A stretch of 64,000 nucleotides of DNA from Archangium violaceum. GTDB lineage: Bacteria; Myxococcota; Myxococcia; Myxococcales; Myxococcaceae. The DNA is taken from contig NZ_CP069338.1 of the NCBI RefSeq assembly GCF_016859125.1, positions 4,713,501 to 4,777,500 on the forward strand. The letters are read 5' to 3'. Position 1 is the stretch's first letter. Every line of letters begins with the position of its first letter. The translations under genes and the position numbers were made by a program. Below are positions 1 to 64,000 of the stretch, piece after piece. Below the pieces are notes generated by a model. That model ran no database searches, was not told the origin of the DNA, and saw nothing but the letters and a program-made list of their open reading frames with translations.

Positions 1-1354
1 TGCGGGCCACCTTCAGGTCGTGCGTCGAGCCGGACATCATCGCGTCGCCCTCGGACCGGAGGAGGACGTAGGAGTACCTGCCGTCTTCGTTTTCATGGAT
101 CACGCTCGGAGGCGCGGGAGGCTTCGCCGGGGCGGCGGGCTGCGCGGCGGCGACGCGGGGCGCGGGGGCCGGGGCCTTCAGGGCGGGCAGGGCGGCGGGG
201 GGCACCAGGGGCTTCACGGGCTCGGCGGGACGCGCGGCCGTGGCGGGCGCCTGGGCGGCGGGGGGCGGCGCGGGTGGAGTGGCGGGCGTCTCGCGGGCCA
301 CCACCTGGAAGGGGATGATCGCCACCAGGGCGAGGCCTCCCAGGGTCCAGCGCGTCCAGCGGCGGTGCTTCGATTCGGTCCCAGCATGTTCCAGCATGGC
401 GATCCTCCGTTTGAGGGCTGCGAGGTGTGACGATGCACCGGACGCCGCCGCGGCAGCCGGAGCGCGGGCGACACCGAAGATGAGCAGGAGCCGCCCGTAC
501 TCGCGGGGCGCGGCACCGGTGGCCTGGAGCGCGGCGGCGTCACAGGCCTCCTCTCGGGCGAGCGCGTACTCACGGCACGCCCTCCGCACGAGCGGATGGA
601 AGAAGAGCGCCGCCTGCGCGAGCGCTGGCACCCAGCCGAGCCACAGGTCCCCGCGCCGCACGTGGGCGAGCTCGTGCGCCAGCGCCATGCGCTGCTCCAG
701 GGGGGACAGCGTCTCCAGGGCCTTGCGCGGCAGGATGACCTCGGGGCGCAGCGGGCCGAGCGCGAGCGGGCTCGGCGCATGCTCGGAGACGAGCAGCCGG
801 GGGACTCGAGAGAGGCCCAGCTCCCGCCCGAGTGCCGCCGCGGCCTGGTGGAGCGAGGCGTCCTCCAGCGGCCGGGCCTCGCGCCGGATGCGGCGCAGCT
901 GCGCGAGCCCCCGCATCAGCTCCCGCCCCTGCCACGCGATGCCCCCGAGCCACACGAGCAACGCCCCCCAGACGAGCGCCGTCCAGCCCCTGCGCATTCC
1001 GGCGTGTTCCCTCGCGTGCACCCCGGGCGTGGGCCCATCACCGCGCTTCCTCTCGCCCGCCCCCACCTGCGCGAGAGCCGGCGCCGGGGCCACCTCCTCC
1101 ACGACGGCCACGCGAGCCTCGGGCGCGGGCAGCAGCGGCAGGCGCACCGCGACGGGCGCGCACAGGCCCACCAGACACTTGAGCCCCACCAGCCACCACA
1201 GCGTGGTGCGCACGGACGCGGGCAGCCTCGGCAGCGCGCGCGTGAGCGCCCACACGGCCAATGCCCAGAGCGCTCCCTGCCACGTCACCTGCCAGAGCGC
1301 CCGCAGGACACCGGGCCCGAGCTCCATCACCGCGTGCGGTTCCAGGGCGCTCAT
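1..1354 (-). CDS. BlaR1-type M56 family metallopeptidase (partial)
   Basis: Membrane zinc metallopeptidase of the BlaR1/MecR1 (M56) family, which in known systems senses a signal and inactivates the partner repressor BlaI. The reading frame stays open to the window edge, so about 451 N-terminal residues are visible and the C-terminus is missing. The zinc motif HELAH lies near residues 227-231, followed by an EEACDAAAL segment that can supply the third ligand. Hydrophobic segments occur near the N-terminus, before the zinc motif and just after it, followed by an Ala/Pro-rich linker. The ATG overlaps the blaI stop in ATGA, so the two are translationally coupled. No beta-lactamase gene is adjacent, so the target regulon is unknown. 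Confidence 0.85.
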   Translation of the reverse strand, partial: MSALEPHAVMELGPGVLRALWQVTWQGALWALAVWALTRALPRLPASVRTTLWWLVGLKCLVGLCAPVAVRLPLLPAPEARVAVVEEVAPAPALAQVGAGERKRGDGPTPGVHAREHAGMRRGWTALVWGALLVWLGGIAWQGRELMRGLAQLRRIRREARPLEDASLHQAAAALGRELGLSRVPRLLVSEHAPSPLALGPLRPEVILPRKALETLSPLEQRMALAHELAHVRRGDLWLGWVPALAQAALFFHPLVRRACREYALAREEACDAAALQATGAAPREYGRLLLIFGVARAPAAAAASGASSHLAALKRRIAMLEHAGTESKHRRWTRWTLGGLALVAIIPFQVVARETPATPPAPPPAAQAPATAARPAEPVKPLVPPAALPALKAPAPAPRVAAAQPAAPAKPPAPPSVIHENEDGRYSYVLLRSEGDAMMSGSTHDLKVAR

Positions 1355-1737
1355 TCCTCCCCCTCCTTCTTCGACTTGAGCCGGGCGACGGCCTCTTCCA
1401 GCTGGCGCAGCTCCTCGTCGCTGACCTCGTCGGCCTGGGACAGCCACGTGGCGAAGGGGGACAGCGAGCCCGCCAGGGACTTCTGCACGAAGTCCCCCAC
1501 CACGCCGCGCAGCAGCTCCGCCAGCGGCACGCTCGAGCTGTACTGGTAGACGCCCTCCACCTTGTTCCGGGTGAGGTGTCCCTTGCTCCGCAGCCGCTCC
1601 ATCACCGTGAGGATGGTGGAGCGCGCCAGCCCCTGCGGCTCACCGAACTTCTCCGCCACCTCTCCCACGGTGGCCGGGCCGTGCTCCGCCACCCAGCGCA
1701 GCACCGCCAACTCCTGGTCTCCCACCGGCTTCTTCAT
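1351..1737 (-). CDS. blaI: BlaI/MecI/CopY family transcriptional repressor
   Basis: Winged-helix repressor of 128 residues, typical for BlaI/MecI. The N-terminal half carries the expected pattern (DQELAVLRWV, then PATVGEVAEKF and ARSTILTVMERLRSKGHL), and the C-terminal half is a dimerisation segment ending in a charged coiled helix. I chose the ATG at 1737 with a GGTGGGG upstream; a GTG at 1770 would extend the protein into the operator DNA. It overlaps the M56 peptidase start by four bases. Two dyads just upstream fit BlaI sites, so autorepression relieved by cleavage by the partner peptidase is the expected mechanism. Confidence 0.93.
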   Translation of the reverse strand: MKKPVGDQELAVLRWVAEHGPATVGEVAEKFGEPQGLARSTILTVMERLRSKGHLTRNKVEGVYQYSSSVPLAELLRGVVGDFVQKSLAGSLSPFATWLSQADEVSDEELRQLEEAVARLKSKKEGEE

Positions 1738-1751
1738 GCACCCCACCCGCG

Positions 1752-1769
1752 TGACTACAAGTGTCGTCA
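1752..1769. promoter_or_regulatory. Putative BlaI operator, proximal dyad
   Basis: TGACTACAAGTGTCGTCA is an 18-bp inverted repeat with one mismatch between 7-base arms; the pairing extends one base further on both sides. It lies between the predicted -10 and the blaI ATG, where binding would block initiation. The ACTACA/TGTAGT character fits known BlaI operators. Confidence 0.7.
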
Positions 1770-1775
1770 CGAAGC

Positions 1776-1804
1776 AAGGTATCGGTGACTACGGTTGTAG
1801 TCAA
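1776..1804 (-). promoter_or_regulatory. Putative sigma70-type promoter of blaI-M56
   Basis: On the minus strand TTGACT (1804-1799) is followed after 17 bases by TACCTT (1781-1776). The -35 sits inside the distal dyad, so repressor binding would occlude it. The -10 is a weak match, so this is a prediction from spacing and context. Confidence 0.5.
1786..1803. promoter_or_regulatory. Putative BlaI operator, distal dyad
   Basis: TGACTACGGTTGTAGTCA has perfect 7-base arms (TGACTAC/GTAGTCA) around GGTT. Its centre is 34 bp from that of the proximal dyad, about three helical turns. It overlaps the predicted -35 box. Confidence 0.75.
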
Positions 1805-1820
1805 GCCGGGGGAGGTGGGC

Positions 1821-3548
1821 TCAGGAGCTCTCGCGCTCGAGCACCAGCGGCGTCCAGTCCACGCCCAGGGACAGGCGGGGGACGGTGACACCGCCGTCCG
1901 GGGCGGCGGTGATGGTGCCGCTGGCCTTGCCGAAGCTCCAGCGGATGCGCTCGCCCGGCAGACAGTGGAAGCGCTGCACGCGCCGGGGCGTCACGTCCAC
2001 CACGGGTGTGCGGGTGACACCGGGGCCGAGCACCGCGCGCAGCGGCAACACGAAGCGCCCCCGCGTATCCACCAGGCCTTTGGAGTCCCAGCGCAGCGAG
2101 CGGTTGAGCATGCCCGCCACGTCCCCATCCCAGCCCGTGTCGCCGGCGACCTTCGGGTCTCCCGCGTAGCCGGAGTCGTTGCGCCATGGCTGGCGCCCGT
2201 TGCCCCCGCTGCCCGGGTTGCCGTCCCACGAGGAGCGGCTGAAGGCGGGGAAGGCCTGGTCCCGCCGCAGGAGGGTCCGCGCGTCCGTGCGCGGGTTCCA
2301 GCCGCGGTCCCACCAACGCGCGCCCAGCCAGGGATCGGTCTCCACGTGTCCGCCCTCGTCCCAGACGGCGACGTGGCCGATGTGCCAGGACTGCAGCGCT
2401 TCGTAGAAGGAGGCACCCGTGAGGGGGCTGGGCCCCACCACGGAGCCGAAGTGGATGATGGGATCGTCCTTGCCGTGCTCCAGGAAGAGGAACTGCGAGC
2501 GCGCGCCGGGCTCGTCGCGCAGGGCGCGCGTCAGGTCCAGGCGGCTCCAGACGCCCAGGCCCCGCGCGTCCGGCACCTCCTCCTCGGGCATGCCCCACAG
2601 CGAGGAGAGCTGCGCGAGCCGCCAGGGACGGTGGGCCCGCGCCACCGGCTGCGCGTGTCTGGCGAACACTCCCGCGAAGTGTCGCGCGTCCAGCAGGCCC
2701 AGCGCCAGCGCGCCCGCGCCGCCCATGGAGTCTCCCTCCACGAAGACGCGCTCGGGGTCCGCGCCAGGGTAGCTGCGCAGCACCCACTCCAGCAGCGCCA
2801 GCACCCGGCGCGCGGTGTACGGCGGCACGGCCGTTCCCTGCACCGGGCCCCGGGGCAGGCTCTCGGAGTAGCCCCACCAGTAGGTGAGGTTCGGGTCACT
2901 CGGCTGGATGATGAAGCGATCCGTGGACACCTGCGCCGTGGGCGGCCAGTTGCCCACGCCGTGCAGGCTCACCGTCACCGGCATGGGGTTGCCGGCCATG
3001 GCGGCCAGCGGCACCGTCACCACCGCGGGGAAGGTGCGCCCGGCGTAACCGGGGCTGTCCAGCCACGTGTCCGTGGGCTGCTCCAGTGTCAGGCGCAGGC
3101 TGCCGGGCAACTCCTCGCGCTGGACGATGCGCGGCTCGGGCGGGCGCACGGTGTCGCGCACGGCGATCGTCATCCGCGCCTCCGTCGTGGCGTGGTCGTC
3201 CCGGGCGGTGAAGGTGACCTCGTGGCGCCACCCACCCTGGATGAAGTCCGGTTGGAAGGTGAGCGTGCGAGCGGGCTCGTCCCAGTGCGCCCCCGGCGGC
3301 AGCCCGTCCGCGAAGATGCGGAGGTTGCCCCGCGCGCCCTCCACCTGGACGCTGACGCGCAGCACCTCCTCCTCGTTCACGCTCTGCAGGGGCGGGACCC
3401 GCAGCGTGAGCCTCTGGGGAATCAACGGCTCGGTCTCCGACTGCGCGGACGCGGACCGCGGCGGGTCGAACACCCCCACGAGCAGCAACGCCAGGACCAC
3501 CGCGAGGTGCCGCGGATTGCAAGACTGGAACATCCACACCCGACGCAT
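1821..3548 (-). CDS. Secreted alpha/beta-hydrolase (esterase-like)
   Basis: A 575-residue exported protein. A signal peptide spans about residues 1-36 (hydrophobic core AVVLALLLVGVF, then ASA). Residues around 40-160 look like a beta-rich accessory region. The C-terminal part has alpha/beta-hydrolase features: VSLHGVGNWPP resembles an oxyanion-hole strand, and VEGDSMGGAGALALGL has the nucleophile elbow G-D-S-M-G. A later HGKDD may supply the catalytic Asp. The combination resembles secreted PHB-depolymerase or feruloyl-esterase-like proteins, but the substrate cannot be read. An ATG 15 bases downstream is an alternative start. It is probably a separate transcription unit upstream of blaI. Confidence 0.7.
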   Translation of the reverse strand: MRRVWMFQSCNPRHLAVVLALLLVGVFDPPRSASAQSETEPLIPQRLTLRVPPLQSVNEEEVLRVSVQVEGARGNLRIFADGLPPGAHWDEPARTLTFQPDFIQGGWRHEVTFTARDDHATTEARMTIAVRDTVRPPEPRIVQREELPGSLRLTLEQPTDTWLDSPGYAGRTFPAVVTVPLAAMAGNPMPVTVSLHGVGNWPPTAQVSTDRFIIQPSDPNLTYWWGYSESLPRGPVQGTAVPPYTARRVLALLEWVLRSYPGADPERVFVEGDSMGGAGALALGLLDARHFAGVFARHAQPVARAHRPWRLAQLSSLWGMPEEEVPDARGLGVWSRLDLTRALRDEPGARSQFLFLEHGKDDPIIHFGSVVGPSPLTGASFYEALQSWHIGHVAVWDEGGHVETDPWLGARWWDRGWNPRTDARTLLRRDQAFPAFSRSSWDGNPGSGGNGRQPWRNDSGYAGDPKVAGDTGWDGDVAGMLNRSLRWDSKGLVDTRGRFVLPLRAVLGPGVTRTPVVDVTPRRVQRFHCLPGERIRWSFGKASGTITAAPDGGVTVPRLSLGVDWTPLVLERESS

Positions 3549-3663
3549 CGTGCCACACCCTCACGAACGGCTTCAGAGGGGACCGAGGTCCCCGAGCCGC
3601 GGTTCTCGGCCCTGCTCTGTCATTGAGCAAACCGCATGCCCCTGACACGGAGGCGCGGCGTGT

Positions 3664-4437
3664 TCACGGATGGTCCGGGTGGAGCCGGTGCCTCCACCTG
3701 GAGCGTTGGGAGGTGAGGTTCCGGTTCTCGAAGAGCTTCACCAGCACGAGCCCCGCGACGAAGCCGCCCACGTGGGCCCAGACGGCCACCCCGCCGCCGC
3801 CCTCGGCGCTGAGCTGATTGAGCTGGGGCAGGCCGGTGATGACCTGGAGGCCGAACCAGTAGAGCAACACCACCCAGGCGGGCAGGGGGATGATGCGGAT
3901 GATGATGATGATGATGAAGAGCATGTTCACCCGCACGCGCGGGTAGAGGATGAGGTAGGCCCCCATCACCCCGGAGATGGCGCCCGAGGCCCCGACCATG
4001 GGAATGGGCGAGGAGGGGTCCACCGCCACCTGGGCCGCCGCCGCCGCCAGGCCACACACCACGTAGAAGACGAGGAAGCGCAGCCGGCCCATGCTGTCCT
4101 CGACGTTGTTGCCGAAGACCCAGAAGAAGAGGCAGTTGCCCAGGATGTGGCCCCAGCTCCCGTGGAGGAACATGGAGGTGAGGGGCGTGAGGCGGTTGAT
4201 GGGCTCCTGATCGACCACGCACGCCAGCCCGTCTCCGAGTGGCACCGGCAGTCCCACCGGGGCCCGTCCGGTGAGCTCGCCCGGGACGAGCCCGAGGTTG
4301 CACACGCTGGAGACGAGGCTCAGGGGGTCGAGGCCGGCACCCTGGATGAAGACCCAGGTGGCTCCGATGGCACCGAGCAGCAGATAGGTGACGATCGGCG
4401 TGCGGAGTGTGGGGTTGTCATCACTGAGAGGAATCAT
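3664..4437 (-). CDS. Rhomboid family intramembrane serine protease
   Basis: Polytopic membrane protease of 257 residues that would cut transmembrane segments of client proteins. The rhomboid signatures are complete: HGSWGHILGN at 92-101 in the second helix, the catalytic serine Ser151 in GASGAISG, and the catalytic His222 in AHVGG. At least six hydrophobic segments are visible. A run of six isoleucines (175-180) is encoded by an ATC tandem repeat. The short tail is basic and histidine-rich. It diverges from the downstream hydrolase, and the 120-bp gap holds both promoters. Confidence 0.93.
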   Translation of the reverse strand: MIPLSDDNPTLRTPIVTYLLLGAIGATWVFIQGAGLDPLSLVSSVCNLGLVPGELTGRAPVGLPVPLGDGLACVVDQEPINRLTPLTSMFLHGSWGHILGNCLFFWVFGNNVEDSMGRLRFLVFYVVCGLAAAAAQVAVDPSSPIPMVGASGAISGVMGAYLILYPRVRVNMLFIIIIIIRIIPLPAWVVLLYWFGLQVITGLPQLNQLSAEGGGGVAVWAHVGGFVAGLVLVKLFENRNLTSQRSRWRHRLHPDHP

Positions 4438-4559
4438 CGGGCGGCTCCATCATGTCCATGACGCAGCCGCGAGGCACTGATTTCCGCGCGTGTATGGCGG
4501 CGGACGTCCCGGCCGGGAGCCGCTTCCGTCCGGGGAGGAGCGACCCTAGCTGTGTGCGC

Positions 4560-5507
4560 ATGACCGCCATTACTCCGCTCTTGATTCCGCTGCCCGGCCT
4601 GCGCGTGCAGGCGCTGGAGGCCGGCCCCTCCGATGGGCCGCTGGTGCTCCTGCTCCACGGTTTCCCCGAGCTGTCCGAGAGCTGGCGCGAGGTGCTGCCC
4701 CGGCTGGCCGAGGCGGGCTTCCGCGCGGTGGCGCCGGACCTGCGGGGCTATGGCGGCACGGACCGGCCCAGGAAGGGCTATGACACCGGTACGCTGGCCA
4801 ACGATGTCGTCCAGATGGCGCGCTACCTCCAGCCGGACCGGCCCGTGTACCTCGTGGGCCACGACTGGGGCGGGGCCATCGCCTACCACGTGGCCGCCCA
4901 CCACCCGGAGGTGGTGGACCGTCTGGCCATCATCAACGCCCCGCATCCGTTGGTGATGGCGCGGGAACTCTGGAAGCCCGGGCAGCTCGTGCGCTCCTGG
5001 TACATGTTCTTCTTCCAGATTCCGTACCTGCCCGAGCGCCTGCTCTCCGCGCGAGGGGGCGCGCTGGTGCCGCGCGTGCTGCGCGGGGCGATGGTGGACC
5101 CGTCGCGCGTGCCCCCGGGGCGTCTGGCGGAGTACGAGGCCAACTTCTCGAGCCGGGAGGCGGCGCGCGCGGCCATCGACTACTACCGCCAGGCGTTCCG
5201 CCGCAACCTCTCTCCCAGGGGGCTGCGCGAGTCGAGGAACTTCCCGCGCATCCGCGCGCCCTTCCTGCTCATCTGGGGCGAGCAGGACATCGCCCTGCGC
5301 AAGTCGCTCACGAAGGGGTTGGAGCCGTACTTCGAACAGCGGCCCGTCGTGCACTACCTGCCCGAGGAGGGCCACTTCGTGCCGTTGGAGGCCCCGGAGA
5401 AGGTGGCGGCGCTGCTCCTCGAGCACTTCTCCGCGGAGCGTCCCGTGGAGGAGGAGTGGGCCTCGCGAGAGGACATGCACGCAGGGGAGCCGCGGCCCCC
5501 GGCGTGA
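4560..5507 (+). CDS. Alpha/beta-hydrolase, epoxide hydrolase-like
   Basis: A 315-residue cytoplasmic hydrolase. It carries HGFPELSESW (oxyanion hole HGFP), the nucleophile elbow GHDWGG with Asp as nucleophile, an acid in WGEQD, and the base in EEGHFVPLE. An Asp nucleophile with HGFPE is typical of epoxide hydrolases and haloalkane dehalogenases, so epoxide hydrolysis is the best guess; the substrate is unknown. I chose the ATG at 4560 because homology begins just after it. GGGGAGGAG at 4532-4540 is rather far upstream, so the in-frame GTG at 4554 is also possible. An upstream extension to 4452 is unlikely to be translated. Confidence 0.85.
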   Translation: MTAITPLLIPLPGLRVQALEAGPSDGPLVLLLHGFPELSESWREVLPRLAEAGFRAVAPDLRGYGGTDRPRKGYDTGTLANDVVQMARYLQPDRPVYLVGHDWGGAIAYHVAAHHPEVVDRLAIINAPHPLVMARELWKPGQLVRSWYMFFFQIPYLPERLLSARGGALVPRVLRGAMVDPSRVPPGRLAEYEANFSSREAARAAIDYYRQAFRRNLSPRGLRESRNFPRIRAPFLLIWGEQDIALRKSLTKGLEPYFEQRPVVHYLPEEGHFVPLEAPEKVAALLLEHFSAERPVEEEWASREDMHAGEPRPPA

Positions 5508-5515
5508 GACGTCCG

Positions 5516-5560
5516 GCTCACTCCTCCCGGGCTCACTCCTCCCGGGCTCACTCCTCGAGG
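5516..5560. repeat. 15-bp tandem repeat across a stop codon
   Basis: Three 15-bp units, GCTCACTCCTCCCGG twice exactly and then GCTCACTCCTCGAGG. Each unit carries the same minus-strand TGA in the same frame. The third unit is the real end of the YkgJ-type gene, so its last codons and stop have been copied twice downstream. Confidence 0.9.
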
Positions 5561-6069
5561 TAGAGCTTGCGCACCAGTTCCTCGTATTTCTCCGGCGGGA
5601 GGTTGGCCTTCTCCAACGCCTGCCGGAGCTGCTCGCCCTTCTTGTACACGGCCGAATAGCCGCACTCGGGGAGGAACTCCGGCAGCGCCGAGTAGGCGAG
5701 GTTGCGCGGGTAGTCCCTGCACATCCCCGGCCGGCTGTCGTAGGAGTCGCACTGCTTCGTCACCGGATCATAGTGCGTGCAGCGGAAGACGAAGAGCTTG
5801 TGCCGGCGGTCCTCGCTCACGTACTCGAAGCCGTTCACGAGCCGGTGCCAGGTGAGCGTGAGCCAGCGCAGCGAGCGCAGGTGGAACACGGGCCGGCTCA
5901 CGGCGATGACGGGCGTCTCGCAGCAGCGGCCACAGCCATTGCAGGCCCCGGTGAGGCGGTAGCGCGGCTCGCCCTGGGCGCGCAGCACCAGGCGCGTCAG
6001 GGAGAGGTCGATGGTGTAGCGGATCAACGCGAGCCGTTTGATGGCCCGGCGGATGAGCCCATCCCTCAT
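5548..6069 (-). CDS. YkgJ family cysteine cluster protein
   Basis: A 173-residue protein with the metal-binding cluster of YkgJ (UPF0153): CNGCGRCCE at 43-51, then a Cys in FRCTHYD, CDSYDSRPGMCRDYP and a final Cys in LPECGY. The family is thought to bind an Fe-S cluster or zinc; the biochemical role is unknown. It is the only minus-strand gene between two unrelated units and is followed by the triplicated stop repeat. The ATG at 6069 is the only sensible start. Confidence 0.88.
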   Translation of the reverse strand: MRDGLIRRAIKRLALIRYTIDLSLTRLVLRAQGEPRYRLTGACNGCGRCCETPVIAVSRPVFHLRSLRWLTLTWHRLVNGFEYVSEDRRHKLFVFRCTHYDPVTKQCDSYDSRPGMCRDYPRNLAYSALPEFLPECGYSAVYKKGEQLRQALEKANLPPEKYEELVRKLYLEE

Positions 6070-6097
6070 GGTGGGGCCAGTCTACCAGAGGGGCCGT

Positions 6098-8323
6098 TCA
6101 CGACGCTTCCTCGGCCAGGAGGTAGGGGAGCTCCAGCGTGAACGTGGCCCCATGTCCGGGCCCCTCGCTGTGCGCCACCAGCGAGCCCCCCAGCTCCTGG
6201 GCCGCCAGGGCGCTGGAGTGCAGGCCGAAGCCGTGCCCGTCCTCGCGGGTGGTGAAGCCGTATTGAAAGATGCGGGTGCTCAGCTCGGGGGCGATGCCCA
6301 TGCCGTTGTCCCGCACCTCGATGCGGACGCGCTGGGTGGGGGTGCGCTCCATCTTCACGGTCAGCCGCCGAGCATCCACGGGCACCGGCTCCAGGGCGTA
6401 CCCGGCGTTGCTGATGAGGTTGACGAGGATCATCAGCACCTTGTGCTTGTCGGTCATCAGGGGCGGCAGGGGAGTCATGTCCCGCTCCACCTTCACCTGG
6501 TGGCGGGTGAGCCCGTCCGAGTTGATGCGCAGCGCGTCCTCCACCAGCGCGTCCAGGTGGACGGGCTCGTCGTGCACCCGGGGCGTGCGGGCATAGTTCT
6601 GCTGCACCTTGACGATGTCGCCGATGTGCTCGGTGTACCGGCCCACGTCGTCGAGCAGGGTGAGGACCTCCCTGCGCTCCTCCAGCAGGTTCTGCCCCAG
6701 CCTGCTCAGGAAGGGCGTCACGTGCTGGCCGCGCTCGTCCCGGGTGAGGAAGGAGCAGAGGTTGGCCTGGTTCTCCTCGAGCATGTCCGCCACCCGGCTC
6801 ACCTGCTCGAGCCGCATCCGGCTCATCCGCTCCCGGGCGAGCTGCGCGGAGGCATAGACGCTGGTGAGCACGTTGCCCACGTTGTGCAGCACGTTGGTGG
6901 CGATCTCCGCCATGCCCGCGCGCCGGGCCGTCTGCACCAGCTGCCGGTGGACCTCCTTCAGCTCGCGGGTGCGCTCCTCCACCCGATGCTCCAGGCCCTC
7001 GTTGGCCTGGCGCAGGGCCTCCTCGCGATGCTGGACCTTGTCCGCCATCACCCGGAAGGCGCGGGCCAGCTGCCCCAGCTCGTCCTCGCGCGAGGTGTCC
7101 AGCTCGACATGGAAGTCCCCCGCGGCCACCCGGTCCGCGGCCCGCGTGAAGGCCAGCAGCGGGCGGGTGATCTGCTGCTTGAGCACCCAGGACATGATGA
7201 CCAGCTCCACCAGCAGCGAGAGGATGCCGAGCACCAGCACGTTGCGCGCCGCCCGGACCGCGGGCGCGGACACCACGCTCTCGGGCAGCACCGTGACGAA
7301 GTTCCAGCCGGGGCCCTCGAGCCGGGCCACGCCGAGGTACTCGGAGAACTCGGGCAGCTCCACCACCGCCCGGTCCAGCGCGCGGCCGCGCACCCGCTCG
7401 AACATCCTCCGCAGGTAGTACCGCTGCTCCTCGGGGACGACGAGGCCGCCGTTCTGCCCGGCGTCACGCAGGAGGTTGTAGACGCCGGTGGAGCTCTCCT
7501 GGGTTATCTGGGGATGGGCGATGAGCTCCCCGTCGTCGCGGAAGATCATGTTGTACGCGCCGGGCAGGTGGTCGTTGATGGTGCGGGTCATCAACTCCTC
7601 CAGGAGCACGTCGTGGCCGAACGTCGCGACGTACCGCCCGTTCATGTCCAGCGGCGTGGCGACCGAGACCATCCACTTCCGGGTGCCCTGGTCCGCGTAG
7701 ATGCCACTCCAGATGGTCTGCCGCGAGGGGTTGTTCTGGGGGCTGTTCGCGTTGAGGCCGAGCAACGACAGCTCCCCGCCCACGTCCTGGCACCAGGTGG
7801 GGCGCTCCGGCCAGTAGAGGATGATGACGCCCTCGGCCAGGACGACGTAGGTGTTCGTGAAGCGCGTGTGGAGGGCGGGCCCATACCAGGAGAGCACCTC
7901 ATGGGCGGCCAGGATGCGCCGGCGCAGCCCCTCGTCGAGCTGCCGGCCCCGGTTGACGACGACGCCCGGCATCCTCGTGCCGTCGAAGCCCTCGGGGCGG
8001 CTGCGCACGGTGCCGTCGGGCCTCGGCCCGAAGAGCTTGTCGAAGCGTTCGCCCACGTCCTCCTTCTCCAGGGCGAGGATCCTCTCCTCCAGGGCCCTCT
8101 TGATGACGACGTGGTTGTCCTGTGCCAGCACGAAGAGGGTCTGCTCGCGCTGGCTGCGCTCCGACACATGCCGCTCCAACCGCGCGAGATCCTCGGTGCG
8201 CACGGCGTTGAGCAGGTGGAGGTAGCTGACGAGCGTACCCAGGGCGATGACCCCGGCGATGCGTACGCCCATCTTGAGCAACGTCGAGCGGGACAGGGAG
8301 GGAGGGGGGCGGGGGGGCGACAT
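6098..8323 (-). CDS. Sensor histidine kinase (Cache-like, HAMP, LHNVGN-type H-box)
   Basis: Membrane sensor kinase of about 741 residues. An N-terminal transmembrane helix is followed by a roughly 300-residue extracytoplasmic region that looks like a double Cache sensor (KWMVSVATPLDMNGRYVATFG and a second, RYYLRRMFERV-like half). A second transmembrane helix leads into HAMP and a coiled coil. The H-box reads LHNVGNVL, the variant in which the phospho-His is followed by Asn-Val-Gly-Asn. The ATPase domain is complete (LVNLISNAGYAL, DNGMGI, HGFGLHSS). No response regulator is adjacent. An in-frame GTG at 8356 is an alternative start. Confidence 0.88.
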   Translation of the reverse strand: MSPPRPPPSLSRSTLLKMGVRIAGVIALGTLVSYLHLLNAVRTEDLARLERHVSERSQREQTLFVLAQDNHVVIKRALEERILALEKEDVGERFDKLFGPRPDGTVRSRPEGFDGTRMPGVVVNRGRQLDEGLRRRILAAHEVLSWYGPALHTRFTNTYVVLAEGVIILYWPERPTWCQDVGGELSLLGLNANSPQNNPSRQTIWSGIYADQGTRKWMVSVATPLDMNGRYVATFGHDVLLEELMTRTINDHLPGAYNMIFRDDGELIAHPQITQESSTGVYNLLRDAGQNGGLVVPEEQRYYLRRMFERVRGRALDRAVVELPEFSEYLGVARLEGPGWNFVTVLPESVVSAPAVRAARNVLVLGILSLLVELVIMSWVLKQQITRPLLAFTRAADRVAAGDFHVELDTSREDELGQLARAFRVMADKVQHREEALRQANEGLEHRVEERTRELKEVHRQLVQTARRAGMAEIATNVLHNVGNVLTSVYASAQLARERMSRMRLEQVSRVADMLEENQANLCSFLTRDERGQHVTPFLSRLGQNLLEERREVLTLLDDVGRYTEHIGDIVKVQQNYARTPRVHDEPVHLDALVEDALRINSDGLTRHQVKVERDMTPLPPLMTDKHKVLMILVNLISNAGYALEPVPVDARRLTVKMERTPTQRVRIEVRDNGMGIAPELSTRIFQYGFTTREDGHGFGLHSSALAAQELGGSLVAHSEGPGHGATFTLELPYLLAEEAS

Positions 8324-8523
8324 GAAGCGACCTGGCTCGAGCGGGTGTTCCTCCACTGAACAGTACGCTTTTCCTCGGCGGCGCGAATGTTCATTCCAAG
8401 CACGCTGCCGTGTTCCAGGCGCGCTGCACTGCCAGTGGGGTGCGTCAACGGTGGCTTGGCGGGGGCGGTACCCCGTGCTTCAAATCCCCTCCATCTCATC
8501 TTCAACAGTTGGGGGAGCTCGCA

Positions 8524-9036
8524 ATGAAATCGTCGAACCGCTCGTCGTGGTCCCTGTCGTTGGTGGTGCTCGCCGTCGCCACGCTGGCCGTCGGGTGCAC
8601 GGCCAGCCGCCGCGAGGCCTACGTCCAGGAGAAGACGCGTGACTACGTGTACCGCAAGCCCATCGCCGAGGTGTGGCCCCAGGTGCGGACGCTCCTGAAG
8701 GAGAAGGAGCTGCCGGTGCGCGAGGCCCCGGGGGCGTATGAGATCAGCACCGACTGGCACCAGGTGGGCGCGCCCTCGTCGCTGGGCACCAGCTACGTGC
8801 GCTATCTGGTGCGCGGCAAGCAGCCCAACCCGACCATGTGCTCGGTGGAAATCCTCAAGCAGAACCGCGTCGAGTCCGGCCAGGGCCCCATGGGCTCGGA
8901 CGGCCAGCGCGGGAACATCGGCACGGACACCACCAACATGACGCGGGACGTGGAGCTGGAGTGGGAGCTGCTGCAGCGCGTGGACCCCGAGGGGGCCAAG
9001 GCGCTGCGCGACGAGGCCGAGAAGACCATCAAGTAG
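8524..9036 (+). CDS. Predicted lipoprotein, unknown function
   Basis: A 170-residue protein with a type II signal peptide: basic n-region, hydrophobic VVLAVATLAV and lipobox AVGC, so it is expected to be lipidated. The mature part is charged, with a YRKPIAEVWPQVRTLLKEK stretch that looks like the start of a periplasmic alpha/beta domain. I do not recognise a named family. GGGGGAG nine bases before the ATG supports the start. It is transcribed alone and ends 21 bp from the convergent rnz stop. Its 200-bp upstream gap also holds the promoter of the divergent kinase. Confidence 0.75.
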   Translation: MKSSNRSSWSLSLVVLAVATLAVGCTASRREAYVQEKTRDYVYRKPIAEVWPQVRTLLKEKELPVREAPGAYEISTDWHQVGAPSSLGTSYVRYLVRGKQPNPTMCSVEILKQNRVESGQGPMGSDGQRGNIGTDTTNMTRDVELEWELLQRVDPEGAKALRDEAEKTIK

Positions 9037-9057
9037 AGAGCGGAGTCCGCCTCGCGC

Positions 9058-9981
9058 TCAGTCGCGCAGGGGCAGCTCCACGGTGAGCCCGTCGTAGGCC
9101 ACCTCGACGGGCCCCTTGTACTCCTCGCGCGCCTGGGTGAGCAGCCGCGAGGGTTCCGTGTCGTGGCGGCTGGAGAGGTGCGTGAGGATGAGGCGCCGGG
9201 CGCCCGCCTCGCGCGCCACCTGGGCCGCCTCGCGCGCCGTCGAGTGCCGCGTCTCCAGCGCGCGCGTCTGCTCGTCGTCGGAGAAGGTGGCCTCGTGGAT
9301 GAGCAGGTCCGCCTCGCGCGCGGCGCGCACCAGGGACTGGCAGGGGCGGGTGTCGCCGGAGATGACCAGCCGCCGGCCGGGCCTCGGGTCCCCCACCACC
9401 TCGTCGGGATGGATGGTGCGGCCGTCCGGCAGCGTCACCGGCTCGCCCCGCTGGAGCTGGCCGTAGAGGGGCCCCGACGGAATCCCCATCGCCCTGGCCT
9501 TGTCCAGGTTGAACTTGCCGGGGCGCTCGTCCTCCTGCAGCACGTAGCCGAGCGCGTTGATGCGGTGATCCACCCCCACCGCGTGCACCGTGTAGCCGCG
9601 CCGCTCCACCTTGTCGCCGTCGCGCAGCTCGTGGAACTCCACGGGGAAGGACAGCGACTCCACGCCCAGGTGCACCGCCTGGTTCAGCAGCCGGCGCGCC
9701 GGAGGCGGCCCGTAGAGCAGCACGGGCGTGTCGCGCCCCATCATCCCCAGCGTGCGCAGGAAGCCGATGATTCCCAGGTAGTGGTCCGCGTGGAAGTGGG
9801 TGAAGAAGACGGCATCCACGGTGAAGCCGGTGCCGAAGCGCACCATCTGCCGCTGGCTGCCTTCCCCACAGTCGAAGAGCAGCAGATCCGCGTCCGCCTT
9901 CACCGCCAGCCCGGAGAGGTTGCGGTGCAGCGTCGGCTGAGCGGCCGAGGTGCCGAGGAAGGTGAGCCTGAGGATGGACAT
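9058..9981 (-). CDS. rnz: Ribonuclease Z (tRNA 3'-endonuclease)
   Basis: Metallo-beta-lactamase-fold nuclease of 307 residues that removes 3' trailers from tRNA precursors. Motifs: LGTSAAQPT near the N-terminus, the zinc motif THFHADH at 61-67, a later SGDTRP supplying an Asp ligand, and a C-terminal HLSSRH. The length matches bacterial short-form tRNase Z. I chose the ATG at 9981 because homology starts there (MSILRLTFLGT); an upstream extension to 10047 would add 22 residues of low-quality sequence. Confidence 0.95.
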   Translation of the reverse strand: MSILRLTFLGTSAAQPTLHRNLSGLAVKADADLLLFDCGEGSQRQMVRFGTGFTVDAVFFTHFHADHYLGIIGFLRTLGMMGRDTPVLLYGPPPARRLLNQAVHLGVESLSFPVEFHELRDGDKVERRGYTVHAVGVDHRINALGYVLQEDERPGKFNLDKARAMGIPSGPLYGQLQRGEPVTLPDGRTIHPDEVVGDPRPGRRLVISGDTRPCQSLVRAAREADLLIHEATFSDDEQTRALETRHSTAREAAQVAREAGARRLILTHLSSRHDTEPSRLLTQAREEYKGPVEVAYDGLTVELPLRD

Positions 9982-10117
9982 GCCGGCGCTGCCCACGATT
10001 GAAGACCCTCCCGCGCAGCGGCGGTGTGCGCTGGCGACAGGCTCCATCTACCACGAGGTTGACCCCGGGGCGCTTCCCCCGCTGACGCCGCTTGCGCTAT
10101 AGGCGCCACCCCCCGCC

Positions 10118-10813
10118 ATGAGCGATTCCCTCACTGTTGCCCCGACGAAAGACCCGCGCCGCGTGCGCGCGGCCGATGGCTCCCTCCTCACCGTGCCCGC
10201 GGGCTGGGCCCTGCTGCCCCCGGGGGACGCGGGCCTCACGCGCCGGGTGAAGGCCGCCGGCCCCAGCTGGACGGTGGTGGAGAAGAAGGGGCGGAAGATC
10301 TTCTCACAGGGAGTGTGGGCGCCCGAGGCCCACATCACCGCCGCCCGGGCCGCCCTGGAGGCCGAGCGCGCCACCCCCGCCTATGCCCGCCGCCGGGAGG
10401 CGGACGTGCGCCGCCGGGAGCGCGAGCAGGCCGAGTACGAGGTGGACTTCGCCAACGCCGTGCTGCGCTTCCTCGCCTTCGCGCCCTCCTTCACCGCCCA
10501 GGCCAAGAAGCTGGCCGTGGCGGTGTCCGCCCATGCCACCCCCGTGGGCAGCGGCACCGTGGCCCGCACCGAGCGCATCCCCCTCGAGCGCCGCGCCGAG
10601 GCCGCCGTCATCGCCTGGATGCGACATCAGACGACGGCCTACGACAACCTCTCCATCGCCCGGGTGAAGGGCGCCCGGCGCGAGGTGCGCCGCGAGCTGG
10701 CCGAGGTGTCCCGCGCGGTGTTGGACCTCCACCGCCGCGACGTCCCCCACGCGCCGGCCGCGTGCCCCCTGTGCACCGCCCTGGCCCGGCTCGGCGCACC
10801 TTCTCGACTCTAG
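10118..10813 (+). CDS. DUF2293 domain protein
   Basis: A 231-residue cytoplasmic protein. The C-terminal third (RIPLERRAEAAVIAWMRHQ, then TTAYDNL and KGARREVRRELAEVSR) matches the DUF2293 pattern. The middle is a charged helical region (residues 80-110). Two cysteines in ACPLC lie near the end. The biochemical function is unknown. It is divergent from rnz and is the last intact gene before the accessory island. Confidence 0.85.
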   Translation: MSDSLTVAPTKDPRRVRAADGSLLTVPAGWALLPPGDAGLTRRVKAAGPSWTVVEKKGRKIFSQGVWAPEAHITAARAALEAERATPAYARRREADVRRREREQAEYEVDFANAVLRFLAFAPSFTAQAKKLAVAVSAHATPVGSGTVARTERIPLERRAEAAVIAWMRHQTTAYDNLSIARVKGARREVRRELAEVSRAVLDLHRRDVPHAPAACPLCTALARLGAPSRL

Positions 10814-11049
10814 CCAATGGGTGCTCCAAGGGGCTGATCTTCCTGGGGTTCTGACGCTCCGTGCCGGGGGGACCCGAAGCGGAGATCGCCCTCTTGGGGC
10901 CTATGCCTCTCGTTGGCGCCAACACGTCTCCTTGGGGGGGCGCAGGCCCGCTATGGGGGACGCCGCTCCAGTCCCTGGCATCCGCTCCCCGGCACCTCGT
11001 GTGTCGATGCTCACCGGGAAGCGCGGGAATTTGGACGAGCCGAGCGTCG
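10814..11049. other. Gap before the DUF2169 remnant
   Basis: About 240 bp without a convincing gene. Overlapping open frames here have no recognisable motif. It may include the decayed 5' part of the DUF2169 pseudogene. Confidence 0.5.
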
Positions 11050-11656
11050 CGGCCTGAAACTGGCGAGCAGAGGCTCCCGGTGGTGAAGGCCACCTATTTA
11101 ATCAGCGACACGGGGCCGCGGCTCGCCGAGGAGCAGATCCCAGTGAGCTGGAGCGGCGAGTCCTGGGGAAAACCCGGCGAATCCAGCTACAAGTACGAGC
11201 CGGAGGGCGCGTTCTTCAAGCCGGCAACGGACGTAGCACTCATCGGCCACGCATACGCCCCACGGGGGATACTACCGAGACATTGGTGGCCCTCCAGGTG
11301 GGATCGTTGAAGAAGGTCGTGCGAGTGGTGGGCGAACGCACCTGGTTCCGAAGCATGGGCCGCGTAGGCATGACGAAGCCGCTGTCCTTCGAGACGATCG
11401 AGACGATGCCCTGGTTTGGGAGCGGGCCTTCGGTGGCTGTGACCGGACGGACTCGGGCAGGCCCTCCTTCGAGGAGCGCAACCCGGTGGGCACCGGCTTC
11501 CGCGCTAGCGCACGCCACTTCGAGGAGGGGCTGCGGCTCCCCAACCTGGAAAACCCCGAGCAACCGTTACGTGAGTTCGGCCAGAAGGTAGTGCCAGTGG
11601 GCTTCGGATTCACCTCGCCGGAGAGGCCGCCACGCGCGGCGTATTCGGGCATGTAG
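11050..11656 (+). pseudogene. DUF2169 (type VI secretion-associated) pseudogene
   Basis: Three successive frames together read as one DUF2169 protein. Frame one gives LPVVKATYLISDTG and ATDVALIGHAYAPRG; frame two continues TLVALQVGSLKKVVRVVGER; frame three continues LVWERAFGG, ERNPVGTGF and LPNLENPEQP. Each switch is explained by one missing base in a homopolymer: a G run at 11264-11268 and a C run at 11409-11411 (ATGCCCTGG for ATG-CCC-CTG). The frame stops at 11656, well short of a full DUF2169 protein, and no good start is visible. DUF2169 proteins usually sit with type VI effectors and are proposed loading adaptors. Sequencing error could explain the frameshifts but not the truncation. Confidence 0.8.
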
Positions 11657-11684
11657 AGCGACAGCAACCAAGGAGGTAACCTCG

Positions 11685-11942
11685 ATGGGAGAGACGGCAG
11701 CAGTTGTGGCACCCCGCGCGGCGGAGGTGCCGATGGTCGATCAGGAAGTGGTGCGGCGCATACGGGTGCTGGCGGAGACGGGCTGGGGCCACAAGCGGAT
11801 GGCGCGCGAGGTGGGCGTGGCGCGCAACACGGTGAGGCGCTACCTGCGCGCGGGCAGCGAGGCTGACAAGCAGGTGTGGCCGAAGGCGCGGCGGCTCACC
11901 GGGGGGCATCGGCGAGGCCCCGCGACCTGGGGCCATCAGTAG
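11685..11942 (+). mobile_element. Truncated IS21-type transposase (IstA N-terminal fragment)
   Basis: An 85-residue frame beginning after a strong AAGGAGG Shine-Dalgarno. Residues 16-60 are a helix-turn-helix of the IS21 IstA type (VVRRIRVLAETGWG, then VARNTVRRYLRAG). Homology ends near QVWPKARRL (about base 11895), after which the frame runs through unrelated sequence and stops inside the 3' end of the convergent immunity gene. The DDE catalytic domain and istB are absent, so it is a relic. No terminal inverted repeats were identified. Confidence 0.75.
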
Positions 11943-12568
11943 ATGATGCAGTCGAGCTTCTCGATGACGGCCTGGAGCTCTTCCACCGTGGTGTCGTACC
12001 GCTTTGCCTCGGCTGGGGCGAGGAGTGTCAGGGCCTTGGTTGGAGGCGGTTGGTCGTGCAGGTCCTCGATGACAACAGAGCCAAATCGTCCCGGCCACCG
12101 GACACTCTTGAGTTCGCGGGCTCGCGCGATGGGGTCCAGGATGGTGAAGCAGGGCCACTTGGGAAAGCGAAGGGTGGCTGGGTCACTGCCCATGATGCGG
12201 CACCCGTCCAGGCTGGCCTCGGTGAAGTCGCAGTCCTCAATGGAGCCGAATCGGAACCAGGGGTCACTGCCGTACTCGGGCCAGTGGCCGAAGTCGCACC
12301 CTGAGAAGCGACCCTTGAACCGACATCCCTTGAGGGAGGCGCTTATCCACTGCTGGTGGTTCTTCAACTCCTGCTTCACCTCGAAGGTGCAGTCGATGAA
12401 TGTGGCCTGCTTGATGACCAGACGACTGGCGGGCACCTTCAGGACGACGGTGCAGTTGCGCAGCGTCAAGCCCGTGCTGAGGAAGTAGAGGGAGTTCTTG
12501 TCCGTCAGTTCCAGCCGCTCGTTGGCAATCTCCTGGTTCTTGAAGATGACGTTCTCCAGCCACCCCAC
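11936..12568 (-). CDS. Probable SitI-type immunity protein for the upstream toxin
   Basis: A 210-residue protein without signal peptide or membrane helix. Residues 30-130 carry pentapeptide-like turns (LTLRNCTVVL, ATFIDCTFEV, ASLKGCRFKG, SIEDCDFTEASLDGCRI), suggesting a right-handed beta-helix or related fold. Its GTG start lies 11 bp after the toxin stop with GGGG upstream, so it is in the same operon. A small cytoplasmic protein directly downstream of a polymorphic toxin is the usual position of a cognate immunity gene. Function is inferred from position; the GC content is lower than that of neighbours, consistent with transfer. Confidence 0.6.
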   Translation of the reverse strand: MGWLENVIFKNQEIANERLELTDKNSLYFLSTGLTLRNCTVVLKVPASRLVIKQATFIDCTFEVKQELKNHQQWISASLKGCRFKGRFSGCDFGHWPEYGSDPWFRFGSIEDCDFTEASLDGCRIMGSDPATLRFPKWPCFTILDPIARARELKSVRWPGRFGSVVIEDLHDQPPPTKALTLLAPAEAKRYDTTVEELQAVIEKLDCIIY

Positions 12569-12579
12569 GGCCGCCCCTT

Positions 12580-14220
12580 TCAGAAGGTGAGCATCCGGAA
12601 GAACTCGCCCGCCATGCGGCGACCATGGCGGGCCAGATTCGACTCCGTTCCGGCGAGAATCTCGTACTGACGGCCCGTCCTGGGGTCAATCACGTCGACG
12701 CCCTGATGCTTGAACTGAAGATCTCCGTCGAATCGTTGTTTCAACCTGGCATGTACGAACCGCCCGCGGGCCTCTCGCTCCAGCAGTCGCGCCAACCAGT
12801 ATTCGCCCTGCTTCTCTGCGTCTCTAATGGCGGCTTTCTCCTGTTGGCCAAGGCGATGAGGCCCCCACTCGTTGGCGGCCTTGGTGACGGCCTCCTGGAG
12901 CATGTCGCCCACCTTATCCTCGGCGGGAATGTCCGCGAGCGACCTGCCACGTGGCAAGTGCCAGCGTTGGCCGTCACTGAGTTGCACCTGCCGGTTGCCG
13001 CCCCGGTGATGCATGACGGTTTCGGCGGAGCGGCCTCCAGGGGCCATTCCCGCCCCGGAGCCCTGCCCCGTCTTGAACGTCACCACCGCCAGGGGGCCCC
13101 GCGGTGAGGTGGCCACCGTCTCCACCGCCGCCACGGCCTTGACCAGGGCGCCCTCCGTCGCGAGCGCCGTCTCCACGACCTCCACGCGCTCCATGACGGC
13201 GGCGCCACCCTGCGCCTCGAACCGCGCGTCCGCGAGCTTGAAGCGTGGAAGCGACTTCACCCGTAAGGCCACCTGTCCCAGCGTGTGCCCGCTGAGCGTG
13301 GCCACCGCGAGAATCATCGCCCGCGCCGCGTCCTCGCCCAGCACCTTCCCGAAGTCCCCACCCGCCGCGCGCAGCTCCTCGAAGGTGCTGGCGTGGTGCG
13401 CCGTGTCGGCCATACGGGCCCACCCGTCCATCAGCCCGTACACCGTCTCGAGGCCCAGGTAGCCCACCAGGAGGACGGTCAGGCCGGCGGCCAGGGCCTT
13501 GGTCGTCGGCTCGGGCACCACCCACATCATGCAGTAGAGCGCCACCGTCCAGACGACCAGGGACACGAGTGCCCGCGCGTCCAGCAGCTCGCGCCCGAAG
13601 GCCGCGCGCGTCTCGTCGAGCACGGTGCCGAAGGCCAGGGCCAGCGCCAGCGTCCGCCGGTCGTCCGTGCGTAGGTAGGGCCCGTCGTCCAACAGGCCCA
13701 GGCAGTCGCCCCCACCCCGGTGCTCACACCACTTGAGGTACTTCTTCTTCAGGGCTTCATCCGCCTCGGGAGTGAGGGCACTGTTCTCGTCCACCGGCAC
13801 CAGGGTGAGGACGCGCCCTCGGTATGGCTCGGCCAACCAGTCTTCCTCCAGCACCTTCAGTAGCGCGTGGGCGGCCTCTCGTGGAGTGCTGCGGCCCAGC
13901 CGCACGTCGCGAGCGAGCCGCTGGAAGGACTGCTGGAACTCGGCCCTGGGGATGGGCACCGGCCGGGTGGCGACGGCGCTGGGCTCCATGAAGTCCACCA
14001 CGTACACGGTGGCGGACTCGAGCTCAGGCTCCGCCGTGGTGGCCACATGCTCCGAGGGGGCCGACGGAGGCGTGAGCGAGTTGTAGCGGTAGCCAGCAAG
14101 GTGGCTGTCATGGGGGGCCGTGGCACACGCGAACTGGAAGAGGATGATGAGGGCCCAGGCGCGAGAGCAGAGGTCCAAACGCGCGCCCGTAGGGCGAGCA
14201 CCAGGAAGACGGGTGGGCAC
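12580..14220 (-). CDS. SitA-like polymorphic lipoprotein toxin (resembles SitA5)
   Basis: A 546-residue export-targeted toxin candidate. The N-terminus has a basic region, a hydrophobic stretch and FACATA; Cys in FAC is a plausible but non-canonical lipobox, since -3 is Gln. A central region with two transmembrane segments (WTVALYCMMWVVPEP; GLTVLLVGYLGL) followed by FEELRAAGGDFGKVLGEDAAR matches my recollection of the shared carrier part of myxobacterial lipoprotein toxins. The C-terminal 150 residues are a separate charged domain ending GRRMAGEFFRMLTF, which I associate with SitA5. Sit toxins pass between kin cells by outer-membrane exchange. The GTG at 14220 is chosen for GCGGAGG six bases upstream; TTG at 14235 is weaker. 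Immunity gene follows. Confidence 0.7.
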   Translation of the reverse strand: MPTRLPGARPTGARLDLCSRAWALIILFQFACATAPHDSHLAGYRYNSLTPPSAPSEHVATTAEPELESATVYVVDFMEPSAVATRPVPIPRAEFQQSFQRLARDVRLGRSTPREAAHALLKVLEEDWLAEPYRGRVLTLVPVDENSALTPEADEALKKKYLKWCEHRGGGDCLGLLDDGPYLRTDDRRTLALALAFGTVLDETRAAFGRELLDARALVSLVVWTVALYCMMWVVPEPTTKALAAGLTVLLVGYLGLETVYGLMDGWARMADTAHHASTFEELRAAGGDFGKVLGEDAARAMILAVATLSGHTLGQVALRVKSLPRFKLADARFEAQGGAAVMERVEVVETALATEGALVKAVAAVETVATSPRGPLAVVTFKTGQGSGAGMAPGGRSAETVMHHRGGNRQVQLSDGQRWHLPRGRSLADIPAEDKVGDMLQEAVTKAANEWGPHRLGQQEKAAIRDAEKQGEYWLARLLEREARGRFVHARLKQRFDGDLQFKHQGVDVIDPRTGRQYEILAGTESNLARHGRRMAGEFFRMLTF

Positions 14221-14654
14221 GGCGCACCTCCGCAAGTGGCGTAACCAAGAGCCGCTAATCCGGAATTACATGGAATGCAGGTGCGCCCGTCAAGCCACGG
14301 GTTGGGCTGGGGGGGAGGATGCAGCAGGTGAGTTATGGGTGCTGCGCCATCAATCCCGGTAGGACCACGCCTGCGCCAGAGCCAGCGCAGCTCGCGGCCT
14401 CGTCTTGAGGTCCAGACTGATGTTCTTGACGGCGACGCCAAGCTCCGCGTCCAGGAGGTCCGCCGCGCGCAGTCCTCGGAGTCCGCCCGGCCCGCCCTGC
14501 CGCGCCTTCCGTATGGCAGGACCTTGCCACCCACTTCTTGGATGGCTCCCGCTCAGGCGGTACCTCCCTGACCGCCGGGCACGTCCGTACCCAGTGGATC
14601 GTGTCCGCAGGATGATTAGCAGTGATGATTTATTATATAACAAATTCCGGTATC
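14221..14654. other. Intergenic gap between toxin and efflux operon
   Basis: About 430 bp. The left part must hold the toxin promoter. The middle has short open frames on both strands without recognisable motifs or good ribosome sites. The right end (14610-14650) is unusually AT-rich (TTTATTATATAAC), which stands out and may be part of the TetR-operon promoter. Confidence 0.5.
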
Positions 14655-14678
14655 GTTTCTGACCCGTGGTTCAGAAAC
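14655..14678. promoter_or_regulatory. Putative TetR operator, distal dyad
   Basis: A 24-bp inverted repeat with perfect 8-base arms GTTTCTGA and TCAGAAAC around CCCGTGGT. It lies 44-67 bp before the TetR ATG. Confidence 0.7.
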
Positions 14679-14688
14679 CCCCTGGGCA

Positions 14689-14712
14689 GTTTCTGACCGG
14701 CGGGTTAGTAAT
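14689..14712. promoter_or_regulatory. Putative TetR operator, proximal dyad
   Basis: A second 24-bp element with the same left arm (GTTTCTGACC) and a partly diverged right arm (GGTTAGTAAT). The core CTGACCGGCGGGTTAG is near-palindromic. Its centre is 34 bp from the first dyad and it ends nine bases before the TetR start. Confidence 0.65.
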
Positions 14713-14721
14713 GGCCGCGTC

Positions 14722-15498
14722 ATGGCTCGTCCCGCGGATCCTCATGCCCGTGAAGCACTCATCGCCGCCGCGCGAGCGGAGTTCGTGAAGAAGGGCATCC
14801 GCGGGGCGCGCATCGAGGACATCACCGCCGCCTGTGGCCTGTCCAAGGGCGCCTTCTACCTGCACTACTCCTCCAAGGAGGCCCTCTTCGGCGAGGTGGT
14901 GGGCGAGTTCACGGAGGCGATGAACCAGCTCGTCGTCCACCGGCTGAAGGCCACGGAGCGGTTCCTCTCCGAGCAGGGCCCGCTCGAGGCCCACGACGTG
15001 GCCGAGCGCTCCGAGCGGTACGAGCTCCTGGTGACGCTGAACGCCGAGTCGGACCTGAAGCTGCTCGAGCTGATATGGGCCTACCGCGATGTGATGAACG
15101 TGCTCATTCGCGGCAGCCAGGGCACCGACTTCGAGTCTCTGGTGTGGGGCATGGTGGGCCGCGAGACGGCGCGGGTGTCCCAGGAGTTCCAGCGGTTGCA
15201 GGCCGCCCACGCGTGCCGCTCGGACGTGCCTCCCGAGGTCATCGGCTCGCTCGTCGTTGGCACCTACCTGCTGCTGGCGCAGCAGATGAGCCAGATGGAG
15301 CAGAAGCCGGACCTGGCCGCCTGGGCCAACTCCATCCACCGCCTCATCCGCGAGGGCAGCCTGCCCCCGGCCTTCACGGCCTCGGGTCCCTCGACGTTGA
15401 CGGTTCCGAAGAAGGTTCCGAAGAAGGCTTCGACTTCCCCGCGCCGGTCCACCCAGGCCCGCGCGCTCTCCCGCACCCGCAGCACTCCGAGGTCATGA
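14722..15498 (+). CDS. TetR family transcriptional regulator of the RND operon
   Basis: A 258-residue regulator. The DNA-binding domain is canonical: ALIAAARAEFVKKGIRGARI, then EDITAACGLSKGAFYLHYSSKEALF (residues 12-55). The ligand domain is helical. The C-terminal tail is longer than usual, basic and Ser/Pro-rich, with a repeated VPKK. No good Shine-Dalgarno precedes the ATG, which sits right after the operator. The stop TGA overlaps the adaptor ATG (ATGA), so regulator and pump are one operon and autorepression is expected. Confidence 0.93.
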   Translation: MARPADPHAREALIAAARAEFVKKGIRGARIEDITAACGLSKGAFYLHYSSKEALFGEVVGEFTEAMNQLVVHRLKATERFLSEQGPLEAHDVAERSERYELLVTLNAESDLKLLELIWAYRDVMNVLIRGSQGTDFESLVWGMVGRETARVSQEFQRLQAAHACRSDVPPEVIGSLVVGTYLLLAQQMSQMEQKPDLAAWANSIHRLIREGSLPPAFTASGPSTLTVPKKVPKKASTSPRRSTQARALSRTRSTPRS

Positions 15499-16607
15499 CC
15501 GTGAAACTCTCCAGGACTCCGCTCGTCGCCGGGCTCGCCGCCGTGGGCCTGGCCTCCACCGCGCTTCCCCTCTCTGGTTGCAAGGCGGACGCAGCCGCGC
15601 CGGCCACCGCCGCCAAGGCCGCCGCCGCGCAGGAGCTCCCCACGGTGACGCTGGCCACGCCGCGCGCCGTGCAGGCCTCGCGTCGCGAGGAGGTGACGGG
15701 CACGCTCTTTCCTTCCCAGGCCCTTCAGGTGGGTTTCGAGGTGGGAGGCCGGCTGGAGCGGGTGCGCGTGAAGAAGGGCCAGACGGTGCAGGAGGGCCAG
15801 GTGCTCGCGCAGCTCAACGCGGAGATCGCCGACGCGCAGCTGGCCCAGGCGCAGGCCTCGGTGGCAGCCGCCGAGGTGGCCGCCGCCATGGCCGCGGACG
15901 TGGCCGGGCGCAACGCGAAGCTGCAGCAGCAGGGCAACGTGAGCGACGTGCAGAACCTCACCTCCACCACCCAGGCGAAGCAGGCCGAGGCGCAGCTCAT
16001 GGCCGCCAAGGCGCAGCTGGCCCAGGCGCAGGCCGGCCGCCGCAAGCACGACCTGAGGGCGCCCTTCGCCGGCACCGTCACCGACGCGCCCGAGCAGGTG
16101 GGCGCCATCGTGGGCCCGGGCGCGCCCCAGTTCTCCGTGGAGAACCTGGGCACCCTGCTGCTGAAGACGACGGTGGCCGAGTCCCTGCGCGCACAGCTCA
16201 AGCCGGGCACGAAGGTGCGCGTGGAGGTCATCGGTGGCGGCGCCTCCACGGACGAGGCCGTCATCCGCACCATCATCCCCTCCGCGGACCAGGCCACGCG
16301 CCGCATCCCGGTGGACATCCTGGTGCCCAACAAGGACGGCCGCTTCGTGGCCAACACCCTGGCGCGCGTCATCCTCCCGCTGGGCGACGCGCAGGACGCC
16401 CAGTCCCTGCCCGCCACCGCGCTGTCCTCCTCGGGCGGTGACCACGTCTACGTGGTGGCCCCCTCCGGCGAGGTGCGCCGCGTGGACGTCCAGGTGCTCG
16501 AGCGCGGTGTGCGCGAGGTGGTGGTGAAGGCCGCCGCTCCGCTGGACAAGGTCATCGAATACCCCACGCCGTCCCTCACCGAGGGGACGCGCGTCTCCGT
16601 GAAGTAG
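15495..16607 (+). CDS. RND efflux periplasmic adaptor (membrane fusion protein)
   Basis: A 370-residue lipoprotein-type adaptor joining the RND pump to the outer-membrane channel. Lipobox LSGC lies near residue 29. The lipoyl halves are visible (VGFEVGGRLERVRVKKGQTV and, after the hairpin, DLRAPFAGTVTDAPEQVGAIV) with an Ala/Gln-rich coiled-coil hairpin between them (residues 110-170), then beta-barrel and membrane-proximal domains. The start ATG overlaps the TetR stop. The pump follows 31 bp downstream. Confidence 0.93.
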   Translation: MTVKLSRTPLVAGLAAVGLASTALPLSGCKADAAAPATAAKAAAAQELPTVTLATPRAVQASRREEVTGTLFPSQALQVGFEVGGRLERVRVKKGQTVQEGQVLAQLNAEIADAQLAQAQASVAAAEVAAAMAADVAGRNAKLQQQGNVSDVQNLTSTTQAKQAEAQLMAAKAQLAQAQAGRRKHDLRAPFAGTVTDAPEQVGAIVGPGAPQFSVENLGTLLLKTTVAESLRAQLKPGTKVRVEVIGGGASTDEAVIRTIIPSADQATRRIPVDILVPNKDGRFVANTLARVILPLGDAQDAQSLPATALSSSGGDHVYVVAPSGEVRRVDVQVLERGVREVVVKAAAPLDKVIEYPTPSLTEGTRVSVK

Positions 16608-16638
16608 CCCTCCTCCCCAGGAATTCCAGAGCGTCCCC

Positions 16639-19600
16639 ATGCTCCTCAGCGACGTCTCCATCCGCAGGCCGGTCTTCACGGCCATGCTCTCCCTCTGCCT
16701 CATCGTCCTCGGGGTGATGGGCTACACCCGGCTCGGGACCGACCTCTACCCGGACGTGTCCATCCCGGTGGTGGTGGTCAACACCATCTACAAGGGCGCC
16801 GGCCCGGGTGAAATCGAGACCCAGGTCATCAAGCCCATCGAGGATGCCGTCGCCGGCATCAGCGGTGTGGACAAGATCCACTCCTTCAGCCGCGAGAACG
16901 TCGGCACGGTGATCGTGCAGTTCAAGCTGTCGGCCAGCCTGGACCAGGCGGTGCAGGAGGTGCGCGACAAGGTGTCGGGCATCGTCAACAAGCTGCCGCA
17001 GGACGCGGATGCGCCGGTGGTGGGCCGCGTGGACATCTCCGCGGTGCCCGTCCTCACCTACGCGGCGAGCGCGCAGGCGGACTCGCGCACGGTGCGCAAG
17101 CTCATCGAGGACAAGCTCAAGCCCGCCCTGGCGCAGCTCGAGGGCGTGGCCGACGTGCGCATCAACGGTGGTGACGTGCGTGAAATCCAGGTGGACGTCG
17201 ACCTGGACAAGGCGCGCGCGGTGGGAGTGACCCCGATGGACATCGCCCAGCGCATCGGTTCGGAGAACCTGGACCTGCCGGCGGGCCGGCTGCAGCTGGG
17301 GCCCACCGAGCTGACGGTGCGTTCGCTGGGACAGTTCAAGAGCGTGGACGAGCTGCGGCAGCTCCCGGTGGCGCAGAGCCGCACGGGCGCCCAGGTGCGG
17401 CTGGAGGAGGTCGCCACCATCACCGACGGCGTGGCCGAGCGCCGCACCACGGCGCGCCTCAATGGCCAGGACGCCGTCATCCTGGAGGTCATCAAGCAGC
17501 CCGGCTCCAACACCGTGGCCCTGAGCGACGCCGTGAAGAAGCAGATGGAGACCCTGGTGCCCTCGCTGGGCCATGGCTTCCAGACCACGCTGCTCATCGA
17601 CCAGTCGGTCATCATCAACGAGAACGCCCACGAGGTGTGGATCGCCCTCATCTTCGGTGGCGCGATGGCGGTGCTCATCATCCTGGTGTTCCTGTTGGAT
17701 CCGCGAGGCACCTTCATCTCCTCGCTGGCGCTGCCCACCTCCGTCATCGGTACGTTCTTCGTGATGTACATGCTGGGCTACACGCTCAACCAGATGACGC
17801 TGCTGGCGCTGTCGCTGGCCATCGGTCTGCTCATCGACGACGCGGTGGTGGTGCGCGAGGCCATCACCCACCGCCTGGAGCAGGGCGAGGATCCGGTGAG
17901 CGCGGCCTCCAAGGGCACCAGCGACGTCGGTCTGGCGGTGCTCGCCACCACGCTCGCCCTGGTGGCGGTGTTCGTCCCGGTGGCCTTCATGCCGGGCATG
18001 GTGGGTCAGTTCCTCCAGCAGTTCGGCATCACCATCTCGGTGGCGGTGCTCATCTCGCTCTTCATCTCCTTCACGCTGGACCCGATGCTGTCCGCGCGCA
18101 TGGCGAAGCAGCGCAAGCCCGGCGAGCACCACCAGGAGAACGCGCTGGCCAAGGCCATCCGCGGCTTCCTGGATGACAGCGAGCGCGTCTACTCGAACAT
18201 CCTGCGCTGGGTGCTCGACCACAAGTGGCTCACCACGGGCATCACCGTGCTGGTGATGGTGGTGTCCTTCGGCGCCGCCAGCCGCCTGGGTGTGGAGTTC
18301 CTCTCGCCCGAGGACCGCTCGCAGTTCATCGTGCAGCTCATCCTCCCCGACGCCTCCAGCCTGGAGCAGACGGGCGTGCGCGTGGCGGAGGCCGAGAAGA
18401 TCCTCAAGGACATCCCCGAGGTGACGGATGTCTACTCCATCGTCGGTGACAACGGCGATGTGAACAAGGCGCGCATCCGCGTGCTCACCAAGGAGAAGCA
18501 CGAGCGCGAGCGGGGCATCCAGGCCATCAAGGAATCGGCGCGCGAGCTGCTCGCGCCCGCGCTGCCCGCCACCCGCGTCATCATGCAGGACCTGCCCATC
18601 GTCGACGGTCTGGGCGGCGACTTCTTCCCCATCATGGTGCGCGTCATCGGGCCGGACCTGGGCAAGCTCCAGGAGGAGTCCGAGCGCATCGCCCAGATTC
18701 TGCGTGAGATCCCGGGCACCGCGGACGTGCGCGTGGACTTCAACCCGCCCAAGCCGGAGCTGGCCATTGAGATCGACCGGGCCCGCGCCAAGGACCTGGG
18801 CCTGAGCGCCGCGGCGCTGGCCATGCAGATGCGCATGGCGATCGGCGGTGACGTGGCCGCCAAGCTGCGCGAGGGCGTGGACGAGACGGACATCCGCGTG
18901 CGCCTGACCCAGCGCGACCGTGAAACGCCCGAGCGCGTGCGGCAGATCGAGCTGGCCACCCCCCGCGGGATGGTCCCGGTGACGGACGTGGCGAAGGTGG
19001 AGCTGCGCGATGGCCCCAGCGTCATCGAGCACGAGAACCGTCAGCGGCAGCTCGCCGTCTACGCCCAGCTCAATGGCGCGGCCCTGGGCGAAGTGGCCAG
19101 CCAGCTCCAGCAGCGCGTGGACGAGAAGCCGTTGCCCCCGGGCTACTCGCTCGTCTACGACGGACAGATGAAGCTGATGAACGAGCAGAACGACGCCTTC
19201 ATCACCGCGGGTCTGCTGGCCTTCGTCTTCATCTACATGGTGCTCGCCAGCCAGTTCGAGTCCCTCAAGCACCCCTTCACCATCATGGTGTCGCTGCCTC
19301 TGGCGCTCGTGGGTGCGCTGCTGGGTCTGTTCTTCGGCGGCTTCCACGTGTCCATGGGCGCGATGATCGGCATCATCCTGCTGATGGGCCTGGTGACGAA
19401 GAACGCCATCCTCCTGGTGGACGGCGCGCTGCAGTACCTGCGCGAGGGTGACACGGTGGACCAGGCGCTGATGAAGGCCGGCCCGCGCCGCCTGCGCCCC
19501 ATCCTCATGACGAGCGCCGCCATGGCCATCGGCATGGTGCCCACCGCCATCGGCAAGGGCGTGGGCTCCGAGTTCCGCGCCCCCATGGCCATCGCCGTCA

Positions 19601-19767
19601 TCGGTGGTGTCATCACCTCCACCTTCCTCACGCTGCTGGTGGTGCCGGTGGTGTTCGCCGCCATGGAGCGCCTGGGCTTCTCCAAGCGCGTTCCGAAGAC
19701 ACAGGAAGAACTCCCCTCCGCGCCTGTTCAGGAGCCCCAGGCGCAGCACTCCGGTCGCGCCGCCTGA
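16639..19767 (+). CDS. RND family efflux pump, HAE1/AcrB-like
   Basis: Inner-membrane proton-driven exporter of 1042 residues, full length for the hydrophobe/amphiphile (HAE1) group. Typical features: N-terminal helix starting [13 protein letters not shown]; twelve hydrophobic segments in two groups of six separated by large periplasmic loops; the proton-relay pair in [13 protein letters not shown]; and [14 protein letters not shown] in the second half carrying the conserved Lys. The substrate cannot be read; solvents, dyes, antibiotics or own metabolites are possible. It is third in the operon. The last 20 residues are variable. Confidence 0.96.
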
Positions 19768-19809
19768 GCGCGGCCGGGTGCCCCCCTCTTCTTCGCGTTG
19801 CCATCGCCT

Positions 19810-21267
19810 ATGTTCATCCGAATCGCCGCCGCCGGGTCCGCCCGGCGCCCCCTCTCGCTCGTCCTCCTCGCCGCCCTCTCTCCGCTCGGCGCGCTCGCCC
19901 AGGCGCCCGCGGCCACGCCCCAGCCGGCACCCTCCACGCAGCCCGGTCTGGCGGCGGCTCCGGCTCCCGGCACGCTGCGCACCGTGACGCTGCAGGAGGC
20001 GCTCTCCCTCGCCGCGAAGCAGAGCCCGGACGTGGCCTCCGCTCGCGCCCAGGCCGCGGTGGCCGCCGCGGGGGTCCGCCGCGCCTGGACGGCGTGGCAG
20101 CCCGAGCTGACGGTCAGTGCCCAGTATGTCCGCTCCAGCGCCGAGGCCCAGCTGGACCTGGGGCAGTTCGTCGGACTGGTGGGCGGCGTGTTCAACCTCC
20201 TGCCCCAGAATCCGCAGCTCATCCCGGAGCCCGTCGTCATCACGGCGAAGGACTCGCGCTACGCGACGGCTCAAATCTCCCAGCCCCTCTTCACCCCGGC
20301 CGGCGTCTTCCTCATCGGCCCGGCGAAGGCGGGCGCGGAGGCGGCGGAGCTGGGCGCCCTGGAGGCGCGCGAGCAGGTGCTGCTGGCGGTGGCGCGCACC
20401 TACCTGGGGTTGCAGGGCATCACCCAGATGATGGACGCGGCGCGTGAGGCGGAGTCGGTGGCGCTCCAGCGCGAGGGCGAGGCCAGGGCGCAGCTCGACG
20501 TGGGCATGACGGTGGAGGCGGCGCTGCTGCGCGCGCAGACGGAGACGGCCCAGGCGCGCGTGCAGCTCGCGCAGCTCTCCGGCCAGTACGCGCAGCTGCT
20601 GGCGATGCTGGGCGCGCTGGTGGGCGAGCCCGTGCAGCCCGCTCCGCTCGACGCCCCGGGCCCCCGCTGGGACATCCCCTCCGAGGACACCAGCCCCTGG
20701 GAGAACACCTACGCGGTGCGCTCGGCCGCCAAGGTGGTGCAGGCCAACGAGGGCAAGGTGACGTACGACCGTTTCTCGTGGCTGCCGAGCCTGGTGGCCC
20801 AGGCCCGCGGCATCTACAACTCCAACTCCGGCTTCACCGGGACGAACACCACCTACGAGCTGTCCGTCGCGGCCTCGATGCCGCTGTATGACCGCGGGCA
20901 GCGCTACGCGGCGCTGCACGAGGACAGGGCCCGGCTGGAGCAGGCGAAGGCGCAGTACGAGTCGTCTCGCGCCAAGGCCCATGCGAACTGGGTGGCCGCG
21001 AAGGCCAACCTGGAGGCCGCGCAGGCCGCGCTGACCCAGGCCGAGGCCCAGGCGCAGCTCGCCGCCCGGGTGCAGCAGCAGGTGGCGGCCGCCTTCAAGG
21101 CCGGGATGTCCACCAGCTTGGAGATGTCAGACGCGGACACGCGGCGCTTCCTCGCCGCCAGTGCCGCGGCGCAGGCCCGGGCCACGCTGGAAATCCGCCG
21201 CGCGGAGCTCGCCGCCGCCGGAGGCCGCATCGCCGCCTCCATCGAGCAGCAGCAGCCACAGCAGTAG
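19810..21267 (+). CDS. TolC family outer-membrane efflux protein
   Basis: Outer-membrane channel of 485 residues completing the tripartite pump. A Sec signal peptide (LVLLAALSPLGALAQ) is followed by a Pro/Ala-rich linker, then two TolC repeats rich in Ala/Gln helices (LQEALSLAAKQSPDVASARA starts the first) with beta-strand segments in between (ELTVSAQYVRS, TYELSVAASMPLYDRGQ). A TTG at 19798 is an alternative start. It lies 42 bp behind the pump. Confidence 0.93.
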   Translation: MFIRIAAAGSARRPLSLVLLAALSPLGALAQAPAATPQPAPSTQPGLAAAPAPGTLRTVTLQEALSLAAKQSPDVASARAQAAVAAAGVRRAWTAWQPELTVSAQYVRSSAEAQLDLGQFVGLVGGVFNLLPQNPQLIPEPVVITAKDSRYATAQISQPLFTPAGVFLIGPAKAGAEAAELGALEAREQVLLAVARTYLGLQGITQMMDAAREAESVALQREGEARAQLDVGMTVEAALLRAQTETAQARVQLAQLSGQYAQLLAMLGALVGEPVQPAPLDAPGPRWDIPSEDTSPWENTYAVRSAAKVVQANEGKVTYDRFSWLPSLVAQARGIYNSNSGFTGTNTTYELSVAASMPLYDRGQRYAALHEDRARLEQAKAQYESSRAKAHANWVAAKANLEAAQAALTQAEAQAQLAARVQQQVAAAFKAGMSTSLEMSDADTRRFLAASAAAQARATLEIRRAELAAAGGRIAASIEQQQPQQ

Positions 21268-21279
21268 GCGGGAGGCGGA

Positions 21280-21768
21280 GTGAGCCCGGACGCGCCCTCG
21301 ACTCCGGGGTTGCTCGCGGTGGACCTCGGGCTGCGCTCGGGGCTCGCCTTCTATGGGGACGACGGGCGGCTGCGCTGGTACCGCTCGCAGAACTTCGGCT
21401 CCCAGTCACGGCTCAAGCGCGCGGTGCCGGCGGTGCTGCACTCGGCCGGGCCGCTCGCGTGGCTGGTATTGGAGGGCGGAGGGCCCATCGCCGAGGTCTG
21501 GGAGCGCGAGGCCGCGCGGCGGGCCCTCCCCGTGTTGCGCGTATCCGCCCAGGACTGGCGCGCCCGGCTCCTGTACGCCCGTGAGCAGCGCAGCGGGGGC
21601 CTCGCGAAGGACGCCGCGGATGGGCTCGCGCGCCGGGTGATCGAATGGTCTGGAGCGCCGAGGCCCACGTCGCTGCGGCATGACGCGGCGGAGGCGGTGT
21701 TGTTGGGCTTGTGGGCGGTGCTCGAGGTGGGGTGGTTGGCACAGGTGCCGCCCGAGGTACGCCGCTAG
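21280..21768 (+). CDS. RNase H-fold (RuvC-like) protein
   Basis: A 162-residue protein with the acidic pattern of the RNase H/RuvC superfamily: LLAVDLGLRSGLAFY (first Asp on strand one), WLVLEGGGPIAEVWE (Glu), and LRHDAAEAVLLGLWAV (Asp near the C-terminus). This suggests a small metal-dependent nuclease similar to Holliday-junction resolvases, but it is shorter than RuvC and the family is not named with certainty. A GTG start follows GGAGGCGGA and lies 12 bp after the tolC stop, so it may be the last gene of the efflux operon by position. It faces DUF99 across a palindromic repeat. Confidence 0.6.
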   Translation: MSPDAPSTPGLLAVDLGLRSGLAFYGDDGRLRWYRSQNFGSQSRLKRAVPAVLHSAGPLAWLVLEGGGPIAEVWEREAARRALPVLRVSAQDWRARLLYAREQRSGGLAKDAADGLARRVIEWSGAPRPTSLRHDAAEAVLLGLWAVLEVGWLAQVPPEVRR

Positions 21769-21770
21769 CG

Positions 21771-21869
21771 CCCTCTCCCTCTGGGAGAGGGCGGGGGGTG
21801 AGGGTCGTCACCCAGCGTGTCACCGTGCGAGGAATACCCTCACCCCAACCCTCTCCCAGAGGGAGAGGG
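21771..21869. repeat. GC-rich palindromic intergenic repeat, inverted pair
   Basis: Two copies of the same element facing each other: CCCTCTCCCTCTGGGAGAGG with GGGGGGTGAGGGT at 21771-21805, and ACCCTCACCCCAACCCTCTC with CCAGAGGGAGAGGG at 21835-21869. Each copy can form a strong hairpin. The pair fills the space between two convergent genes and may terminate both. Confidence 0.85.
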
Positions 21870-21873
21870 AGCA

Positions 21874-22446
21874 TCACGCGCGCTTCGAGCTTTCTCCCGT
21901 CACCACCGCGGATCCAATGAGGTGCGCCAGCCGCAACGCCTCCGGCACATGCCCCCGGTCCGTGAGGCGCTTCAAGGCCTCCGCCACCCACTCGGGCTCC
22001 GCGCCCTGCACCTGGAACGTGAAGCCTCCGAGCTGGTGGATGGGGCCCGCCCGCCTCAGCAACTCCAGCCTCCGCTCCGCGCGGGGCAGGTGGCGCAGCG
22101 CGCGCTCCATCGCGTCCAGGTCCGGCAACCGCCGCATCACCGACACACAGGGCTTGCCCAGCGTATGCGCCAGCCGCGGCAGGTCCACCACGTTGAAGCC
22201 GCCGAAGGCGATGCCATCCAACAACACCAGGTGCAGCTGCGGCAGGAACTTGCCGCCCACCAGCAGCCGGCACACCTCGTCCGTCGCCGTCCACCCGTCC
22301 TTGCGCACCCGTCCCCAGACGAGTCCCTCGAAGCGCGTGCCGGCGCACACCACGCCCACCAGCGGCACCCTCGCGCCTGGACGTCTGGCGAAGGGGGCAT
22401 CATCGAAACCGGCGACTCGGGGCAGGGGAGGCAGACGCATGCGCAT
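21874..22446 (-). CDS. DUF99 family protein
   Basis: A 190-residue protein matching DUF99: RVAGFDDAPF, VPLVGVVCAGTRFEGLVWG, QLHLVLLDGIAFGGFNVVDL and GKPCVSVMRRLPD are the conserved blocks, found mainly in archaea and scattered bacteria. Some relatives are proposed to be nucleases related to EndoV; the Asp in LLDGIAFGGFNVVD fits that idea. The ATG at 22446 (or 22440) lies directly at the end of the cspA terminator T-tract. It is the gene downstream of cspA on the same strand. Confidence 0.8.
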   Translation of the reverse strand: MRMRLPPLPRVAGFDDAPFARRPGARVPLVGVVCAGTRFEGLVWGRVRKDGWTATDEVCRLLVGGKFLPQLHLVLLDGIAFGGFNVVDLPRLAHTLGKPCVSVMRRLPDLDAMERALRHLPRAERRLELLRRAGPIHQLGGFTFQVQGAEPEWVAEALKRLTDRGHVPEALRLAHLIGSAVVTGESSKRA

Positions 22447-22484
22447 GAAAAAGAAAGAGCCCGACCCCAGCCGAGGTCGGGCTC
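22447..22484 (-). terminator. Rho-independent terminator after cspA
   Basis: On the minus strand a perfect 10-bp stem (GAGCCCGACC/GGTCGGGCTC, loop of eight) is followed by TTTCTTTTT. It lies 22 bp after the cspA stop and directly abuts the DUF99 start codon. Confidence 0.92.
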
Positions 22485-22506
22485 CAGGAATCATCCGTGG
22501 TGCGGA

Positions 22507-22713
22507 CTATCCGGCGGCGCGAACGTTCTGCGCCTGCAGGCCCTTGGGGCCACGCGTGATCTCGAACTCCACGCGCTGTCCCTCGGCCAGGGTGCGGAAG
22601 CCATCCATGTTGATGGCGGTGTGGTGGCAGAACACGTCCTCGCCACCTCCGTCCTGCGTGATGAACCCGAAGCCCTTAGCGTCGTTGAACCACTTGACCG
22701 TACCGGTTGCCAT
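22507..22713 (-). CDS. cspA: Cold-shock protein (CspA family)
   Basis: A 68-residue OB-fold nucleic-acid chaperone. Both RNP motifs are present (KGFGFIT and DVFCHHTAI, where CHHT replaces the more common VHFS), preceded by [10 protein letters not shown]. Such proteins bind single-stranded RNA/DNA and melt mRNA structure. The start follows an AAGAAGAA purine tract. About 120 bp lie between it and the desaturase stop, including a small GGCGG/CCGCC hairpin that may be in a 5' untranslated region. The gene ends in a strong terminator. Confidence 0.95.
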
Positions 22714-22836
22714 GAATCGTTCTTCTTTCGTCACAGCGGCGGCACACGAACCGCCGTTCCCAACCCGAACTTGAGCCGGGGGTTCAGGCGTAGTCCGTCC
22801 GCTCACAAAAGTCGAGAGGACGGCCCCGCCGACTGT

Positions 22837-23802
22837 TCACGTTCGTGCAGCGTTGATGCCCGACTCCAATGCATCCACATCCGCGGATTCCAGCTGCGCC
22901 GTTTCTCCCGTGGGCGGCTCGAAGCCGGCGCGGCCGATCTGCTTCGTCCCGTACTGGGGGAAGAAGGGGGCCAGCACATAATTCCGGAAACACCACCCGA
23001 AGAAGCTGCGCTGGTTGAGCTCCGGGTTGATGCGGGGGGCGAGCTTCGCGTGAATCTCGGGGAGGGTGCTCCAGTGGGCGCCGGCCACCTCGTGGTGGGC
23101 CGAGTGCAGACCGTTGTTGAAGAGCAGGAAGTTGATGAGCTTGCCATCGAAGCTGCGCGAGTGGTCGTGCTCGCTCCAGGGGTCCGCGTGGACGTGCTGG
23201 ATGTAGTTGAAGAACATGATGGTCCACAGCGCGAAGAGCGCCGGGATGAGGAAGGCGAAGCTCCACACCATGATGCCGCGCCCCAGCCCGTGCCACGCGA
23301 TGGCCACCCCGAGCAGCGCCAGGTGCAGGCCGGCCCACGTGCAGTACTGGGTGATGATCTGCCGGTAGAGCACGGGGTTGGACTGACGCGCCTTGCGGAT
23401 GTACTGCTTGATGGGATCGCTCTGCCAATACGACGAGACGAAGAAGTACGTGAAGGCGACCCACCAGTTGTGCTTGTTGGTGTAGCGCCAGGTGATGGTC
23501 GCGTCGCCCGGCTTGTTGACGTACTTGTGGTGGTTGAGATTGTGCGTGGGCACCCAGGCGAACGTGGGGTAGCCGTAGAAGTGCGCCAGCCACAGGCTCA
23601 TCCAGAAGTTGAGCTTGCGGCTCTTGAAGGTCGGGCAGTGGTTGTGGTTGTGCGCGATGACGCCCGCGGACAGGGCCAGATAGCAGCTGATCGGACTGAG
23701 GTAGGGGATGAGCGCGGGGTTGACGTACTGCGCCATCGCCACCACGGGCATGAAGAGGCACCAGAGAAGAGTTCGATAGTCGGCTGCGTAGCGGAGGCTC
23801 AT
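22837..23802 (-). CDS. Membrane fatty acid desaturase
   Basis: A 321-residue di-iron membrane desaturase. The three histidine boxes are visible: HNHNH (51-55), HNLNHH (87-92) and a distal HSAHHE, plus an HVHADPWSEHDH segment. Hydrophobic helices lie between the boxes. It would introduce double bonds in acyl chains of lipids using an electron donor not encoded nearby. Location directly upstream of cspA on the same strand suggests a link with cold adaptation of membranes, which is inference. I prefer the ATG at 23802 to the upstream TTG. Confidence 0.9.
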   Translation of the reverse strand: MSLRYAADYRTLLWCLFMPVVAMAQYVNPALIPYLSPISCYLALSAGVIAHNHNHCPTFKSRKLNFWMSLWLAHFYGYPTFAWVPTHNLNHHKYVNKPGDATITWRYTNKHNWWVAFTYFFVSSYWQSDPIKQYIRKARQSNPVLYRQIITQYCTWAGLHLALLGVAIAWHGLGRGIMVWSFAFLIPALFALWTIMFFNYIQHVHADPWSEHDHSRSFDGKLINFLLFNNGLHSAHHEVAGAHWSTLPEIHAKLAPRINPELNQRSFFGWCFRNYVLAPFFPQYGTKQIGRAGFEPPTGETAQLESADVDALESGINAART

Positions 23803-23930
23803 GGCGCCGGAGGCTACATCCAACCCCCCCAGGGGTCCCTAATACTCTTTCGCTGGAGTCGAGCAGGCGAGTTCACCGGTCGGCGAAAGCCGGGACACGT
23901 GCCTACTCTTGTCCTGGGAGGTCATGAGCC

Positions 23931-24251
23931 ATGGATCGCAGCCCTGTTCCCCCCGCCCGGGGCGCCACCGTGCGCGGCGCGCTGGAGGCGGAGTTGGCCT
24001 CTGCGCCGCAGACGGGTCTCACCACGAAGGAGCTCTCCGGGCTGGTGGGCATCTCCGAGAAGGACGTGGCCGGGCACCTGGAGCACCTGGAGAAGTCGCT
24101 CCGGGCCGGAGGCGCCGCGCTGGAGGTGATTCCCGCCGAGTGCCTGGCGTGTGGCTACGTCTTCCGTGACCGCAAGCGCCTGAGCCGGCCCGGCTCCTGC
24201 CCCGAGTGCCGCTCCACCCGCATCGACCCGCCCGCGTTCCGCATCCGCTGA
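23931..24251 (+). CDS. HTH plus zinc-ribbon predicted regulator (COG3357-like)
   Basis: A 106-residue protein. The N-terminal half is a winged-helix-like region (GLTTKELSGLVGISEKDVAGHLEHLEKSL). The C-terminal part is a four-cysteine ribbon: CLACG and CPEC, separated by about 17 residues. This arrangement matches the family of predicted regulators in which an HTH is fused to a zinc ribbon. GGGAGG lies nine bases before the ATG. It is transcribed alone and converges on hppA across a repeat. Confidence 0.8.
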   Translation: MDRSPVPPARGATVRGALEAELASAPQTGLTTKELSGLVGISEKDVAGHLEHLEKSLRAGGAALEVIPAECLACGYVFRDRKRLSRPGSCPECRSTRIDPPAFRIR

Positions 24252-24269
24252 GAGTCCAAGAATGAATGC

Positions 24270-24402
24270 TCCCTCTCCCCTCGGGAGAGGGGGGGAGGGT
24301 ACCCGGGCCCGTTCTCCAACCCGTGGCCCACGGTGGGGACAGGGGTTCAACCCGGGTTCGTCCGATACCCTCACCCCGTCCCTCTCCCGAAGGGAGAGGG
24401 GA
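24270..24402. repeat. GC-rich palindromic intergenic repeat, inverted pair
   Basis: Left copy CCCTCTCCCCTCGGGAGAGG with GGGGGAGGGT at 24271-24300 and right copy ACCCTCACCCCGTCCCTCTC with CCGAAGGGAGAGGGG at 24367-24402, in opposite orientation. The right copy is preceded by a GGGTTCAACCCGGG-type segment also seen at the 52.7-kb copy. It separates convergent genes. Confidence 0.82.
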
Positions 24403-24414
24403 AGTGGCCGCGGA

Positions 24415-26922
<2,508 letters not shown>

Positions 26923-27207
26923 GGTGTGCAACTCCTCAGAAGCTCATCAATGTGTTGTGACGCGCGGCGCTCTCCTCCCCCGCGCGCCGGGTACACCAGG
27001 GATGCGAGTCGAGGGGTTGGCCGCCTGCGGGCGGAGAGCCGCTCGCCGACGCTTCAGCACAGCCTCGCCCTTCAGGGTCAGAGAGCACGCCTGAAGGCTG
27101 CTCACATGTACCACCACAGGGGGAGGAAAGTCGAATTCCCGGGATTTTGTTGATTACTGGCTGTTTTGTCAGACACCCACCTTGTCGGGTGGGCCGTCTC
27201 GGCTTCA
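26923..27207. other. Intergenic region upstream of hppA
   Basis: No gene seen. It must contain the hppA promoter on the minus strand. A small CCCACC/GGGTGG hairpin lies around 27176-27193 next to an AT-richer stretch (TTGTTGATTACTGGCTG), the best place to look for promoter or leader signals. Confidence 0.5.
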
Positions 27208-27253
27208 CAAAACAAAACGCCCGTCCGGGGCCCGGAGGCCGCCAGACGGGCGT
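27208..27253 (-). terminator. Rho-independent terminator
   Basis: On the minus strand a 9-bp stem (ACGCCCGTC/GACGGGCGT) with a GC-rich internal loop is followed by TTTGTTTTG, about 25 bp after the stop of the secreted-protein gene. Confidence 0.88.
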
Positions 27254-27278
27254 GTGAGGGTTTCCGCGTATGTAACGA

Positions 27279-27797
27279 CTACTGCACCTTCACGTTGATT
27301 GTCTTGAGGACCTGATCGCCGCGGAGGATGCTGACGGTCCAGTCGCCGGCCTTGTTCATGCGCACGCCGGTCCACTGACGGGCGCGCCAGCCCTCGCCCT
27401 TGATCCTCACGTCCTTGGTCTCGCGCACGACATTGCCCTGCTTCACCTGGACCATCAGGTCATCGATGGTGTCGCCCTGCGGGACCAGGTAGGACTGCCA
27501 CAGCATCATGCTGGTGTTGGCCTTGACGGCGTCGGGGTTGGCCTCGGCGATGCACTCGAACTTGTTGGGGCCGTTCTTGGCCACCTCGGTGCACAGCTTG
27601 GCGTCCACCAGCACGGGGCCCTGGCCCTGCGCCTTGTAGAAGTAGTCCCAGGTGCTCTTCACCGCCTCGGCGGACGGCGTCTTCACCGGCTCCTGCGCCG
27701 GAGCCGCCGCGTCCTGAGCCGCCGCGTCCTGAGCCATCGCCACGCCGCCAAACGCCACCATCGCGCACATCGCCAGCTTCTTCAGATTGCCTGCCAT
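27279..27797 (-). CDS. Secreted protein, DUF2914-like C-terminus
   Basis: A 172-residue exported protein. A signal peptide (LAMCAMVAFGGVAMAQ) is followed by a repeat AAQDAAAQDAAAP from a 15-bp duplication. The C-terminal half alternates strands and ends in RARQWTGVRMNKAGDWTVS and ILRGDQVLKTINV, a layout that resembles DUF2914 beta-sandwich domains; this is a weak resemblance. The start follows GAGGGGG. It has its own terminator and lies downstream of the transporter on the same strand. Function unknown. Confidence 0.7.
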   Translation of the reverse strand: MAGNLKKLAMCAMVAFGGVAMAQDAAAQDAAAPAQEPVKTPSAEAVKSTWDYFYKAQGQGPVLVDAKLCTEVAKNGPNKFECIAEANPDAVKANTSMMLWQSYLVPQGDTIDDLMVQVKQGNVVRETKDVRIKGEGWRARQWTGVRMNKAGDWTVSILRGDQVLKTINVKVQ

Positions 27798-27869
27798 TGC
27801 GTTTCCCCCTCAATCGGGTTTGCGCCCCAGTGTCTAGCACAGGACGGGCCCCGGTTGGCCACGGGGGCC

Positions 27870-29213
27870 TCAACCCCAGAGGAAGAAGGCGAGGGTGACG
27901 AGCGGCAGGTAGACGAAGAAGGCCACCAGCAGGAAGCCGAGGATGTCCTTGAAGTCCAGCCGCGCCACCGCGAGCAGAGGCAGGGCCCAGAAGGGCTGGA
28001 TGAGATCCGTGGCCATGTCCCCCCACGCATACGCGAGCACCACCTTCTCCGGCACCACGCCGAGCGTCCTCGCCGCCTCCAGCAGGTAGGGCGCTTCGAT
28101 GGCCCACTTGGAGCCGCCCGAGGGCACGAAGTAGTTCACCACGCCGCTGTAGAGATAGACGATGGCGGGGAAGGTGCCCGGCGTGGACAGCGACACGAAG
28201 AGCTGGCCGATGCGCTCGGTGAGGCCGGTGGCCTTGAAGATGCCGTAGATGCCCGCGTAGAGCGGGAACTGCAGGACGATGCCGTGCAGCACGCTCGCGG
28301 CCTCCTCGCTGGCCTTGAGCAGGCGCGCGGGCGTGCCATGCAGCAGCACCGCCAGCGTGAGGAAGAGGAAGTTCACCACGTTGAGGTTGAGGGCCCTCCA
28401 GCCGCCGTTGAGCCCCAGGTGGCGCGCGAACCAGAGCAGCCCCAGCACGCCGAAGAGCACGTTGAGCAGCGGAGAGAAATCCAGCCACACTGCGGGGCTC
28501 CTCTCGCGCGGGCGCACGGGCGGCTCGAAGTCCTTCAGTTGCTCGAGGATGGTGGGGTCCACCCGCACCGCCTGTCCGGGGCGCGGATGGAGCGCCCATG
28601 CCAGCAGGGTGAGGCCTCCCACCACCGCCACGGTGAGCCCGAGGTTGAAGGGCGAGAAGAGCGTGCGGTCGATGGGGATGACGCCCAGCTGCTTCTCCAG
28701 GAAGTGGCCCGGAGTGGCCACCAGCAGCGGCGCGGAGGCGGACAGGCCCGCGTGCCACGTGGCGCCCAGGCCGAAGTAGGCACAGGCCACCAGCAGGCGG
28801 TAGTCCACCTCCGGCTGCCGCCGCACCACGAAGCGCACCAGCATGGCGCTGGCCACCAGCGACAGGCCCCAGTTGATGTAGGCCAGCCCCATGGACACGG
28901 CCGCCATGAGCACCACCGCGCTCCGGGGGCCCCGTGCCAGCCCCGCCAGGCGCTCCAGCAGCGCGCGCACCGGGCGGGTGAGGGCCAACAGGTAGCCGGT
29001 GAACATCACCAGCGCCATCTGCATGGAGAAGGTGAGCAGCTCCCAGAAGCCACCGCCCCAGGACTCCAATACACGCGGCGCGGGCGCCCCCGCCCAACCC
29101 AGGGCCAGCCCCATGGTGAGCAGCGAGAGCAGCACCGCGATGGCGAACGAGCTGGGGACGAAGCGCGCGGAGAATCGGCCGAGGGATTCCGCGATGCGTA
29201 CGAGTGTTTCCAC
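27870..29213 (-). CDS. AtoE-type short-chain fatty acid transporter
   Basis: A 447-residue membrane permease of the AtoE/TIGR00366 family, which takes up short-chain fatty acids such as acetoacetate or butyrate. About twelve hydrophobic helices are seen. Family-like segments are SLGRFSARFVPSSFAIAVLL at the start, YINWGLSLVASAMLVR, FGLGATWHAGLSASAPLL, LYSGVVNYFVPSGGSKWAIE and YAWGDMATDLIQPFWALPLL near the end. I chose the GTG at 29213 because homology begins there. The downstream secreted-protein gene lies 72 bp away; no fatty-acid degradation genes are adjacent. Confidence 0.9.
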   Translation of the reverse strand: METLVRIAESLGRFSARFVPSSFAIAVLLSLLTMGLALGWAGAPAPRVLESWGGGFWELLTFSMQMALVMFTGYLLALTRPVRALLERLAGLARGPRSAVVLMAAVSMGLAYINWGLSLVASAMLVRFVVRRQPEVDYRLLVACAYFGLGATWHAGLSASAPLLVATPGHFLEKQLGVIPIDRTLFSPFNLGLTVAVVGGLTLLAWALHPRPGQAVRVDPTILEQLKDFEPPVRPRERSPAVWLDFSPLLNVLFGVLGLLWFARHLGLNGGWRALNLNVVNFLFLTLAVLLHGTPARLLKASEEAASVLHGIVLQFPLYAGIYGIFKATGLTERIGQLFVSLSTPGTFPAIVYLYSGVVNYFVPSGGSKWAIEAPYLLEAARTLGVVPEKVVLAYAWGDMATDLIQPFWALPLLAVARLDFKDILGFLLVAFFVYLPLVTLAFFLWG

Positions 29214-29432
29214 GGGACGTCTGACTCCGAGAGAGGGGGCGGGTGTCGTACACCCCGGGCCCATCTGAACACGGAGCAGCACGCCTTCCGAGAAAACCGG
29301 TGCACGCCCCTTCCGGGTCCGCGGTCCCTCTCCTGACAGCCAGCACACACTTCACGCCGCCCGTGTGTCTGGATTTCGTCGGAAGGGGTGCGTCGGATGT
29401 CCTGGCCTGTCAGGGAATGCGCAGCCCCCCAC

Positions 29433-29451
29433 TTGTCCGTCCCACGGACAA
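29433..29451. promoter_or_regulatory. Perfect dyad upstream of RelE-like gene
   Basis: TTGTCCGTCCCACGGACAA has perfect 8-base arms and a 3-base centre. It ends 17 bp before the RelE-like ATG, so it could be an operator or a leader hairpin. The binding protein is unknown. Confidence 0.6.
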
Positions 29452-29468
29452 TGGCCATACCCGCACCA

Positions 29469-29783
29469 ATGGCCTACCGCATCCATATCCCAGTGGAGCT
29501 GTGGAGCACTTTGAAAGCGCTTCCACCCGCGTTCATCGATCGGCTTCACCAGCGTATTGATGACATCGCCCAGCTCGCGGAAGTTGCTCCTCCCCTCAAC
29601 CCGCTCTGGTTGAAGCTCGGTGCCACGGATCGGCCCCTGCTGCGCTGCATGGTGGATGGCTACGCCCTGCTCTACGAGGTCGACGAGTCCTGCCGCACCG
29701 TCTCCGTGCTCGACGTGGAGCAGGAGGAGGGTGACGCGCCCGTGCTGGCCTCCGGGTTGATCGCCGCCAACGGTCGTCACTGA
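29469..29783 (+). CDS. Small RelE/ParE-like protein A
   Basis: A 104-residue protein. It starts MAYRIHIPVELW, followed by two amphipathic helices and a beta-rich end (LRCMVDGYALLYEVDESC, then RTVSVLDVEQEE). Order and length resemble RelE/ParE mRNA-interferase folds, in which a strand, helical hairpin and C-terminal sheet follow each other, but no diagnostic catalytic residues are clear. A similar small protein is encoded at 40.6 kb. No antitoxin gene is adjacent. An ATG 18 bases upstream is an alternative start that lies in the dyad. Confidence 0.55.
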   Translation: MAYRIHIPVELWSTLKALPPAFIDRLHQRIDDIAQLAEVAPPLNPLWLKLGATDRPLLRCMVDGYALLYEVDESCRTVSVLDVEQEEGDAPVLASGLIAANGRH

Positions 29784-30301
29784 GCCACACCGGCTCGTCG
29801 AGAAGGTCTCCTCACCCCGGGTGAGCAGGAGGAGCACGCTCCGCCCCCAGGTCTGTCCCACCTCGCATCCCTCCCAGGCCGTGTCCATCCTCACGCCCCG
29901 CGCACCGGGTCGCGCGCCCGTGTGTTCTCCAGGCGCCCCGCGCGGGGGCGGAAATGGGCGGCGGAACGGTAGAAGTTTCAGCCCGGCTCTGGTGCTTTTT
30001 ACAGTCCCCCCTCGCGGCCCCCCGCACCAGGGAATGAGGGGATATGCGCCGATAGTGCCCTACAGGGAGGGGCTTTCAGCCACTTCTCGACGCGGTAAGT
30101 CCGCGAATCGCTTTCCAACGTGTCGGCATGAACATGGCATGGGAAGTGAGTGCCGTGGAACCCACCTTCCATCCGAGTTGCGCCTGCCTGACTCCGCACC
30201 CGGAGATCGCGGAGTGCCCCACCGTCTTGCGGGGAACCTCCGAGGTCCGTCCACCCCTGGCACCCACGCTGCCCCCCTCTCGTGAGCGGGGGGAGAAGCT
30301 C
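29784..30301. other. Intergenic region before the kinase-PilZ gene
   Basis: About 520 bp. Short frames exist in several directions but none has a motif or a good ribosome site. A degenerate copy of the GC-rich palindromic repeat (CCCCCCTCTCGTGAGCGGGG) sits at 30271-30291 and its GGGGGGAG provides the ribosome site of the next gene. Confidence 0.5.
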
Positions 30302-32044
<1,743 letters not shown>

Positions 32045-32059
32045 GATGGGTCCCCGCGC

Positions 32060-33370
32060 ATGGCCTCCGATCCTTCCGACCTCGATGACAAGCTTCCCAC
32101 CCAGGGCCGCTTCAACCGCTTCCGCAAACTCGCCGGCCTCTCCGCCCAACTCAGCGCGGACGTCCTGAAGAGCGGGGCGAAGCGGCTCGTCGGCCAGGAG
32201 CCGGAGCTGCTCAGCAAGGCCGCCGCCGAGAAGCTCGTCTCCACCCTGGGGGAGCTCAAGGGCGCCGCCATGAAGCTCGGCCAGGCCGTGTCCATGGACA
32301 CGGAGCTGCTCTCCCCCGAGGTGCGTCAGGTCATCGCCCGCCTGCAGAACGAGGCTCCGCCCATGCCCTACGAGGTGGTGGCGCGTGTCATCCGCGAGGA
32401 GCTGGGGGACGCCCCGGAGGCCCTCTTCCGCGAGCTCGACACGGCGCCGCTCGCCTCCGCCTCACTGGGCCAGGTGCACCGCGCCGTGCTGCACGACGGC
32501 CGCCCCGTGGCCGTGAAGGTGCAATACCCCGGCATCGCCCAGACGCTCACCGGTGACATGGACAACCTGGGCCTGGTGGTGAAGACCGTCTCCAAGGCCT
32601 CGCGCCTCGCCGACGGCACCGCCTACTTCCGCGAGCTGCGCGACGAGCTGCTCCTGGAAACGGACTATCTGCGCGAGGCCGCGCTGTGCACCGCCTTCGC
32701 CCGCGGCGTGACGCGCCTGCCGGACCTGAAGGTGCCCGAGGTCATCACCGAGCGGACCACCGGGCGCGTGCTCACGCTGGAGCTGCTCCAGGGCCGCACC
32801 CTCAAGGACTGGGTCGTCTCCACTCCCTCCGCCGAGGAGCGCTACCGCGTGGCGCGCCAGCTCATCCTCGCCATCTACGGGCCCTTCTTCACCGCCGGGG
32901 AGATGCACGCGGATCCACACCCGGGCAACTTCATGGTGCTCGAGGATGGACGGCTGGGGCTGCTCGACTTCGGCTCCATCAAGCGCTTCTCCCCTCGCTT
33001 CGTGGACGCCAACCGGCGCATGTTCGTGCACGCCATGCGGCTGGAGCCCATGGACGTGCTCGGCCTGAGCCGCGAGGTGGGCTTCACCACGGAGCTGCCG
33101 GACGCGGAGGCCACGGAGCTCATCCAGGAGATTCTGCACATCGCCGGACGGCCCATGCGCTCGGCGCCCTACGACTACGCGGCGTGCTCCATCACGCGCG
33201 ACATGAAGCTGCACTTCGCGCGCAACGCCGCCCGCTTCCTGAAGATCCGCCCACCCGCCGAGGCGGTGATGTTCTTCCGCTCCACCGGAGGACTGGCGCA
33301 GAACCTGCGGCTCATCGGGGCGCAGGGGGACTTCCGCCGCGTGTACCAGGAAGTCGCCGCGCTCCTGTGA
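32060..33370 (+). CDS. ABC1/UbiB (AarF) family atypical kinase
   Basis: A 436-residue protein of the ABC1/ADCK/UbiB family. Diagnostic motifs: KLGQ at 72-75 in the KxGQ helix, Ala-rich loop ASASLGQVH, VAVKVQYPG with the nucleotide Lys153, HADPHPGNFM around 283, and LLDFGSIK around 303. Such proteins act as atypical kinases/ATPases; UbiB supports quinone biosynthesis and others lipid homeostasis. Myxobacteria use menaquinone, so a general role is safer. The gene starts 15 bp after the kinase-PilZ stop, so the two are likely cotranscribed. Confidence 0.9.
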   Translation: MASDPSDLDDKLPTQGRFNRFRKLAGLSAQLSADVLKSGAKRLVGQEPELLSKAAAEKLVSTLGELKGAAMKLGQAVSMDTELLSPEVRQVIARLQNEAPPMPYEVVARVIREELGDAPEALFRELDTAPLASASLGQVHRAVLHDGRPVAVKVQYPGIAQTLTGDMDNLGLVVKTVSKASRLADGTAYFRELRDELLLETDYLREAALCTAFARGVTRLPDLKVPEVITERTTGRVLTLELLQGRTLKDWVVSTPSAEERYRVARQLILAIYGPFFTAGEMHADPHPGNFMVLEDGRLGLLDFGSIKRFSPRFVDANRRMFVHAMRLEPMDVLGLSREVGFTTELPDAEATELIQEILHIAGRPMRSAPYDYAACSITRDMKLHFARNAARFLKIRPPAEAVMFFRSTGGLAQNLRLIGAQGDFRRVYQEVAALL

Positions 33371-33375
33371 GCGGC

Positions 33376-33398
33376 ACCCTCTCCCGAGGGGAGAGGGT
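33376..33398. repeat. GC-rich palindromic intergenic repeat
   Basis: A perfect palindrome with arms ACCCTCTCCC and GGGAGAGGGT around GAG, between the convergent UbiB and receiver genes. Confidence 0.85.
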
Positions 33399-33406
33399 GT
33401 AGGGGA

Positions 33407-33817
33407 TCAGCGGGCGCTCGCCGCGGGCGGCAGCCGGCTCTTCTTGTAGATGCTGATCAGCTTGCGGGCCAACGACTCGCCCTGGACGCTCTTGGAGATG
33501 TAGCCGTCCGCTCCCGAGGCCAGCGCGAGCGAGCGCAGCTTGGACTCGTCCGACGCCGAATACAGGATGAAGCGCGTGGTGGCCGGCGCCTGGTTGCGTG
33601 CCAGCGACAGCACCTTGTCACCACTGAGCGCCGGAATGTTCACGTCCAACAGGACCAGATCCGGTTCCGCATTGCGCACCAGGTTGGAGACGCCCAGCGA
33701 CGAACGGTGTGTGCGCACCTCGAAGCCGTAGGCGTGCAGCGTCCGCTCCAGAAGCATCAACTGATCGACGTCGTCGTCCACGACGAGGACACGAATCTTG
33801 TTCTCGCTCTCGGACAT
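33407..33817 (-). CDS. Single-domain response regulator (paralog A)
   Basis: A 136-residue receiver domain without an output domain. It has the acidic pocket DDD near residue 15, the phospho-Asp in LVLLDVN, the switch Ser/Thr in LYSAS and the Lys in SKSVQG, so it should be phosphorylatable. Its sequence is closely related to the receiver at 41.7 kb, sharing the unusual block RSSLGVSNLVRN. It is upstream-neighboured by a histidine kinase on the same strand 212 bp away. It may act through protein partners. Confidence 0.9.
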   Translation of the reverse strand: MSESENKIRVLVVDDDVDQLMLLERTLHAYGFEVRTHRSSLGVSNLVRNAEPDLVLLDVNIPALSGDKVLSLARNQAPATTRFILYSASDESKLRSLALASGADGYISKSVQGESLARKLISIYKKSRLPPAASAR

Positions 33818-33940
33818 GAGCTCCCCTTGGATGAAGTGGCAAAGGTGGTTTGCGGAGTTCCAGGATACATCCTCATACCCGCGCTGGGAGGCCCACCCAT
33901 CGTGGATGAAGGCCGTGAGGCCATAAATCCGACGTCAGCT

Positions 33941-34007
33941 CCCCGGGAGATGTGCAAAGCCGGTAAGAACCTTCGTGGACAAGCCCGGCGAGATGGGCAA
34001 AGCCAGG
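33941..34007. repeat. Short direct repeat in the gap before receiver A
   Basis: Two related copies of about 23 bp: CCCGGGAGATGTGCAAAGCC at 33942-33961 and CCCGGCGAGATGGGCAAAGC at 33984-34003, some 42 bp apart. They lie upstream of the receiver gene (minus strand) and could be binding sites; no factor is known. Confidence 0.5.
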
Positions 34008-34029
34008 AAGATGCCACGCATTCGTGACG

Positions 34030-35967
34030 TCATCCGCGAGGAGGAGCGGCGCGGGGCAGCCGGACGGTGAACGTCGTGCCCTCCTCGCGCGTCGAGCGCA
34101 CGTCGACGGTGCCTTCGTGCGCGGCGGTGATCTGCTGGACGATGAAGAGCCCGAGCCCCAGCCCGGAGGGCGAGCGGCCGCGCGCCATGCCCCGGCGGAA
34201 GGGCTCGAAGAGATCGGGCAGCAGCTCGGCGGGGATGGGCTCACCCGCGTTGTGCACCTCCAGGCGGACGTGCTCCCCCTCGTCGTGGAGGGACAGCGTC
34301 ACGGGTGTCTCCTGGGGGCTGTAGTCGAGGGCGTTCTTGAGGAGGTTGCCGAGCAGCTGGGCCAGCCGATCCGGATCCCACTCGCCATGCAGATCGCCCC
34401 GGACCTTCAGCCGGAGCTCGCGCGCCGGGTGGGCCACCTCCACCTCGCCCACCACGCGGCGGCCCAGTTGCTCCAGGTCGGTCGCGGTGGGCGTGATGGG
34501 GATGCCGCCGCCCAGCCGCCCGCGCGTGAGATCGAGCAGGTCTTCAATCATCCGCGTCATCGACTCCGCGTTGAGCGCGATGCGCTGGGCGAGCCGCAGG
34601 GCGCGCTCCGGCAGCGTCTCCTGGCGCAGGAGCAGGTCCGCCGACAGGTTGATGATGCTCAGGGGATTGCGCAGATCATGGCTGACGATGCCGAGGAAGC
34701 GCTCACGGAACTCGGCCGTCTGGCGCAGCCGCTCCTCGAAGCGCTTGCGCTCGGTGATGTCCACCACCGCCGTGGCGATCATGAGGGTGCGGCCCTCGCG
34801 GTCCTTCACCGGGTTGTAGCTCACCAGGTAGTGGCCGAGCTCTCCTCCACGGCCGGCCGTGGGAACCTGGAGCTCCACGTTGGTCACCGGCTCGCCGGTC
34901 TCGAAGACACGCTGATAGTTGGGCGCGTTGGAGGGGGCGATGCGCGGGACGACCTCCCACACGGTGCGCCCGAGCGTCTGCTCCACGGGGACGCCGTTGA
35001 TGGCGGCGAGCGCACGGTTGATGCGCACGTAGCGCAAATCCCTGTCGAGGAAGGACAGGCCCACGGGCGCGGTGGCCAGCAGCGTGTCCAACAGCGCCAG
35101 GGCCTCCTCGCGCTCCTTGGCCAGGGCGCGCCGCATGGCCACGTCCCGCGTGGACAGCACCGCGCCGCGCAGGGAGCCGTCGGGCCAGCGCAGGGGCCGG
35201 GCCGCGGCGGAGATGGGCAGCCGCGTGCCATCCGGACGGTGGATCCAGAACACCTCGTCCCGCACGAACTCGCCCTGGAGCGCGCGGTAGAGCGGCGCCT
35301 GCTCCAGGCGCAGCGGACGGCCCTCCTCGTCGGACAGCCCGTAGGTCTCCACCCACTCCAGCGCGGACACCTCCTTCAGGGACCGCCCATGTTGGCGCTC
35401 GGCCTCGGGGTTGAAGAGGCGCAGCACGCCCTGGGCATCCGCCATGATGATGCCGTCGCCGCTCTGGGCGATGATGTTCCGGAGGAGGGTCCGTTGCTCC
35501 TCGGCCTCGGCTCGGGCCGAGCGCTCGCGCTCCAACAGCGCGGACCGTTCCACCTCCGCCTTTCGGAGCGCCTCTTCCCGCCCGCGCTCGGACTCGGCGA
35601 CGGCGTCCGCCATGGCGAGGTCGATGCCCTGGTGGAAACGCCTGTTCTCCGCGAGGTCGAGCGTACCGCCCGCCTCCTGCAACAGCTCGAGGATGCAGTC
35701 CCTCAGGAGGCCGTACTCGCGGACGATCTGCGTGACGTCGTAGCCGAGGCCCCGTCGCTGGGCGCGGTGCTCCGCCGCGCTGTCGCGCACCTGCTCTCGA
35801 GGGTGGCCGTGAAGCAGCTCCAGCAGCTCATCGAGCAGCACCGGGAACGTGTCGATGACAACGGAGCGCGTCCTCCCTTCCATGGGGAAGTGGGTTCGCA
35901 CCGTGCGCTCGAACCGCTCCAGGATGTCATCGCGTCGCAGGGCGAGGAGGTCGGCCAGTGCACCCAT
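34030..35967 (-). CDS. RsbRD-PAS-PAS sensor histidine kinase
   Basis: A 645-residue soluble kinase. Residues 1-130 resemble the RsbRD N-terminal domain (DILERFERTVRTHFP, GYDVTQIVREYGLLRDCILE). A coiled coil is followed by two PAS domains (IAQSGDGIIMADAQGVLRLF and APVGLSFLDRDLRYVRINRA), HisKA with SHDLRNPL phospho-His and HATPase with NLLKNALDYS, HNAGEPI and GLGLGLFIV. No membrane segment is visible, so the signal is cytosolic or redox/ligand sensed by PAS. The GTG at 35985 is an alternative start. A receiver follows downstream on the same strand. Confidence 0.9.
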   Translation of the reverse strand: MGALADLLALRRDDILERFERTVRTHFPMEGRTRSVVIDTFPVLLDELLELLHGHPREQVRDSAAEHRAQRRGLGYDVTQIVREYGLLRDCILELLQEAGGTLDLAENRRFHQGIDLAMADAVAESERGREEALRKAEVERSALLERERSARAEAEEQRTLLRNIIAQSGDGIIMADAQGVLRLFNPEAERQHGRSLKEVSALEWVETYGLSDEEGRPLRLEQAPLYRALQGEFVRDEVFWIHRPDGTRLPISAAARPLRWPDGSLRGAVLSTRDVAMRRALAKEREEALALLDTLLATAPVGLSFLDRDLRYVRINRALAAINGVPVEQTLGRTVWEVVPRIAPSNAPNYQRVFETGEPVTNVELQVPTAGRGGELGHYLVSYNPVKDREGRTLMIATAVVDITERKRFEERLRQTAEFRERFLGIVSHDLRNPLSIINLSADLLLRQETLPERALRLAQRIALNAESMTRMIEDLLDLTRGRLGGGIPITPTATDLEQLGRRVVGEVEVAHPARELRLKVRGDLHGEWDPDRLAQLLGNLLKNALDYSPQETPVTLSLHDEGEHVRLEVHNAGEPIPAELLPDLFEPFRRGMARGRSPSGLGLGLFIVQQITAAHEGTVDVRSTREEGTTFTVRLPRAAPPRG

Positions 35968-36032
35968 GGGGCGGCAGCTAGCCACGGCGCACGCCTTCGT
36001 GCCAGCACGGCGCGCGTTTTCCCGACAATGGA

Positions 36033-37187
36033 CTATTGCTTCACCTCGCAGTACAGCTCACCCGCCGTGCGCTCGTCATCGTCGGAGGCGCGGAACTCGG
36101 GCGGGCCGTACCGCTCCGCGCCGTCCCTGGCCTCCAGCAGCTCCGCCATGGCCTCCTTCGGGCCGTAGGGCTTGCCCCACTGCCTGACACACTCTTCCAG
36201 GTCGGCCTTCAGCTCGGCGGCGGTGGCGTAGCGCTCCGAGGGATCGCGACGCAGCAGCTTGCGGAAGATGGACCGCAGGGGCTCGGACACGTTTTGCGTC
36301 ATCTGCTCGACGTACTCGGGACGAACGACCGCGGCACGGCGGGACAGATCCTCCACCGACGTCCAGCACTCCACCTCCGCCAACCACTCCTCGCTGAGCT
36401 CGTTCATGGGGAAGCCCGGGGGCAGCAGCGCGGCGGCCTGCTCCAGCTCGTCCGTGGCATAGAGCTGCAGGCCGGTGGCCATCTCCACGAGCACGAGGCC
36501 CAACGAGAAGAGATCGGCGCGGGCATCCACCACCACATACACGTTGGGAGGATACAGGTACTCCGGAGCGGCGAAGTCGACCTCTCCCCGGAGGATGTAC
36601 GGGTTGGTCGACTCGCGGCCGATCAGCCGTGAGTACGCCGACACGAACTTCGTCAGCATCACCTGACCGTCATGTCTCAGGAGGACGCTATAGGGATCGA
36701 TGCTGCGGTGGATGACGCCCAGGGGCCTGCCCTCCGCGTCCGTGAGGGTATGCACGTGGGACAGGATGTCGGCCAGCCCCAGGGCCACGTAGACGATGAA
36801 GGACTCGGACATCAGCTGCTGGCGCATGCAGCCGTAGTGACCGGCCATGTTCAGGCTGAAGCCGGACACGTAATCCGTGACGAGATACCTGTAGCCGTTC
36901 CGCTTGAACATGCCATGGAAGCGGGGAATGCCCGGATGGGACATCCGCATGTACAGCTCCGCCTCCTCCTTCATGCGCCTGTGGCTCGACAGCGAGGCAT
37001 CGGGCTCCAACGTCGCGATCTCCACCAACGGGGCCTCCTTGAACCCGGTGCGAGGCAGGCACAGGTACACCGTCCGCTCGCCAGGGCCCAGGACCAGCCT
37101 CTGGAGCACCACGTAGTCGGTATTCCCGTGGGAGAACAGGATGGAAGGCTTGCGGAACCGGGAGTAATACCTGTCGTAGATAGACAT
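36033..37187 (-). CDS. Ser/Thr kinase-like protein lacking catalytic residues (pseudokinase)
   Basis: A 384-residue kinase fold with AGGAG eight bases before its ATG. Several kinase landmarks are degenerate: the glycine loop reads LVLGPGERTVY, the beta3 motif reads VEIATL without Lys, the catalytic loop reads VIHRSIDPYS (160-167) instead of HRDxKxxN, and the DFG position reads KFV (180-182). Structural residues remain: APEY (207-210), DARADLFSLG (221-230) and the C-terminal RDPSERYATAAELKADL. Phosphotransfer is not expected; a scaffold or regulatory role is inferred. It is followed downstream by the RsbRD kinase and preceded by DUF2381 and an active kinase. Confidence 0.85.
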   Translation of the reverse strand: MSIYDRYYSRFRKPSILFSHGNTDYVVLQRLVLGPGERTVYLCLPRTGFKEAPLVEIATLEPDASLSSHRRMKEEAELYMRMSHPGIPRFHGMFKRNGYRYLVTDYVSGFSLNMAGHYGCMRQQLMSESFIVYVALGLADILSHVHTLTDAEGRPLGVIHRSIDPYSVLLRHDGQVMLTKFVSAYSRLIGRESTNPYILRGEVDFAAPEYLYPPNVYVVVDARADLFSLGLVLVEMATGLQLYATDELEQAAALLPPGFPMNELSEEWLAEVECWTSVEDLSRRAAVVRPEYVEQMTQNVSEPLRSIFRKLLRRDPSERYATAAELKADLEECVRQWGKPYGPKEAMAELLEARDGAERYGPPEFRASDDDERTAGELYCEVKQ

Positions 37188-37371
37188 TGAACAGACTCCT
37201 CCCCTGGCGGCGAACGCGCACAGGTGAAAATGCGTCGGGTGAAGACATCCGGAATGACGCGATGTTGATGGGGACCTTACCGCAGAGATAAACCCGATGT
37301 GAATGACCTGGGAGGTTGACCAGGGGTTACCTGTCCCAGCACAACAGGCATCACCGGGGAAACGGCTGTGT

Positions 37372-38301
37372 TTACGGGAAGTTCACTCCGCGCACGGTGA
37401 GGATTCCCGTGCCGTCCGCCGCACTCACTTCGAGCAGGAAGGGGCCCCGCGCCTGCTCGGAGGTGGCCTCCGCCTCCACGACCACGCGGTCCTGTGCCTG
37501 GGGGGAAAGCGGCCCGGGCTGCCACACGCGGAGCACCCGCGGCCGGACGCCCTCCGGGCCCACCAGCCGCGCTCCCTCCGCCGTCCAGGCCTGGGTGCCC
37601 GTGTTGTTCACATACAACTCCACCACCACCCGCTTTCCCCGGTGGGCGCGGTAGCTCCAGGCCTGCCGCACCGCGAGGACTTCGCTGGGGTGTTGGGTGA
37701 GGTCCTCCGTGATGTCCCGCACCGCGAGCCCATGGCCTCTACCCACCAGCCCGGCGGCGAACAGGTCCACGAGGCCCTCGGGAGGCCTCCCCTCCGCCTG
37801 GGTGCGCGCCAGTTCCACCTCGCACCGTTCGGCCCGCTCGCGTTCCCGCTGGACCGCCTGCTCGCACGCTTCGCCGGAGCGGGGCCGACGGGACACGTCC
37901 ACCTGCTGCTCGGCCTGGAGGGGGTGCACCACCAGCCGGACGGTGGCCCCTTCGGGCGCCGCGCCGTCCGCGAAGCGCATCGTCAGCAACAGCTCCCTGC
38001 CCGGTGGCAGCGAACTCGAGGGGAGGAGCGTTACCACTCCGACGGCCTCGTCCACTGTCACAGAGAGGAAGTGCTCGCGCTCCTCCACCGACACCCCGTC
38101 GCGTTGCAGGGGCGTATGGAGCACGAAGGTGGTGGTGCGGTGGGGGCTGATGCGCACCGCGTGGTTCTGCCCCGTGCCCTCGGCTGTCAGCTCCAGGTGG
38201 CGTACGCCCACCCCGTCCCGCTCTTCAGTCGCGGGTTGGCCGGTGATGGGCGTTGCGGTGAGAAACGCGAGCAGCAGGGGCGTGACGAGCGGGGCGGTCA
38301 T
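37372..38301 (-). CDS. DUF2381 family protein
   Basis: A 309-residue exported protein of the myxobacterial paralogous family DUF2381. It has a signal peptide (TPLLLAFLTATPITGQ), a beta-rich N-terminal half and a central helical segment with several Cys and Arg/Glu (RPRSGEACEQAVQRERERAE), then a beta domain with YVNNTGTQAWTAEGARL and ending VRGVNFP. The start follows GGAGG at 13 bases, separated by a run of eight C on the minus strand. The family is commonly found next to Ser/Thr kinases in myxobacteria, and here it follows one on the same strand. Function unknown. Confidence 0.85.
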   Translation of the reverse strand: MTAPLVTPLLLAFLTATPITGQPATEERDGVGVRHLELTAEGTGQNHAVRISPHRTTTFVLHTPLQRDGVSVEEREHFLSVTVDEAVGVVTLLPSSSLPPGRELLLTMRFADGAAPEGATVRLVVHPLQAEQQVDVSRRPRSGEACEQAVQRERERAERCEVELARTQAEGRPPEGLVDLFAAGLVGRGHGLAVRDITEDLTQHPSEVLAVRQAWSYRAHRGKRVVVELYVNNTGTQAWTAEGARLVGPEGVRPRVLRVWQPGPLSPQAQDRVVVEAEATSEQARGPFLLEVSAADGTGILTVRGVNFP

Positions 38302-38407
38302 GGGGGGGGATAACCTCCGGAGTGACCCAGAGTAGCAAGGACCTCCGACGTAGGTCCCCGGCTTCCTCCCTCGGTATCCGCTGTCCGGCCCGTTCGCCGC
38401 TCGTGTC

Positions 38408-38932
38408 CTACTCGAAGCGCTTCACCGGGTAGAGGAACGCGCTGCCTCTGACGATGGCGGTGTCCGGCTCGCTCCCGGGCCGCATCATCCCCCAACTCGT
38501 GGTTGACCCTCCCCGCGTCACCACCGTGCAGACGGAGTACGTGTGACCGTCGGGCGTGTGGGCCCGGGTGAAGCGGCCGAACACCTCCTTCTCCCCGAAG
38601 AGGATCTCCCCGGAGAAGAACGTGCCGATCGGCAGCTTTCCCCAGTTCTCGTCCAGAACCAGCGTGGCCGGGCCCGGGCGCACGGTGGTGATCGGCTCGC
38701 TCCCGGGAATCGAAACGATCCCGGACCAGTCATGGCCCGGCGCCTCGAGCTCCAACTCCTTCATGGTCCGCGCCGCGTCGGGCGGGCACTCGGCGGGGGC
38801 GGGCGTGGGCCGCACCTGTGCGGTGGTGGGACCGGCGCATCCGGCGGCGAGGGCGGTGCAGGTCAGGAGCGCTCCCGCCTTGCCGGCCGGGGTGCTCGAT
38901 TCCTTCTGGGACGTCTTCCGTGAGGTCTTCAC
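38408..38932 (-). CDS. Possible nested lipoprotein from internal GTG start
   Basis: Inside the kinase frame, GTG at 38932 is preceded by AAGGA at seven bases and begins VKTSRKTSQKESSTP, then a hydrophobic ALLTCTALAAGC. This reads as a perfect type II signal peptide, with the Cys at residue 32 of the internal product. Translation from here would give a 174-residue lipoprotein comprising the C-terminal domain (with GPATLVLDENWGKLPIGTFF). Either the two genes were fused and the old start persists, or both products are made. This is a prediction from sequence only. Confidence 0.5.
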   Translation of the reverse strand: MKTSRKTSQKESSTPAGKAGALLTCTALAAGCAGPTTAQVRPTPAPAECPPDAARTMKELELEAPGHDWSGIVSIPGSEPITTVRPGPATLVLDENWGKLPIGTFFSGEILFGEKEVFGRFTRAHTPDGHTYSVCTVVTRGGSTTSWGMMRPGSEPDTAIVRGSAFLYPVKRFE

Positions 38933-40396
38933 GTGCGTGTCCTTGGGGGGCGTCGCACGGGCGACGGGCGCAGGGGTTGCCGCCTCTCGAGGCGCTGCGC
39001 CTCCGTCACCTTCCGGCCGCTTCCTCCCGGGCGCCACTTCCTGGCTGGGGGCGGGTCCCACCTCGGGCATGGGACGGGCGGAGGTCACCGGAGAGGTCGA
39101 GCGATGAGGGGCGAGCCCGAGCATCGCCAGCCCGAGGACCAGAACCAACGCGACGCCCGCGCCCACCCACCACCGGGAGGTGCCTCGAGCGCGTGGGGGC
39201 GCGGAGACGGCCGGGGCCTCTGCTTCGCTTGCTGGCGCGGCCACCGTGGGCGGTGCCGGCGTGGCGGGCTCCTCGGCGTGCGAGGTGGGCTCGCCGCGAC
39301 GTGGGTGGCGCCGCTCGTACGCCTCCAGTCGCCGCCACCGTGCTTCTTCGTCCTCGTCCTCCAACTCCCCCTCGGCCGCCGTGGTGGCGGTGTCCGGGCC
39401 CCACGCCTCACACAGTGGCACGTCCCACGTCGCGTCCGCTCGCGCCAGGGCCTCCTCCAACGCGGCGTCCACCGCCCGGGCGTCCGGGTAGCGCGCCTCG
39501 GGTGCCTTCTCCAGCATGCGCAGGCACACGGCCGCGAGCGCCTGGGGCACGCGCGGGTTGCGCACCCGGGGTGATTCGGGCCGCTGGTGCAGGATGGCCT
39601 CTCCCAGCGCCCAGGCGTCCGCGTGCGCGTCGCCCGTCTCCTCCACCTGGAAGGGGAAGGTGCCCGTCAGCAGCCAGTAGAGCAGCACCCCGAGTGCCCA
39701 CAGATCGTCCCGGGCGCTCGCCTCGTAACGCTCGCCCTCGCGGCGCCTTCGCTTGAAGCCCTCCGCCTCGGGGCTGCGGTAGGGCGCGGTGCCCGGCAGC
39801 AGGGGGCCCGTCACCTGGTGCGCTCCGGGGAAGGTGCCCACGCCGAAGTCCACCAGCACCGGCTGCCCGTCCGCCTCGCGCACCACCACGTTGGCGCACT
39901 TCACGTCGCGGTGCACCACGCGCGCCCGGTGCACGGCCGCGAGTTGCCGCGCCAGTGCCCGCACCAGCTCCGCCACCCGCCGGGCCGACGGGTTGTGCCG
40001 CTTCGCCCACGCGTGCAGCGCCCGCCCCTGGACGTACTCCATGACGAGGTACACGAAGCGCGGCGCCTTCTCCGGCCACTCGCCATGTCCCCGCATCGCC
40101 ACCCAGCCGATGCGCCGCAACCGCAGCAGCACCTCCAACTCCCGCCACGCCCAGGCCGCCGCGCGAGGCAGGTGGATGAACTTCACCGCGTACGCCTTCC
40201 CGCTCGGACTCCTGGCCCGGTACACCGTGCCCTGACTGCCACCGCCCAGCCTCGCCTCCAGGTGCAGCCCGCCCACTCGCGTCCCGGGCAGGGGCAATTG
40301 TGGCTCCAGGGGCTCCGTGACGGCCCGCCTCCACAGCATGCGCCGTTGTACCTTCAGCCATGTCCTCGTGGACCGCTCGGCCTCGACCCCGTTCAT
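38408..40396 (-). CDS. Membrane Ser/Thr protein kinase with C-terminal secreted domain
   Basis: A 662-residue protein. The kinase domain starts near residue 40 with ARLGGGSQGTVYRA, AVKFIH, VVHRDVKCANV, VDFGVG and YRSPEA, so it is predicted active. A Pro/Ala-rich region precedes one transmembrane helix (WWVGAGVALVLVLGLAMLG). The remaining C-terminal part is predicted extracytoplasmic; it contains a second hydrophobic lipobox-like LAAGCAG followed by a conserved beta-rich domain. Start ATG 40396 follows GGAGG by eight bases. DUF2381 is the next gene 106 bp downstream. See also the nested lipoprotein entry. Confidence 0.88.
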   Translation of the reverse strand: MNGVEAERSTRTWLKVQRRMLWRRAVTEPLEPQLPLPGTRVGGLHLEARLGGGSQGTVYRARSPSGKAYAVKFIHLPRAAAWAWRELEVLLRLRRIGWVAMRGHGEWPEKAPRFVYLVMEYVQGRALHAWAKRHNPSARRVAELVRALARQLAAVHRARVVHRDVKCANVVVREADGQPVLVDFGVGTFPGAHQVTGPLLPGTAPYRSPEAEGFKRRRREGERYEASARDDLWALGVLLYWLLTGTFPFQVEETGDAHADAWALGEAILHQRPESPRVRNPRVPQALAAVCLRMLEKAPEARYPDARAVDAALEEALARADATWDVPLCEAWGPDTATTAAEGELEDEDEEARWRRLEAYERRHPRRGEPTSHAEEPATPAPPTVAAPASEAEAPAVSAPPRARGTSRWWVGAGVALVLVLGLAMLGLAPHRSTSPVTSARPMPEVGPAPSQEVAPGRKRPEGDGGAAPREAATPAPVARATPPKDTHVKTSRKTSQKESSTPAGKAGALLTCTALAAGCAGPTTAQVRPTPAPAECPPDAARTMKELELEAPGHDWSGIVSIPGSEPITTVRPGPATLVLDENWGKLPIGTFFSGEILFGEKEVFGRFTRAHTPDGHTYSVCTVVTRGGSTTSWGMMRPGSEPDTAIVRGSAFLYPVKRFE

Positions 40397-40586
40397 GTGC
40401 TCAACCTCCGAGGTGAGGCAGGGTAACATGACCCACTGATGCAGTCGGGTCCACTGTTCGTCGCTTCAACCGTCCACGGTGTGGATGCTCGTCCGTCAGG
40501 TTGTGCGAACACTCCAGGCGGCCAGGGCCATGTCGGCCGCGAGTACAGTTTTCACATCGGGGTGCGCTGCGAATCGTGGATGCACG

Positions 40587-40883
40587 ATGTCATTCTCCAT
40601 ACATATCGATGCGCCCTTGAATCCCCTGTTGGAGGAGTTGCCCGTCCACGTGCGGTCCTCCCTGCAGGAGCAGCTCCAGACCATCGCGGAGGCCGCCGAG
40701 TACCTGCCGCCGCAGGATCCCCTCTGGCGCGAAGTGGCCCAGCCGGACGGGGATGGCCTGCGGATGTATGTCGCGGGCTGCTGCGTCCGCTTTCACCTGC
40801 AGCCCGAAAACCGCCGGGTGTTCGTGGCGCAGATCGGCCGTGTGCGAATACGCCTGCCTGCTTCCCTGTCCCTGAGCCAGTGA
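40587..40883 (+). CDS. Small RelE/ParE-like protein B
   Basis: A 98-residue protein with the same plan as the 29.4-kb gene: MSFSIHIDAPLN at the start, an amphipathic helical pair, PQDPLWRE, and a beta-rich end (MYVAGCCVRFHLQPENRRVF). Homology between the two is low but length, N-terminal IHI, the PLW motif and order of elements agree. The fold call is tentative. There is no adjacent antitoxin. It is the first gene after the divergent kinase and precedes a NarL-type regulator by 174 bp. Confidence 0.5.
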   Translation: MSFSIHIDAPLNPLLEELPVHVRSSLQEQLQTIAEAAEYLPPQDPLWREVAQPDGDGLRMYVAGCCVRFHLQPENRRVFVAQIGRVRIRLPASLSLSQ

Positions 40884-40987
40884 GGCAAGTGTCCAGCCAG
40901 AACGCGCCGAATGCCTGCTGGTTGACACCTGACCGGATGAGTCTCCCTGCCATTGCACCCCGGATGGATATAGTTCGCCCAGACGGA

Positions 40988-41019
40988 GTGGGCTCCGCCC
41001 CCATGGGGTGGGCTCCGCC
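40988..41019. repeat. Direct repeat upstream of the NarL-type regulator
   Basis: GTGGGCTCCGCC occurs at 40988-40999 and again at 41008-41019, exactly 20 bp apart (about two helical turns), some 40 bp before the regulator ATG. It could be a tandem binding site. Confidence 0.5.
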
Positions 41020-41057
41020 GGGCAGGATAGGGACCTGGGAAGGGTACGGAGAGCCAC

Positions 41058-41747
41058 ATGCAGACGGGACCGCGAATCCGGATTGGCATCCTGGACGACC
41101 AACAGCTCTTCCGTGAGAGCCTGGCTGCTCTCTTCGCGAGCGCGGGTCATGAGGTGGCCGTCCAGAGCCCCGATGTGGAGGGCTTCCTGGCGCAGCTCCA
41201 GGAGTCGGCTCTGGATGTGGCCGTGGTGGATCTACGGCTCGAGCGCATGGGCAGCGCGGAAGTGGACGACGGCCTGCGCCTGGTGGCGCTGCTGAGGGAG
41301 CGGTCTCCGCGAACCCGCGTGCTCATCCTCTCGGGTCAGCGGGAGCCCGCGCAGATGGAGCGCTGCTTCCAGGCGGGAGTCGCTGGCTTCGTCAGCAAGC
41401 TCAACGTGAGCTGCGCCGAATTGGTGGCCGCCGTGGAGCAGGTGGCCCGGGGCGAGTGGGTCGTTCCGTCGGAGTTCGTGAGTCCGATGCAGGTCGCCCA
41501 GGAGGCGAGCGAGCGCGCCTCGCCGTTGGATCGGCTCACCCTGCGTGAGCGCGAGGTGCTGAGCCTGGTGGCGATCGGCGCGGACAACCTGCAGATCTCC
41601 GCCCGGCTCGGCATCACCGAGCGCACGGTGAAGGCGCACGTCTCCAATCTCTATCGCAAGCTGGGGGTGCAGAACCGCGTGGAGATGGCGATGCTGGGAT
41701 TCCAGTCCGGGCTCTCCAGCACCCCGGACGCACACCCACAGCCCTAG
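41058..41747 (+). CDS. NarL/FixJ-type response regulator
   Basis: A 229-residue two-domain regulator. Receiver: acidic DDQ near residue 14, phospho-Asp in VAVVDLRL, LILSGQ and SKLN. The C-terminal LuxR-type HTH spans about 150-215 (RLTLREREVLSLVAIGADNLQ, then LGITERTVKAHVSNLYRKLG). It should bind DNA when phosphorylated. The cognate kinase is unknown; the neighbouring FIST-kinase operon is on the other strand. Its stop overlaps the stop of the convergent receiver by sharing CTAG. Confidence 0.92.
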   Translation: MQTGPRIRIGILDDQQLFRESLAALFASAGHEVAVQSPDVEGFLAQLQESALDVAVVDLRLERMGSAEVDDGLRLVALLRERSPRTRVLILSGQREPAQMERCFQAGVAGFVSKLNVSCAELVAAVEQVARGEWVVPSEFVSPMQVAQEASERASPLDRLTLREREVLSLVAIGADNLQISARLGITERTVKAHVSNLYRKLGVQNRVEMAMLGFQSGLSSTPDAHPQP

Positions 41748-42146
41748 GGAGTGCCGCGGCTCCGCTCACGGAAGGCCGTGAGCTTCTGGATGAGCTCGGC
41801 GCCCTGGACGCTCTTGGAGAGGTAGCCGTCCGCGCCGGAGGCCCGCGCCAGCGAGCGCAGCCGCGCCTCGTCCGAGGCCGAGTAGAGGATGAACTTCGTG
41901 CGCTGGGGGGCGTAGCGGCGGGCGAGGCTCACGACCTGGTCCCCCTTGAGCGCGGGGAAGTTCACGTCCAGCAGCACCAGGTCCGGCTCCACGTTGCGCA
42001 CCAGGTTGGAGACACCCAGGGCGGAGCGGTGCGTCTGCACCTCGAAGTGCGGCGCGAGGGTGCGGCGGACGAGCTCCAGTTGAGCCGGATCATCGTCCAC
42101 CACGAGGACGAGGGCCCTGGGGGCCGGTCCCTCGGGGGGCGCGGTG

Positions 42147-42154
<8 letters not shown>
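41744..42154 (-). CDS. Single-domain response regulator (paralog B)
   Basis: A 136-residue receiver with DDD pocket, LVLLDVN phospho-Asp, LYSAS and SKSVQG. It is a close paralog of the receiver at 33.4 kb (RSALGVSNLVRN in both). The ATG at 42154 overlaps the end of the hybrid kinase gene by eight bases; a GTG two codons upstream is the alternative. It is the last gene of the FIST-hybrid kinase-receiver operon, so phosphate is likely to come from the adjacent kinase. Confidence 0.92.
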
Positions 42155-45077
<2,923 letters not shown>

Positions 45078-45080
45078 CCG

Positions 45081-46241
45081 TCAGTTTCCCCCGAACGCCA
45101 GGACCGTCAGCGTCGTATTGATGTGGAACCCCGAGTAGATCTCGAAGTGCACGTTCATTCCAGCCGCCGTGGGGGCGTGGCGCAAGGTGTCCGCCAGCTG
45201 AGCGACGGTTCCCGTGGAGCCGGCGTACCACATGCGCCCACTGCAATGGAAAAGCAGGGCGGCCTGGGGGTTGGGGACGCGGCGGGGCAGCTCCTCCTGG
45301 AAGAAGTGGCGCGTCATGCCGGCCATGTCGCCCATCTTCATGAGCTCCAGCTCGGTGCCCTCCTCCAGGAGGTTGGCGAAGAGGATGGAGCCATCGGGCA
45401 GGGGCTTCCACGGGGCGCGGATGAAGTACTCGCGGCCCACCTTGAGGGCGGTGGGGTGGACGGCGAAGCCGCGGGGCTTGCCGAACTCGAGGTCTTCCTC
45501 CGACACGCCCAGCATCTCCGCGTAGCGCGCGGCGGCCGGCTTGCCATCGATTTCCAGGGCGCGGGTGGCGCTCTCGTCGACGCGGGTGATGGTGAGGCGC
45601 TCGCCGGTGGCCTGGTACCAGTGCGAGCGGAGGGCACCCCAGGGGGCGCTCGTCTTGAAGAGGGCCACCACCACCGCGTCGGTGGTCACCTCGCCGTCCA
45701 CGTGGATGAGGGCGGACTGCTTCGCCGGATCCTGCTCGTGGTCGGCGGCGCCACCGCCCACCAGCACCAGCGTCTGGTTCTTCTCGAGGATGCCGAGCAG
45801 CAGCTCCTCCTTCTTGTAGCGGAAGCCGTCGTCGATCACGAGGCCCACGAACTGGCGCGGCTCGATGTCCGACTGGCGCACGCCCAGGTCCTGCGCGGCG
45901 CGCTTGATGGCGGAGGCGCCGGCGCCCACGGCGTCCAGGGACAGGCCGGTGCCCAGGCCCAGGCCCACCTCGAAGTCACCGGAGAGCGCGCCGAGCACCA
46001 CGCTGCCGGAGTGGATGCCCTGGTTGTCCAGCTCGCCGGCGGTGGTGGCGCCCACCAGGCGCGTGCCCGGGGGCAGCCGCTCGCGCACGGCGCGGTTGAG
46101 CGCGAGCTGATCCCTCTCGCGCGAGGCGAAGAGGGTGACGAGCCGGGGGGCCGCTCCCTCCAGCTGTCCGACGAGCTCCTCCGCGGCCGCGATGGGGTCC
46201 GCCCTGGTGGTACGGACCGTCTGCATCTTCACTCGAGCCAA
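45081..46241 (-). CDS. FIST domain sensory protein
   Basis: A 386-residue protein of the FIST_N/FIST_C type, which in other bacteria is linked to sensing small ligands such as amino acids and often sits with signalling genes. N-terminal block: PRLVTLFASRERDQLALNRA, LVGATTAGEL, VVLGALSG. C-terminal block: AALLFHCSGRMWYAGS. No enzyme or output domain is present. The TTG at 46241 has GGAGG six bases upstream; GTG 46232 and ATG 46226 are alternatives. The hybrid kinase starts three bases after the stop. Confidence 0.85.
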   Translation of the reverse strand: MARVKMQTVRTTRADPIAAAEELVGQLEGAAPRLVTLFASRERDQLALNRAVRERLPPGTRLVGATTAGELDNQGIHSGSVVLGALSGDFEVGLGLGTGLSLDAVGAGASAIKRAAQDLGVRQSDIEPRQFVGLVIDDGFRYKKEELLLGILEKNQTLVLVGGGAADHEQDPAKQSALIHVDGEVTTDAVVVALFKTSAPWGALRSHWYQATGERLTITRVDESATRALEIDGKPAAARYAEMLGVSEEDLEFGKPRGFAVHPTALKVGREYFIRAPWKPLPDGSILFANLLEEGTELELMKMGDMAGMTRHFFQEELPRRVPNPQAALLFHCSGRMWYAGSTGTVAQLADTLRHAPTAAGMNVHFEIYSGFHINTTLTVLAFGGN

Positions 46242-46271
46242 GGAGGACCTCCGGGGTAGCGGGAAGCGGCG

Positions 46272-48089
46272 CTAGAGGCCGCTGCCCGGGTGGGTTTTGT
46301 GGCAGGCGCCGGTGCACTGCTGGAAGGACTCGCGCCCACCGCCCACGTACATGCTCTCGATGGGGCCGAACTTCTCCACGTGGGACTTGGGGTAGCTCGT
46401 GTGGCACGAGAGGCAGGCGGCCTTGCTGGTGCGCTGCACGCTCTCCGGCGTCAGGTGGCAGCTGGAGCACTTCGCCTTGGGCGCGTCGAAGCGGTCCGAG
46501 CGCGCGTGGATGAAGTGGGCGCGCACGACGATGGGGCCTTCCAGCTCGAAGCCGAGCGGGGCGTGGCAGCCGGCGCACGCGGCGCGGTTGTCATTGGCGT
46601 GCAGCACGGTGGACAGCTCGCCGCCCTCGTTGTGGCAGGTGCTGCACTTGCCGGTGGTGAGCCGCGCCTCGGTGTGCTCGGGGGTGCCCACCTGGATTTC
46701 CACGGTGCGGCTGGCGGGCACGTCCTCGCCCAGGAAGACGCGGCGGCCCTTCACCGTCACCAGGTAGGTGCCGGGCTCGGCGTTCTCCGGCAGCGTGTAC
46801 GTCCACGTGTCGCTCACCGGCGCGTCCCAGCGCCCCTCCTCCGGGAAGAAGGCGCCGCCGAAGAGCTTGTTGGCGGGCGGGAAGGTCTGGAACTGGGCGA
46901 AGACACCGTCGCGCTCGAGCGTGCCGATGGTCTGCACGTCATCGGGGCCCAGGAACGCGTCCATGTCCACGATGCTGCGGATGGGCTGGATGCGCTGGGC
47001 GGGCCCGATGATCTGCGTCATCAGCATGCGCTCACGGTGCTTGCGGCGGTAGTACGTGGTGGTCGGGTCGAAGAAGGCGTTGTAGTACTGGATGCCCGGC
47101 TCATTCTGCCCGAAAACGACCTCGTTGTACGAGGGCAGGCTCCCCCGGGGATGGAGGCGCTTGCCTGCTCCGTCGCGCAGCGAGAGCTGGAAGGTGATGG
47201 CCGTGCCGGGCGCGTAGGTGCCGTCGGCGCGCGGCGGGGTGAGCGCCTGGACGTCGATGGAGAAGCCGTAGTCGTAGGAGGTCTCCTCCACCTGCTCCAC
47301 GGGGATGGTGTAGTCGGCGTGGGGGCGCAGCGACCAGCGCAGGCGCAGGGCGCGGGTGTTGGGCGACAGGGTGAACCGGGTGGCGCCGGCGCGGGCGTTG
47401 CGCACCTCGACGAGCGCCTCCTCCTCGTAGTTCCTCGCGCTCTTGCAGTCCGTGACGGAGCGGCAGTCGCGGGTCCACTGGATGGCGCGCAGCCGGCGGA
47501 TGAAGAAGTCGTCGTTGGACCTGCGCTTGTCGTCCTTGCCGATGTGCAGGGAGATGGTCCGGCCGGTGGCGCGGCCGCGGGCGTCCACCGGCTGCACGGT
47601 GAAGACGCTGGGCTGCTCCATCCACTTCGCGTCGCGGTAGAAGCGGCGGCGGGTGTAGGTGCCGTTGCCGTTGGCCAGGAGCACGGGCTCCTCGTCCGCC
47701 AGCGTCACGCCCTGCCAGGGCAGGTGCTTGAAGTCACCCGCCTTGCGCAGGCCGTCCACGCCCTCGTCCCGGGTCGCCGTCACCGTGGCGCGCAGATCCA
47801 ACTGGTTGATGAAGAAGGTCTGCCCGGCGCGCACCTTGAGGGGAACGCCCGCACCATCCTCCACCTCGAGCGCCAGTCCCACCGGCTCGGGCTGGGGGCA
47901 GGGGCGCGAGGCCGCGGCGTCCGACAGGCTCTGCGCGAGCGAGGTGGGCGCCTGGCTCTCCACCGCCTCGAGCTGCTCCGAGCAACCCGCTCCCAGCAGG
48001 GCCAGCGTCGCGAGCCACACGCGGGTCAGACGGCCCGGGGTGCGGACAGACGAGTGCGACGGCACGCAGAGTGCTTCCTTCCCGCTCAT
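46272..48089 (-). CDS. Multihaem c-type cytochrome lipoprotein
   Basis: A 605-residue predicted lipoprotein (lipobox LGAGC around 32-36). Residues 60-470 form a beta-rich extracytoplasmic region. The C-terminal 120 residues hold haem c-binding motifs CSTCH, CAGCH, CSSCH and CLSCH, plus CTGACH, a CxxxCH variant. Such proteins transfer electrons at the cell surface or periplasm; the partner is unknown. GGAGGGG lies six bases before the ATG. It lies 30 bp upstream of the FIST gene on the same strand, so it may be cotranscribed with that operon. Confidence 0.88.
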   Translation of the reverse strand: MSGKEALCVPSHSSVRTPGRLTRVWLATLALLGAGCSEQLEAVESQAPTSLAQSLSDAAASRPCPQPEPVGLALEVEDGAGVPLKVRAGQTFFINQLDLRATVTATRDEGVDGLRKAGDFKHLPWQGVTLADEEPVLLANGNGTYTRRRFYRDAKWMEQPSVFTVQPVDARGRATGRTISLHIGKDDKRRSNDDFFIRRLRAIQWTRDCRSVTDCKSARNYEEEALVEVRNARAGATRFTLSPNTRALRLRWSLRPHADYTIPVEQVEETSYDYGFSIDVQALTPPRADGTYAPGTAITFQLSLRDGAGKRLHPRGSLPSYNEVVFGQNEPGIQYYNAFFDPTTTYYRRKHRERMLMTQIIGPAQRIQPIRSIVDMDAFLGPDDVQTIGTLERDGVFAQFQTFPPANKLFGGAFFPEEGRWDAPVSDTWTYTLPENAEPGTYLVTVKGRRVFLGEDVPASRTVEIQVGTPEHTEARLTTGKCSTCHNEGGELSTVLHANDNRAACAGCHAPLGFELEGPIVVRAHFIHARSDRFDAPKAKCSSCHLTPESVQRTSKAACLSCHTSYPKSHVEKFGPIESMYVGGGRESFQQCTGACHKTHPGSGL

Positions 48090-48414
48090 GGCGGCCCCTC
48101 CTTCTGTGGTTGGGCGGTGGGCGGTGTTTCACCCGGCCCCGCTGGTTCTCGCCAGTGTTCTCCAGCCCTACCTGCCAGGTTGGAGCCGCTGGTTCGTCAA
48201 CCGTTTCCCCATCACCAGGGCTGCTGGTTGATTCGAGCAACGACAGAATAGAGGGACTGCACCTGGAATTCAATATCTAGAAGAATTCTTCACTAAACCG
48301 TGTAGTCCACTCTTGAGCATTTCATGGATACGCACTTGTACGGCCCTGTGGGCAACGTGTGGGGTTCTGTACGTGACGTGTACGGTTGGGTGAGGGGACT
48401 CATCACTTTCCCCG
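48090..48414. other. Intergenic region upstream of the cytochrome
   Basis: About 325 bp. It must contain the cytochrome promoter. It is AT-richer around 48265-48295, where two GAATTC palindromes flank a TATCTAGA core. GTACGTGACGTGTAC around 48370 is partly palindromic. No gene is seen; small frames lack ribosome sites. Confidence 0.5.
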
Positions 48415-49374
48415 TCAGCACCAGGAGTGGGAGTGGGGCAGCTCGACGGTGAAGGTGGCGCCGTGGCCGGGGTGGCTGGAGACGTGGATGGTGCCGCCGT
48501 GGGCCTGCACCAGCTGGTGGACGATGTAGAGGCCGAGCCCGGAGCCGGGCCGTCCGGTCTGACCCAGGCGCTCGAAGCGGTTGAAGATGCGGCCCTGGGC
48601 GTCGGGGGGGATGCCCATGCCGTGATCGCACACGGCGAGGCGGGCCTGGCCGCCGTCGGCGAGGACGTGCACCTCGATGGGCTGGCCCTGGCCGAACTTG
48701 AGCGCGTTGCTGAGCAGGTTGGTGGTGACGCGGTCCAGGCGTTGGCGATCCCATCGGCCGCGCACGGGGCCGCGTGCGTGGACCACGACGGAGCTGCCGA
48801 CGGCGGCGGCCTGGTCCGCGAAGCGCTCGGCCACCTCGCGCGTGAGCTCGGTCAGGTCCAGCTCCTCCAGCTCCAGGGTGAGCTGGCCGGCGGACAGGCG
48901 CGAGAGGTCCAACAGGTCCTGCACGAGCAGGCCCATGCGGCGGGCCTCGCGCTCGGCGCTGGCGAGCCCCTCCTGGGCGTGGGGCTCATGGCGGAAATGG
49001 GCGCGCAGCCGGTACAGGCGCAGCTGGAGCGCGAGCAGGGGATTGCCCAGGTCGTGCGCGGCCACGCCCACCAGCTCGAAGGCGCCCTGCACCTGCGCGC
49101 GCAGCCGGGCATTCTCCTGGACCAGGGCCGAGTTGTCCGGTTGCTCGGGGGGGAGCGTCTGGCGCAGCGTCCAGCCCATCGCGCAGCCCATGGCCAACCC
49201 GATGAATCCCGTCATCAACACCAACAGTCGCAGCTCCCGCTCCTCATCGCTCCGCACGGGCAGCGCCCCCGGTGCGAGGAGCAGCACGCCCAGCACGGTC
49301 GCCAGGAACAGGGTCATCGCGAGCAGGCTCACGCCTGCGCTACGCGCGGTCGTCGGGTGACGCGGCAGCAACAT
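48415..49374 (-). CDS. Membrane sensor histidine kinase
   Basis: A 319-residue kinase with two N-terminal transmembrane helices (SLLAMTLFLATVLGVLLLAP and LVLMTGFIGLAMGCAMGW) separated by a very short loop, then a coiled coil. The H-box reads AAHDLGNPLLAL with phospho-His in HDLGNP. ATPase motifs NLLSNALKFG, DHGMGIPPDA and GSGLGLYIV are present. With so little periplasmic sequence, sensing is likely membrane- or partner-based. No adjacent response regulator. It may be cotranscribed with the cytochrome, 325 bp downstream. Confidence 0.9.
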   Translation of the reverse strand: MLLPRHPTTARSAGVSLLAMTLFLATVLGVLLLAPGALPVRSDEERELRLLVLMTGFIGLAMGCAMGWTLRQTLPPEQPDNSALVQENARLRAQVQGAFELVGVAAHDLGNPLLALQLRLYRLRAHFRHEPHAQEGLASAEREARRMGLLVQDLLDLSRLSAGQLTLELEELDLTELTREVAERFADQAAAVGSSVVVHARGPVRGRWDRQRLDRVTTNLLSNALKFGQGQPIEVHVLADGGQARLAVCDHGMGIPPDAQGRIFNRFERLGQTGRPGSGLGLYIVHQLVQAHGGTIHVSSHPGHGATFTVELPHSHSWC

Positions 49375-49614
49375 GTGGCTCTCCCCCCCCAGCGGCCCAG
49401 AAGTTCAGGGTCGCAGGCGTGTTCCACCTTGCCTGTAGAGACCCTGTGGAGAAATCGCCCTGGTGGGCAGGCGCGTGTTGAGAGGATGACAGCGGCACCG
49501 CACCGGAGTACGAGGCCGGGCCGGAATTCCAAGGGGTTCGCGGGATGGCTGCGGGGGTGGCGCGGGGTTATGAGCGAACCCCCTTTTCTCTTTGTCGAGG
49601 GTTCGTTTTCGACC

Positions 49615-52600
49615 ATGTCCTTCGTTCCTGGCAACAAGGTCCGCTATCTCCCCCAGCCCGAGTGGGGCGTGGGTCATCTCATGGCGCTGCAGGACGCGGG
49701 CGCCAAGGCGCTCGTCCTCTTCCCGGCCCGGGAAGGGGAGCCGGTGCTGGTGTCGACCAAGGGCGGGGCCCTGGTGCCGTACGTGCTGACGAAGGGCGAG
49801 CCGGTGCAGACGGCCAAGGGCCGGCGCGCCACGGTGGTGGGCGAGGAGGAGGGCGGCCGGGGCCTGCGCCGCTACGTCATCCGCTACGCGGACACGGGCG
49901 AGGAGGACGAGATGCCCGAGTCCGAGGTGCACGCGCTCGCCCCGCGCTCGGATCTGCTCTCCACGCTGCGCGAGGGCCGGGTGGGGGAGGCGCGCGCCTT
50001 CACGCTGCGCAAGCAGGCGCTGGTGCTGGACGACGAGCGGCGCTGTGACGCGCTGGGCGCGCTGCTGGCCAGCCGGGTGATGGTGAAGCCGCACCAGGTG
50101 GGCGTGGTGCAGCGGGTGCTGAGCGCGCGCCGGCCGCGCTTCGTGCTCGCCGACGAGGTGGGCCTGGGCAAGACGATCGAAGCGGGCATGGTGTTCAGCG
50201 CCCTGCGGCTGTCGGGCCTGGCGCGGCGCGTGCTGGTGGTGGCGCCCAGCCACCTCACCGTGCAGTGGCTGGTGGAGCTCTTCCACAAGTTCAACCAGCT
50301 CTTCACGTTGATGGACTCGGAGCGCTACGCGCAGTCGCTCAAGGAGATGCCAGCGGTGTCCCCGTGGGCGCGCTTCCCGCTGGTGGTGACGAGCCTGGAG
50401 ATGCTCGCGCGCACCGGGGAGCACCGCGAGGCCGTGGCCGACGAGGGCGCCTTCTGGGACCTGGTCATCATCGACGAGGCGCACCACCTCAAGGGCGAGA
50501 AGGCCTTCGAGGCCGCCCAGGGCCTGGCCGCCAACAGCTGGGGCCTGCTGCTGCTCACGGCCACGCCCATGCAGTTGGACCCCGCCGAGTACCACGGGCT
50601 GCTCACGCTCATCGACGCGGCCACGGCGCCCACGGTGAAGGGCTTCGAGCAGCGGCTGGCGCGCCAGGAGGAGCTGAGCGCGGCGGTGCGCGGGCTGCTC
50701 GAGGGCAAGGACGCGGCGGGCGCGGTGAAGGCCCTGGCCGCGCGCTTCCCGGATGATCCGAAGCTGAAGTCGTTGAAGGAGCGCGACGCGTTGATGCAGC
50801 ACCTGTCGGAGACGTACAGCCTGTCCGACCGGCTGGTGCGCAACCGGCGCGCGGTGGTGGGTGGCTTCTCCACGCGCCGGCTGCACCGGCACCCGGTGAA
50901 GCTGTCCGCGCAGGAGCTCGAGACGCGGGATGCCGCCCTGGCCGCGCTCGCGTCCTCGAACCTGCGCGGCGCGCCCCTGGCCAACCTGCTGCGCCGGCTG
51001 GAGTCGAGCCCCGCGGCCTTCGGCGAGGCCCTGCGCACCAACAAGGCGCTGGCCGGCGTGGCGGGGAGCCTCAAGCTGCCCTCGCGCGACGCGAAGTTCG
51101 GCGCCTTCCAGGAGGTGCTGCGCGGTATCTGGGGCTCGGAGCCCAACGCCAAGGTGCTCGTCTTCACGGAGAGCCGGGACACCCTGGAGGCCCTGCGCGC
51201 GGAGCTGGGACGCGAGGGCGTCGAGGCGCTCGCCTACCATGGAGATCTGCCCATGGTGGAGAGGGATCGCCAGGTGGCGCGCTTCCGCGACCCCGAGGGC
51301 CCGAAGGTGCTGCTGTGCACGGAGGTGGGCGGCGAGGGCCGCAACTTCCAGTTCGCGCACCACCTGGTGCACTACGACCTGCCGTGGAGCCCGTCCACGG
51401 TGGAGCAGCGCATCGGCCGCCTGGACCGTATCGGCCAGAACCACCCGGTGGAGATCCACGTGTTCGACCCCGCGGGCACGCTGGCGTCGGACGTGCTGAT
51501 GCTGCTGGCGGACGCGGTGGGCGTGTTCGGCGAGACGGTGGGCGGCCTGGACGCGGTGCTGGAGGAGGTGGAGGACCGGCTCACGGAGCTGGCGCTGCTG
51601 CCGCGCGAGTCGCGCGTGGCGTACGCCGCGGAGCTGAAGGAGCGGGTGGAGGCGGCGCGGGCGCAGGTGAAGCGCGCGTATGATCCGCTGCTGGACATCC
51701 GCTCGTTCGACCGCGAGGCGGTGGCGCGGCTGGTGACGCGGGCCCAGGAGCGGATGGGCGTGGAGGCCGACGAGGACGAGGAGTCGAGCCTCGAGGAGGG
51801 CCTGTGGAGCGTGGCGCGCGACCTGGATGAGCGGCTCGAGGAGACGGTGACGGAGCTGGCGCGCCGGGTGGGCATCGGCGTGGACACGGACGAGCAGGTG
51901 GATGCGTTCCAGTGCGCCTTCCAGTTCGGCCACGCGCTGAAGGTGGAGGGCCTGCCGGGCATCGACATCAACGAGGACCGGACGGTGCTGGGCACCTTCT
52001 GGCGCGACACGGCGGTGGAGGCCGAGGAGCTGGAGTACTTCGCGACGGGCCACCCCATCGTCGAGGCGCTGTTCGGCTTCCTGCGGGACGGCCCGTACGG
52101 GCGCAGCGGGGCGCGCTTCATCGAGAAGCGCGGGCCGATGAAGGCCAAGGGCCTGGAGCTGCTCTACCACGTGCAGCTGCCGGAGCCGGAGGACACCTCG
52201 CCGGGCGCGCGCGTGCCGAGCCGTCAGCTCGCCCGCTTCCTGGAGCGCACGCTGGTGCACGTGGCGGTGGTGGAGGGCCCCACGGGGCCGAAGGCGGACC
52301 CGGCGGTGCTGTCCGCGCTGGAGGCCGAGGGCAAGCCGCTCAAGGGCGACGAGCTGCTGCGCGTCTTCCCGGGCTTCGGTGCGTTCGTGGAGCAGGGCGT
52401 GCCGGTGGCCCAGAAGGCCGCCGAGGCGGAGATGGCGAAGCTGCAGGCGCGGGCACGCAAGGCGATTGAAGCCGAGCGTGACGCGGCGCTGGAGCGGATG
52501 AAGCTGTCGCTGACGCACCAGGGGTTGGAGGAGAAGGCGGTGGAGTCGCAGCTCGCCGCCGAGCAGCTGCATTACGATCGGCTGCTGAAGGCGCTGTCGG

Positions 52601-52650
52601 GCGCGAAGGTGGTGCTCGACTCGGCCTGCGGCTTCGTCATCAACCGCTGA
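49615..52650 (+). CDS. SNF2/RapA-like helicase
   Basis: A 1011-residue Superfamily 2 ATPase. Residues 1-120 hold beta-rich regions (GNKVRYLPQPEWGVGHLMAL). Walker A ADEVGLGKTIEAGM lies near 178, DEAHH near 286, and the second RecA domain has GGEGRNFQFAHHLVHYDLPW and EQRIGRLDRIGQN. The long C-terminus (residues 640-1011) is mostly helical and matches the RapA/HepA layout, which acts on stalled or post-termination RNA polymerase. The start is uncertain: ATG 49570 in the same frame is also possible. No methylase or nuclease is adjacent, so phage defence is not supported. Confidence 0.88.
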   Translation: MSFVPGNKVRYLPQPEWGVGHLMALQDAGAKALVLFPAREGEPVLVSTKGGALVPYVLTKGEPVQTAKGRRATVVGEEEGGRGLRRYVIRYADTGEEDEMPESEVHALAPRSDLLSTLREGRVGEARAFTLRKQALVLDDERRCDALGALLASRVMVKPHQVGVVQRVLSARRPRFVLADEVGLGKTIEAGMVFSALRLSGLARRVLVVAPSHLTVQWLVELFHKFNQLFTLMDSERYAQSLKEMPAVSPWARFPLVVTSLEMLARTGEHREAVADEGAFWDLVIIDEAHHLKGEKAFEAAQGLAANSWGLLLLTATPMQLDPAEYHGLLTLIDAATAPTVKGFEQRLARQEELSAAVRGLLEGKDAAGAVKALAARFPDDPKLKSLKERDALMQHLSETYSLSDRLVRNRRAVVGGFSTRRLHRHPVKLSAQELETRDAALAALASSNLRGAPLANLLRRLESSPAAFGEALRTNKALAGVAGSLKLPSRDAKFGAFQEVLRGIWGSEPNAKVLVFTESRDTLEALRAELGREGVEALAYHGDLPMVERDRQVARFRDPEGPKVLLCTEVGGEGRNFQFAHHLVHYDLPWSPSTVEQRIGRLDRIGQNHPVEIHVFDPAGTLASDVLMLLADAVGVFGETVGGLDAVLEEVEDRLTELALLPRESRVAYAAELKERVEAARAQVKRAYDPLLDIRSFDREAVARLVTRAQERMGVEADEDEESSLEEGLWSVARDLDERLEETVTELARRVGIGVDTDEQVDAFQCAFQFGHALKVEGLPGIDINEDRTVLGTFWRDTAVEAEELEYFATGHPIVEALFGFLRDGPYGRSGARFIEKRGPMKAKGLELLYHVQLPEPEDTSPGARVPSRQLARFLERTLVHVAVVEGPTGPKADPAVLSALEAEGKPLKGDELLRVFPGFGAFVEQGVPVAQKAAEAEMAKLQARARKAIEAERDAALERMKLSLTHQGLEEKAVESQLAAEQLHYDRLLKALSGAKVVLDSACGFVINR

Positions 52651-52684
52651 GTCCAGGGCGGGGGCCACGGGTTCAACCTGGGGC

Positions 52685-52728
52685 CCTCGATACCCTCACC
52701 CCGTCCCTCTCCCAGGGGGAGAGGGGTG
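52685..52728. repeat. GC-rich palindromic intergenic repeat
   Basis: GATACCCTCACCCCGTCCCT followed by CTCCCAGGGGGAGAGGGG. The upstream GGGTTCAACCTGGG resembles the 24.3-kb copy. It lies between the convergent helicase and the 190-residue gene. Confidence 0.85.
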
Positions 52729-52737
52729 GTTGGTTGC

Positions 52738-53310
52738 TCAGACTCGCAGCTTCTCGCGCAGCGCCTTCGCCCGGCCCTGCATGTCCGGGTCCAGGCTCGT
52801 GAGCTCGATGCCCTTGAGCCGCTGGTCCAGGCTCTTGGGCACCTTCGTCTTCACCAACTTGCCCTCGGCCTCCAGCCCCTCCAGCTTGCCGAGTGCCTTG
52901 TCGACGATGCGCTCGCGCGGATGGCCCAGCAGGCTGTCCAGGAAGTACGGGTCCTCGGGCAGCTCGGGGTACTTCTCCAGGTACTCCACCACCCCCGTGG
53001 CCCAGGCGCGCGGGTCCTCGGCGGACTCCATCAGCTTCTGCATCGCCTGCTTCTGGGCCTTGCGCTTGCCCTCGGGGTCGAAGGTCTTCGCCAGACCCTC
53101 GGGCAGCTCGCCGCCCGTGAAGAGCGCGTCCGCGGCCGCCTTGTACTTCTGATAGGACGCGCTGCGCTCGATGCGCTGCTGCGCCGGGTCGTCCTGCCGG
53201 GAGGTGTGGCCGCGTCCCTTGCCGCGTGATGCGTCGATCTCCCGCCAGCTCTTCGTCCGCTTTCCGGAGAAGCCCCCACCGCCCCGATCGTCGTCCTTGT
53301 CACGTGCCAT
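52738..53310 (-). CDS. Conserved hypothetical protein, charged
   Basis: A 190-residue cytoplasmic protein. The first 50 residues are Lys/Arg/Asp/Gly-rich and likely disordered; the rest is helical with ELPEGLAKTFDPEGKRKAQK and LDSLLGHPRERIVDKALGKL. No family is recognised. The start lies three bases after the stop of the upstream 254-residue gene, so they are cotranscribed. It converges on the RapA-like helicase. The unusual composition suggests an RNA or protein binding role, but nothing supports this directly. Confidence 0.7.
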   Translation of the reverse strand: MARDKDDDRGGGGFSGKRTKSWREIDASRGKGRGHTSRQDDPAQQRIERSASYQKYKAAADALFTGGELPEGLAKTFDPEGKRKAQKQAMQKLMESAEDPRAWATGVVEYLEKYPELPEDPYFLDSLLGHPRERIVDKALGKLEGLEAEGKLVKTKVPKSLDQRLKGIELTSLDPDMQGRAKALREKLRV

Positions 53311-53313
53311 TCG

Positions 53314-54078
53314 TCATTTTCCCTTCCGAGCACTCCACAGCGCCGTCATGCCGCGCTTCACCAGGGGGCGGACCTTCGCCAGCTCCTCGGGTGTCAGGGG
53401 GTGCTCCTCGTCCTGCTCCGCCTCGAATAGCGCCTCGTCCGCGTACGCGGCGAGGGCCGTGGGCACTGGCGAAGCCTCCGTGCCCGGGTCCTCCATCGCC
53501 TTGGGCGCCACGCTCGCCAGCCCCTGCGGCCAACCGAGCTCCAACATGGCGTGCAGCTCGAAGAGCAGGTGGCGGGCGACACCGTATCCTTCGTCCGTGA
53601 GCCCCGCGTCGTCAAGCGCGCCCAGCAGGGCGTCCTGCTTGTTTTCGAACGCATCGTGCAGCCGCGTGCGCGCCTTCTCGTCGTCTTCCAGATAACGCCA
53701 GGCCGCCTCCACGAATGCCGTGTCCGGCTCTCCCGGGGCGAAGGGCCTGGGGGGCTCCACCTTCTGCTTCTTGGGCCGCGGGGGCCGGGGACCGTCCTCC
53801 AGCCGCACGGATTTGCCTTCCTCCACCAGGTCCCACAGGCCCAGCAGGTTCTGGAAGAGGCGGCGCGCCAGCTCCGGGGACTCGAAGCGCGGCTCCTGCT
53901 CGAAGAGGCCGGGAATCACCTCCTGCGAGGAGCGGCCCTCGGCGTGGGCCTGCCGCATGTGCGCCAGCACCGTGAGGCTGTCATGCGAGGTGCCCGCGAG
54001 CTGCAACAGCCCATCGAGCACCTGCGCGCCCTCGAAGTGGCGGACGAACTCCATCTGTTTGGAACGGGAGCGACTCAT
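53314..54078 (-). CDS. Conserved hypothetical protein
   Basis: A 254-residue protein without signal peptide or membrane helices. The N-terminal region is helical (MEFVRHFEGAQVLDGLLQL), the middle has a Pro/Lys-rich linker (RPPRPKKQKVEPPRPF) and the C-terminal half is helical with repeated acidic segments. I do not recognise a family. It forms a two-gene operon with the downstream charged protein (three-base gap). Function unknown. Confidence 0.65.
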   Translation of the reverse strand: MSRSRSKQMEFVRHFEGAQVLDGLLQLAGTSHDSLTVLAHMRQAHAEGRSSQEVIPGLFEQEPRFESPELARRLFQNLLGLWDLVEEGKSVRLEDGPRPPRPKKQKVEPPRPFAPGEPDTAFVEAAWRYLEDDEKARTRLHDAFENKQDALLGALDDAGLTDEGYGVARHLLFELHAMLELGWPQGLASVAPKAMEDPGTEASPVPTALAAYADEALFEAEQDEEHPLTPEELAKVRPLVKRGMTALWSARKGK

Positions 54079-54124
54079 GGGGTACGCACCGTAGCGCCCG
54101 GACGCCGGAGAGGCACGTGGCTCA

Positions 54125-54373
54125 TCACGTGGCTCTTCGAGGGGGTGCCCGCTCGCCCATCAGTTCGTCCTGGTGCTCCTTGGGGTTGGTGGGCCATTGG
54201 TAGTCCTCCGGCACGTGGCCTCCGCCCTGCTGGGCCGTGCCTATCCAGCTCACGTCCGGGAAGCGCGGGTCGTAGCCCTCGCCCCGGGGCTCCGGCTCGT
54301 CCGTCACCTCCGTGCGGTTGGCGGGCACCACGAAGGGGGCTTCGATGGGTTTCTTGGGGTAGATGATGGCCAT
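54125..54373 (-). CDS. Small hypothetical protein (82 aa)
   Basis: An 82-residue, Pro-rich soluble protein (MAIIYPKKPIEAPFVVP). It has a strong AGGAGG Shine-Dalgarno nine bases before the ATG, which supports translation. No motif is recognised. It lies 46 bp upstream of the two-gene hypothetical operon on the same strand and divergent from the next gene. Confidence 0.65.
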   Translation of the reverse strand: MAIIYPKKPIEAPFVVPANRTEVTDEPEPRGEGYDPRFPDVSWIGTAQQGGGHVPEDYQWPTNPKEHQDELMGERAPPRRAT

Positions 54374-54513
54374 GAAGGGGGTTCCTCCTGAGGAACCATA
54401 GGAACGCCGCCGCCCCGTGGCCCGGGCCGCTCCGGGGGGACCGGCCAGGGAGACAGTGGCATGCCCGAGCCCTTCCGTTTCCGCCCCCGAGACCCTAGGC
54501 TGGTGCCCCGCAC

Positions 54514-55152
54514 ATGAGCGAACCGTCGTCGGAGAGAGTGAAGGCCGCGGTCCTGGCGCTGTACGAGGCTCGCCCGGTGGAGGGGCCTCCCGGGGATGAC
54601 GGCCAGCGCTCCGTCTGGCACCTGTCCCCCCAGGGCGCGGAGCTGCTCTCCTTCGTCGACCGGGAAGGGCGCGTGCAACGCCAGGAGCTGACGCTGCTGG
54701 GCGAGCACTGCGTCTGGATGAGCGGCGTGGGCCTGCGCACCGGACGTGTGGAGCAGGTGGGCGCCGCGCGCACGGAGGAGAGCGTCGTCCACCCGGACGC
54801 CCAGCCCGTCCCCGCCCGGATGCTGCGCGCCGCGCTCGCCCTCGAGGACTACCAGGGAGAGGACCGCTACATCCTCCACATCCAGCGCGTGCTCGCGCTC
54901 GCGCGTCAGGGCCTCGTGCTCGCCGGAGGCGCCGCCAGCGTCACGTCAGCGCCCCCCGCTCCCGCCGCTCCGGCTCCCGTGTCCACGCCCCAGGCGTCGG
55001 CTCCCGTGGCCGGGACGTCGCCCTCGCTGCCCACCCCCGCCCCCGTCGACCCCATCATGCTCAGCAGGCAGAGGACGGAGGGGCTGACCATGCTCATCGT
55101 CCTCGGGCTGGGGCTCCTGGTGGGCGTGGCGCTGCTGCTCTGGTTGATCTAA
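54514..55152 (+). CDS. C-terminally anchored hypothetical protein
   Basis: A 212-residue protein. Residues 1-140 are a soluble region with alternating strands and helices (VWHLSPQGAELLSFV). A Pro/Ala/Ser-rich linker follows (residues 150-180), and the last 20 residues are a transmembrane helix, giving a tail-anchored arrangement with the domain probably in the cytoplasm. No family is recognised. It converges on the next gene with a 30-bp gap. Confidence 0.65.
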   Translation: MSEPSSERVKAAVLALYEARPVEGPPGDDGQRSVWHLSPQGAELLSFVDREGRVQRQELTLLGEHCVWMSGVGLRTGRVEQVGAARTEESVVHPDAQPVPARMLRAALALEDYQGEDRYILHIQRVLALARQGLVLAGGAASVTSAPPAPAAPAPVSTPQASAPVAGTSPSLPTPAPVDPIMLSRQRTEGLTMLIVLGLGLLVGVALLLWLI

Positions 55153-55182
55153 GGACTCCGGGGGCCCGGGCGGTCCACGTCC

Positions 55183-56148
55183 TCACTGCTCGGCCCGGAT
55201 GACGGGGACCGGGGAATAGGGCCGGGCCCGGGTCGCGACCGAGCGCGCGTTCGCCAGGTTGGGGCGCACCATCCCCGGCAGCAGGGCGCGCGAGACGCCC
55301 GCCTCCCGGACACTCGCGGCGGCGAGCTGCATCGGGCGTGAATCCAGTATCAGGATGATCGCGGTGAGCGCCATGAGGAGGAGGCTCCCCATCCACCGGC
55401 GCACGGTCTCCGGGCGGAGGAAGAAACGCCAGCCGATGAGCGCGGAGGCCAGGACGGCCAGGGCGACCAGGGAGGCCGAGCGCAGCTCCTGCATCCACTC
55501 GAGCTTCTCGATGCCCTGGGTGACGAGCCCGGCCTGTGCCTCCGGGGGTCGCGTGGCCAGGGGGGTGAGCAGCTCGAAGAGGTGATGGGCCTCGAGCGCC
55601 ACCAGCAGCGCAAGGCTCCCCAGCATCAGGCTCAGCGCGACGCCCAGCGGGATTCCGGCGCCCTCTCCCCTGCGCACGGCCCGCGCGCGCAGCAGCACGA
55701 GCCCCACCGCCACGCAGACCAGCAGCGCCGCGCTCATCCAGGCGCCCAACAGGCGCGTCACCATCGCCTCGCCCGTGCCCGCGACGAGCGCCGTGAGCGC
55801 CCTCTCGCCGCTCGCGTCCGGCAGTGCCGCCAGCACCTTCTCCATTGCCTCCTGCGTGCCGGCGATGCCCAGCAGCCACGGCAGCGTGGCGAGCCCCACC
55901 AGCACCACCAGGGGCGCCTGCCGCCCCGAGGGGCTCCGGCCCAGCAACGCCGAGAGCATGAACATCACCCCCAGCACCGCCACCACCATCAGCAGGCTGT
56001 AGGGCCCCGCCGCGCCCACCATGCGCCACACCGTGGCCCGGCCCCCGACGAACGAGATGAAGGCGAGACCGGCTCCTCCCACCGCCACCAGAGGCAAGGG
56101 GGCGAGCAGCAGTCCAGGAAGGGTGTTCAGCCGGGTGGGGAACAGCAT
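55183..56148 (-). CDS. Polytopic membrane protein, unknown function
   Basis: A 321-residue protein with about seven hydrophobic helices, including LLLAPLPLVAVGGAGLAFIS near the start, LLMVVAVLGVMFMLSALLG and LLVCVAVGLVLLRARAV. The C-terminal 60 residues are soluble. There are no recognised motifs or catalytic residues. It lies downstream of the ABC exporter on the same strand (141-bp gap), so cotranscription is possible. Family not identified. Confidence 0.65.
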   Translation of the reverse strand: MLFPTRLNTLPGLLLAPLPLVAVGGAGLAFISFVGGRATVWRMVGAAGPYSLLMVVAVLGVMFMLSALLGRSPSGRQAPLVVLVGLATLPWLLGIAGTQEAMEKVLAALPDASGERALTALVAGTGEAMVTRLLGAWMSAALLVCVAVGLVLLRARAVRRGEGAGIPLGVALSLMLGSLALLVALEAHHLFELLTPLATRPPEAQAGLVTQGIEKLEWMQELRSASLVALAVLASALIGWRFFLRPETVRRWMGSLLLMALTAIILILDSRPMQLAAASVREAGVSRALLPGMVRPNLANARSVATRARPYSPVPVIRAEQ

Positions 56149-56289
56149 GGTGGAAAGAGTATACAGTCCCCACCAGGATTTCTGGAATTTGCCCTTTGGT
56201 GCGGATTGCTTGATTGGCCGTGAACGAAATGAACGGCCGTCAGGTTGGAGGACAGGCGGGAGGGCAGGCGGCCAGTCGCTGGTTGGCTG

Positions 56290-58053
56290 TCAGGCGGCGA
56301 CGGCGCCCGCGCCGAGGAGCTGGGCGTAACGGCCCCCGCGGGCGGAGAGCTCCGCGTGGGTGCCCGCCTCCACCACCCGGCCGGCTTCCAGGACGACGAT
56401 GAGGTCCGCGTCGCGCACGGTGGAGAGCCGGTGGGCGATGACGAGCACCGTGCGTCCCTTCATCAGCGCCGCCAGGCCCGCGCCCACCGCGGCCTCGCTC
56501 TGGGCATCCAATGCGCTGGTGGGCTCGTCCAGCAACAACACCGAGGGGCGGCGCAGGAAGGCCCTGGCGAGCACGAGGCGCTGCCGCTGTCCGCCGGACA
56601 GACGCGCGCCGCGCTCGCCCACCGGCTCGTCGAGTCCGCCGGGCAGGGCGCGCACGAAGTCCTCGGCGTGGGCCAGCCGCAGGGCCTCCCAGATGTCCGC
56701 GTCGGTGGCCTCGGGCCGGGCCAGCAGCAGGTTGTGCCGCACGCTGCCCGAGAAGAGCACCGGCTCCTGCGGCACCCACGCCATCTGTGCGCGCACGCTG
56801 GACTGCTGGAGCGCGGACAGCGGCGTGCCGTCCCAGCGCACCGTGCCGCCGCTCGGGGGCATGAAGCCCAGCAGCACGGAGAAGAGCGTCGTCTTGCCCG
56901 CGCCCGAGGAGCCCACGAGCGCCACCCTCGCGCCCGCGGGCACCGTGAGGTCCACGCCGCGCAGCGCCTCGCGGCCGTCGGGGTACGTGGCGCGCACGCC
57001 CTCGAGCGTCAGCGCCTGGGTGAGGGGCCCGGCCTGCCCGCCCTCGTCCGGTGGCACCGGCGCGTCCGCCATGGCGAAGAGGCGCTCGGCGGCGACCAGC
57101 CCGGTGAGCACCTGCGAGAGCGTGCCGCTGAGCGACTTCACCGGCTGGTAGAGCAGCAGCGTCGCGGCGATGAAGGACAGCAGCCGTCCGGAGAGCGATG
57201 GGTCTCCCGAGATGGCGCGAGCGCCCCAGGACACCGCCACCGCCGCGCCCAGAATCCCCATCACCTCCACCGTGGGGCTGTAGGCGCCGCGCAGGAAGAG
57301 CGAGCGGCGCATCTCCCCGAGGTAGCGCGCCGACTCGGCCTCGAAGGCCTCCAGCGCCCGGGGCGCGCCCCCGTAGGCCTGCACCACGGGCAGCGCCTGC
57401 AGCTGCTCCCCGGTGAGCGCGGTGAGGGCACCCAGGCTCGTCTGCGAGCGGTTGGCCACCTTCTTCAGCGAGCGCGCGAAGCTGCGCACCGGCAGCACCG
57501 TGAGCGGCATCACCACGAAGGTGAGCAGGAAGAGCTTCGCGTCGATGAGCAGGCAGGTGGTGAGCAGCGCGAGGATTTGAAGCCCGTCCCTCACGTACGA
57601 GGACAGCGCCTGCGTCACCGCGAACTCCACCAGGGGCACGTCCGCGGTGAAGCGGGTGAGCAGCTCGCCCGAGTGCTGCCGCTCGAAGAACGCGGGGGGC
57701 TGGGCGAGCAGCCGCGAGTACAGGAAGGCCCGCAGGTCCGCCATCACCCGCTGCCCCAGCCGCTGCATCCACCCGCCCTGGAGGAAGCCCGCCGTCGCCT
57801 TCACCGCCGCCACCGCCACCACGAGCAGCGGCAGCACGCCGAGCATGCGCGCTCCGGGCAGCGTGAGGCCGGCGAGCTCCACCGGCTTCCCCGTGAGGAC
57901 GGCGCGCAGCAGCGGACCCACCAGGAAGGCGTAGGCGGACGTGGCGCCAGCGGCGACGAGCGAGGCCGCCAGGCCGGCCAGCAACAGGCTCCGGTAGGGG
58001 CGGACATAGCCCAGCAGGCGGGGATAGACGTTCGGGGATGGTCGAGGGGCCAC
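56290..58053 (-). CDS. MsbA-like ABC exporter (fused membrane and ATPase)
   Basis: A 587-residue half-transporter. Six membrane helices fill residues 20-320 with a typical intracellular helix segment (SGELLTRFTADVPLVEFAV). The ATPase has GSSGAGKTT Walker A, Q-loop VPQEPVLF, LSGGQRQRL signature and LLLDEPTSALD Walker B, and IAHRLSTVRDAD carries the switch His. It should work as a homodimer to export lipids or small molecules; lipid A core flippase is possible, but msbA assignment is not certain. It is divergent from the 58.2-kb gene. Confidence 0.92.
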   Translation of the reverse strand: MAPRPSPNVYPRLLGYVRPYRSLLLAGLAASLVAAGATSAYAFLVGPLLRAVLTGKPVELAGLTLPGARMLGVLPLLVVAVAAVKATAGFLQGGWMQRLGQRVMADLRAFLYSRLLAQPPAFFERQHSGELLTRFTADVPLVEFAVTQALSSYVRDGLQILALLTTCLLIDAKLFLLTFVVMPLTVLPVRSFARSLKKVANRSQTSLGALTALTGEQLQALPVVQAYGGAPRALEAFEAESARYLGEMRRSLFLRGAYSPTVEVMGILGAAVAVSWGARAISGDPSLSGRLLSFIAATLLLYQPVKSLSGTLSQVLTGLVAAERLFAMADAPVPPDEGGQAGPLTQALTLEGVRATYPDGREALRGVDLTVPAGARVALVGSSGAGKTTLFSVLLGFMPPSGGTVRWDGTPLSALQQSSVRAQMAWVPQEPVLFSGSVRHNLLLARPEATDADIWEALRLAHAEDFVRALPGGLDEPVGERGARLSGGQRQRLVLARAFLRRPSVLLLDEPTSALDAQSEAAVGAGLAALMKGRTVLVIAHRLSTVRDADLIVVLEAGRVVEAGTHAELSARGGRYAQLLGAGAVAA

Positions 58054-58192
58054 GGCGAAGCGTGCACTCTCTCACCGTGTGAGCTGTACGGCAAAGCCTG
58101 ATGCCCGCCCGCCTGCTGTGCTGCCCGACAGGTGGTCCATGTAGGCCCTTTCATTGCTCCAACGGGAAGGGGCGGACAGGTTTTCGCTAGCC

Positions 58193-58639
58193 ATGGACAA
58201 CACCAACACGGGGAAAGAGGCGCTGTTCAGTCCGGGCTGTGAGCCGGTGGTCGAGGATGAAGAGCGTCGCCGGCTCCTGTGGCTGATGGCGGAGTACTTC
58301 CGAACCATCGGCTGCACGGACATCAAAGCCCGGCTGCCCGGCTTCATGCCACCGCCCGTTCTCTCGGGCACCATCGAGGACCATCGGCCGGACTTCACCT
58401 GCCGTCAGTCCGACTCGGGGCGAACACCCATCATCCTGGAGATCGTCACGCCCAGCATGGTGGAGGACCCCACCACGGAGAACCGCTGGAGCCTGTTGTC
58501 CAGCGCGGCGAAGCTCTACAACGCGGAGCTGCACTTCGTGGTGCCCAAGTGGGCCTCGAGCCGGGGAGCGATCGATCCGGTGCTCAAGCGGCGGCTGGCT
58601 CGCATGGAGCTGACGGCCAACCGGGTCTGGACGGTCTGA
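58193..58639 (+). CDS. Conserved hypothetical, nuclease-fold-like
   Basis: A 148-residue cytoplasmic protein. The central part has DHRPDFTCRQ followed by TPIILEIVTPSM: a PD...ExV pattern reminiscent of PD-(D/E)xK nucleases in which the Lys is replaced, plus LYNAELHFVVPKW as a likely fourth strand. This makes an inactive or divergent restriction-endonuclease-like fold possible, not proven. The ATG at 58193 is preferred to the upstream 58154 start. A hairpin lies 30 bp after the stop. Confidence 0.6.
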   Translation: MDNTNTGKEALFSPGCEPVVEDEERRRLLWLMAEYFRTIGCTDIKARLPGFMPPPVLSGTIEDHRPDFTCRQSDSGRTPIILEIVTPSMVEDPTTENRWSLLSSAAKLYNAELHFVVPKWASSRGAIDPVLKRRLARMELTANRVWTV

Positions 58640-58668
58640 GCCGCTCGTCATGGAATGTTCGAACCCGG

Positions 58669-58696
58669 AGGCCCGCCCCTGAACTGGGGCGGGCCT
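58669..58696 (+). terminator. Hairpin after the 58.2-kb gene, possible terminator
   Basis: An 11-bp perfect stem AGGCCCGCCCC/GGGGCGGGCCT with loop TGAACT. No T-tract follows, so Rho-independent termination is uncertain. Confidence 0.55.
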
Positions 58697-58699
58697 GGA

Positions 58700-58727
58700 T
58701 TGCCGGGCCTCTCGCCTGCGTTATAGT
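58700..58727 (+). promoter_or_regulatory. Putative dnaJ promoter
   Basis: TTGCCG (58700-58705) and TATAGT (58722-58727) with a 16-bp spacer, 57 bp before the dnaJ ATG. It fits a sigma70-type promoter. No CIRCE or heat-shock sigma site is obvious. Confidence 0.45.
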
Positions 58728-58783
58728 GGTTCCGAAGATTACGCGGACGTAGAAAGTCCAATAAATCCAGGGGTTTGAACGCA

Positions 58784-59917
58784 ATGCCAGCGGCTGCGGG
58801 CCAGAAGCGCGACTACTACGAGGTACTGGGCGTCCAGAAGAGCGTCTCGGCGCAGGAGCTGAAGAGCGCCTTCCGCAAGGTGGCCCTGCAGTACCACCCG
58901 GACCGGAACCCCGGGAACAAGGACGCCGAGGAGAAGTTCAAGGAAGCCTCCGAGGCCTATGAGGTGCTGAGCGACCCCGAGCGCCGGGCGCGGTACGACC
59001 GCTTCGGCCATGCGGGAGTGGGCGGCGCCGCGGGTGGAGATCCGTTCGGCGGCGGGTTCCAGGGCGTCAACATCAACGACATCTTCGGGGAGATCTTCGG
59101 AGACATCTTCGGTGGGCGGGGAGGCGGCCGGGGCCGGGTGAGCAACCGGGGCTCGGACCTGCGCTTCAACCTGGAGATTTCCTTCGAGGAGGCGGCGTTC
59201 GGCTGCCGTCCGAAGGTGCCGATTCCGCGCCCGAAGAAGTGCGACACGTGCAGTGGCACGGGAAGCAAGAGCGCGTCGGCGCCGAAGCCGTGCGGCACGT
59301 GCGGCGGCTCGGGCGAGCTGCGCTTCACGCAGGGCTTCTTCGCGGTGTCGAGGCCGTGCACGGACTGCGGCGGTACGGGCGCGGTGGTGCCGGATCCGTG
59401 CAACAAGTGCCGGGGCTCGGGGAAGGTGCCGAGCGAGGAAGTCATCGAGGTGAACATCCCGCCGGGCGTGGACAACGGCACGCGGGTGAGGCTGACGGGC
59501 CTGGGCGAGCCGGGAGACCGGGGAGGGCCTCCGGGCGACCTGTACGTGACGGTCATCGTGCGAGAGCACCCGCTCTTCCAGCGCGAGGACTACGACGTCT
59601 TCTGCGAGGTGCCCATCTCGTTCACCCAGGCGGCGTTGGGGGCGAAGATCGACGTACCCACGCTGGACGGGAAGGTGAAGATGACGGTGCCCGAGGGCAC
59701 GCAGTCGGGGAAGGTGTTCCGGCTGAAGGGCAAGGGCATTCCGCACCTGCACAGCGGGCAGCGAGGAGACCAGCACGTGCGCGTCATCGTGGAGACGCCG
59801 ACGGGGCTGAGCTCGAAGCAGCGGGAGCTGCTCGAGAAGTTCGCCGAGCTGAGCGGAGAGGATGCGCATCCACAGTCGAAGAACTTCTTCGACAAGGTGC
59901 GAGAGCTCTTCGGCTGA
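58784..59917 (+). CDS. dnaJ: DnaJ (Hsp40) co-chaperone
   Basis: A 377-residue type I DnaJ that stimulates DnaK. It has a J domain with HPD (QYHPDRNPGN), a Gly/Phe-rich region (GGDPFGGGFQGVN), four zinc-binding repeats (CDTCSGTG, CGTCGGSG, CTDCGGTG, CNKCRGSG) and the C-terminal substrate domains. The ATG at 58784 is preferred to a TTG three codons upstream. dnaK and grpE are not adjacent. This is a solo gene, possibly one of several DnaJ paralogs in myxobacteria. Confidence 0.95.
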   Translation: MPAAAGQKRDYYEVLGVQKSVSAQELKSAFRKVALQYHPDRNPGNKDAEEKFKEASEAYEVLSDPERRARYDRFGHAGVGGAAGGDPFGGGFQGVNINDIFGEIFGDIFGGRGGGRGRVSNRGSDLRFNLEISFEEAAFGCRPKVPIPRPKKCDTCSGTGSKSASAPKPCGTCGGSGELRFTQGFFAVSRPCTDCGGTGAVVPDPCNKCRGSGKVPSEEVIEVNIPPGVDNGTRVRLTGLGEPGDRGGPPGDLYVTVIVREHPLFQREDYDVFCEVPISFTQAALGAKIDVPTLDGKVKMTVPEGTQSGKVFRLKGKGIPHLHSGQRGDQHVRVIVETPTGLSSKQRELLEKFAELSGEDAHPQSKNFFDKVRELFG

Positions 59918-59942
59918 TATGCGAAGGGAGAGGGTTCCGAGC

Positions 59943-59977
59943 ACCCTCTCCCTCTGGGAGAGGGCCGGGGTGAGGGT
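59943..59977. repeat. GC-rich palindromic intergenic repeat
   Basis: ACCCTCTCCCTCTGGGAGAG followed by GGCCGGGGTGAGGGT, between dnaJ and the following lipoprotein (both plus strand). Confidence 0.85.
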
Positions 59978-60133
59978 CTGCGGACTCCACTCGCGGCCCT
60001 CTTTCCTTTTCCGGAGGAGGGACGGCACGTTCTGGGCATTTGTTTTCCAAGCGCAACCAGCAGTCGTGGTCGCACGCCCCAATGCAGTGAACCTCCGCGG
60101 CTGTTGCGCGAGTAGGCGAGTCACGAGGGAGAG

Positions 60134-60607
60134 ATGATCAAGGCGTGTGCGCTCGCAGGACTCTCGGTGGTGTTCGTGGGATGTGCCACGCCCGCCTCGG
60201 CCTGGAAGGGAAACGTCGAGTGGCCGGACGCGGCTTCGACCCCGCAGGTCATCCCGGCAGTGGAGGCCGGCTCCGCGCTCGCGGCGGCAGCCGCCATCCG
60301 TGAGATGATCAAGGAGAACCCCTTCCCAGACCTCTTCCGGGGATGCTCCAGCCCAGAGCAGGGGCTGGATGTCGCCGTCTTCAAGGAGCCGAAGTCGGGC
60401 CTGTACTACGTGGTGCTGCATCAACACTTCAGCCGGTGCGGCGGACCGCGCGGGCGCGTGCTGGATTGGTGGTACGAGTACGCGGTCACCTCCCAGGGTG
60501 AAGTGGTGGGGAAGGCTCCGCCCGAGGCCTCTCCTCCCTCGAGCCCTTCTTGGAAGGAATTTTCCGAGCCAGCCGGACACGTGCCTCCGCGAGTCACGCC
60601 GGAATGA
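60134..60607 (+). CDS. Small lipoprotein, conserved in myxobacteria
   Basis: A 157-residue protein with a type II signal peptide ending in FVGC and a mature domain with conserved FRGCSSPEQGLDVAVFKEP, GLYYVVLHQHFSRCGG and GRVLDWWYEYAV. Two cysteines in GCSS and RCGG may form a disulfide. I believe this is a family of lipoproteins widespread in myxobacteria, with unknown function. A GAGGGAG element precedes the ATG. Confidence 0.78.
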   Translation: MIKACALAGLSVVFVGCATPASAWKGNVEWPDAASTPQVIPAVEAGSALAAAAAIREMIKENPFPDLFRGCSSPEQGLDVAVFKEPKSGLYYVVLHQHFSRCGGPRGRVLDWWYEYAVTSQGEVVGKAPPEASPPSSPSWKEFSEPAGHVPPRVTPE

Positions 60608-60824
60608 AGGAGCATGTACCGTCGGCTCTTCCCGTGCCGCAGAGGGCCCCACCGTCCCCCGGGTCGGAGGCCGTTGACCACCGGTGAACGACTCCGGGTG
60701 CGAGGTGTCGTCCGAGTGCCAGCGGGTGGACGTTCATCGCGTCCTGAAGCGAAGGGCACTCACCAAACCAATCCCCCCGTGCGCATACCGAGCACGCAAC
60801 CAGGGAGATGGGGGAGGTGCCGGC

Positions 60825-63800
60825 ATGGCCACATACCGACTCATCCGCAAGCTCGCGGCCGGCGGGATGGCGGAGGTGTTCCTGGCCAAGGTGGTCGGAG
60901 CCGAGGGCTTCGAGAAGCCGGTGGCCGTCAAGCGCGTCCTTCCGTCGCTGGCGCAGGACCGGGAGTTCGTGGAGCTGTTCCTGCGCGAGGCCAAGCTGAC
61001 GGTCTGCCTCCAGCACGCCAACGTGGTGCAGGTCTTCGACCTGGGCTCCATCAACGGCCAGTACTACATGGTGATGGAGTTCGTGGACGGGGAGAACCTC
61101 CGGGCCCTGCAGCGGGGCTCGGCGTCCAACCAGGTGCCCCTGGGGTTGCGCGAGGTGTGCTTCATCGTCCAGCAGGTGACCGAGGGCCTGGCGTACGCGC
61201 ACGGGCGCGCCGACGCGGCGGGCCGGCCGCTCAACATCATCCACCGCGACGTCAACCCGTCCAACGTGATGGTGGCCGCCAGCGGCGAGGTGAAGTTGGC
61301 GGACTTCGGCATCGCCAAAGCGGCCAACGTGCAGAACGGCACCCAGGTGGGCGTGGTGAAGGGCAAGGCGGGCTACCTCGCGCCGGAGCAGGTGAAGGGC
61401 GCCGAGGTGGATCAGCGCGCGGACCTCTTCCTCATCGGTCTGATGCTGTACGAGCTGCTCGCCGGCAGGCAGCTCTTCGGCGGCACGGACTATTTCCAGA
61501 CGCTGCGTCAGATCGCCCAGTTCGACGTGAAGAGCCTCGCGCCGGTGCCGGGCGTGCCTCCCGCGTTGTGGAGCATCGTCACCCGGGCGCTGGCGCCGGA
61601 GCCCTCGGCGCGCTTCCACCGGGCGCGTGACATCTCGGACGCGCTGCAGAACTTCCTCTTCGACCACCGGCTGCGCGTGGGCCCGCAGGACGTGGCGGCG
61701 CTCTTCGCCCGCTGCTTCCCCGGACGCCACTCGCCGTTGGATGGCTCCGGTGAGGTGCGCGGCGAGGAGATCCGCCTCGGCTCGGACGCGGGGCTGCGGC
61801 GCCCGCAGACGCTCACCTCGGTGCGCTCGCGCCCGCCGTTCCCGGGGGGACCTCGTCCGGGCACGCCCGCCACGCCCCTCCGGCCCGTGACGGACCCGGG
61901 CCGGGTGCAGCCTCCGCCTCCGCCACCCGAGGCGCGTGGGGGCACCTCCCTCTCGATGCAGGTGCCTCCGCCGCTGCCCGGGGGCGCTCGGCCGGGGGCG
62001 ACTTCCACCTCCCTGACGGTGCCCGCGTCCACGGGGGCTCGCACGATGACGCAGACGGGGAGGGGCACTTCGCTCCCCCTGTCGTCCCCCACGCGCGTGA
62101 TGCGCGCGCCGCGCCGCAAGCTGGGGGAGATGCTGGTGTCCGCCGGCAAGCTGTCGGAGACGCAGCTCAAGGGCGCGCTGGAGCGTCAGAAGCGCACCGG
62201 TGGACGCATTGGCGAGCTGCTCGTCGCCGAGGGCCACATCACCGAGGAGGACGTGGTTCGCGTCCTGGGCGAGCAGGCCGGCATCCCGTTCATCGCCGAC
62301 CAGGTGCTGCGCACCATGCCGGTGCCCAAGGCGCTGCTGGGGCTGCTGCCGCTGGAGAAGGCCGAGCGGCTCGAGGCGGTGCCGGTGACGCAGCAGTCCA
62401 AGGAGCTCGTCTGCGCCATGCGCGAGCCGCGAGACCTGGCGCGGCTGGACGAGCTGAAGTTCATCACCGGCTGCCCCGTGCGCGGCATCTACGCCACCGA
62501 GGGGGCCATCCGCCGTGCCATCGGCCGCTTCTACCGGGGAGATGACCCGGACCAGATGGACGACTGGTCCCACATGATGCCGTTGGCGAGCGCGGAGACG
62601 CCGTCGGGTGTCACGCCCTACGCCGACAAGCACACCCGCACGCGCGAGCGCATGCTGGACGAGTCCGCCTTCGAGGAGGTCGCGGCGGCTCCTCCGCCTC
62701 CGCCCGCGTCGCCTCCGCCCGTGCCCGAGCCGGCACCCGCGACGCCCGCGCCCGCCTCGTTGGCGCGCACCATGCTGGTGGTGTCGGATGACGCGGAGCT
62801 GCGCGAGGCGGCGGTGCGGCTGTTCACGCGGCAGGGCGTGGCGGCCTCCGGCAGCAGCGCGGTGGACGTGGAGCGGGCGGTGGCGCTCGGTGGCACCGAG
62901 GTGGCGCTGGTGGCCGCGGACACCGTCCGGGACGCGCCCTCGGTGGTGTCGCGGCTGATGAAGGTGGCGCCCTCGGTGGAGGTGCGCGTGTTGCCCTCGC
63001 TGGCCGAGGCCCTCGGGGGTGAGGCGGGTCCGCTGGGCCGCGCGTCGCGGTTGCATGCGCGCGTGGTGGACGCGGCGCTCGCGGCGCTCGGTGGAGTCGG
63101 GGTGCAGGGGGCCTCGCTCGCCAAGCTGGCCCGGCGTGTGGCCCGGCGACTGGGAGCGGGGTGCGCGGAAGCCGAGCGGGCCTCCGCGGTGGCCTATGCG
63201 TTGGCGCTCGCGGCCTTCCAGGAGTCGAGTGAGCGCTTCTCGCGGCCCTCGTGCGAGGCGGTGCGGGCCATTCTCGGCCGGGACGCGGGCGAGCTGGCCA
63301 GCCTCATTGGGGCGTGTACCCGGGAGGCGCCGCTGCTCACCGAGAACGCCAACAAGGCCACGCTGGCGCTGGCCGCGGCGGTGTCGCTGCTCGAGGTGGC
63401 GGGGACGGCCACGCTGGTGGCGTCGAGCGCCTCGCAGGCGCTGGTGAAGCTGCGCACCGAGAGCCGGCTGCCGGGGGTGGCCCTGGAGGCGCTCTCCGCG
63501 GAGGTGATGGAGCTGGTGCTGGGCGACAGGGCCTCGCACACGGTGGTGCTCGCGGAGCCCAACCCGGCGCGGGCCTCGGCGCTCCAGGCGCGTTTCCTCG
63601 CGGATGGGGTGCGGGTGGTGCTCGCCGACTCCGCGGCCCGGGTTCGCACGCTGCTGTCGCAGGGTAGCCAGGCGCTCGTCGTGGCGGCGCGGCTGCCGGA
63701 TGGGGACGGTGCCTCGCTCACCCGCGCGTTGCGCTCCGCGGAGGAGACGACCTCGCTGCCCATCTTCGTGCTGGCGCCCGCGGAGGATCCGGGGCTGGTG

Positions 63801-63965
63801 GAAGCCGGGCTGGACGCCGGCGCGGACGACGTCCTCACGTACCCGGTCAACCCGGACGTGCTGGTGGCGAAGCTGCGGCGTGCCCTGCAACCGCGCAGGG
63901 TGTCCGTGACGCCGGCTCCAGCGCCCGTGGCGGCGACGATGACCGCCGCCTTCATGAACGCCTAG
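60825..63965 (+). CDS. Ser/Thr kinase fused to MshEN-type and receiver-like domains
   Basis: A 1046-residue fusion with GGAGG eight bases before the ATG. Kinase domain (1-275): LAAGGMAEVF loop, Lys36 in VAVKRV, HRDVNPSN (140-147) and DFG (160-162). A Pro-rich linker leads to residues 432-484, where two 24-residue motifs (RIGELLVAEGHIT..Q style) separated by five residues match the MshEN cyclic-di-GMP-binding pattern. Residues about 645-760 and 905-1020 are receiver-like, without clear phospho-Asp. A helical region lies between. Activity control by cyclic-di-GMP is inferred from the domain, not shown. Confidence 0.88.
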   Translation: MATYRLIRKLAAGGMAEVFLAKVVGAEGFEKPVAVKRVLPSLAQDREFVELFLREAKLTVCLQHANVVQVFDLGSINGQYYMVMEFVDGENLRALQRGSASNQVPLGLREVCFIVQQVTEGLAYAHGRADAAGRPLNIIHRDVNPSNVMVAASGEVKLADFGIAKAANVQNGTQVGVVKGKAGYLAPEQVKGAEVDQRADLFLIGLMLYELLAGRQLFGGTDYFQTLRQIAQFDVKSLAPVPGVPPALWSIVTRALAPEPSARFHRARDISDALQNFLFDHRLRVGPQDVAALFARCFPGRHSPLDGSGEVRGEEIRLGSDAGLRRPQTLTSVRSRPPFPGGPRPGTPATPLRPVTDPGRVQPPPPPPEARGGTSLSMQVPPPLPGGARPGATSTSLTVPASTGARTMTQTGRGTSLPLSSPTRVMRAPRRKLGEMLVSAGKLSETQLKGALERQKRTGGRIGELLVAEGHITEEDVVRVLGEQAGIPFIADQVLRTMPVPKALLGLLPLEKAERLEAVPVTQQSKELVCAMREPRDLARLDELKFITGCPVRGIYATEGAIRRAIGRFYRGDDPDQMDDWSHMMPLASAETPSGVTPYADKHTRTRERMLDESAFEEVAAAPPPPPASPPPVPEPAPATPAPASLARTMLVVSDDAELREAAVRLFTRQGVAASGSSAVDVERAVALGGTEVALVAADTVRDAPSVVSRLMKVAPSVEVRVLPSLAEALGGEAGPLGRASRLHARVVDAALAALGGVGVQGASLAKLARRVARRLGAGCAEAERASAVAYALALAAFQESSERFSRPSCEAVRAILGRDAGELASLIGACTREAPLLTENANKATLALAAAVSLLEVAGTATLVASSASQALVKLRTESRLPGVALEALSAEVMELVLGDRASHTVVLAEPNPARASALQARFLADGVRVVLADSAARVRTLLSQGSQALVVAARLPDGDGASLTRALRSAEETTSLPIFVLAPAEDPGLVEAGLDAGADDVLTYPVNPDVLVAKLRRALQPRRVSVTPAPAPVAATMTAAFMNA

Positions 63966-63967
63966 TG

Positions 63968-64000
63968 GCACCCTCTCCCTCCGGGAGAGGGCGGGGGGTG
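63968..64000. repeat. GC-rich palindromic intergenic repeat (truncated by window)
   Basis: ACCCTCTCCCTCCGGGAGAG followed by GGCGGGGGGTG at the window edge, right after the kinase stop. The full GGGTGAGGG end is cut off. Confidence 0.8.

Follow-up and report, generated by a model that had tools for sequence, protein, structure and literature searches.

One gene of Archangium violaceum, on the minus strand of the window (the whole 64,000-nucleotide stretch of DNA that was analysed), probably encodes two proteins. As judged from its sequence and those of its relatives, a single mRNA is likely to be translated both into an inner-membrane receptor kinase and into an independent, probably outer-membrane lipoprotein, which would have a common C-terminal domain. 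Two products from one gene fit the conservation of start codons, Shine-Dalgarno (SD) sequences, open mRNA, lipobox and long reading frame, all of which are kept in the family.

The full-length ORF (38408-40396, minus strand, with its stop at 38408) encodes a receptor-type Ser/Thr kinase of 662 residues with a C-terminal lipoprotein-family domain. Its likeliest start is the ATG at 40396, which has GGAGG upstream. Along the protein, Pkinase is followed by a transmembrane segment (TM1), a linker rich in Pro and Ala, a K-rich stretch and a short hydrophobic run; LAAG-Cys and a domain of 143 residues complete it. The Pfam Pkinase match (residues 45-303; 39488-40264; E 1.7e-31) and the presence of AVKF, HRDVK and DFG, which we take to be the kinase catalytic motifs, identify a Hanks-type Ser/Thr protein kinase. 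Its score with the PASTA kinase model NF033483 was 125.9, below the cut-off of 450. TM1 is encoded by 39110-39166 (VGAGVALVLVLGLAMLGLA; Kyte-Doolittle 19-residue mean 2.48) and has a charge of +3 ahead of it. From the orientation of TM1, the linker (38945-39109) is presumed to be periplasmic in the full-length protein. The motifs QEVAP, GGAAP and APVA-x-A (about 38945-39050) are repeated across many diverged fusions of the same genome, although linkers usually drift.

Re-reading of the minus strand confirmed the GTG at 38932 (38930-38932) with AAGGA (38940-38944) seven bases ahead of it, from which the initial annotation had proposed a nested lipoprotein. It is the sole in-frame ATG, GTG or TTG in the 45 codons ahead of the lipobox Cys. 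The peptide that would follow, VKTSRKTSQKESSTPAGKAGALLTCTALAAG and then CAG, has the basic n-region, hydrophobic core (13 residues) and LAAGC lipobox described there. The predicted signal peptide (38840-38932) has 31 residues, the lipobox Cys (38837-38839) would be +1 of the mature lipoprotein, and the shared C-terminal domain (38411-38839, 143 residues) contains two further invariant Cys. In strict numbering, position -3 is A and -4 is L. Since no D, E, R or K occurs among the six residues ahead of the lipobox, the segment fits a stricter, PROSITE-type pattern, and it has the features of an SPase II-type lipoprotein: a basic n-region, a short h-region, a small -1 residue and the Cys.

The C-terminal part belongs to a large family. 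In the same genome it has 29 matches at E values up to 1; 23 members (E up to 1e-4) comprise 18 in kinase ORFs and five short lipoprotein genes. In their alignment, whose rows were chosen to start near the lipobox Cys, mean column identity is 31% and four columns are invariant, namely the lipobox Cys, two domain Cys and one Gly. The domain occurs in 64 of the 195 Myxococcota genomes searched (eight genera of one family, Myxococcaceae), with at least dozens of copies per genome. In all twenty loci picked from matches to the kinase part only (L176-L195), the domain lies in frame with the kinase. Five genomes hold 103 domain matches: 69 kinase fusions, 31 stand-alone lipoproteins and three with unclear frames. 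One repeat (L066, of L017) and two loci with C-termini identical to others (L150 and L152, to L068 and L067) were left out. At a locus of a near relative (L001, Archangium violaceum Cb vi76, about 4000-5500), kinase and domain pieces lie in different frames. This locus looks decayed, or the frames could reflect an error in the draft sequence; it was left unmended, and loci L002-L008 were not used.

The lipobox Cys is present in all 117 distinct kinase fusions compared, with A, G or S at -1 in every one (to find it, the nearest Cys around the first position of the profile was taken, with six reassigned by rule). It was also read by eye in 39 of 40 later-fetched fusions; the exception, L235, has H ahead of its Cys and was omitted from the tree and the Cys counts. 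The stretch from -10 to -5 is free of charge in 116/117 and a net positive charge lies ahead of the h-region in 112/117. Lys at +2 is linked to inner-membrane retention in M. xanthus (PMC3222651). It occurs in 0/117 fusions, and the outer membrane is therefore the predicted location of the nested lipoprotein. The stricter pattern is matched by 79/117 fusions and 31/34 stand-alone genes, and -3 is N or Q in 29 of the 117, a shortfall that counts against dual translation.

Across the fusions TM1 has a median hydropathy of 2.04 and a median charge of +3 before and +1 after it. The hydrophobic run at the lipobox has a median 19-residue hydropathy of only 1.07, too weak for a membrane-spanning helix. 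A weak run behind a basic stretch, combined with a strongly N-in/C-out TM1, agrees with a signal peptide rather than with a second helix. The same values bear on the idea that the inserted full-length protein is cut by LspA at the internal lipobox, freeing the lipoprotein from the kinase. This would make a second initiation unnecessary and would use the conserved lipobox. However, TM1 would leave the second segment facing the wrong way for Lgt and LspA, the segment is too weak to span the membrane again, and the start-codon evidence given below is left unexplained; cleavage of this kind is the least probable of the explanations considered.

A second Cys (38858-38860) lies at position -7 relative to the lipobox Cys of the window gene. 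A second Cys within 14 residues ahead of the lipobox Cys occurs in 124/134 and 20/22 fusions but in 6/34 stand-alone genes, a hint that the segment has a further role in the fusions, which counts against dual translation. This bias is what favours a protein made at full length only, with the segment acting as a membrane-proximal Cys-pair motif (disulfide, metal or redox) and the K-rich stretch forming a patch in the periplasm. Such a motif does not account for A, G or S at -1 in 117/117, the uncharged -10 to -5 stretch in 116/117, the choice of start codon, the SD or the low mRNA structure, and 11/117 fusions without the upstream Cys still hold the lipobox Cys. We regard it as very improbable.

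The proposed start is conserved at the level of codons. The 117 fusions (47 clusters at 65% identity) were aligned as proteins, without reference to codons. Column 67, which holds the GTG at 38932, is V, M or L in 99 of them, and all 99 residues are encoded by start codons. Val is GTG in 54/54 (21 clusters), where GTG makes up 64% of Val codons in these genes; Leu is TTG in 15/15 (four clusters), where TTG makes up 9.8% of Leu codons; and Met accounts for 30 ATG. Among the 31 listed columns with at least 15 V, M or L cells, column 59 also consists of start codons throughout (33/33, 22 of them Met). It lies a few residues upstream of column 67, and in several subfamilies it is simply an ATG. 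The overall rarity of TTG had been considered as proof in its own right and was dropped (9.8% of Leu codons, 26/177 in the start zone) in favour of this column test.

An SD of at least four bases at a spacing of 4 to 10 accompanies 89 of the 99 column-67 starts. Between -45 and -14 of the Cys, an SD of at least five bases with an in-frame start was found in 81/117 fusions, and in 2 and 0 in the other frames. The comparison of frames is a weak control, as composition varies between them; better ones are in-frame windows and synonymous resampling. Resampling of synonymous codons gave a mean of 50.5 (sd 4.0) and a maximum of 58 in 100 runs against the 81 observed. With cluster weighting the figures are 35.2 of 47 clusters and 22.9 by resampling, and one representative per cluster still exceeded resampling. 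Two sets of later-fetched fusions from other genera, for which, as for mRNA folding, expected values treat genes as independent and carry no cluster weighting, gave 14/20 against 9.3 expected (P 0.014) and 13/20 against 6.3 expected (reached in 0 of 5000 simulations). In the family, comparable pairs of SD and start occur in 206/1325 in-frame windows of the same length (32 codons) upstream of TM1, in 9/117 just after TM1 and in 35/351 within the domain. In view of the 206/1325, the SD and start of the window gene would by themselves be weak and could be due to chance; it is their conservation across relatives that makes them significant. In a profile of 15 positions, mRNA folding was weakest around the 99 starts (-7.6 kcal/mol at +5 codons), where it was 3.45 +/- 0.31 kcal/mol weaker than in synonymous resamples. 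An internal ribosome-binding site and start codon are conserved in frame, as expected of a gene within a gene.

Several observations count against dual translation. No start codon is present in column 67 of 18/117 fusions; a subfamily of six (L011, L068, L125, L128, L131 and L135) has an ATG without an SD instead. An SD of at least four bases at an in-frame start in the zone is found in 94/117 and is missing from 23/117. Amino-acid content alone accounts for about 50 of the 81 pairs of SD and start, and two other offsets likewise show a positive folding excess relative to resamples (about +2). Of the stand-alone lipoprotein genes, 5/34 have an SD of at least four bases and 29/34 fall below four, unlike the internal starts, so an SD is no sure marker here.

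These data also bear on a relic of fusion, by which a kinase gene captured a lipoprotein gene and the full-length kinase alone is made today, signal peptide and start being leftovers. The existence of stand-alone lipoproteins, the drift of 38/117 fusions from the strict lipobox pattern and the share of the SD signal due to amino-acid content all speak for it. A relic would nevertheless lose its codon choice, and column 67 is NTG in 99/99, including the uncommon Leu codon TTG; SD with start exceeds synonymous expectation in all three sets; and the Cys is kept in 117/117 despite the mean column identity of 31% in the alignment from the same genome. In addition, stand-alone and fusion clades are separate in the tree of the domain, indicating that the signals were kept through deep divergence. 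A mere relic is thus unlikely, if less so than the two readings discussed above. The initial annotation offered either fusion with a retained start or dual translation, and both halves of that proposal survive the available tests and remain supported.

In that tree 33 of the 34 stand-alone genes (L020, L023, L028-L030, L069-L095, and L160 and L161, which lack a kinase match and were counted as stand-alone) form a clade with support 1.0, from which the main fusion clade (126 members, support 0.87) is separate. Class labels I and II were measured in five genomes, and other fusions in the tree carry label I by default; L159, L162, L164 and L166, which lie outside the main class I clade, may be class II. 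In the stand-alone genes the lipobox segment is the N-terminus of the translated product, and in the fusions this status rests on the predicted internal start. The finding of 31/103 stand-alone genes and of the Cys in 117/117 and 39/40 fusions is at odds with a region that is always kinase-fused and lacks the lipobox Cys, which the initial annotation had named as evidence that would speak against it. Among the 103 domain matches of the five genomes there was no clearly split pair of kinase and lipoprotein genes (frames are unclear in three), and none of the 31 stand-alone genes occupies the position of a split-off lipoprotein. The continuous long frame has thus been kept, and both products of the fusion gene appear to be needed.

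The gene downstream of the window fusion (37372-38301, minus strand) matches DUF2381 (PF09544 and TIGR02268), and this is the rule. In the five genomes, among the matches listed, DUF2381 adjoins at least 66 of 69 fusions, downstream in at least 36 (35 within 270 bases) and upstream of the kinase in at least 30, with none seen in three. For stand-alone lipoproteins it lies upstream in at least 27/31 (25 within 310 bases), with none seen in four. Conversely, 93 of 105 listed matches to DUF2381, a paralogous Myxococcaceae family, adjoin the lipoprotein domain. The comparison with relatives that had been proposed as a check thus revealed that lipoprotein and DUF2381 belong together as a unit whether or not a kinase is present, and the linkage suggests that the domain may bind DUF2381. 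The initial annotation was right in its account of the gene itself; it missed how large the family is, with its dozens of copies in a genome, and also DUF2381 as a partner. After DUF2381 comes another Ser/Thr kinase gene (36033-37187, minus strand), and related kinases are found near five other fusions of the same genome. The literature searched, which covers a minority of subscription journals, yielded no paper on DUF2381 or TIGR02268, and the nested family offers a first approach to DUF2381.

The C-terminal domain had no match in Pfam or NCBIfam. The sole PDB profile matches were fatty-acid-binding proteins (E 0.42-0.66), which were judged to be due to chance and rejected as relatives. Folded alone, the domain gave a mean pLDDT of 40.7 and a pTM of 0.29, a mere hint of an all-beta structure and too poor for a fold search.

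Dual translation would work as follows. Initiation at the ATG at 40396 would yield the 662-residue kinase, with its kinase domain in the cytoplasm, TM1 leading out, and linker and C-terminal domain in the periplasm. Initiation at the GTG at 38932, with its own AAGGA, would yield a prelipoprotein of 174 residues, whose n-region, h-region and lipobox would be read by Sec, Lgt and LspA to give a free lipoprotein of the shared domain. Initiation at the internal start, lipidation, membrane location and role are all deduced rather than observed. The lipoprotein and kinase copies of the domain may have a binding partner in common, for which the simplest candidate is the secreted DUF2381 protein encoded in their operon. 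The free copy might then titrate DUF2381 from the kinase, or might bridge DUF2381 to it.

The nearest precedent is Rpn (RpnL/RpnS). A single ORF there encodes a full-length enzyme and also, by way of an internal start, the C-terminal domain of that enzyme, which as a separate product blocks the longer one (PMC10327210). A variable domain and a multi-copy family are further likenesses. The likeness is one of arrangement: Rpn proteins are nuclease toxins and antitoxins and RpnS is proven, whereas the nested lipoprotein here is predicted and would reside in a different compartment from the membrane kinase. The same source mentions Cas11, which is made from an internal start within cas10d (type I-D CRISPR) and, as a C-terminal product, cooperates with the large protein; unlike the nested lipoprotein, it is a subunit of a complex and has no membrane or lipid signal (PMC10327210).

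Receptor Hanks kinases of the PASTA type also have a cytoplasmic kinase, a single TM and an outer domain, but the outer domain here is unnamed and has its own start and signal peptide. In RcsF and NlpE, which are outer-membrane lipoprotein sensors encoded by separate genes, an outer-membrane lipoprotein reports to an inner-membrane signalling protein. The logic may be shared, with the difference that here the sensor lipoprotein and the receptor domain would be the same sequence. In the literature searched, which took in internal initiation, nested isoforms and the kinases and lipoproteins of Myxococcus and covers a minority of subscription journals, no title describes a nested kinase and lipoprotein. 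A search for ribosome profiling in Myxococcus xanthus gave no paper whose title names either of them.

A possible, rather speculative extension is that these genes encode envelope sensors. Each would supply both an inner-membrane receptor kinase and an outer-membrane lipoprotein with the same domain, secreted DUF2381 would be the common ligand that bridges the two or is exchanged between them, and the many diverged copies in a genome could provide insulated recognition channels. Myxobacteria pass outer-membrane lipoproteins between cells (PMC4488436). Given this exchange, the lipoprotein of one cell could even signal to the kinase of its neighbour.

The signature of a nested lipoprotein is present in most of the 157 kinase genes examined, all from one family of predatory bacteria. 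Myxobacteria are soil-dwelling predators, and gene annotation assumes one protein per ORF. If dual translation is true, annotation lacks many lipoproteins, and in many kinase mutants two proteins have been lost together. The family would then illustrate clearly, and in a testable way, how an internal start can direct one domain to two membranes.
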